A stretch of 33,864 bases of DNA from an uncultured Pelagibacteraceae bacterium (GTDB lineage: Bacteria; Pseudomonadota; Alphaproteobacteria; Pelagibacterales; AG-422-B15): positions 1 to 33,864 of the forward strand of contig CACFGR010000008.1 of NCBI GenBank assembly GCA_902565955.1. The letters are read 5' to 3'. Shown here piece after piece: positions 1 to 33,864 of the stretch. The notes below the pieces were generated by a model. It saw only the letters and a list, made by a program, of their open reading frames with translations, made no database searches and was not told where the DNA came from. Position numbers and translations under genes: made by a program. Positions within the stretch are counted from its first letter, which is position 1, and every line of letters starts with the position of its first letter.

Positions 1-768
1 CTATTCGTATCTGCAGCTAATCCTCTCATTTCAATCTTCAATGAAAAGTATAGTGAATTAGAATATAAATATATTGATAGAGTTGATAAGTTTGCTTCTA
101 TTACAAAAAACGGACTTTGGCTTAAGCAAGAAAACTTAGAGAATAATTTTTCAAGTGTTCTTTATTCAAGTGAAATAAAAAACCAGGGAAAAAACTTAAT
201 TAATTTTATGATACTTGAATACGATGTAAATGGCACGTTTCAAGGCAGAATTGATGGTTCGTCCGCAGAATTAAAAGATGGATATTGGGAAATGAAAGAT
301 GTACAAATTTCTCCAAAATATGATGTTGCAAAATTTGAGAAAGAGTACAGATATCAAACAAACATAAAATTAAATGATATTTCAGACAGCTTGTCATCAC
401 CAACGACGATCTCTATCTGGCGTTTAATTAAGTTTATTAACTTTTTAGAAGATTTAGGATATTCTGCTATTGACTTTAAAATGCATTTTTATGAATTGGT
501 TTTTTTGCCTGTATTTTTATCTACCTTAGTTTTACTAGCTTATGCAATTCTTAAAGAGGCCAAACAAAATGATAAATTTGCCAAATCAGTTACCTACTCA
601 TTTATTGTAATATTTATTTTATATTTTATTTCCAATTTGCTCGATGCGCTTGGATCAAGTGCTCAAATACATCCATTAATTGCAAAAGGAGCAATGCCAA
701 TAATTACGTTGTTGTTTTATTTTTTAATAAGTCAGTATTTTAGTTTTAAAAGGAAAAAAATTATTTAA
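1..768 (+). CDS. lptG: LptG, LPS export permease subunit (5' end outside window)
   Basis: LptG is one of the two inner-membrane permease subunits of the LptB2FG ABC transporter, which extracts lipopolysaccharide and feeds it into the Lpt bridge. The frame is open from base 1, so the N-terminal membrane segments lie outside the window. What remains starts with FVSAANPLISIFNEKYSELE, matching the segment after the first membrane block of LptF/LptG, followed by the periplasmic beta-jellyroll region (about residues 20-155 of the visible part). The C-terminal part has three hydrophobic helices (for example FLPVFLSTLVLLAYAI and SFIVIFILYFISNLL), as in the family. The stop overlaps the lptD start by one base (TAATG), so the two are probably translationally coupled. 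The LptG rather than LptF assignment rests on the position directly before lptD. Confidence 0.88.
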   Translation, partial: LFVSAANPLISIFNEKYSELEYKYIDRVDKFASITKNGLWLKQENLENNFSSVLYSSEIKNQGKNLINFMILEYDVNGTFQGRIDGSSAELKDGYWEMKDVQISPKYDVAKFEKEYRYQTNIKLNDISDSLSSPTTISIWRLIKFINFLEDLGYSAIDFKMHFYELVFLPVFLSTLVLLAYAILKEAKQNDKFAKSVTYSFIVIFILYFISNLLDALGSSAQIHPLIAKGAMPIITLLFYFLISQYFSFKRKKII

Positions 769-2861
769 TGCACATTTTAAAATATTTTAAATTTTTTTTA
801 TTAATATATTTTCTGCTGATAATTCTTTTAATAGAAAAAAATAATCTTTTAGCTGAAGAAAAAATTAGAATAATCGCTGATCAAATTTTATTCAATAGCG
901 ACAACGATACGGTTGATGCGATCGGCGATGCAGTAGCAATAAGCGAAAACGGATCTAAATTGAAAGCTGACAAAATTTTTTACGACGAAAAAAATAATCA
1001 AATTTTAGCTGAAGGTAACGTTATATTTATTGATAATAACTTAAATAATTTCTTTTTAAATTCACTTGAAAGTAATGATGATCTGACAAATATGCATGGA
1101 AACCAAGTAAGAGTTCGTCTGAATGATGGCTCAAGAATTACTGGAACTAAAGTAATAAAAAAAAATGAAATAAGTAGTATGGCAAATGCTGAGTATACAC
1201 CTTGCTTGGAAGAACAGTATTTAATTAAAGGTTGTCCAGGATGGAAACTAAAGTCTAATTATATCTTTCATGATAGAGAGAAAAAAACTATATACTATGA
1301 TCATGCAAAACTGCATTTATTTAACTTACCTATATTATATTTACCTTTTTTTTCACACCCTGATCCTTCTGTAAATAAAAGGTCAGGCTTACTTATGCCT
1401 ACAGTTGAAACAGATAATAAACTCGGTGACACTCTATCAATACCTATTTTTTACAATATAAAAGGTAACCAAGATTTAACTTTTACCCCTACTTTACAAT
1501 CAAATAGTAATAATTTTTATTCTCTAAATTATCGTCACTTAAATAAATTTGGAAATTTTGAAATGGATTCAAGCATAGACGACAATTCTGACAATATGGG
1601 AACTAGAAATCACATATTTTTTAATTCAAATATTAAAATAGATGAAGGTGCATTAAATATTTTCGCACAAACAAGCAATAATGATACTTACATGAGAAAA
1701 AATAAAATAAATAAATTGACTGTTCTTAATTCAGGAATACATTTTACAAAAACGACAAAAGATAATTTTTTTTCTTTAGAAAGTAATTCTTATAAACATT
1801 TGACTATTCAAAATGGTGAACAATGGGAATACGTATATCCTAAAATTATATATAATATTAATGGGATTGAGAGTAATTTCTTTAAAGGCAACATATCTTT
1901 AAATAATGAATTTCTACAAAATAAAGACTTAGATGAAAGCTACACTACTCTCATATCATCCCAAATTAATCTTCGTGATAGTTTAACTCATAATAATAGT
2001 GGGTTAATATTTGATAACGCTGCAAACTTAAGAGTTGTGTCAGTATCAATAGATAGAAAATCACATAATGATGATAATAACATAAGATTTTATCCACAAA
2101 TAAGTACAAATATATCTTATCCTCTAATAAAGAGCTCTAAAAATTATACTCAAACACTTTCCCCAATTATAATGCCTATAATTGCGCCGTATAATAATTA
2201 CACTGGTCCGCAAGTAGTGACTGGTAGTAATTTATTTTCGTCTAACAGGGCTTCATCACTCACTGAATGGGAGAGCGGCCCAAGAATAAACTATGGGATT
2301 GATTACTACATAGATAATAAAGATACATCAAGTATAAAGGCAACTCTTGGTCAAAGCTACAGAATAAATAAAAATAGTTCATCCTCAGTGGAAGAACTTT
2401 CAGATTATTTTTTTTCTTCAACAATTTCATTTAATAAAAATAACTATATAAATAATTCATTGGTGGTTGACAGAAAAGACATTGATATTAAGACATTTAA
2501 TATTAACACTTATGCTGAGTTAGATGATTTCAAGTTTGCTATTGATTACGATTATACTTCAGAAAAATATAATATTGCAAAAGAACAGATTGCTATCGGA
2601 AGTGAGTATAATTTTAAAGAAAATTTCTTTGTTAAATTTACTGGCACTAAAGATTTAGATACAAATAAAAATATTGGATATCAATATGGTTTACTGTACG
2701 AAAATGACTGTTTGGGAATTGATTTTAATTATTATAGGGATTTAACTATTGACAGAGACATAGAAGAAAGTGATGGGTATAGTTTTACAGTAGTTCTTAA
2801 ACCTTTTGGGTCTACAAGAAGTTATGGAAAAAATAAGGTATTTGGTCCACAAATAAAATAA
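768..2861 (+). CDS. lptD: LptD, outer-membrane LPS assembly protein
   Basis: LptD is the outer-membrane beta-barrel that, with lipoprotein LptE, inserts LPS into the outer leaflet. The 697-residue protein begins with a hydrophobic signal peptide (about residues 5-29) ending near LLAEEK. It continues with an OstA/LptA-type jellyroll (about 34-140: repeated motifs such as LKADKIFYDEKNNQILAEG) and a long barrel region in which KRSGLLMPTVE is the typical LptD barrel entry. Near the C terminus GIDFNYYRDLTIDRDIEES and VVLKPFGS match the closing barrel strands of alphaproteobacterial LptD. I see only three cysteines: C146 and C156 just after the jellyroll, and C648 near the end, consistent with an N- to C-domain disulfide. 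A polar tail of about 15 residues follows the last recognisable strand. It sits between lptG and surA, the usual envelope-assembly cluster. Confidence 0.93.
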   Translation: MHILKYFKFFLLIYFLLIILLIEKNNLLAEEKIRIIADQILFNSDNDTVDAIGDAVAISENGSKLKADKIFYDEKNNQILAEGNVIFIDNNLNNFFLNSLESNDDLTNMHGNQVRVRLNDGSRITGTKVIKKNEISSMANAEYTPCLEEQYLIKGCPGWKLKSNYIFHDREKKTIYYDHAKLHLFNLPILYLPFFSHPDPSVNKRSGLLMPTVETDNKLGDTLSIPIFYNIKGNQDLTFTPTLQSNSNNFYSLNYRHLNKFGNFEMDSSIDDNSDNMGTRNHIFFNSNIKIDEGALNIFAQTSNNDTYMRKNKINKLTVLNSGIHFTKTTKDNFFSLESNSYKHLTIQNGEQWEYVYPKIIYNINGIESNFFKGNISLNNEFLQNKDLDESYTTLISSQINLRDSLTHNNSGLIFDNAANLRVVSVSIDRKSHNDDNNIRFYPQISTNISYPLIKSSKNYTQTLSPIIMPIIAPYNNYTGPQVVTGSNLFSSNRASSLTEWESGPRINYGIDYYIDNKDTSSIKATLGQSYRINKNSSSSVEELSDYFFSSTISFNKNNYINNSLVVDRKDIDIKTFNINTYAELDDFKFAIDYDYTSEKYNIAKEQIAIGSEYNFKENFFVKFTGTKDLDTNKNIGYQYGLLYENDCLGIDFNYYRDLTIDRDIEESDGYSFTVVLKPFGSTRSYGKNKVFGPQIK

Positions 2862-2864
2862 TAT

Positions 2865-3470
2865 ATGAAATTTTTTTTTAGTATTATATTAATCTTTTAT
2901 TTATTGTTTTCAGCAAACACATTTGCCCAAAAGCTCACAGATCACAGAATTGCTGTTGTAGTTAACGATCAAATTATTACTTCTTACGAAATAATTAAGA
3001 GAATGAAAATTAGCTCAATTTTGATGGGTGTAAATATAAGTCCTGGAGAAAATAAAGAACTTTTAAGCAAAGTAGTTGAAGAATTAATTAGGGAAAAATT
3101 AAAAAATGAAAAAATAGACGAATACAACATTACTTTGGATATTGACGAATATAAGAATTACGAGAGCAATTTTTTCGAAAGAAGAAACTTCTCTAAAGAT
3201 CAATTTATAAAAATTTTAGAAAAAAATAATTTAGATTATCAAAGCTTTAAACAATATTTAGAAAATGAAATTCTGTGGCAGAAGCTAATAGGTGCTTTGT
3301 TCTATAGGCTTACTTCTGCAAGCGTTATAGAAATTGATGATATTCTATCAAAAAATCCAAGCATGTCTGTGGAAAGAGCTGAAAATAATGTTATACAAAG
3401 ACAATTGGATCTTAAAGGTAATAAACTGTTAAGAGATATGCTTAATGAAGCAACAATTGAATATCGATAA
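2865..3470 (+). CDS. surA: SurA-like periplasmic chaperone lacking the parvulin PPIase domain
   Basis: SurA is a periplasmic chaperone for unfolded outer-membrane proteins such as LptD. This copy has 201 residues, about half the usual length. A signal peptide (about 1-21, ending FAQ) is followed by the SurA N-terminal domain: RIAVVVNDQIITSYEIIKR, then VVEELIREKLKNEKIDEYNI, then FIKILEKNNLDYQSFKQYL. After residue about 168 the protein goes straight to VERAENNVIQRQLDLKGNKL and ends LRDMLNEATIEYR, which resembles the final helix of SurA (the RYLRDLRRxAxIxIR type). The whole parvulin (Rotamase) domain between them is absent. The reading frame is intact and both flanking halves align, so this looks like a clean domain deletion, not a pseudogene. 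Its 3' end overlaps rsmA by 26 bases. The SurA identity rests on the N domain and the lptD neighbour. Confidence 0.82.
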   Translation: MKFFFSIILIFYLLFSANTFAQKLTDHRIAVVVNDQIITSYEIIKRMKISSILMGVNISPGENKELLSKVVEELIREKLKNEKIDEYNITLDIDEYKNYESNFFERRNFSKDQFIKILEKNNLDYQSFKQYLENEILWQKLIGALFYRLTSASVIEIDDILSKNPSMSVERAENNVIQRQLDLKGNKLLRDMLNEATIEYR

Positions 3471-4236
3471 AATTTTAGCGAAGAAATCGTTAGGTCAAAA
3501 CTTTATTACTGATAAAAATTTCTTAAATAAAATAAGCTCGTATATTCATTCAAATGAAAATACAAATATTATTGAAATTGGTCCAGGTAAAGGTGCTCTA
3601 ACTAAATTTTTAGTTAAGAAAAAATATAAGTCTCTCATTTTAATTGAAAAGGATAAGATACTAGCCAGTAAACTAGCACAACAATTTATTCACAATAAAA
3701 AAATAAAGATAGAGAATCAGGATGCTCTTTATATAAAATACAAAGATATAAATTTATTTGGTGAAAATATCATTGTTGGAAATTTACCATTTAATATCTC
3801 AACTCAATTACTATTCAGGTGGCTAGATTCATATGAATGGCCGCCATTTTACAGCAGAATGATTTTGATGTTTCAAAAAGAGGTTGCAGATCGCATCGTT
3901 GCGAGACAAAATACTAAAAATTACGGAAGGCTATCTGTTTCTGCACAATCCAGATGTAAAATCAATAAGCTTATGACAGCTCCAGCTGAAATATTTACTC
4001 CTCAACCAAAAGTGCAAGGTGTAATATTGGATTTTAAGCCCTTGTTAAAATATAAAAATATTGACTTTTCTAAATTACAAAGAATATTAAAAATTGCATT
4101 TAGCCAAAGAAGAAAAAAAATCAAAACAAATTTAAAAGACTATTTAGACAAATTAAATGAACTCGGAATTAATACTGATTTACGACCAGAAAACTTAAGT
4201 GTATCTGATTATTGTGATCTAACTTCTATTTCTTGA
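3445..4236 (+). CDS. rsmA: RsmA (KsgA), 16S rRNA adenine dimethyltransferase
   Basis: RsmA dimethylates two adjacent adenines in the 3' terminal helix of 16S rRNA (A1518/A1519 in E. coli numbering) using S-adenosylmethionine, as a late check on 30S assembly. The 263-residue protein has the family start AKKSLGQNF (12-20), SAM-binding motif I EIGPGKGAL (44-52), and catalytic motif IV NLPF (113-116; NLPY in many relatives). The motif FTPQPKVQGVIL and a C-terminal helical domain follow. The ATG at 3445 lies inside surA, giving a 26-base overlap; an in-frame TTG at 3457 is an alternative start that would still overlap. In many alphaproteobacteria pdxA lies between surA and rsmA; here there is no room for it. 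The 3' end overlaps convergent gmk by 18 bases. Confidence 0.95.
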   Translation: MKQQLNIDKILAKKSLGQNFITDKNFLNKISSYIHSNENTNIIEIGPGKGALTKFLVKKKYKSLILIEKDKILASKLAQQFIHNKKIKIENQDALYIKYKDINLFGENIIVGNLPFNISTQLLFRWLDSYEWPPFYSRMILMFQKEVADRIVARQNTKNYGRLSVSAQSRCKINKLMTAPAEIFTPQPKVQGVILDFKPLLKYKNIDFSKLQRILKIAFSQRRKKIKTNLKDYLDKLNELGINTDLRPENLSVSDYCDLTSIS

Positions 4237-4797
4237 ATTTATTCTTTTTTTAGTAATAATTTTCTGTATTTTTCTTACACAAACATTCAATTCATTATTT
4301 TCAATAACATGATCATATTCATTCATATGACTAATTTCTTTTTCGTAAAATGACATTCTATTAGCGATGTCTAATTCATTATCACCTGATATTTTGGCTC
4401 TTGATAAAAGTCTTTGATATATGACATTTTTTGAAGGAGGAGTAATAAAAAAAGATAATATATTGCTATAATTTGAATTTTTAAGCTGAACAGCCCCTTG
4501 CCAATCAATGTCAAATAGAACATCAAAACCCTCATTTAGTAGACGTAATACATTTTTATGTAAAGAGCCATAATAATTGCCAAACACAAGTGCATATTCA
4601 GCATATTCCTGATTAGCAATCTTTGTTTTAAAACTTTCTTCACTGATAAAATTATAATCTTGATTATTAACTTCATTATCTCGAGGTATTCTTGTCGTAT
4701 CAGAAATAGAAATCCGTAGCTTGTCATCTTTCTTTAATAACTCTTTACAGATCGAAGTTTTGCCTGCTCCTGATGGGGAAGAAATAATTATAATCAT
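4219..4797 (-). CDS. gmk: Guanylate kinase
   Basis: Guanylate kinase phosphorylates GMP to GDP with ATP in the cytoplasm, the step after the GuaB and GuaA reactions also encoded in this window. The 192-residue product has the P-loop SSPSGAGKTS (6-15), the GMP-binding segment SDTTRIPRDNEVNNQDYNF, YAEYALVFGNYYGS, and the DIDWQGA motif, all in family order. Length is normal. It starts three bases after the fabF stop, so it is the last gene of the fab operon. In related genomes mltG and a YicC-like gene often separate fabF from gmk; both are missing here. The last 18 bases overlap rsmA tail to tail. Confidence 0.95.
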   Translation of the reverse strand: MIIIISSPSGAGKTSICKELLKKDDKLRISISDTTRIPRDNEVNNQDYNFISEESFKTKIANQEYAEYALVFGNYYGSLHKNVLRLLNEGFDVLFDIDWQGAVQLKNSNYSNILSFFITPPSKNVIYQRLLSRAKISGDNELDIANRMSFYEKEISHMNEYDHVIENNELNVCVRKIQKIITKKRINSRNRS

Positions 4798-4800
4798 TAA

Positions 4801-6063
4801 CTATTGAGTATTAAATCTTTTAAAAACTAGTGATACATTTGTTCCGCCAAATCCAAAAGAGTTTGACAAAATAGTATTTAATTTAATGTCTACACTTGAC
4901 TCTTTAATAAATTTTATCGATTTTGATGGTATTTCTCTATTAAGGTTTAGATTATATGGCAATTTTTCATTAATTAAACTTAGTATTGAATAGGATGCCT
5001 CAACAGCACCTGCTGCACCTAATAAATGTCCTGTTTGAGATTTTGTTGACGATACATAAACTTGATTTTTATTACCATCAAATAATTTATCAATTGCAAC
5101 AACCTCCACATGATCACCTGATGGCGTAGATGTTCCATGAGCATTAATATATTGTATTTCATTTAAATCAATGCCCGCATCATTAATACTATTTAACATC
5201 GCCCTATAAGCACCATCACCAGATGGCTCTGGAAGAGTGTAATGATAAGCATCTGACGACATACCATAGCCGATTAACTCACAATAAATTCTTGCATTTC
5301 TATTTATTGCATGCTCCATTTCTTCCAAGATTAGTATCGCAGCCCCCTCCCCCATAACAAAGCCATCTCTGTCTTGATCGAATGGTCTAGACGCTTCAGA
5401 TGGATTTTCATTATATTTGGTGCTTAATGCCTTGCATGAGGTAAATCCTTCAATTCCTATGGGAGAAATTGTTGCCTCTGAACCTCCTGTCATCATGATA
5501 TCGGCTTGACCATGCTGTATTAATCTAAATGATTCTCCAATTGCATGTGCTGAAGAGGCACATGCAGATACAGTAGAATAACTTGGTCCTTTTAAGTTAA
5601 ATTTTATTGATAAGTATCCTGACGCCATGTTTATTATGCGTCCAGTTATAAAAAATGGACTAATTCTTTTACCATTATTATATTCGACTGATGTATTTTC
5701 TATTCCTGGAAGTCCACCCATGCCTGATCCAACTATACATCCAGCTCGGTAAGAACTGGGATCATTAATCTTATGAAGTTTACTGTCTATAAATGCATCT
5801 TCACTAGCTGTTAATGCATATTTTATAAAATCATCAATTTTTTTTAATTCTTTTTTTCCAATCCAGTTCTCAGCATTATATGTTCCATCATTTCCGTCAC
5901 CTAATGGCACCTCACATGCCACTTTGCACTTAAAGTTCGAAGCATCAAATCTTGATATAGTGCCAGCACCAGACTTTCCACTTATTAAATTTTGCCAATT
6001 TAGATCCGTACCACAACCCAAAGGTGTCACCAAACCCATGCCTGTGACTACAACTCTTTTCAT
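4801..6063 (-). CDS. fabF: FabF, 3-oxoacyl-ACP synthase II
   Basis: FabF condenses malonyl-ACP with acyl-ACP, the elongation step of type II fatty acid synthesis. The 420-residue protein has the complete thiolase-fold active site: nucleophile C168 in STVSACASSAHA, H309 in NAHGTSTPSGD, K341 and H346 in STKSQTGHLLGAAG, and the C-terminal glycine-rich NSFGFGGTN. The start MKRVVVTGMGLVTPLG is that of the family. It lies 18 bases downstream of acpP, its carrier partner, and upstream of gmk. Nothing in it looks unusual. Confidence 0.97.
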   Translation of the reverse strand: MKRVVVTGMGLVTPLGCGTDLNWQNLISGKSGAGTISRFDASNFKCKVACEVPLGDGNDGTYNAENWIGKKELKKIDDFIKYALTASEDAFIDSKLHKINDPSSYRAGCIVGSGMGGLPGIENTSVEYNNGKRISPFFITGRIINMASGYLSIKFNLKGPSYSTVSACASSAHAIGESFRLIQHGQADIMMTGGSEATISPIGIEGFTSCKALSTKYNENPSEASRPFDQDRDGFVMGEGAAILILEEMEHAINRNARIYCELIGYGMSSDAYHYTLPEPSGDGAYRAMLNSINDAGIDLNEIQYINAHGTSTPSGDHVEVVAIDKLFDGNKNQVYVSSTKSQTGHLLGAAGAVEASYSILSLINEKLPYNLNLNREIPSKSIKFIKESSVDIKLNTILSNSFGFGGTNVSLVFKRFNTQ

Positions 6064-6081
6064 TTAATTAATGTAAAATAC

Positions 6082-6312
6082 TTAAGACTCTAAATGATTA
6101 ATTGCATCTCCAACAGTTAGAATAGTCTCTGCTTTTTCGTCGGGAATTTCAACATCAAAAGCCTCTTCAAACGCCATGACTAACTCAACTGTATCTAAAC
6201 TATCTGCGCCAAGATCATCAATGAACTTTGCGTCATTAGTAATTTTTTCCATATCATCGATACCTAAATGCTCAGCAATAATTTTTTTAACTTTATCGGC
6301 AACTTCACTCAT
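6082..6312 (-). CDS. acpP: Acyl carrier protein
   Basis: AcpP carries the growing acyl chain as a thioester on a 4'-phosphopantetheine arm. The 76-residue acidic protein has the modification site S38 in [16 protein letters not shown] and the usual four-helix pattern ending [10 protein letters not shown]. It sits between fabG and fabF, as in most proteobacteria. Upstream, CTCC on the plus strand gives a Shine-Dalgarno-like GGAG a few bases before the ATG, among the clearer ribosome sites in this AT-rich window. Confidence 0.97.
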
Positions 6313-6354
6313 AAATACTCCTATTAAAATAATTTACTAGTATTACAACATGCA

Positions 6355-7074
6355 TCACATTGTCAAGCCACCATTAACATGAAGCACTTGACCTGTAATA
6401 TACGATGATTCTTCAGTCGTGAGAAAAAAAACCGCATTTGCAATTTCGTGAGTTTCACCCATTCTTCCAGTTGGAATTTTTTTTAACATCTTTTCTAATC
6501 TGGCATTATCTACAGACTCTAAAATATCGGTATTTACAAAACCTGGGGATACACAATTCGCAGTTATACCTCTTGATGCAACTTCATTTGCGATTGTACG
6601 TGTAAACCCCTCTAATGCTGCTTTTGTAGCTACATAATTTGCTTGACCAGGATTCCCAATTTTAGCAGCGGCAGATGTAATATTTACTATTCTGCCCCAC
6701 CTATTTTTCACCATTCCTTTTAATGCCAATCTTGTGAGTTTAAAGTTTGAGTTTAAATTGATATTAATTACATTATTCCACTCATCATCAGTCATTTTTA
6801 TTAATAAGTTGTCATTTGTTATTCCAGCGTTATTTATTAATATATCAATTTGATCGCAAGCTTTAGACGTAAATTCAATTAGTTTTTCGATCTCATTATT
6901 TTGAGATAAGTCACATTTAAAACATTTAATTGCCGGCTTATATTTGTTTTCTAAAGTACTTAATTTTTCTTCATTCGTACCCGAAGCAAAAACATTATAT
7001 CCTTCTTCACAATATTTATTTACTAATGCACTACCTATTCCCCCTGTAGCCCCTGTAATTAAAACGTTTTTCAT
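6355..7074 (-). CDS. fabG: FabG, 3-oxoacyl-ACP reductase
   Basis: FabG is the NADPH-dependent reductase that converts 3-oxoacyl-ACP to 3-hydroxyacyl-ACP. The 239-residue SDR protein shows the cofactor motif TGATGGIGSA (7-16), NNAG (81-84), and the full catalytic set S134, Y147 and K151 in NITSAAA and NYVATKAAL. The C terminus ITGQVLHVNGGLTM is the FabG signature. It lies five bases after fabD and 42 bases before acpP. The intact active site makes a useful contrast with the degenerate SDR at 14734-15423. Confidence 0.96.
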   Translation of the reverse strand: MKNVLITGATGGIGSALVNKYCEEGYNVFASGTNEEKLSTLENKYKPAIKCFKCDLSQNNEIEKLIEFTSKACDQIDILINNAGITNDNLLIKMTDDEWNNVININLNSNFKLTRLALKGMVKNRWGRIVNITSAAAKIGNPGQANYVATKAALEGFTRTIANEVASRGITANCVSPGFVNTDILESVDNARLEKMLKKIPTGRMGETHEIANAVFFLTTEESSYITGQVLHVNGGLTM

Positions 7075-7079
7075 ATTAA

Positions 7080-8009
7080 CTAACCTATCTTTTTCAAATC
7101 CTCAACTTTACTGATCGAATAGCTTTCTACATGATTAGAGATTCTTTTTATAAGATTCGTCAATACATTGCCTGGTCCTATTTCAATAAATTTTGTAAAG
7201 CCATCTGATATCATATTTTCAACAGTCTCCCTCCATCTAACTTTAGATAAAACTTGTTTGACTAATAAATCAGAAATTTCATCATGATTACATGCTACTG
7301 AAGTTACATTTGAGTATAATGGTACATTAAAATTTTTAAATTTAACTTTTTTAACTTCAGATCTTAAGATATTTGATGCGTGCTCCATTAATTCACAATG
7401 AAACGGAGCGCTAACTGAAAGCTTGATTGCTTTTCTAATCCTTAAATTTTTTTTATTAGATAATATATAATCTATAGAATTCATTTCACCACTTAGCACA
7501 ACCTGTCCCAAAGCATTATCATTTGAAATATAAATCTTACCATAATCTGACGCTTTCTCTAAGACCTCACTAATTATTTCATGATCACAACCGATTAAAG
7601 CAATCATACCTCCTGATCCCAAAGGCATACTTTCCTGCATTGCTTTCGATCTTATTTTTAATAAATGCACTGACTCTTCAAAAGTAATACTCCCATTTGC
7701 AACAAGAGCACTATATTCTCCAAGAGAATGGCCGGCAACAGCCTGAAATGAATTAAATTGTAAAATATTTTTAGAAATTAGAGCGTTTAAAATTGCCACA
7801 CTTGTTGCCATTATTGCTGGTTGTGAATTTTCGGTTTCAGATAAAGAGTCGCCATTTCCTGAAAATATTAAATTTGATATTTTTCTACCTGAAATTTGAT
7901 CTAATTTAACAAAAGTTTCTCTGACAATTTCAAATTCATCATAAAAATCTTTACCCATTCCAATGTATTGAGAGCCTTGTCCAGGGAAAATTAATGCCGT
8001 TTTCATCAA
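7080..8009 (-). CDS. fabD: FabD, malonyl-CoA:ACP transacylase
   Basis: FabD moves malonyl from CoA to ACP and so primes each elongation round. The 309-residue protein has the N-terminal GQGSQ oxyanion motif (10-14), the nucleophile S95 in AVAGHSLGEYSA, and H204 in SAPFHCELM. The product begins with two methionines; the second (at 8006) fits the usual MKTALIFPGQGSQ start slightly better. It is the first gene of the minus-strand fab operon, facing rpsF across 69 bases. Confidence 0.96.
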   Translation of the reverse strand: MMKTALIFPGQGSQYIGMGKDFYDEFEIVRETFVKLDQISGRKISNLIFSGNGDSLSETENSQPAIMATSVAILNALISKNILQFNSFQAVAGHSLGEYSALVANGSITFEESVHLLKIRSKAMQESMPLGSGGMIALIGCDHEIISEVLEKASDYGKIYISNDNALGQVVLSGEMNSIDYILSNKKNLRIRKAIKLSVSAPFHCELMEHASNILRSEVKKVKFKNFNVPLYSNVTSVACNHDEISDLLVKQVLSKVRWRETVENMISDGFTKFIEIGPGNVLTNLIKRISNHVESYSISKVEDLKKIG

Positions 8010-8033
8010 AAAAGAATACTTGCTTAATATGTA

Positions 8034-8039
8034 ATTATA
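8034..8039 (-). promoter_or_regulatory. Candidate -10 box for the fab operon
   Basis: Reading the minus strand, these bases are a perfect TATAAT, placed about 25 bases before the fabD start codon. The segment 16-18 bases further upstream has no good match to TTGACA, so the call rests on the -10 box and its position in a divergent 69-base promoter region. A plus-strand promoter for rpsF should lie in the same interval (TTGCTT at 8020-8025 with TATTTA at 8043-8048 is a weak candidate). If so, the fatty acid and ribosomal protein operons share an overlapping promoter region. Confidence 0.35.
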
Positions 8040-8078
8040 GAATATTTATTCCATTTTTGATATTAAATACAATCTTAT

Positions 8079-8405
8079 ATGGCACTTTTTGAACATGTTA
8101 TAATGCTAAAGCAGGATCTAAGCACCGCTGACATTGAAGGTGAACTAAAAAAACATTCCGAAGTATTATCTGAATTACGAGGTAACATAGTTTACAATGA
8201 AAGTTGGGGCCTTCGAAGCCTTGCATATCCTATTAAAGACAACAAAAAAGCTTTTTATGAGTTTATGAATATTGATATACCTCAGGAAAATATTGATGTT
8301 TTAAATTCAAAACTAAATCTAAATGAAAATATAATTAGATATTTGTCAATTAAAGTAAAATCGTTTGGTGAGACCCCTACTGTAATGATTAAGGAAAAGG
8401 ATTAA
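8079..8405 (+). CDS. rpsF: Ribosomal protein bS6
   Basis: bS6 is a small-subunit protein that binds 16S rRNA as a heterodimer with bS18, encoded next door. The 108-residue protein starts [15 protein letters not shown] and carries the central [21 protein letters not shown] segment, split here by one-residue changes from the E. coli form but in family order, with the usual acidic-to-basic tail. It leads the rpsF-rpsR-rplI-dnaB group, divergent from the fab operon. I see no Shine-Dalgarno sequence before its ATG (TCTTATATG), so a very short leader is possible. Confidence 0.95.
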
Positions 8406-8410
8406 GAGAA

Positions 8411-8602
8411 TTGGATAAAGATAAAAAAACAACAAAGGACTTTGATTATAAAGACATTTCTTCACTTAGAAAGTTTATTTCAGAAAAAGGGAAAATAACA
8501 CCTAGAAGAATAACTTATATCTCTATTAAAAAGCAAAAAGACTTATCGAATGCAATCAAAAGAGCAAGATACCTTGCTTTATTGCCCTATACTGGAAGAT
8601 AA
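8411..8602 (+). CDS. rpsR: Ribosomal protein bS18, short N terminus, TTG start
   Basis: bS18 binds 16S rRNA together with bS6 on the platform of the small subunit. The 63 residues contain the core [19 protein letters not shown] and end with [17 protein letters not shown], the diagnostic bS18 C terminus. Most bS18 proteins have 70-85 residues and begin with a basic arm of the type FRRRKxCxF; this arm is missing. The only usable start in the frame is TTG at 8411, because an in-frame TAA lies at 8390-8392 with no ATG or GTG between. A purine-rich AAGGA-type stretch just upstream can serve as ribosome site. The gene begins five bases after rpsF. Confidence 0.9.
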
Positions 8603-8604
8603 GC

Positions 8605-9051
8605 ATGGAAATAATTTTACTAGAGTCATTAAATAAACTTGGTAAAGCTGGTGATATTGTCAATGTAAAAGACGGCTTTGCTCGAAATTTTCTCATCCCA
8701 GCAAAGAAAGCTATAATTGCAAATAAAAAGAATAAATCAGAGCTGAATACAAAAATGTCTCTGATTTCAGAAAATAACAAAAAGAAAATTTTGGAAGCAG
8801 AAGCACTTAGGAATAAATTAGAAGGCAAAACTCTGGCAATAGAAATGGAAGCCAACGATGAAGACAGTCTTTATGGTTCAATTACTCAAAAATCTATTAC
8901 TGAAACCATCAAAAAGTCACTATCAATTGAATTATCACAAGATCAAGTAATCCTATCCCAGATAAAGACTCTCGGAGTGCATCAGATAAAACTACGTTTA
9001 TATGATGATGTTGATGCTACCATAAATTTAGAAATTAATAAAATTACTTAA
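8605..9051 (+). CDS. rplI: Ribosomal protein bL9
   Basis: bL9 is a large-subunit protein at the base of the L1 stalk, with two globular domains joined by a long helix. The 148-residue product matches this: N domain MEIILLESLNKLGKAGDIV and VKDGFARNFLIPAKKA, a lysine-rich connecting helix (about 45-75), and a C domain including DSLYGSITQKSI. It starts two bases after rpsR, so the three ribosomal genes are one unit. Length is normal. Confidence 0.96.
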   Translation: MEIILLESLNKLGKAGDIVNVKDGFARNFLIPAKKAIIANKKNKSELNTKMSLISENNKKKILEAEALRNKLEGKTLAIEMEANDEDSLYGSITQKSITETIKKSLSIELSQDQVILSQIKTLGVHQIKLRLYDDVDATINLEINKIT

Positions 9052-9147
9052 TTTAAACCCCTGGTATTTCAGTCGCTTAATAAGTTAGAGTAATCTTGTT
9101 TGTAATATAGTTGAATATTCACAGATTAAATAACTTGTTAATATCTT

Positions 9148-9175
9148 TTGAAAAATTTTACTGACAATTTATTTT
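9148..9175 (+). promoter_or_regulatory. Weak candidate promoter before dnaB
   Basis: The 144-base gap between rplI and dnaB contains TTGAAA at 9148-9153 and TATTTT at 9170-9175, separated by 16 bases. Initiation about seven bases further on would give a leader of some 14 bases for an ATG at 9196 and would rule out the upstream TTG at 9178 as start. In AT-rich DNA such matches arise easily by chance. I see no terminator hairpin after rplI in this gap. Confidence 0.25.
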
Positions 9176-9195
9176 AATTGTTAATAATTAGATTA

Positions 9196-10653
9196 ATGTC
9201 ATCCACATATCAATTTCCCTATAGCAAGATATCAAATAAGGAATTGCCTCACAATATCGAAGCTGAACAAGGGCTTCTTGGCGCAATCTTACTGAATAAT
9301 GAGATTTATTACGATGTTAGCGAAATTATCAATAATATTCATTTTTATGAGCCAATTCATGGCACAATCTTTAATGTCATAAGTAAATTAATTGCGAAAG
9401 GGCAAATAGCTACTCCAATTACACTCAAAAGCTATTTTGAAGTTGAAAAGAATTTAGAAGAAATTGGCGGTTCTAACTATCTTGCTAAACTTGCTAATTC
9501 AGCAGTTTCGTTAGATTTTGCTAAAAATTATGCACAAATAATTTATGATCTTGCTGTTAGAAGAGGTCTCTACGAGTTGGGTGGTAAGGTGCAGCATGAT
9601 GCCCTAGAAAGTGAAATGGACATTAATCCATCGGATTTAATTGAAGAAGCAGAGAAAGATTTATACCAAATATCAGAAAAAGGAACATCATCACATGGCG
9701 TTCAAACTTTCAAAAGCTCAGTTGAAGAGGCTATAGAATTGGCTACAAAAGCTTTTGAAAAAGATAGCAGTGTTGTAGGCCTTTCTTCAGACTTTATCGA
9801 CCTGGATGCTAAATTGGGAGGGTTCCACCCTTCTGACCTTATTATAATCGCTGGACGACCATCTATGGGTAAAACTTCCTTAGCAACAAATATTGCTTAT
9901 AACATTGCCAAAAATGCAATGAAATCTGATGATTTTGACTCAAGCGTGCTTTTTTTTTCATTAGAAATGTCGTCTGAACAATTAGCAACCAGAATTTTAT
10001 CTGAACAAGCAAAAATTAGCTCTAATGACATAAGAAGAGGTAATTTATCTGAAAACGATTTAGATAATCTTGTATCTGTCTCAAAAAATGTACTTGAAAT
10101 ACCTCTTTTTATTGATGACACACCTGCTTTAAATATTGGCGCACTATCATCAAGAGCAAGAAGGTTAAAAAGGAAAAATGGATTAGGTGTAATAATAATT
10201 GATTATCTTCAGTTACTTAGACCAAGCAAATCATCACGAAACGAGTCACGTGTATTAGAAATATCTGAAATTACGCAAGGACTTAAAGCTTTAGCCAAAG
10301 AAATGAATATTCCTGTTATTGCCCTATCTCAATTATCAAGACAAGTTGAACAAAGAGAAGACAAGAAACCTCAACTTTCAGATTTGAGAGAGTCAGGTTC
10401 TATTGAGCAAGACTCCGATGTAGTTATGTTTATTTTTAGAGAAGAATATTATCTAGAAAAAAATGCACCCTCTCCAGGTACTGCTGAATTCATTGAGTGG
10501 CAGCAGAAAATGGATGAAATCCACAGCCAAGCAGATTTATTAATAATGAAGCAAAGACATGGGCCTACAGGAAACATAAAATTAAATTTTGAAGCAAAAT
10601 ATACAAGATTTGGAAATTTTATAAATAAAGAACAATCAAACAATTACGAATAA
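9196..10653 (+). CDS. dnaB: Replicative DNA helicase DnaB
   Basis: DnaB is the hexameric ATP-driven helicase that unwinds DNA at the replication fork. The 485-residue protein has the N-terminal primase-interacting domain (about 18-120: PHNIEAEQGLLGAIL), then the RecA-like motor with Walker A GRPSMGKT (about 220-227), FSLEMSSEQLATR, Walker B IIDYLQLLRP, and SQLSRQVEQREDKKP followed by LRESGSIEQDSDVVMF. I chose ATG 9196 (MSSTYQFPYS) over the in-frame TTG at 9178, because the extra six residues are not family-like. It follows rplI and precedes alr, the common alphaproteobacterial order. A run of nine T inside the gene (near 9950) keeps the frame. Confidence 0.96.
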   Translation: MSSTYQFPYSKISNKELPHNIEAEQGLLGAILLNNEIYYDVSEIINNIHFYEPIHGTIFNVISKLIAKGQIATPITLKSYFEVEKNLEEIGGSNYLAKLANSAVSLDFAKNYAQIIYDLAVRRGLYELGGKVQHDALESEMDINPSDLIEEAEKDLYQISEKGTSSHGVQTFKSSVEEAIELATKAFEKDSSVVGLSSDFIDLDAKLGGFHPSDLIIIAGRPSMGKTSLATNIAYNIAKNAMKSDDFDSSVLFFSLEMSSEQLATRILSEQAKISSNDIRRGNLSENDLDNLVSVSKNVLEIPLFIDDTPALNIGALSSRARRLKRKNGLGVIIIDYLQLLRPSKSSRNESRVLEISEITQGLKALAKEMNIPVIALSQLSRQVEQREDKKPQLSDLRESGSIEQDSDVVMFIFREEYYLEKNAPSPGTAEFIEWQQKMDEIHSQADLLIMKQRHGPTGNIKLNFEAKYTRFGNFINKEQSNNYE

Positions 10654-10669
10654 AATTCTTTATATATAT

Positions 10670-11770
10670 ATGCATAATGTCGATAAGAATACAATCTTAA
10701 GTATTAATTTAAAAGCTATTGCTAAAAATTATAAAACCATAAAGAAAAAAGTAGGTAATAAAAATATTGTCGCAGCATCAGTAAAAGCTGATGCATACGG
10801 TTTAGGAGTTAAAAAAGTTTCTCAAGTACTCATTAAAAATGGATGTAAACACTTTTTTGTTGCTACAACAGATGAAGCTATCGAATTACGTAAAACTAAT
10901 AAAATAATTTCAATTTTTATTCTTAATGGACTAGTTACAAATGATTTAAGTCTTATCCAAAAATACAAATTGACTCCTGTAATTAACAATTTAAGACAAT
11001 TAAAAAAAATTGAATTATTTCAAACTCGAAATAAAATCAAATTAGATATTGCACTTCATTTTGATACCGGAATGTCCAGACTTGGTTTAGATAAAAATGA
11101 AACTGATACTCTAATTGGAAATAAAGAAATACTAATAAAATATTCAAATGTTGTTCTTGTAATGAGCCATCTTGCTTGTGCAGATAATAAAAAATCAAAT
11201 AAAAATAAAAAACAATTGAAAAAGTTTATTGATATCAAAGAAAATTTTCCCAATTGTATACACAGTATCGCAAATTCTGGGGGTATTTTACTTGGCAAAG
11301 ACTATCATTTAAATATGGTTAGACCTGGAATTTCACTCTACGGTGGGGATTCGCAAAAAAGTGAAAAAAATATATATAAAAATGTAATCACTTTAAAATC
11401 AAAATTGATACAAATTAGAGAAATTTATAAAAATGATACCGTAGGATATGGAGCTACATTTAAAGCGAAATCAAAAATGAAAATTGGTACATTAGCATTT
11501 GGATATGCAGATGGTTTCAATAGACTATTTTCAAATAATTATAGTATTTACTATAAAAATAAAAAGTTGAGCATACTTGGAAGAGTTTCAATGGATTTAA
11601 TTACAATAAATCTAACTAAAATAAAAGATCTCAAAAATATTGAAAACGAGGAATTTGAAATCATAAGTGATAGATTCTCAATCAACGAGATTTCTAAATT
11701 AATTAATACTATTCCCTACGAAATACTAACTAATCTAGGCAAGAGATATCAAAGAAGATATATTTCATAG
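10670..11770 (+). CDS. alr: Alanine racemase
   Basis: Alr interconverts L- and D-alanine with pyridoxal phosphate, supplying D-alanine for peptidoglycan. The 366-residue protein has the PLP-binding lysine K39 in SVKADAYGLG and the second catalytic base Y260 in VGYGATFKA. HFDTGMSRLG, NMVRPGISLYGG and GRVSMDLI complete the family pattern. It starts 16 bases after dnaB and ends four bases before the MMPL exporter gene, so all three are probably co-transcribed. Lysine and asparagine are very frequent, in keeping with the AT-rich genome. Confidence 0.95.
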   Translation: MHNVDKNTILSINLKAIAKNYKTIKKKVGNKNIVAASVKADAYGLGVKKVSQVLIKNGCKHFFVATTDEAIELRKTNKIISIFILNGLVTNDLSLIQKYKLTPVINNLRQLKKIELFQTRNKIKLDIALHFDTGMSRLGLDKNETDTLIGNKEILIKYSNVVLVMSHLACADNKKSNKNKKQLKKFIDIKENFPNCIHSIANSGGILLGKDYHLNMVRPGISLYGGDSQKSEKNIYKNVITLKSKLIQIREIYKNDTVGYGATFKAKSKMKIGTLAFGYADGFNRLFSNNYSIYYKNKKLSILGRVSMDLITINLTKIKDLKNIENEEFEIISDRFSINEISKLINTIPYEILTNLGKRYQRRYIS

Positions 11771-11774
11771 TTTA

Positions 11775-14207
11775 ATGGAAAAATTATATAATAAAGCCCT
11801 GGATGGGTATTCAAACCTTATTTTAGTTGCTTTGATAGCAGTTTTATTTCTATTTACCTATAATATAAAAGAATTTCAGTTAGATGCTTCATCAGATACA
11901 CTTATTTTAGAGCAAGATAAGGATTTAAAAAAATATAGAGAGATAATAGAAGATTATGGATCAAGTGATTTTTTAATAGTTACTTTTACTGACGAAAATA
12001 AAATTTTAGAAGAAGAAAATCTATATCAGATAAAAAACTTTATAGAAAAAATTAATAAACTACAATGGGTTCAAAGTACTCAATCTATATTTGACGTCCC
12101 ATTATTGGAAGTAAACAGCCAGACTTTAAGTGATTTAGTTAATGAAGTGTTAACAATAGAGTCTACTTCAGTTGACTTAGCAGACGCTGAGAGAGAACTA
12201 TTAGAAAGTCCAATTTTTAAAAATTTAATTATTAGTGAAGATGCTTCTAGTACGGCAATACTTATTTACTTTAAAAAAAATGTTCAATATGAATTTCTCT
12301 TAAAAGAACGTGATAAGATAAATAATCAGCAATCGAATTATGATATTAACTACATAAATGAAATTAATACTAAATACAAAGAAAGTAAGAAACAATTTGA
12401 CAATGACCGTCACGATCAAATTAATGAACTAAGAGAGATCATTAAGCAGAAAAAAAACAATAGCAATTTAATAATGCATCTAGGCGGTGTATCAATGATC
12501 GCAGATGATACTATTTCTTTTGTTAAAAATGATATTATTATTTTTGGAATAGGTGCATTTATTTTTATTTTAATAGTTCTATTTTTAGTATTTAAGAATC
12601 CAATATGGATGTTGGCATGTATCACAAACTGTTCGGCCTCACTTATAATTATGATCGGAACAGTATCTATGCTTGGATGGAAAGTCACAGTCATCTCGTC
12701 AAATTTTATCATGCTTATGCTAATACTATCATTATCAATGACAGTTCATATTGTTGTGAGGCATAAACAATACATATTTGAATATAAAGACCTCACAAAT
12801 ACTCAAAAAATTGTTCATACAATTAAAAATATGTATAAACCTTGCTTATTTGCAGCTTTAACGTCTATTTTTGCTTTTGCAACTCTCTACACAAGTGGGA
12901 TCAAACCGGTTATGGATTTTGGTCTTATGATGTGTGTTGGTCTTTCCATAACATACGTTACTAGTTTTATATTTTTACCATTTCTCATAAATTTTTTAAA
13001 TTTAGATGAAACTTCTAAACCTATAAAATATGAAAAAAATAGTTTATTTCTCTATATTTGTTCTAATTTTCCAAATTCAGTTATTTTTATATTCACGCTT
13101 ACTTTATGCCTTGGAATATATGGAGCAACTAAGTTAGAGGTTGAAAATAGCTTTGTAGATTATTTCAAAAAAGATACTGAAATTTACAAAGGAATGAAAT
13201 TGATTGATGACAAGCTGGGGGGTACAACGCCATTAGATATAATAATCGAGTTTAATGTGGATAAAGAAAATTTATTTGAAAAAGATGAAAGTGATGATTT
13301 CTTAGACTTTGGTATAGAATATGATCCTGCTGATTATTGGTTTACAAAAGAAAAGATTGATACAATAAAAAGGGTACATGATCATCTAGAAATGTACCCA
13401 TTTGCTGGAAAAGTTTTATCATTAGCCTCAATCGTAAGAACGGCTGAAAAACTTAATTCAGATAAAGAATTTGATACTCTGGAATTATCTGTTTTGTATA
13501 AAAAGTTACCAAAAGATCTAAAGGAACAAATCATTAGTCCTTATGTATTAGTCGACAAAGACCAAGCCAGAATTTCAATGAGAGTAATAGATACGCACTC
13601 CGAATTGAAGAGATCAGAGTTTATTAATGATTTAAATAAGTATATTGAAAATAATTTTTCAACTGAAGCAATAAACATCTCATTAGCTGGGATACTTATA
13701 CTTTACAATAATATGCTTGAAAGTCTCTTCGACTCACAGATTAAATCACTAGCTATTGTTTTATCAGGCATATTTATTATGTTAATTTTGCTATTTAGAT
13801 CAATCAAGATTGCTGTAGCAACAATTATACCAAACATAATAGCATGTTTTGCGATACTTGGTTTGATGGGCTTTATGAAAATATCTTTAGACCTTATGAC
13901 TATTACGATTGCGGCTATTACAATTGGAATCGCTGTTGATAATTGCATTCATTATGTTTACAGGTATATTGAGCATTTTAAGGAAACTAAAAACCATAAT
14001 GAAACTTTGAAGGTATGCAATAATAGTGTTGGCATTGCAATTAGAAACACTTCCTACACTATAATTGCTGGCTTCTCAATTTTGGTTTTTTCAAACTTTT
14101 TTCCTACAATTTATTTTGGATTGTTTACTGCTTTAGCGATGTTTATCGCATTATTAGGAAGTCTTACACTTTTACCAGTATTATTAAAAATTATGTATAA
14201 ATTTTAA
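11775..14207 (+). CDS. MMPL/RND-superfamily exporter
   Basis: An 810-residue inner-membrane protein of the MMPL type (COG1033-like proton-driven exporters). It has the duplicated layout of the superfamily: one helix (about 14-30), a periplasmic loop (31-250), five or so helices (253-405), a second lead helix (about 428-448), a second loop (about 450-655), and a final helix block to the end. Typical motifs are YGSSDFLIVTFT after the first helix, LSLSMTVHIVVRH in the first block, and IGIAVDNCIHYVYRYIEH in the second. The first loop carries a strongly charged, probably coiled-coil insert (about 172-228). The substrate cannot be read from sequence; lipids or hopanoids are exported by some relatives. 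It stands where radA lies in many alphaproteobacteria, between alr and cvpA, with gaps of only four and three bases. Confidence 0.85.
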   Translation: MEKLYNKALDGYSNLILVALIAVLFLFTYNIKEFQLDASSDTLILEQDKDLKKYREIIEDYGSSDFLIVTFTDENKILEEENLYQIKNFIEKINKLQWVQSTQSIFDVPLLEVNSQTLSDLVNEVLTIESTSVDLADAERELLESPIFKNLIISEDASSTAILIYFKKNVQYEFLLKERDKINNQQSNYDINYINEINTKYKESKKQFDNDRHDQINELREIIKQKKNNSNLIMHLGGVSMIADDTISFVKNDIIIFGIGAFIFILIVLFLVFKNPIWMLACITNCSASLIIMIGTVSMLGWKVTVISSNFIMLMLILSLSMTVHIVVRHKQYIFEYKDLTNTQKIVHTIKNMYKPCLFAALTSIFAFATLYTSGIKPVMDFGLMMCVGLSITYVTSFIFLPFLINFLNLDETSKPIKYEKNSLFLYICSNFPNSVIFIFTLTLCLGIYGATKLEVENSFVDYFKKDTEIYKGMKLIDDKLGGTTPLDIIIEFNVDKENLFEKDESDDFLDFGIEYDPADYWFTKEKIDTIKRVHDHLEMYPFAGKVLSLASIVRTAEKLNSDKEFDTLELSVLYKKLPKDLKEQIISPYVLVDKDQARISMRVIDTHSELKRSEFINDLNKYIENNFSTEAINISLAGILILYNNMLESLFDSQIKSLAIVLSGIFIMLILLFRSIKIAVATIIPNIIACFAILGLMGFMKISLDLMTITIAAITIGIAVDNCIHYVYRYIEHFKETKNHNETLKVCNNSVGIAIRNTSYTIIAGFSILVFSNFFPTIYFGLFTALAMFIALLGSLTLLPVLLKIMYKF

Positions 14208-14210
14208 GTA

Positions 14211-14732
14211 ATGAACTTAGAAATGTCACAATTTTTAAATACCTACGATGTATCTTTTTTAATTATTATTACTGTATCTATTTTTTTTGGAGTAAAAAAT
14301 GGGATCATTAAAAGTATCTTTAATTTGGTTAAATGGTTATTAATTTTTTATCTTATAAAAAATTGTTTTTATATTTTAAGGCCAGTTGTAGATTCTTATA
14401 TTACAAATCAAACAATTTCAGATGTATTAATATTCTTTTTTACTTTAATAACTTCTTATATTCTTATTTCATTTATTAATAGAATTATCATAGGAATTAT
14501 TCAGCCAAAAAAATCAGGGCTGGTAGATTTAAGCTTTGGTGCAGCTTTAGGAATTTTGAGAGGATATATAATCTTTGTTTTAATTATATTTTTTACGAAT
14601 AACTATTTGTCTCAAAATATTACCCCTGATTTTTTAAGTAAAGGTTCTTTTCAGGATATAATAAATTATGGTGTAAAAATTTTAGATCAGATGCCAAGAA
14701 ATCTGGAAAATTTTACCAGTTTGGTTACATAA
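14211..14732 (+). CDS. cvpA: CvpA family membrane protein
   Basis: CvpA is a small inner-membrane protein first linked to colicin V production and now associated with envelope stress; its molecular role is not settled. The 173-residue product has four hydrophobic segments (about 15-30, 35-55, 67-90, 108-127) and the family motif LVDLSFGAALGILRGYII before the fourth. It starts three bases after the MMPL gene and ends one base before the SDR. In many alphaproteobacteria cvpA is followed by purF and then an SDR; here purF is absent but the SDR remains. Confidence 0.85.
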   Translation: MNLEMSQFLNTYDVSFLIIITVSIFFGVKNGIIKSIFNLVKWLLIFYLIKNCFYILRPVVDSYITNQTISDVLIFFFTLITSYILISFINRIIIGIIQPKKSGLVDLSFGAALGILRGYIIFVLIIFFTNNYLSQNITPDFLSKGSFQDIINYGVKILDQMPRNLENFTSLVT

Positions 14733-14733
14733 A

Positions 14734-15423
14734 ATGAAAGATTTAAATTGCTTAGTAACCGGAGCATCGACAGGTATTGGCAAACATATTTCTATTGAAT
14801 TATCAAAATTTGCGAAGCATATTTACATCACTGCAAGAAATTTGAAAAAATTAGAAAACGTTTATGATAAAATTATCCAAAACAATTGTAATTGCACAAT
14901 AGTACCTTTAGATCTCTGTGAAAATAGCTCAATTGAAAATTTGTCACTTGAAGTTTTTAAAAAAGATAAATCGTTAGATATATTAATTTCCTCTGCAGGT
15001 GGTATCTTTAGTCTTTCCCCTATTGATTCAATAAATCTTACAGAATTTCAAAATATTTTAGATTTAAATTATTTAGCAAACTTTAGACTTATGAAAAATT
15101 TTCATCCTCTGTTAAAAAATTCAAAAAATTCTCACTTTGCAACAATATCATCTGTTAATAGCAGTAAAAAAAGCCACTATTGGGGTGTATATCAACCAGT
15201 AATGACTGCTTTAAATGAATTAGTTCGCATGTATGCAAATGAAAATATTAATACATCAATTAAAGCAAATGTATTTTGCCCGAGTGCAGTTGATACAAGA
15301 GTAAGAGAAAACATTATGCCTGGTGAAAATAAACAAGAAATAAAATCAGCAAAAATAGTTGCTAAAGAAATCGTACAAGTAATTTTAAATACAAAAAAAA
15401 ACGGTGAAATAATTGAACTCTAG
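14734..15423 (+). CDS. Short-chain dehydrogenase-like protein without catalytic lysine
   Basis: A 229-residue protein of the SDR (Rossmann-fold oxidoreductase) family. The cofactor motif TGASTGIGKH (about 8-17) is intact, and SSAGG stands where NNAG is usual. The serine region ISSVNSS is present, but the Tyr-x-x-x-Lys pair reads YQPVM: the tyrosine remains and the lysine is methionine. The DNA (TAT CAA CCA GTA ATG) shows this directly. The chain after it (TALNELVRMYANEN, then VFCPSAVDTRVRE) follows the normal SDR pattern, so the frame is sound. It may bind a nucleotide without ordinary catalysis, or use an altered mechanism. Its position after cvpA matches the SDR found after cvpA-purF elsewhere. 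The 3' end overlaps der by four bases, tail to tail. Confidence 0.8.
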   Translation: MKDLNCLVTGASTGIGKHISIELSKFAKHIYITARNLKKLENVYDKIIQNNCNCTIVPLDLCENSSIENLSLEVFKKDKSLDILISSAGGIFSLSPIDSINLTEFQNILDLNYLANFRLMKNFHPLLKNSKNSHFATISSVNSSKKSHYWGVYQPVMTALNELVRMYANENINTSIKANVFCPSAVDTRVRENIMPGENKQEIKSAKIVAKEIVQVILNTKKNGEIIEL

Positions 15424-16241
15424 TTTGTATATGGGTTTTTGGACCTTATAAATTCATATTTAATAGGAATTCCATCAAGTTTAAAATATTTGCGAAACTC
15501 ATTATCAAAATATCTTTGAAATATCGAGGGTATTTTATTTTTTGTATTAATAAATACCTTAAAGTTTGGCAATTTATTTTTTAACTGAACAATATATTTA
15601 GGCTTAACTGATATTTTACCTATTTTTGGGTAAGACGACTTTTTATCAAGATCCTTTAAAAATTTATTTAATTTTGTTTTTTGTATTTGAACAGATAATA
15701 AATTATCTTTCTTAATAATATTATTTAATACATTCGATATTTTTCTATTATATTTTGCAGATATGAAGTCTATATTTATCATTTTATACTTACTATAACT
15801 ATTTGTTAAAAATTTTTTTATATTTCTTTTAAATTCCTTTTTATTTTCAATAGTATCAAACTTATTAAATATAAAAAAAAGCATCTTATTTCTATTTATT
15901 GATAAATCTGCTAATCTAAAGTCTTGTTTTGTTAAATTCTCTTTTGAATCTATCAAAAGAATAATCACGTCTACTTTGTCCATTAGTTTTAATACTTCGG
16001 CGTTCCTGGATTTTTCATTTTCTTCTATCACCTTATTGCGTCGTCGAAGTCCTGGTGTATCTACTATTGTGAAATTATGTTCTTTATATTTAAATTTCTC
16101 TTCGTAAAGTATTTTAGTAAGTCCGTATTCATCTCCTACAGGTGAAATATTTTTTCCTAATAATAAATTAAATAATGTTGATTTTCCTGAATTTGGTTTC
16201 CCAATGATACTGAGATAAATGTTATTCAATCTTAAAGACAT
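15420..16241 (-). CDS. der: Der-type ribosome assembly GTPase with a single G domain
   Basis: Der (EngA) assists 50S subunit assembly and normally has two GTPase domains followed by a KH-like domain, about 430-490 residues. This protein has 273 residues and one G domain. The visible motifs are G1 GKPNSGKS (14-21), a G2 threonine at 42, G3 DTPG (61-64), G4 NKFD (126-129) and G5 SAK (161-163). DTPGLRRRNKVIEENEKSRN and KQDFRLADL match the second G domain of normal Der (DTAGLRRK..., KQDLRIA), so the first domain is the one missing. The KH-like part follows (about 185-267: TKLNKFLKDL, YIVQLKNKLPNFKVFINT) and ends RSKNPYTN, like the KGKNPY end of Der. bamB overlaps the start by 20 bases, leaving no space for a separate first domain. 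Confidence 0.85.
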   Translation of the reverse strand: MSLRLNNIYLSIIGKPNSGKSTLFNLLLGKNISPVGDEYGLTKILYEEKFKYKEHNFTIVDTPGLRRRNKVIEENEKSRNAEVLKLMDKVDVIILLIDSKENLTKQDFRLADLSINRNKMLFFIFNKFDTIENKKEFKRNIKKFLTNSYSKYKMINIDFISAKYNRKISNVLNNIIKKDNLLSVQIQKTKLNKFLKDLDKKSSYPKIGKISVKPKYIVQLKNKLPNFKVFINTKNKIPSIFQRYFDNEFRKYFKLDGIPIKYEFIRSKNPYTN

Positions 16242-17520
16242 TGGAGTCCTCGTCAGCCAAATAAATGAAGTTATTTAAAATTAATGGTGGAACCATAACT
16301 CCTTTTACTCCAATTGTTTCTGATGTAAACAACTCTCCAGATATAGGTGAGACCACCTTAATCTCTCCAAAATATGAAATATTGTATAGTAAATTATTAA
16401 TTAAATATGGGCCTAACCATAAATTCATATTCTGAACTTTTTGACCTTTTTTATATTTATTTAAATCAGTAATCCAATAAACCTCTCCCTTATCAATACT
16501 TAAGCAAATTAATTTTCCTTCATCATTGATAACGTAAATTTGATCTCCAGAAATGATTGGAGTTCTGTAGCCAGACAAGTCTATAGCCCATAGTCGTTTT
16601 CCATTGAGTACATTATTGGAAATAAGTTTTCCATTTGAACTGAGTGAATAAATTATATTTTTTGAAATAACTGGGCTCGCAGAAATATCTTTTATATCAA
16701 AATTACTAACCATCGATATTTTTGATAAATTTTCAGACCATAACGGTCTGCCGGTATCATAAATAAAAGAAACTAACTCTCCATTACTAAATGGCACTAT
16801 CACAGTATTTTCAAAAGCAACTGGAGATGCTGTATATAAATTTTTCTTTACTTCTGCAATAGTTTGAAATGTCCACTCAATATCACCAGAATTAAAATCA
16901 AGTGAAAAAACCCTATTATCAGACGAAATAAAGTAAATATAACCTCTATATATAAGTGGAGGAGATAAAATTGGAAAATCAATATTTGTTTCCCATACTT
17001 CGTCGCCATTATCAGCGTTTATTAATTTAATTTGCCCGTATGCATCGACAAAGACAATTTTGCTATCAAAGTATGCTAGACCACCCCTTACAAGTTCGTA
17101 TTTTTTTATTCCTTCTTTTTTGATATCAACTTTAAATTTTGTATCATTAGATATTGTATCAACACATATTAAATAACCATTATTTAAAACATGACACAGT
17201 GTGTTATCAAAATAAATAGGTTGGACAATATTAGTTGCCCCCTTTTTGCCATTTATTATTTTGGACTTCTTTTCAAATGAAGAGCTTGTCGCTAAGTTAT
17301 TTAAGTTATTTGCTGGATTTTGAAAATGTTGCGTCCAAAAAATTAATTCTTTTAGTGGATCAATAAATATATTTCCCTTATCAAGTGTAAGCGTCTCTGA
17401 GATTTTAGAATCATAGGATAAAACTGAGTATTCATTTTCATTTAACTCAATTTTATCGTTTTTTGAGCATCCAAAGATAAAAATAAATGTAAAAAGTAGA
17501 ATATTGGCTTTCTTGCACAT
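16222..17520 (-). CDS. bamB: BamB-like outer-membrane assembly lipoprotein
   Basis: BamB is the beta-propeller lipoprotein of the BAM complex, which inserts beta-barrel proteins into the outer membrane. The 432-residue protein has a lipoprotein signal with lipobox IFGC (modified cysteine C18). It is followed by repeated PQQ-type blades: GYLICVDTISNDTKFKVD, LINADNGDEVWETNI, RVFSLDFNSGDIEWTF, LISNNVLNGKRLWAIDLSG, and LICLSIDKGEVYWITDL. Length fits alphaproteobacterial BamB. It lies one base after the YfgM-like gene and overlaps der by 20 bases, the order seen in many proteobacteria. A general PQQ-repeat lipoprotein is the alternative, but the neighbours favour BamB. Confidence 0.88.
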   Translation of the reverse strand: MCKKANILLFTFIFIFGCSKNDKIELNENEYSVLSYDSKISETLTLDKGNIFIDPLKELIFWTQHFQNPANNLNNLATSSSFEKKSKIINGKKGATNIVQPIYFDNTLCHVLNNGYLICVDTISNDTKFKVDIKKEGIKKYELVRGGLAYFDSKIVFVDAYGQIKLINADNGDEVWETNIDFPILSPPLIYRGYIYFISSDNRVFSLDFNSGDIEWTFQTIAEVKKNLYTASPVAFENTVIVPFSNGELVSFIYDTGRPLWSENLSKISMVSNFDIKDISASPVISKNIIYSLSSNGKLISNNVLNGKRLWAIDLSGYRTPIISGDQIYVINDEGKLICLSIDKGEVYWITDLNKYKKGQKVQNMNLWLGPYLINNLLYNISYFGEIKVVSPISGELFTSETIGVKGVMVPPLILNNFIYLADEDSNVFKIE

Positions 17521-17521
17521 T

Positions 17522-18154
17522 TTATTTTATAGCGCTTATAAATTTTTTAGCTCTAATTGATATTTCATTTGGCGTCTCTATATCATTAATTAACGCTGAG
17601 AATCTCTCTCTCGCCAAATTTAAATCACCTGAAAAATATGCATTTAAAGCAAATAATTCTCCGAATAAATACTTAAATTGACTTTCGTTAATTTTAATAT
17701 TTTTAGCGTACTCATTTATCTCATTAGAACTAATTTTACTTATTTGTGATAGTAAAAATAGATATAAAGAAAATTCTTTTACAAGAGGGTCAATTTCTTT
17801 ATCTCTTATCAAGTTTAATAACTCTGATCTCCCTTCATCTAAATTTCCTTTTTCAGCCAATAAGATAGCAATTTTAACTCTAGATAAATTATTAATAAAT
17901 GTATCTCCATAGTTTTCGATATCATTTAGATTGTTTATAGATTCTTTGAAGTCATTTTCATTAATGGCTTTTATGTACTTTTCAACAACGGCTTCGCTGT
18001 TAGATTTAGCTATAGATTTACTTATCTGCAGTCCAACTACTATCGTAACTAGAACTATAATTAAAAATATTACATATAAACCATATTTTTTCCATAAGTT
18101 AAGTATTCTCTCTTTTCTCAAGTCTTCATCTACTTGTCTTAAAATATTACTCAT
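17522..18154 (-). CDS. YfgM-like membrane-anchored TPR protein
   Basis: A 210-residue protein with a short cytoplasmic N terminus (MSNILRQVDEDLRKERI), one membrane helix (about 25-45), and a helical periplasmic region with TPR character (about 50-210: LLAEKGNLDEGRSELLNLI, ELFALNAYFSGDLNLARERF). This is the layout of YfgM, which in E. coli contacts the SecYEG translocon and periplasmic chaperones. The RQVDEDLRKERI start is typical of the alphaproteobacterial family. It starts within the panB stop (four-base ATGA overlap) and is followed by bamB. A link with envelope protein export is inferred from family and neighbours. Confidence 0.8.
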   Translation of the reverse strand: MSNILRQVDEDLRKERILNLWKKYGLYVIFLIIVLVTIVVGLQISKSIAKSNSEAVVEKYIKAINENDFKESINNLNDIENYGDTFINNLSRVKIAILLAEKGNLDEGRSELLNLIRDKEIDPLVKEFSLYLFLLSQISKISSNEINEYAKNIKINESQFKYLFGELFALNAYFSGDLNLARERFSALINDIETPNEISIRAKKFISAIK

Positions 18155-18981
18155 TGTTTAATTTTTTTTATATTCGCTGATTCAAACTTCATACTGTATG
18201 TATGATCTTCATTTGGAAATAACCTGTTCTTAACTTCGTAGGCATAATCTTTGGATGTTTTATTGATAATTTTCTCAAGATCTACATATTTTTTTACAAA
18301 TCTAGGTGCAACATTTGTCAATCCTAACATGTCTTCGGTAACCAAAATTTGTCCATCGCATTTTGGTGACGCGCCAATTCCTATAGTTGGCACACTTAAT
18401 ATTTCGGTTATTTCAGCCGCTAAAGGCTCGGTCATGCCTTCTAGAACAACAGCAAAAACACCTGCGTCTTCTACTGCCTTCGCATCATCAATATATTTTT
18501 GCCATTCTGACTTTACTTTTCCTTTTACTTTATAGCCTCCATCAACGAGAACACTTTGGGGCTGTAATCCAATATGTCCCATCACAGGTATTGAACTTCG
18601 GGTAAGATATTTTATTGTTTTTGCCACCTTTTTCCCGCCCTCTAGTTTTACTCCATTACAGTATGTTTCTTTCATTATGCGTGCAGCATTCATAAATGCC
18701 TTGTCAGATGATTCCTCATAAGTTCCAAAAGGCATATCAACAATAATACAGGACTTGTTTGTTCCACCAACAACAGATTTTGAATGCTCAATCATTTGTT
18801 CAATACTGACTTGAAGTGTATTTTCGTAATCATAAAGAACCATTCCTAGTGAATCTCCGACAAGAATAAGATCAACATTACCATCTATTGCCCTGGCAAT
18901 TGGTGCTGTGTAAGCAGTGAGACATACAATTGGAGCTCTATTTTTCTGACTTTTAATATCGTTTGCAGATTTTCTTCGCAT
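18151..18981 (-). CDS. panB: PanB, ketopantoate hydroxymethyltransferase
   Basis: PanB transfers a hydroxymethyl group from methylene-tetrahydrofolate to 2-oxoisovalerate, the first committed step to pantothenate and CoA. The 276-residue TIM-barrel protein has LTAYTAPIAR, the metal-binding VGDSLGMVLY, KLEGG, PVMGHIGLQPQS, VLEGM with the catalytic glutamate, and PTIGIGASPKCDGQILV. Length is normal. panC is not nearby. It overlaps the YfgM-like gene by four bases and lies 56 bases after the cupin gene. A TATAAA on the minus strand sits shortly before the ATG, but I found no convincing -35 partner. Confidence 0.95.
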   Translation of the reverse strand: MRRKSANDIKSQKNRAPIVCLTAYTAPIARAIDGNVDLILVGDSLGMVLYDYENTLQVSIEQMIEHSKSVVGGTNKSCIIVDMPFGTYEESSDKAFMNAARIMKETYCNGVKLEGGKKVAKTIKYLTRSSIPVMGHIGLQPQSVLVDGGYKVKGKVKSEWQKYIDDAKAVEDAGVFAVVLEGMTEPLAAEITEILSVPTIGIGASPKCDGQILVTEDMLGLTNVAPRFVKKYVDLEKIINKTSKDYAYEVKNRLFPNEDHTYSMKFESANIKKIKQ

Positions 18982-19037
18982 GAAGACGGTTTATACTGGA
19001 TAAATAGTAAAAATTCCAGGAAAAGCTACAGTCTAAT

Positions 19038-19562
19038 TTATTCTCTCAAATCACTATCAATTAATACCGCTATTAAAAGTGCAGGCTCAGAGCCATTATT
19101 AATCCAGGCGTGATTTGTACCTCTTTGAACAACAACATCAAATGGATTAATTTTAACTTCTTCCTCATCTAAAACTAAGGTTACATCACCTTTGAGAAGA
19201 ATAATGTAGTCAATAGTTTTTGTTTTATGCATTGCTGGATGTTTTTTTACATCAACTCGGTGATGAGCTGCTCCAATACGGCTGAATGCATCCTCAGCCA
19301 TCTTGTTTAATGTTTTAAGCGAGACACCAGTTGGAGTTGGCATTATTTGAAAATATCTAAATTTTGAACCTCCTTGTGGCGGGGATAAAATTATATCACT
19401 ATCAGCTCTGTCTTTACTGCTTTTTGTATCGATAGTATTTCCGTCCTCATTCCATATCTCGAATAAGCCTCCAATTTCTTCTCCTATAGATCGTGCTGGA
19501 GGACCATCAATTTTAATTACAGATTTGCCATTGTCATTATGGCCTGTAACAATTCTTCTCAC
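19038..19562 (-). CDS. Cupin-domain protein, GTG start
   Basis: A 174-residue small-molecule cupin of unknown substrate. The N-terminal part (MRRIVTGHNDNGKSV, DGPPARS) and the C-terminal cupin barrel (about 100-165) are typical of a family in many proteobacteria that is often annotated only as cupin. The barrel shows HKTKTIDYIILLKGDVTLVL (H112, D118), then FDVVVQRGTNHAWINNG (H151). The full HxH...E metal set of classical cupins is not evident, so metal binding is uncertain. The start codon is GTG at 19562, preceded by a strong ribosome site, AAAGGAGA on the minus strand at about 19571-19578. It follows the unknown membrane protein gene by 18 bases. Confidence 0.8.
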   Translation of the reverse strand: MRRIVTGHNDNGKSVIKIDGPPARSIGEEIGGLFEIWNEDGNTIDTKSSKDRADSDIILSPPQGGSKFRYFQIMPTPTGVSLKTLNKMAEDAFSRIGAAHHRVDVKKHPAMHKTKTIDYIILLKGDVTLVLDEEEVKINPFDVVVQRGTNHAWINNGSEPALLIAVLIDSDLRE

Positions 19563-19580
19563 TTAATAATCTCCTTTATT

Positions 19581-20099
19581 TTAATCCCTTCTTACGTTTG
19601 GAATAATTTCTTCTTGGTAACCTTCTTTAAAAGTTGCTCGATCGCCATAAATTTCAGTTTCAAACCATTCAACAAATTCTTTTGATTTAATCCCCCTCCA
19701 ATATTTCCAAGTTGACTGTGCAATAGGAGCTTTCATGGTGCCCAATTTCAACATATGCATTCTCATTTTTAAATGAGTTTCATCAACAAAACCTTTTTCA
19801 ACTTTTTCATATGTATCAAAAATATCCACTAGTAATGCATTTACATATACTGCTACTCTCCATTTATCTGCGTTATCTAGTTCGCCTGCGGCCCAATCTT
19901 TCGAGAGAAAGTTGCTAAATTCTTTATCTTTCGATGTATTAAAATACCTCTCATACATTCTGTGTGTTAAAGAGTGTCCAAACTGCGCTTTTGTGATTTC
20001 ATTTTGCTGATGTATTTGTATTCCTAAATAAATAACAGAAACAACTACACCAAATGCTGCAACCATTTGTACTATAATTATTATTGTTTCTGCGCTCAT
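19581..20099 (-). CDS. Uncharacterised membrane-anchored protein
   Basis: I do not recognise this 172-residue protein. It has one N-terminal hydrophobic helix (about 5-27: TIIIIVQMVAAFGVVVSVIY) followed by a hydrophilic, mostly helical domain rich in aromatic and charged residues (RMYERYFNTSKDKEF, WAAGELDNADKWRVAVYV, STWKYWRGIKSKEFVEWFE). There are no cysteines in the visible chain and no lipobox. The motif LGIQIHQQNE directly after the helix recalls small anchored proteins common in marine proteobacteria whose function is unknown to me. It lies 18 bases upstream of the cupin gene and 76 bases downstream of the photolyase, so co-transcription with the cupin is likely. Confidence 0.75.
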   Translation of the reverse strand: MSAETIIIIVQMVAAFGVVVSVIYLGIQIHQQNEITKAQFGHSLTHRMYERYFNTSKDKEFSNFLSKDWAAGELDNADKWRVAVYVNALLVDIFDTYEKVEKGFVDETHLKMRMHMLKLGTMKAPIAQSTWKYWRGIKSKEFVEWFETEIYGDRATFKEGYQEEIIPNVRRD

Positions 20100-20175
20100 A
20101 AATACAGACTATACATTATTATACTTTTGTAGCAAAAACTTTGCTTAGATCGATTTATAAAAATTGATTAAATAA

Positions 20176-21606
20176 TTAACTTTTAGTGGTAGCAAACGCT
20201 TCCAAAGCTTTTTGTCTAGAGGAACCAATCTCGACAATTGGCATTGGATAATCTTTACCAAGTTTAACATTTGCCGAGTCTAAGACATCTTTAGGTGCCT
20301 CCCAAGGATTAAATAAATACTTATTTGGCATATCCTTAAGTTCAGGAATATATTTTTTTGTATATCTGCCATCTGGATCAAATTTCTGACCCTGCATAAC
20401 TGGATTGAAGATTCTAAAATACGGAGCTGCATCCGCTCCTGAGCCTGCAATCCATTGCCATCCTGCACTATTATTAGCAAGGTCAGCATCAACTAAACAA
20501 TCCCAGAACCACCTTTCACCGTGGTGCCAATGCAACAATAAGTTTTTGACTAAAAATGAACCTACGACCATTCTCAAACGATTATGCATATATCCAGTCT
20601 GCCACAGTTCCCTCATGCCAGCGTCTACAATTGGATATCCGGTAAGACCTTTTTGCCATTTCTTTAATGCATCTCTATTTTTGTCCCAAGGGAATTTATC
20701 AAACTTCTTTTGAAGATTTTCTTTTGGTAAAGTTGGGAAGTGATACAAAAGATTGAAAGAAAACTCCCTCCATCCAAGTTCACTTAAAAAATGATCCAAA
20801 TCTCTTTTAATTTCTTTTTTTCCTTCTTGGGTTTTTGATCGATACCAAACTTGGTTTGGTGACACCTCTCCAAAATGTAAATGAGGTGAAAGTTGCGAAA
20901 CATTTTTTCCAGATGGAAAATTCCTACCATCTTTATAGTTAGCAAGGCCTTCTTTTATAAAGACATCAATTTTATTATGGGCGCCTTTCTCTCCTGGAGT
21001 CCATAATTTTTCCATCGCAACATGCCAATTGTGTTCTGGCATTAGTTCCAGATCATCTATACTAATACTGTTCATCTTATCAAAAAGTAAGTTGTCTAAC
21101 TTAGGTTTTTGTATTGGTGTTCTTGGCATTTCAGAATTCAAACAACCTTTTCTGTAGTAAGGAGTAAATACCTTATATGGAGTACCATCATTTTTGACTA
21201 CATTCCAAGGTTCCCAAAGAAGAGATCCATTATATGTGTTCACGCTTATTTCTTTGTCATCAAAAAAACTTTTGATTTTTTTGTCTCTTTTTATTCGCCA
21301 CGGTTCATAACATCTATTCCAAAATATCTCTTTAACGTTATAAGTTTCAGTAAGTTTAATTAAGATGTTCTTTGGATCACCTCTGTATAAACTCAAATTA
21401 TTATCTAAAGATTGTTTTAGAGCAATTAATGAATGGTGAAGCCACCATTTACTAGCAGAACCATTTATATGTTCTTTTGAATTTTGATCATCAAATATAA
21501 AAATTGGCAACGTTGCCCCATTTTTAATCGAATTATACAATCCAGGATTGTCTGAAAGTCGTAAATCTTGTCTGAACCAGAAAATATTAATATCTTTTTT
21601 GGGCAT
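20176..21606 (-). CDS. phrB: Deoxyribodipyrimidine photolyase (cryptochrome/photolyase family)
   Basis: A FAD-containing enzyme that uses blue light to split UV-induced cyclobutane pyrimidine dimers. The 476-residue protein has the N-terminal antenna domain (INIFWFRQDLRLSDNPGLY) and the C-terminal FAD-binding domain. That domain includes FPSGKNVSQLSPHLHFGEVS, TGYPIVDAGMRELWQTGYMH, NRLRMVVGSFLVKNLLLHW, and WQWIAGSGADAAPYFRIFNP. These match class I CPD photolyases; the Asn/Asp and Trp positions of the active site and electron chain are kept. A DASH or (6-4) type is less likely from these motifs. Photolyase fits a sunlit habitat. It is flanked by the GNAT-like gene (47 bases) and the unknown membrane protein. 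Confidence 0.92.
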   Translation of the reverse strand: MPKKDINIFWFRQDLRLSDNPGLYNSIKNGATLPIFIFDDQNSKEHINGSASKWWLHHSLIALKQSLDNNLSLYRGDPKNILIKLTETYNVKEIFWNRCYEPWRIKRDKKIKSFFDDKEISVNTYNGSLLWEPWNVVKNDGTPYKVFTPYYRKGCLNSEMPRTPIQKPKLDNLLFDKMNSISIDDLELMPEHNWHVAMEKLWTPGEKGAHNKIDVFIKEGLANYKDGRNFPSGKNVSQLSPHLHFGEVSPNQVWYRSKTQEGKKEIKRDLDHFLSELGWREFSFNLLYHFPTLPKENLQKKFDKFPWDKNRDALKKWQKGLTGYPIVDAGMRELWQTGYMHNRLRMVVGSFLVKNLLLHWHHGERWFWDCLVDADLANNSAGWQWIAGSGADAAPYFRIFNPVMQGQKFDPDGRYTKKYIPELKDMPNKYLFNPWEAPKDVLDSANVKLGKDYPMPIVEIGSSRQKALEAFATTKS

Positions 21607-21653
21607 AAATTAAAATATAGTCTAAATAATTAGACTTTCCATACCAACCGAAT

Positions 21654-22172
21654 TTATTGAATCTTATATTCAAAATTTTGAGTTGTTGGATTATGCCCCA
21701 ATAACTTTGCTCCATTTCTAATGTGATAGTGAGTTGCCATAGGAGTTAGAGGTGAAAGTGTAACTATTCGCTTATATCCCATTTCCTCACCATATTTTAA
21801 TGCCTCTTCCATAATTTTGCGCCCTGCTCCTTTTTTACGAGACCATACAGTATATGCAATAATTGTATCTGCGTTTTGCTCATATACTGCCAAGCGACTC
21901 ATTAAATCTAATTCTTTTACAGAATGGGGAACGTCCTTAGTAAATGCTAAGCACATTATTCCTTCAATTTGATTGTTATACTCAAGACCGTAAATTTTTC
22001 TATTATGGGAAGTTCTCCAATTTATATCAAGCTCAGGTCTTACAGGATCTTCGGAAACATCAATTGATGACAATTCGATGAATTTAGATTTCTTTATCCA
22101 ACTAAAATCAACAAATCTAAACTTTAAAATTGATTTTAAATAATTTAGAATTTTTTGGTAAAGAATTATCAT
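21654..22172 (-). CDS. GNAT-like N-acetyltransferase
   Basis: A 172-residue protein with the shape of a GCN5-related acetyltransferase. After a basic N-terminal segment (about 1-30), IYGLEYNNQIEGIMCLAF resembles the central GNAT strands, and VWSRKKGAGRKIMEEALKYG matches the acetyl-CoA pyrophosphate-binding motif A (R/Q-x-x-G-x-G/A). The C-terminal ATHYHIRNGAKLLG resembles motif B (aromatic residue followed by NGA and a glycine). The substrate is unknown. It stands alone between photolyase and FkbM genes, with 47- and 101-base gaps. The assignment is by motif only. Confidence 0.65.
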   Translation of the reverse strand: MIILYQKILNYLKSILKFRFVDFSWIKKSKFIELSSIDVSEDPVRPELDINWRTSHNRKIYGLEYNNQIEGIMCLAFTKDVPHSVKELDLMSRLAVYEQNADTIIAYTVWSRKKGAGRKIMEEALKYGEEMGYKRIVTLSPLTPMATHYHIRNGAKLLGHNPTTQNFEYKIQ

Positions 22173-22273
22173 TGTTTAAAAATTGAAGATATTAAAACCA
22201 AGCTGACTATAAATAATATTAGATAAATATATTAATATTGCAGTTAGTAAAACTTTAAAGAAATATAATGTCA

Positions 22274-23236
22274 TCAATTAATGAGGTGTAATCTATAACC
22301 AGCACCAAATAATCCAACAAATCTACTAAAAATACCGACTATTCTTTTTAATAAACTGTCTACAATTTTAGCATTATTTAAACTTCTACGAAAGCTTATG
22401 AAGTGATTAGATTTATCAGGGGGTATCAATTTTAATGTTCGTTCAATAATATCAAATCTTCTATAAATCAGTAAGATTGCTAAATATGCCGAAAGCTTAT
22501 CAATATTAATTTTATTATAATTTAAACATTCTGGAGTTTTTAAAAATAATCCGTCTCCAAAAACAGCTTGTCCATAACTACTATGCGCATCTCTCTCCCA
22601 TCTTGCAACATTTAAAAAATCAATAAACTCAATGTCAAATTTCGACAAATAATTGCATATATCACCAAATAGCGGTTGATTAGTATATAACTCGTGGAAT
22701 TCAACTTCTATTTCGATACCAAGTATGTCATCGAGTAGTTTTTTTGAGCCTTCAAGTGCTTCTAATTCAGCGCCTTGAATATCTAATTTAATGAAATCAA
22801 TATTTTTAAAATTTAAGCTATCAAGAGTTACAACTGGTAGATTGATTTTATTTAAAATATCAAATCTTTCTGATTTTGGAAAATTATTTAGTATCTTACG
22901 ATTTGGTCTAAATACTGATGAAACTTCAGGAGTTCTGCATAAGTTTAAAATTTTATTACCCTCAAAATTACCCAATGCCTGTGAATATATTTTATAAGTA
23001 TTGAAATTTTTTTCATTATTTTTGATTATTTCTCTTGATCTTTTATCAGGTTCAAATCCATGGTAATTTAATTTTTTTGTAAATTGTTTCCACCTTGGCT
23101 CTATTTCTCCTGCAGCACCAACATCTATAATCCCCACAATACCATTGTTAGGCAAAGAATTTAAAGCCTTCATTGAAAAAACATAAAAAAAATCCCTTAT
23201 AGATTTTTTAATTGTTAATAATATTTTTTTTATCAT
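22274..23236 (-). CDS. FkbM-family methyltransferase
   Basis: A 320-residue SAM-dependent methyltransferase of the FkbM type. The SAM-binding region begins GIVGIIDVGAAGEIEPRW (about 33-50). The family signature is IDFIKLDIQGAELEALEGS followed by LGIEIEVEFHELYTNQPLF. FkbM proteins often methylate hydroxyl groups on sugars or polyketides; no glycosyltransferase or polysaccharide genes are nearby to suggest a target. The last 100 residues are helical and lie outside the core fold. The 101-base gap after it is the largest in this co-directional run. Confidence 0.85.
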   Translation of the reverse strand: MIKKILLTIKKSIRDFFYVFSMKALNSLPNNGIVGIIDVGAAGEIEPRWKQFTKKLNYHGFEPDKRSREIIKNNEKNFNTYKIYSQALGNFEGNKILNLCRTPEVSSVFRPNRKILNNFPKSERFDILNKINLPVVTLDSLNFKNIDFIKLDIQGAELEALEGSKKLLDDILGIEIEVEFHELYTNQPLFGDICNYLSKFDIEFIDFLNVARWERDAHSSYGQAVFGDGLFLKTPECLNYNKINIDKLSAYLAILLIYRRFDIIERTLKLIPPDKSNHFISFRRSLNNAKIVDSLLKRIVGIFSRFVGLFGAGYRLHLIN

Positions 23237-23278
23237 TCTTAAATAAATTCAAATAATTTCAAATAGTTCATTAAAATC

Positions 23279-24376
23279 TTATTTTTTTGTTTCATTAACT
23301 CCTATCATTTTAGTGTCTGCCATGAAAGGTAAATTATTATCTTGATTTGGTAATAGGGGTAAATTTTTGTCATGCCACAATGGCTCCCAACAATAATTTT
23401 TTTCAAGCAACCTCTCAACTTCCAATCTTGCATATAAGGGCATTGAGTTAAAATGTCCCCTCAATTCTTTTATACACCATACTCTATATCTAGAATATCT
23501 TGCTCTTTTAAATTTAATACCTCCAACTTCAATATCAAAAAAATTTTTTTTAGCTCTTACTGCCGCCACATTTGCAGACAAATACGGGAGGTAAACTTTT
23601 CCAATTTCTGTTAATAAAGGCTCTACGTCTTCAGGTATACCTGGTAATAATTTTATTGGTTTTTCTGAGAGTTTAGTGCTCCATAATCTTGAGACCCAAT
23701 TCATTAAAGATGGATACTTATCTTTAATAATTTTTAGTGGAACTGGATCTAATGTAAAATGACGAAAAAATGGTCCTGATAGACCTATATCAGCCAGTGT
23801 AGGGTTATCACCAAATATAAAATTTCTATTTTGAAAAATTAATTCTAAATTCTTAAGTAAACTTAAAAAATTGTTCTCTATAGCCTGAATATTTTTTTTG
23901 TTTATTCCATCTCCTGTCGTATAACCTGATCTCTGTCTATATTTTAAAAATGTTCTTTTCATCCACATCGGTATCCATAGATTATCAAACAATTCATTTG
24001 CAAGATGCTTAGATGCAAAGCTGGCCCCTTCATGATAATGCCAGCGATAGTGCATTGCGGTTCTCCACCACCATTCATCAGCCCAGTCTTCTAATAAATA
24101 ACAAATAAACGCCTGGACTGGATCCTTAGGAATAATTTGATTTTCCTTGATTTCATTTTCAAACCATTGGATCATCTTTGTTGTGTCGGTCATCCAACGA
24201 CCATCTTCTAAAACAACTGCGGGCATTTGCATGACACCAACTTTTTTTTCCATTTTACTTTGAAATGATGGAAATTGCATGCTTTTCAATTCATATGGAA
24301 TTTCACGAACTCTAAAATAATTTTCCATTTTACCTGTAAAATAAGAGATATTAGATCCGTATAATGTTAAAGGCAT
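23279..24376 (-). CDS. Glutathione S-transferase-like protein with C-terminal extension
   Basis: A 365-residue GST-fold protein. Residues about 1-80 are the thioredoxin-like domain (MPLTLYGSNISYFTGKMENY, with the cis-proline loop MPAVVLEDGRWMTDTT at 51-66). Residues about 90-240 are the all-helical domain, including the N-capping box GDNPTLADIGL (189-199). A further 120 residues follow, rich in basic and aromatic residues (FKRARYSRYRVWCIKEL, YARLEVERLLEKNYCWEPLW), which ordinary GSTs of 200-230 residues lack. The helical domain contains an unusual tryptophan run, DEWWWRTAMHYRWHYHEG (about 100-117). The substrate is unknown. It lies 55 bases after the saccharopine-dehydrogenase-like gene, which may be a partner. 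Confidence 0.8.
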   Translation of the reverse strand: MPLTLYGSNISYFTGKMENYFRVREIPYELKSMQFPSFQSKMEKKVGVMQMPAVVLEDGRWMTDTTKMIQWFENEIKENQIIPKDPVQAFICYLLEDWADEWWWRTAMHYRWHYHEGASFASKHLANELFDNLWIPMWMKRTFLKYRQRSGYTTGDGINKKNIQAIENNFLSLLKNLELIFQNRNFIFGDNPTLADIGLSGPFFRHFTLDPVPLKIIKDKYPSLMNWVSRLWSTKLSEKPIKLLPGIPEDVEPLLTEIGKVYLPYLSANVAAVRAKKNFFDIEVGGIKFKRARYSRYRVWCIKELRGHFNSMPLYARLEVERLLEKNYCWEPLWHDKNLPLLPNQDNNLPFMADTKMIGVNETKK

Positions 24377-24431
24377 TTATATAAAATATTTAAAAATAAT
24401 TTTTTCCCAAGCAATGATATATTTATACCGT

Positions 24432-25592
24432 TTAATTATGATTTTTCTTTGTAATTATAGTATGAATCTCAATGTTATCACCTGCTCGTTTTTTAAAGTA
24501 ATTAAAAAAAATTATTGGATCAATAATTGGTGATTCTGGAGTATGAACTCCATTTTTACTTATTTCACCGTCAATAAACATTTGGACACCCACAGCTAAA
24601 GGCCATGCAGTTGCTTCACCCATAGAAAAATTATTGATATCACCATCAATTGTAACACCGATTGATGTAAATTTATTTTCTTTTAAACCTTCTGCGTAAC
24701 CGTAAATGCTAGGAAGATTTTCTTTTTTATAATCTACCCTATCTGAGTCATTTAGACTTTCAAGCCATGTCAAAATTCTTGCAGCAAAATTTTTAGTAAT
24801 AATTTTTATATTTATTAAAAATCTTATAGTTTTTAGGATCGTTATAAAACTACTCTCAGCGCCATGCATTAAATTATAAGACTCCTCAATATCTTGGTAG
24901 TTATTTGGAAATGTTACGGCCTCAGGGTGTCCAAAAATATATGCACTTCTTTTTCCAATATCAGGATAATCAACCTCAATTTCTTCAAGAGGTTTTACCA
25001 TTTCAAAATTTCCATTTTTAAAAATTTTAACCTCTCCAATCATTTGCTCTATACCATGCACCATTGCAGCGCTGACTCCAGATTGAGATGACTCACTTTC
25101 TGGTTTTGCAGCAGACATATCCCAGCCTGTATAAACTTTTCTAACTTCATCAAGTTCAGATATTGCTATATTAGCAAGTATATTTGTTAATCCTGGACTT
25201 GCTCCAAGACCTATAATAGCTGTGATATTTGCCTTTTTTGCATCTTCATTCATTTGAAGCATTTTTTCAGTTGGTTCCCAATCGTCGCAAATATCAAAAT
25301 AGTGTGTATTAGTTTGAATTGCAGCTTTGAGTATGGGTTCTGCAAATAAAAAGAACGGTCCGGTCGTATTGACTACTATATCAACTTTTGACATTTCCGA
25401 TTTTAGGGTTTCAAAGTCCTTAATATCCAATTTTAGACCCTCAACTCTATAATCAAAATGTGAAGCAAACTGTTTTGCTGATATAGAGTTAACGTCGGCT
25501 ACATAAATCTTTTCAATCTGCTTTATATTGTGCAAGTATTGAACTGCATATCTTCCCATGCCGCCACTTCCACCTAATGCTAAGACCTTCAT
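24432..25592 (-). CDS. Saccharopine dehydrogenase-like oxidoreductase
   Basis: A 386-residue NAD(P)-dependent protein with the saccharopine-dehydrogenase NADP-binding fold: ALGGSGGMGRYAVQYL (about 5-20), IYVADVNSISAKQFA, VDIVVNTTGPFFLFAEPIL, and THYFDICDDWEPTEKM. LGASPGLTNILANIA follows, then a catalytic/dimerisation domain with GHPEAVTFPNNY. Proteins of this group are annotated saccharopine dehydrogenase from the fold, but true lysine-pathway enzymes are a minority, so I do not claim that reaction. It starts only three bases after the guaA stop, so it probably shares the guaB-guaA transcript, with the GST gene following. Confidence 0.82.
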   Translation of the reverse strand: MKVLALGGSGGMGRYAVQYLHNIKQIEKIYVADVNSISAKQFASHFDYRVEGLKLDIKDFETLKSEMSKVDIVVNTTGPFFLFAEPILKAAIQTNTHYFDICDDWEPTEKMLQMNEDAKKANITAIIGLGASPGLTNILANIAISELDEVRKVYTGWDMSAAKPESESSQSGVSAAMVHGIEQMIGEVKIFKNGNFEMVKPLEEIEVDYPDIGKRSAYIFGHPEAVTFPNNYQDIEESYNLMHGAESSFITILKTIRFLINIKIITKNFAARILTWLESLNDSDRVDYKKENLPSIYGYAEGLKENKFTSIGVTIDGDINNFSMGEATAWPLAVGVQMFIDGEISKNGVHTPESPIIDPIIFFNYFKKRAGDNIEIHTIITKKNHN

Positions 25593-25595
25593 AAA

Positions 25596-27134
25596 TTACT
25601 CCCACTCAATAGTTCCAGGTGGTTTTGAAGTAGTATCGTATACCACTCTATTTATGCCCTTGACCTCATTTATTATTCTTGTTGATACTTTGCTCAAAAA
25701 TTCACCTTTAAAAGGATAAAAATCAGCAGTCATTCCATCAACAGAAGAAACAGCTCTTAATCCACAAACTTGTTCATACGATCTATGATCACCCATAACA
25801 CCAACAGTTTTAATTGGCATCAAAACCGCAAATGCTTGCCAAATTTTATCGTATAAATCTGCTTTTTTAATTTCTTCGATATATATGTTATCAGCCTCTT
25901 GTAAAATTTTTACTCTATCTGCAGTTACCTCACCAAGTATTCTTATTCCCAATCCGGGGCCAGGAAATGGATGTCTGTTAATGAATTTTTTTGGAAGCCT
26001 CATCTCCAGACCTAATTTTCTAACTTCATCCTTAAAAAGTTCTCTTAATGGCTCAACAAGTTTAAGTTTCATTCTTTTTGGTAAACCGCCGACATTATGA
26101 TGAGACTTGATGACTGATGTCGGCCCGCCGTGAAAGCTCTGACTTTCGATTACATCGGGATAAATCGTTCCTTGAGCTAAATATTTTGCACGTTTTATTT
26201 TATTTGCCTCTTGATTAAATATTTTAATAAAAAGATTTCCTATAATTTTTCTCTTTTTTTCTGGATCTGTAGCGCCCTTGAGGGCTTTAATAAATGTCTT
26301 TCTTGCGTCTTTTACTATTAAGCGAGATTTAAAATGCTTTTTAAACATTTTTACTACCTCTTTTGTTTCATTTAGTCTCATTAGTCCGGTATTAACATAA
26401 ATGCATGTTAATTGCTTATTTATGGCTTTTGAAATTATAGCTGCTGTAACAGTACTATCTACTCCTCCTGACAATCCACAAATTACCTGATCCTTATGAA
26501 CTGAATTTTTAATCTCAGTAATCTGATTTCTTAAATGATTTTTCATACTCCAGTTTCTTTTTACTTTACAAATTTTGAATATAAAATTTTCGATTATCTT
26601 ATGACCATTAGGTGTATGGACAACTTCAGGATGAAATTGTAAACCGTAATAAGATTGTTTTTTATTTTCAACTGCTGCAAACTTAGTATTTGAACTTGAT
26701 GCAATACTTTTAAAATCTCTTGGTAAACTAATAACCTTATCACCATGGCTCATCCAGACATAATTCGAGTTCATTCCTTTTCTAAATCCTGAGAATAAAA
26801 CACTTTTTTTTGACGGCTTTATAAGAGTTTTACCAAATTCTCTTTTTTTTGAAATTTTAACTTTCCCACCAAGCTGGTAACATAATAATTGCATGCCATA
26901 ACAAATTCCCAATATTGGAATATTTAGCTTGAATATTCTTTTATCAATTTTTGGAGTATTTGACTTATGAACACTTGCTGGACCCCCAGAGAAAACTATT
27001 CCTGAACAACCTCTTTTAAGTATTTGCTTATAAAGTGATTTGCTTGACACAATTTCACAATAGACTTCAGCTTCTCTTACTCTTCTTGCTATTAACTGCG
27101 TTACTTGAGATCCAAAATCAACAATGAATATCAT
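25596..27134 (-). CDS. guaA: GMP synthase (glutamine-hydrolysing)
   Basis: GuaA aminates XMP to GMP using glutamine and ATP. The 512-residue protein has the class I glutamine amidotransferase domain with nucleophile C78 in LGICYGMQLL and the H168/E170 pair in LQFHPE. The ATP-pyrophosphatase domain follows, with PP-loop LSGGVDST (221-228). It ends with the dimerisation domain (HPFPGPGLGIRILGE ... KPPGTIEWE). All parts are normal in length. It directly follows guaB and the small TPR gene (five-base gap), so the two steps from IMP to GMP are encoded together. Confidence 0.97.
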   Translation of the reverse strand: MIFIVDFGSQVTQLIARRVREAEVYCEIVSSKSLYKQILKRGCSGIVFSGGPASVHKSNTPKIDKRIFKLNIPILGICYGMQLLCYQLGGKVKISKKREFGKTLIKPSKKSVLFSGFRKGMNSNYVWMSHGDKVISLPRDFKSIASSSNTKFAAVENKKQSYYGLQFHPEVVHTPNGHKIIENFIFKICKVKRNWSMKNHLRNQITEIKNSVHKDQVICGLSGGVDSTVTAAIISKAINKQLTCIYVNTGLMRLNETKEVVKMFKKHFKSRLIVKDARKTFIKALKGATDPEKKRKIIGNLFIKIFNQEANKIKRAKYLAQGTIYPDVIESQSFHGGPTSVIKSHHNVGGLPKRMKLKLVEPLRELFKDEVRKLGLEMRLPKKFINRHPFPGPGLGIRILGEVTADRVKILQEADNIYIEEIKKADLYDKIWQAFAVLMPIKTVGVMGDHRSYEQVCGLRAVSSVDGMTADFYPFKGEFLSKVSTRIINEVKGINRVVYDTTSKPPGTIEWE

Positions 27135-27139
27135 TCTGT

Positions 27140-27538
27140 CTATTCCGCCAAATCTTTTAATTTGACAATTTCTTCACATGAAGGATCACACAATATTTCA
27201 AGATTAGATATTTGCTCAGCGTATTGTTCAATTAACCCTAATTTGTAAGATACTTTCCCTATTAAATAATTAAGCTCAAGATTATGTGGAATAAGCGTAA
27301 AGGCAATTTCATAATATTTAAGTGCATTGTCCTGATCTTCTAAGCCTTCATATGATTTACCTAACAAAATATATGACTCTGATGATTTGGGATTAAAAAC
27401 AATATCTTTTTCCAAATACTTTATTGCCTTTTCATAATTTTCTTCATTGAAACCATTCAGCGCTGATACATAAAAACTATTTGAGGCAAATATACTTGTT
27501 GGCAAAATACAAATGATTGTAACCAATAGTATTTTCAT
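27140..27538 (-). CDS. Small secreted TPR protein
   Basis: A 132-residue protein that I start at ATG 27538 because it then begins MKILLVTIICILPTSIFASN, a clear signal peptide, and lies seven bases after the guaB stop. An in-frame ATG at 27601 would bury the signal and overlap guaB by more than 50 bases. Residues about 25-115 hold two to three TPR-like helix pairs: YEKAIKYLEKDIVFNPKSSE, YILLGKSYEGLEDQDNALKY, YEIAFTLIPHNLELNYLIGK. Two cysteines (CDPSCEE) lie near the C terminus, spaced for a disulfide. Its role is unknown; location between the two guanine-nucleotide genes may only reflect genome packing. Confidence 0.75.
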   Translation of the reverse strand: MKILLVTIICILPTSIFASNSFYVSALNGFNEENYEKAIKYLEKDIVFNPKSSESYILLGKSYEGLEDQDNALKYYEIAFTLIPHNLELNYLIGKVSYKLGLIEQYAEQISNLEILCDPSCEEIVKLKDLAE

Positions 27539-27545
27539 TAATAGT

Positions 27546-29012
27546 TTATATGTTTGTTGGATAATTTGGTGACTCTCTTGTGATATCGACATCATGTACA
27601 TGGCTTTCTTTAAGTCCTGCTCCAGTAATTTCTACAAACTTAACATTCTTTTTAAATTCTACTATATCTTTTGATCCAGTGTATCCCATAGATGCTTTTA
27701 GGCCTCCAACAAGCTGGTATATGATCGGCGATATAGGTCCTTTATAAGGAACTCTGCCTTCAATCCCCTCAGGAACATGTTTATTGCTCTCAGTTATTTC
27801 TTCTTGAAAATACCTATCTGCAGATCCCCTGGCCATAGCGCCAAGCGATCCCATTCCTCTATATGATTTATAACTTCTTCCCTTGAATAAATATACCTCA
27901 CCTGGTGACTCGTCGGTTCCAGCAAAGAGTGAACCGATCATAACTCCGCTTGCTCCTGCGCCTAAGGCTTTGGCTATATCGCCAGAATATTTAATTCCAC
28001 CATCCGCAATTATCGGCACTCCTTTTTTTGCCGCAGTTTCAGCGCAATCTAAAATTGCAGTAAATTGGGGTACACCAATTCCAGCTACCACTCTTGTGGT
28101 ACATATTGATCCTGGGCCTATTCCAACTTTCACACAATCAGCTCCTTGATCAATAAGTTCTTCAGTGGCTTCGTTTGTAGCTACATTTCCGACAATCACA
28201 TCTGTTGAGAATTTTGATTTTATTTCTTTTAAAGTGCTAATAACTTTTTCTGAATGACCGTGTGCAGTGTCTATTACAAGAACATCTACACCAGCTTCAA
28301 CTAGTTGTTCCGCTCTATGAATTGCTTCTTCACCAACTCCAATTGCAGCTCCAACAATTAACCTACCTTTTTGATCTTTCGAGGAATTTGGATGAAGCTG
28401 ACTTTTTTCTATATCTTTAACAGTAATTAAACCAATACATTTTTCCTTATCATCGACAACTAATAGTTTTTCAATTCTATGCTTATGTAGCAATTTTTGC
28501 GCATCATCTGTTGAAATTCCATCTTTGACAGTTACTAAATTTTTACTAGTCATTAATTCACTTATTTTTTGAGACATATTGGTTGCAAAACGTACGTCCC
28601 TATTTGTTAGAATACCTAATAATTTGTCATCTACGTCAACGACAGGTATGCCTGAAATCTCATTGACTTTCATTAATTCTAGAGCGTCAGCTAACGTTGC
28701 CGATGGTAGTATCGTTAGTGGATCAATTACCATTCCGGTTTCAAATTTTTTTACTTTTGAAACATTCTGTGACTGTTCGTCTATGGACATATTTTTATGC
28801 AATATTCCCATTCCACCAGACTGCGCGATTGCAATAGCTAACTTGTATTCAGTTACTGTATCCATTGCGGAAGATATAAGAGGAACACCCAATGAAATAT
28901 TAGAAGTAATTTTTGTAAAAGTGCTTACATCTGAAGGAAGCACAGAAGATCGTGCGGGTTTAATAAGAACGTCGTCAAATGAGAGAGATTTTTTAATACT
29001 GGAGTGCTCCAT
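27546..29012 (-). CDS. guaB: IMP dehydrogenase
   Basis: GuaB oxidises IMP to XMP with NAD+, the rate-limiting step of guanine nucleotide synthesis. The 488-residue TIM-barrel protein has [10 protein letters not shown] (11-20), SAMDTVTE (48-55), and the catalytic C304 in [23 protein letters not shown] and the mobile-flap region follow. A regulatory Bateman module of two CBS domains is inserted at about 97-205. All hallmark residues are kept. It follows rlmE by 31 bases. Confidence 0.97.
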
Positions 29013-29043
29013 CTCTGAGAAATAAATTATTTATTAATTTATG

Positions 29044-29697
29044 TCAATCAATAGGTGACTTTTTTTCAAGACAAACCAGGTATATCTCACTCGATTCTTT
29101 GCGGCTTGACTTAGGCTTGAAGGAAGTGACTTTTTTAAAATGTTTTTTACAAGTTAGTATAACTTCTGAAATATCACCTGATCTAAAATATTTTGAAACC
29201 ATGTTTCCACCTGGTTTCAATTCTTTTAGGGCGAAATCAACAACATTCTCTAATAATTCAAGCGAAAGCAAAAAATCTGATGATCTATTACCAGATAAAT
29301 TTGGTGATATATCAGACACTATAAGATCGAATTTGTCATATTTAGCTAATATTTTTGAGCATTCATCAGACAAGAAATCGACTTTATATACATCCACATT
29401 CCTGATGGGGTTCATATCCAATAGGTCTAAAGCCACTATCTTTTTAAGATTTTTACCATGAAATTTTAGTACCTCACTCCAACTGCCAGGAGCAGATCCA
29501 ATGTCTAAAGCTTTTTCTAAGCCATCAAGAAGTCTATATTTTTCAATAATTTCAATTAATTTATAGGCCGCTCGAGATCTAAAATTATCTTTAGAGGACT
29601 TGATTACATACTCATCTTCTAAATGCCTTTTGAGCCATTTTTTACTCTTATCTGAAAAGGACTTATTCTTGATTTTCATAAAATTGTTATTTTTCAA
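29044..29697 (-). CDS. rlmE: RlmE (RrmJ/FtsJ), 23S rRNA 2'-O-ribose methyltransferase
   Basis: RlmE methylates a 2'-hydroxyl of a uridine in the 23S A loop (U2552 in E. coli) on assembled 50S subunits. The 217-residue protein shows WLKRHLEDEYV, RSRAAYKLIEI, the SAM motif ALDIGSAPGSWSEVL, and the K-D-K-E tetrad: K46, D129 (SDISPNLSGN), K169 (VSKYFRSG) and E204 (SRKESSEIYLV). An alternative start is the ATG at 29679 (MKIKNKSF). A minus-strand -10-like TATAAA at 29701-29706 with TTATCA at 29724-29729 would favour that later start. It diverges from the efflux operon across 120 bases. Confidence 0.93.
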   Translation of the reverse strand: MKNNNFMKIKNKSFSDKSKKWLKRHLEDEYVIKSSKDNFRSRAAYKLIEIIEKYRLLDGLEKALDIGSAPGSWSEVLKFHGKNLKKIVALDLLDMNPIRNVDVYKVDFLSDECSKILAKYDKFDLIVSDISPNLSGNRSSDFLLSLELLENVVDFALKELKPGGNMVSKYFRSGDISEVILTCKKHFKKVTSFKPKSSRKESSEIYLVCLEKKSPID

Positions 29698-29743
29698 TCA
29701 TTTATAGCTGAAAAAAACCTATTTGATAACTTAAAGATTTAAA

Positions 29744-29762
29744 CTATATCAAATTGATATAG
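29744..29762. promoter_or_regulatory. Operator-like palindrome 1 before the efflux operon
   Basis: CTATATCAAATTGATATAG is a perfect 19-base palindrome (9-base arms around one central A). Written another way, its core is TATATCA-AAT-TGATATA. The same core with the same three-base spacing recurs at 29775-29791. It lies 56 bases before the tolC-like start and overlaps the -35 hexamer of the candidate promoter. The nearest encoded regulator is the PadR protein, third part of the same leader-controlled operon, so it is a probable PadR site; this link is inferred. Confidence 0.7.
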
Positions 29763-29782
29763 GTATTGATTATATATATCAT
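29754..29782 (+). promoter_or_regulatory. Candidate promoter of the efflux operon
   Basis: TTGATA at 29754-29759 and TATCAT at 29777-29782 are separated by the ideal 17 bases and would start transcription near 29789. The -35 hexamer lies inside palindrome 1 and the -10 inside palindrome 2, so a protein bound to either would block polymerase. Other hexamer pairs in the same AT-rich stretch are possible (TTGATT at 29766-29771 with TATATA at 29790-29795, spacing 18), but each still overlaps one of the palindromes. Confidence 0.5.
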
Positions 29783-29795
29783 TCTGATATATATA
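29771..29795. promoter_or_regulatory. Operator-like palindrome 2 before the efflux operon
   Basis: Perfect 11-base arms TATATATATCA and TGATATATATA around TTC. The core TATATCA-N3-TGATATA at 29775-29791 matches palindrome 1 in both arms and spacing. The centres of the two sites (29753 and 29783) are 30 bases apart, close to three helical turns, which would place two bound dimers on the same face of the DNA. An alternating TA stretch makes part of the arms low in information; the TCA/TGA ends and the shared spacing are the informative part. Confidence 0.68.
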
Positions 29796-29806
29796 CGCTC
29801 TTTTTT

Positions 29807-29812
29807 AAAGGA
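29807..29812 (+). promoter_or_regulatory. Ribosome binding site of the tolC-like gene
   Basis: AAAGGA ends five bases before the ATG at 29818. Most genes in the window lack an obvious Shine-Dalgarno sequence or rely on coupling to the gene upstream, so this clear site supports 29818 as the true start and marks the gene as the first of its operon. Confidence 0.6.
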
Positions 29813-29817
29813 TATAG

Positions 29818-31104
29818 ATGAAATACATAATACACATTGTACTGGTTTTCTTATTGTTAAATGTTTCCGTTAAGGCCTTAAGTCTTAAGGAAGCAGTCAA
29901 TGACTCACTATCCAATAATTTATCACTCAAAATTGAAGCTATAAATGTTGATATGGCTGAAGAAGATTATCTTCAATCAACAACAGACTACTTTCCAACG
30001 ATAACTCTAAGTGGCAGTATGTCTGAAAATGATTACTCCGACATTAAGAGTCAGTCTGGAAGTGCGACAAATGGTTACGAGTTATCCCCTAGCAGTAAAT
30101 CTATTGTTCTTTCACAAAATGTATTTAGTGGTTTTAGTCGATTTTATAGTTCACTCTCCACAAAAGAACAATTACATATTCAAAATCTTACCCAATCTAA
30201 AGTCACACAAGACATAATTTTAGAAACAATAGACGCCTACTACAATGTATTGCTTGCGCAAAAGATAGTTCAATCAAATAAGGATAACTTTAATTCGGTG
30301 AGCGAGAGGTTTAATGCAACAAGCAAGGAGTTTGAGGTTGGATTAGCTTCTAAGACTGATGTTGCACAATCAGATGCCTTTCTTAATAATTCAAAAATTA
30401 ATCTTCTCGATGCAAAAATAAATTTAAAAAATACAATGAATTCCTTTTATAATTTAATTGGAACTAAACCAAACAATTTAACGTTTTCTGAAATTCGTTC
30501 AGAGATCCCTGATACATATGAAAAGTATAGAGAATTAGTTATTTCAAATAACTTTACAATAAGGATAGTAAACTCCACGCTTGATGTTTACAACGCAAAT
30601 ATTGGATTAGCTAGATCAGTCCTGTTCCCACAAATTAATGTTACGGCCTCAAAAATAGAACTTGAAGAGTATTCTACAACTATAGATGAACTCACAAATG
30701 AAGAATTGCAAGCAACAGTCACATGGCCAATTTTTAAATCAGGAAAATCTCTGTCTAATATAAGAAAAGCAAAAAAACAAAAAAACAGTCAAATAATTCT
30801 TATACAAAAAACCACAAACGAAACGCTTTCACTGGCAGAGAACATTTGGGAAAACTATCTTATTACTGATGAAACAGTTGAAGCGGCTAAATTGAATTTT
30901 TTAGCTAATAAAACTGCATATGAAGGTACTGTTATAGAAGAAGAAGTCGGAGAAAGAAGCGTACTTGATGTACTAACAGCGAGACAAAGTCTGCTTAATT
31001 CAGAAATCAAGTACTTCCAAGAGCAAAAAGACCGTGAAATCACAAAAGCTCAAGTTATGTATATGTCAGGTATTCTAAATTTGTCATCACTGGGAATAAA
31101 TTAA
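29818..31104 (+). CDS. TolC-family outer-membrane efflux protein
   Basis: The outer-membrane exit duct of a tripartite pump. The 428-residue protein has a signal peptide (about 1-20, ending VKA). Two OEP repeats follow, each with long helices and barrel strands: LSLKEAVNDSLSNNLSLKIE, QDIILETIDAYYNVLLAQKI, FEVGLASKTDVAQSDAFLNN for the first, and INVTASKIELEEYSTTID, TVTWPIFKSGKSLSNIRKAK, GERSVLDVLTARQSLLNSEI for the second. Length matches the family. It is first in the operon, ahead of the regulator, fusion protein and pump genes. Confidence 0.92.
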   Translation: MKYIIHIVLVFLLLNVSVKALSLKEAVNDSLSNNLSLKIEAINVDMAEEDYLQSTTDYFPTITLSGSMSENDYSDIKSQSGSATNGYELSPSSKSIVLSQNVFSGFSRFYSSLSTKEQLHIQNLTQSKVTQDIILETIDAYYNVLLAQKIVQSNKDNFNSVSERFNATSKEFEVGLASKTDVAQSDAFLNNSKINLLDAKINLKNTMNSFYNLIGTKPNNLTFSEIRSEIPDTYEKYRELVISNNFTIRIVNSTLDVYNANIGLARSVLFPQINVTASKIELEEYSTTIDELTNEELQATVTWPIFKSGKSLSNIRKAKKQKNSQIILIQKTTNETLSLAENIWENYLITDETVEAAKLNFLANKTAYEGTVIEEEVGERSVLDVLTARQSLLNSEIKYFQEQKDREITKAQVMYMSGILNLSSLGIN

Positions 31105-31105
31105 T

Positions 31106-31654
31106 ATGCAAAAAGAAACACTTTGTTTAGGACTTTTATCGCTTGGGCCAAGATCTGGTTATGAAATTAAACAAATGTTTGAGGGTCCATTATCAGATTT
31201 TTACAGTTTAAGCTTTGGAACTATCTATCCAACTTTAAATAACTTACAAGCTGATAAATATGTATCGTGTAAACAACATTCTCAAAGTAAAAAACCTGAT
31301 AAAAAAGTTTACACAATAACTAAAAAGGGAATGGAATTAATGAAAGATAATTTACTAAGTGATGCATCTTCTTATATTCGTTCAGGAAATTTTGGAGACC
31401 AAATTAAGTCTGAATTTTTTTTACTCTTATTATTTTCTAAATATTTACCTAAAGAAACAATGAATACTGTTTTAAATGAGCGAGTTTTGTATTTGAGACA
31501 AAAACTTGAACAATTTAAATACGATGGCCCTGTTCCAGGAAATTTAGATGCAATTAGGAATGAGAAATCAGTTTCGTTTATTAGAGGTTTGGCATCTGCA
31601 TTAATTGAAACAGGATTAAACTATATGGAAAAAAATAGAGGAAAGTTAAATTAA
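31106..31654 (+). CDS. PadR-family transcriptional regulator
   Basis: A 182-residue PadR protein. Residues about 5-85 form the winged helix: LCLGLLSLGPRSGYEIKQM, then SFGTIYPTLNNLQADKYVSC, the typical PadR recognition region, and a wing with KKVYTITKKGMELM. Residues about 90-180 form the helical C-terminal domain used for dimerisation and ligand sensing (FGDQIKSEFFLLLLFSKYLP). PadR proteins are usually repressors of detoxification or efflux genes, released by small aromatic or drug-like ligands. Sitting within the operon, one base after the tolC-like gene, it probably controls its own transcript through the two palindromes at 29744-29795. Ligand unknown. Confidence 0.9.
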   Translation: MQKETLCLGLLSLGPRSGYEIKQMFEGPLSDFYSLSFGTIYPTLNNLQADKYVSCKQHSQSKKPDKKVYTITKKGMELMKDNLLSDASSYIRSGNFGDQIKSEFFLLLLFSKYLPKETMNTVLNERVLYLRQKLEQFKYDGPVPGNLDAIRNEKSVSFIRGLASALIETGLNYMEKNRGKLN

Positions 31655-31655
31655 A

Positions 31656-32720
31656 ATGTTCAAAAAAATACCAATAAATTATATTTCTGCTTTTGTTATT
31701 TTTATCGTCGTCATTCTTTGGATTTTCTCCGGTCTAATTGGAGGTGATGAGGCCGAAAGTAATGTTTCTGAAGTAGTTACAAGCGAGGAAATAATATCTG
31801 TAAGGGCACAAGAATTTTCTTCACAGAAAAAAACATATTTTTTAACTATTCGAGGAAGGACTGAAGCAGATAAAATTGTAATGTTAAAGCCTAAGACTAC
31901 TTCTACAATTATAGAGACAATTAATAAGGGGTCGTTCGTTAAAAAAGATGAAGTCATCTGCAAACTTGATGATGAAAATAGAACAGCTGCATTGAATGAG
32001 GCTGAAGCTTCTAAAAACAAAGCACAGCTTCAGTATGATGCAATTAAAACACTCGCTGATGAAGGTTACAGATCAGAAAATGCTGTAGCCACAGCAGATG
32101 CCGCACTAAAGGCTTCTATTGCTAGAGTAGAAATGGCAATGAATGAACTTGATAATATTTTAATTAGAGCTCCATTTGATGGTTTTATTGAAGATGTCTA
32201 TCTAGAAATTGGAGACTTAATTACTCCAGCTTCCCCGTGTGCAAAAATAATGAGACTAGACCCAATGGTAATTACTGGTGAGGTGACAGAAAAAAATGTT
32301 GATCAAATAAAACTTGGTCAGAAAGTCGATATCAATCTTATTGACACAACATCTCTTCAAGGATCAATAAGCTATATAAGTAAAAGTGCCAATCCAAGTA
32401 CTCGAACTTATAAAATTGAGGCAACAGTTAGTAATAAGGATGGTAGTATTCGAGAAGGACTATCAGCTGATATGTTGGTTCCATTAAGAGAGGTTTTAGC
32501 TCACCTTATTCCATCTTATCTTATCTCACTTAATGATGAAGGCGAATTGGGAGTGAAAGTATTAATTGATACAAAAGTAAAGTTCTCAAATATTCAAATT
32601 GTAGAGGATACAGTGGATGGTCTTTGGGTAACAGGATTGCCTGAAAAAGCCACTGTGATAACCGTTGGTCAAGAGTATGTGATTAATGGTCAGATAGTAA
32701 ATGCTGAAATTGTTAATTAA
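31656..32720 (+). CDS. Periplasmic membrane fusion protein (HlyD/AcrA type)
   Basis: The adaptor linking the inner-membrane pump to the outer-membrane channel. The 354-residue protein has an N-terminal membrane anchor (about 8-30: ISAFVIFIVVILWIFSGLIG). A beta-barrel strand and the first lipoyl half follow (RGRTEADKIVMLKPKTTSTI, KGSFVKKDEVICKLDDENR), then a short alpha-hairpin (about 110-165). The second lipoyl half is LIRAPFDGFIEDVYLEIGD, and the barrel and membrane-proximal domain (VITGEVTEKNVDQIKLGQKV) complete it. There is no lipobox cysteine; it is helix-anchored. It lies one base after padR. Confidence 0.92.
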   Translation: MFKKIPINYISAFVIFIVVILWIFSGLIGGDEAESNVSEVVTSEEIISVRAQEFSSQKKTYFLTIRGRTEADKIVMLKPKTTSTIIETINKGSFVKKDEVICKLDDENRTAALNEAEASKNKAQLQYDAIKTLADEGYRSENAVATADAALKASIARVEMAMNELDNILIRAPFDGFIEDVYLEIGDLITPASPCAKIMRLDPMVITGEVTEKNVDQIKLGQKVDINLIDTTSLQGSISYISKSANPSTRTYKIEATVSNKDGSIREGLSADMLVPLREVLAHLIPSYLISLNDEGELGVKVLIDTKVKFSNIQIVEDTVDGLWVTGLPEKATVITVGQEYVINGQIVNAEIVN

Positions 32721-32725
32721 ATTTA

Positions 32726-33864
32726 ATGATAGAATTCTTAGTAGATAGGAAACGGACAGCTATAGCCCTGCTTATAGTGCTTATATTCGCAGGAATATTT
32801 GGCAGAGTTAACATTCCAATTGAAAACGAACCTGAGATTGTTGTGCCGGTGGTTTATGTAGGAGTTGGGCTAACTGGAATATCACCTCAAGACTCAGAGA
32901 GGCTTCTTTTGAAACCAATCGAGGAAGAAATAAGAGCTATTGAAGGAATTGATAAGCTTCAAGGTTTTGCATTTGAGAACTACGCAGCAGCTGTAATTCA
33001 ATTTGAGGCAGCTGAAACAATGAAAAAATCACTGGATAAAGTAAGAGATGCTATTAATGATGCTAAGGTAAAATTTCCTGATGATGCCAAAGAACCTGTT
33101 GTAAGTGAAGTATCATTTGAAGATCAACCTACTGTAATAGTGTCAATTGATTCGCCAACTGCATCTGAAAGATATTTACTTAACCTTGCTCAAGAAATAA
33201 AAAAAGAAATTGAACTTATTCCTTCTATTTTTGAGGCTGAGCTATTAGGTGCAAGGGAAGAGCAATTAGAAGCTACACTTAATAGATCACAGATGGAGAA
33301 CTATAATATTTCTTTTGCTGAAATTATTACCTCAGTATCTAATAACAACCAAGTTGTAACTGCTGGTGAAATACAAACTGGACAAGGTCAATTTGCTGTA
33401 AATGTACCTGGCTTATTTGAAACAGCAAGAGATGTATATGAGTTACCCATTCGATCAACTAATAACAGTACAGTAAATTTGGCTGACATCTCAACTATCA
33501 AAAGAAATTTTAAAGACCGAGAAAGTTACACTAAAGTGAATGGAGAACCAGGAATTTCCCTTTTAATAAAAAAAGGTAGAGGGCGAAATGTCATTGATAC
33601 TATTAATGAAGTTGATGAAGTTGTTCAAAGCTTTAAATCTAAAGTACCTAGCGATGTAAACTTTACTTACGTAATGGATTCCAGAGAAATTATGGAAGAT
33701 AACGTAAATTCATTACAAGGTAATATTCTACTCGCTACAATATTTGTAATTATTGTAACTATGCTTGCCTTAGGAATTAGATCTTCTTTAATTGTTGGTT
33801 CTGGAATTCCGGTATCAATACTAATTGCTTTATTTGTTTTGTATGTTCTTGGTTATGATTATAA
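32726..33864 (+). CDS. RND efflux pump, N-terminal part (3' end outside window)
   Basis: The proton-driven inner-membrane pump of the tripartite system. The frame starts with ATG 32726, five bases after the fusion-protein stop, and stays open to the window edge, giving 379 residues of a protein that normally has about 1,030. Visible are the first membrane helix (about 11-28: TAIALLIVLIFAGIFG), the porter-domain motif NEPEIVVPVVYVGVGLTGIS, and ERLLLKPIEEEIRAIEGIDK. Further porter subdomains follow (ISFAEIITSVSNNNQ, YTKVNGEPGISLLIKKGRG), and the start of the next helices (about 335 on: LATIFVIIVTMLALGI). It belongs to the AcrB-like HAE1 type rather than metal pumps, as far as the N-terminal half shows. 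Confidence 0.92.
   Translation, partial: MIEFLVDRKRTAIALLIVLIFAGIFGRVNIPIENEPEIVVPVVYVGVGLTGISPQDSERLLLKPIEEEIRAIEGIDKLQGFAFENYAAAVIQFEAAETMKKSLDKVRDAINDAKVKFPDDAKEPVVSEVSFEDQPTVIVSIDSPTASERYLLNLAQEIKKEIELIPSIFEAELLGAREEQLEATLNRSQMENYNISFAEIITSVSNNNQVVTAGEIQTGQGQFAVNVPGLFETARDVYELPIRSTNNSTVNLADISTIKRNFKDRESYTKVNGEPGISLLIKKGRGRNVIDTINEVDEVVQSFKSKVPSDVNFTYVMDSREIMEDNVNSLQGNILLATIFVIIVTMLALGIRSSLIVGSGIPVSILIALFVLYVLGYDY

Follow-up and report, generated by a model that had tools for sequence, protein, structure and literature searches.

A conserved single-G-domain Der GTPase in a SAR11-like order of bacteria

Introduction

The GTPase Der (EngA/YphC) helps to build the large ribosomal subunit. It is defined in textbooks by two G domains and almost always carries both. 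Der and a second GTPase, Era, are regarded as nearly universal. The locus described here, in a window of 33,864 nucleotides (the whole stretch of DNA that we analysed), holds a der-like gene for a protein of only 273 residues. Does it encode a genuine Der, which half of the protein has been kept, and how far does the short form extend among related bacteria?

Results

A Der with one G domain and one KH domain

The gene begins with ATG, and its product contains an MMR_HSR1 domain (Pfam, residues 11–127) followed by the EngA-specific KH_dom-like domain PF14714 (Pfam, residues 186–264; 59.2 bits, cut-off 27.3). The NCBIfam Der model TIGR03594 aligns through positions 175–431 of 432 only, which correspond to the second G domain (GD2) and the KH domain without the first G domain (GD1), and the score of 207.2 bits lies below the curated family cut-off of 306.7. 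Against Der chains in the PDB, phmmer aligns residues 8–265 with GD2-KH (2hjg 176–432, E 1.9e-50). A first-pass annotation had proposed a Der cut down to one G domain and a KH domain, with all five G motifs intact, and both points hold: GKPNSGKS, T42, DTPG, NKFD and SA are all found (Table 1). In this superfamily, K+ is liganded by the G1 asparagine and by an asparagine five residues past the G1 lysine (PMC3466195); the corresponding residues here, N17 and N25, do not vary among the 35 aligned homologues.

The order yfgM-bamB-der is common to the window and E. coli K-12. The annotation had also pointed out that bamB overlaps the start of der; because of this overlap, which measures 20 bp, no first G domain can be hidden upstream. 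The window additionally encodes full-length bL9 (8605–9051, plus strand), an RlmE-like 23S methyltransferase that scores below its curated cut-off (29044–29697, minus strand) and RsmA (3445–4236, plus strand). Both L9 and RlmE have genetic links to Der in E. coli.

Table 1 Position of der, its motifs and its neighbours in the window
Feature	Coordinates	Strand	Evidence or remark
Single-G-domain Der (GD2-KH), 273 aa	15420..16241	minus	ORF, TIGR03594 positions 175–431, predicted fold
G1 / P-loop GKPNSGKS	16179..16202	minus	Alignment of 35 homologues
G2 / switch I, GLT (canonical GD2: GTT), T42 invariant	16116..16124	minus	Alignment
G3 DTPG	16050..16061	minus	Alignment
G4 NKFD	15855..15866	minus	Alignment
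G5 SAK	15753..15761	minus	Alignment
KH-like domain of Der (PF14714)	15450..15686	minus	Pfam
bamB, upstream neighbour of der	16222..17520	minus	Overlaps der start by 20 bp (16222–16241)
yfgM-like TPR gene	17522..18154	minus	Same yfgM-bamB-der order as E. coli

The short form recurs in two families of the order

The metagenome-assembled genome (MAG) that holds the window has one der only. It is 61.7% complete, so its relatives must decide whether a second copy exists. Genus and family labels below follow the database's own hierarchy. The short Der is matched in 35 of 42 congeners (two of them by fragments only), and the congeners lacking a match are consistent with a genome completeness of 53–100%. 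None of the 53 genomes of its own family (f1) exceeds the full-length Der cut-off, and the short form occurs in four genera there. The same one-domain form, in frames of 269–282 aa, is present in genera g5, g7 and g8 of a second family, f2. In the single-contig genomes G053, G056, G057 and G157, the sole Der is the short form. A second full-length der elsewhere in the genome, named in the first-pass annotation as an observation that would overturn its reading, is thus found neither in the MAG itself nor in complete relatives.

Outside the order, the two-G form prevails. A class sample of 387 genomes was made up of the MAG itself and genomes that are at least 90% complete; of these, 369 score above the full-length cut-off, as do 393 of 397 genomes in a phylum sample. 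Two of the four phylum exceptions belong to the same order, and the other two give no match to Der at E 1e-40. In both samples, a conserved GD2-only Der is confined to this order. The class-wide survey sets the polarity: the ancestor had two G domains.

The remaining class exceptions are G491, family f27 and several genomes without a match at E 1e-40. Family f27 (G206, G395, G463) was considered as a second short-Der lineage on account of its low score, but its Der proved to be full-length and very divergent, in frames of 417–425 aa. Its GD1 keeps the P-loop and has lost NKxD (23–24 bits with the GD1 HMM), its GD2 is intact, and GD1 may be decaying there independently. In G491 (family f130), der lies in two overlapping frames, GD1 and GD2-KH, in a single MAG where a frameshift error is conceivable. 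G330, a 1.2 Mb genome of family f124 with a rated completeness of 100%, has no Der match at E 1e-40, its best match being an Era-sized frame of 304 aa; G655 likewise has no match at this threshold. These two are possibly further Der losses.

Der and Era are both missing from related genera

In three other genera of f2 (g6, g9 and g10), which belong to the core of the order, neither PF14714 nor the short Der is matched among more than 100 genomes sampled, which include the single-contig examples G054, G055 and G065. In single-contig g6 genomes, TIGR03594 finds MnmE-, Obg-, IF2-, LepA/BipA- and YchF-sized frames only. Gene order agrees in the one genome where it was followed, G071 of g9 (C3:13000-25000, around 6618–6621): the order guaA-panB-yfgM-bamB is preserved, with purF directly facing bamB. 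The interval between bamB and purF is the place of der in g5, g7 and g8, with which G071 otherwise shares its synteny, and in G071 der is cleanly missing. The loss is read from synteny in this one genome and from a lack of HMM matches in many that are nearly complete. The first-pass annotation had recognised the reduction itself correctly; its extent across the order and the complete loss of Der in related genera went beyond what it described.

Era follows the same boundary. It scores above the cut-off in 21 of 148 genomes, every one of them in f1 or in g5, g7 and g8, and in none of the g6, g9 and g10 genomes of this survey. With hmmscan, ObgE is confirmed in two Der-less genomes of g9, as is MnmE in a single genome of g6. 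A 23S rRNA tree places g6 and g9 together and apart from g5 (100/100) and does not resolve f1 from f2; the grouping is consistent with a single loss. Three published SAR11 rRNA probes match exactly in two g6 genomes, and for this reason the order that contains g6 is very probably Pelagibacterales/SAR11.

No separate first G domain is found

A short Der might still work as a two-part protein if GD1 were supplied in trans, either by a separate GD1 reading frame or with Era, EngB or ObgE as a substitute. Era is present in exactly the short-Der genera of the order, which would allow a functional link. However, Era acts on the 30S subunit, and shared loss explains the co-distribution equally well. 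TIGR03594 searches found no free-standing GD1 gene at E values up to 1e-5 in 18 genomes or at 1e-10 in 53 genomes, complete ones included; the GD1-like matches fall only in frames of the size of other GTPases (Era, MnmE, Obg, IF2, LepA/BipA or YchF). We regard a first domain acting in trans as unlikely.

The gene is under purifying selection

Absence of Der from related genera of the same order suggests another reading, in which the truncated protein is a decaying remnant with little or no function and the loss of GD1 resembles the first step towards losing the gene. The sequences argue against this. The G motifs are intact, the gene is conserved across seven genera, and the median dN/dS over 102 close pairs is 0.072 (Nei-Gojobori, approximate since the codons are AT-rich). 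A pseudogene would not keep the P-loop, NKxD and the KH domain at such divergence. The short der gene is conserved, and the purifying selection that acts on it largely refutes the remnant reading and leaves it very improbable.

The retained half is GD2-KH

We then compared the G domains of 16 short proteins with HMMs for GD1 and GD2, for which other Alphaproteobacteria and E. coli supplied the sequences, and with HMMs for Era and MnmE, built from the same class with members of the order included. GD2 is the top model for all 16, with a margin of 13.5–64.5 bits over GD1. In a tree of G domains, from which the most divergent rows were left out, the short domains cluster together (99/96) and are placed weakly beside GD2 (67/87), and an AU test does not reject a grouping with GD1 (p 0.33). 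Because the tree by itself does not reject GD1, we base the assignment on how the HMMs score and on the KH domain that follows the G domain.

The superfamily's G domains are alike and the tree is weak on its own, which leaves some room for an Era- or MnmE-type GTPase that acquired a KH domain and merely resembles Der. In all 16 cases, though, GD2 is ahead of both Era and MnmE by at least 34 bits (34–57 bits over Era). The KH domain is PF14714, described for EngA; the yfgM-bamB-der order is that of E. coli; Era and MnmE are separate genes, Era being a frame of 282 aa in the MAG itself (G000:C12); and neither Pfam nor NCBIfam detects an MnmE-type N-terminal tetrahydrofolate-binding domain in the window protein. 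Such an origin is therefore barely credible. Of the earlier claims, the one that the remaining G domain is of the second-domain type is borne out by the scores, and the Era or TrmE membership that would have contradicted it does not emerge. The tree agrees weakly in its placement beside GD2 and falls short in not rejecting GD1.

Taken together, HMM scores, KH domain and gene order give a firm sequence-based assignment to GD2-KH. By its sequence, the window protein is an orthologue of this half; it is not a tandem-G Der by strict membership, because the defining pair of G domains is not there.

That a first G domain was lost from the record through a frameshift or a contig break, as the 61.7% completeness of the MAG might suggest, is refuted: the gene is internal to its contig, bamB overlaps its start, an in-frame stop lies 10–29 codons upstream of the P-loop in all 42 distinct copies, and dozens of independent genomes, single-contig ones included, carry this same form, in agreement with the earlier view of a clean reduction and not an annotation error.

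Predicted structure and probable ribosome site

The predicted model of the window protein (pLDDT 89.9, pTM 0.87) has the fold of solved Der structures. The closest of these, 9bsl_W and the trypanosome mt-EngA, are homologues of Der in complex with assembly intermediates of the large subunit. Ribosome-bound YphC (9bsl_W) aligns over 258 residues with a Z score of 27.3 and an rmsd of 2.3 Å, whereas free Der crystals score lower (Z 21–23). E. coli Der on the 50S subunit (3j8g, Z 20.8) runs against this trend. The comparison uses a single predicted model and turns on how the domains are oriented; it hints that GD2-KH by itself may sit in the ribosome-bound arrangement.

In 50S-bound Der, GD1 lies near the L1 stalk, GD2 occupies P-site space and the KH domain points toward the peptidyl transferase centre (PTC), according to PMC13278734, citing Zhang 2014. 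Isolated B. subtilis GD2-KH has normal nucleotide affinity and hydrolyses GTP about 150-fold more slowly than GD1, with stimulation by K+ (PMC3466195). YphC acts through binding, and its release needs hydrolysis (PMC12560758). The published view that both G domains matter in E. coli, expressed in the title of a 2006 paper by Bharat et al. that PMC4399890 cites, speaks against a Der that works with one.

A shortened L1 stalk, as in the Candidate Phyla Radiation (CPR; PMC12641178), was considered as a reason for a dispensable GD1 and set aside. The H76–78 region of 23S rRNA measures 121–122 nt whether a lineage has a short Der, no Der or a two-G Der. Since the stalk is of normal length, the loss of GD1 did not follow the loss of its docking site, and the rRNA shows no evident change that would account for a dispensable GD1.

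Discussion

Domain content, conservation and distribution of the short Der are shown by the sequences. We consider it quite probable that the window encodes the vertically inherited Der of its order, retained as GD2-KH only and acting at the P site and PTC of the 50S subunit. GD1 would have been lost early in the order. We infer that GD2-KH, loaded with GTP, binds a late 50S precursor by itself in the P-site/PTC region and there would let the rRNA of the functional core mature, and that slow K+-stimulated hydrolysis in GD2 may then release the short Der. Without GD1, the protein would have no anchorage near the L1 stalk, would lack the faster of the two GTPases and could not switch the KH position in any way that depends on GD1. 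Later, in other genera of the order, the main SAR11 genus among them, the remaining half would have been lost too, along with Era. On balance, we lean toward a stepwise dismantling from two-G Der through GD2-KH to nothing, in which GD2-KH would be the minimal working Der, GD1 an optional regulatory module, and core SAR11 would build both ribosomal subunits without Der and Era.

Compared with canonical Der/EngA/YphC (TIGR03594), the window protein shares the sequence and fold of GD2 and KH, the K+ asparagines and the position after bamB. It differs in lacking the first G domain, with 207 bits against 306.7, and an inter-domain GTP switch is impossible in it. The B. subtilis EngA GD2-KH construct (PMC3466195) has the same domain content (32.1 kDa), binds GDP and GMPPNP and shows a slow, K+-stimulated GTPase; it is an engineered fragment, whereas the window Der is natural, conserved and the sole copy. 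Era also pairs one G domain with one KH domain, but the KH domain here is of the EngA type PF14714, Era HMM scores are lower, and era is a gene of its own.

Classes of CPR/Patescibacteria without Der are already known (PMC12641178). That study shows that Der is dispensable in reduced genomes, with ObgE kept in several classes; Der is scored there as present or absent, and we found no one-domain form reported. Der loss in the CPR goes with changes in uL1 and H78, whereas the SAR11-like order has an L1 stalk of normal length. The literature that we searched describes neither a conserved one-domain Der nor a joint loss of Der and Era in SAR11, an absence that is no proof of novelty.

With GD2-KH kept, GD1 dropped and Der later lost altogether, nature has already tested which half is dispensable. 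A natural GD2-KH under purifying selection suggests that living cells can do without GD1, which supplies the fast GTPase and the anchor at the L1 stalk, and the part of Der retained is the P-site/PTC half. For structural studies the short Der is a minimal protein at hand, and it lends itself to a clear genetic test; the absence of both Der and Era in related genera provides a matching comparison for the short-Der lineages. It also raises the question of how ribosomes are assembled without these checkpoints in SAR11-like bacteria, which are abundant in the ocean.
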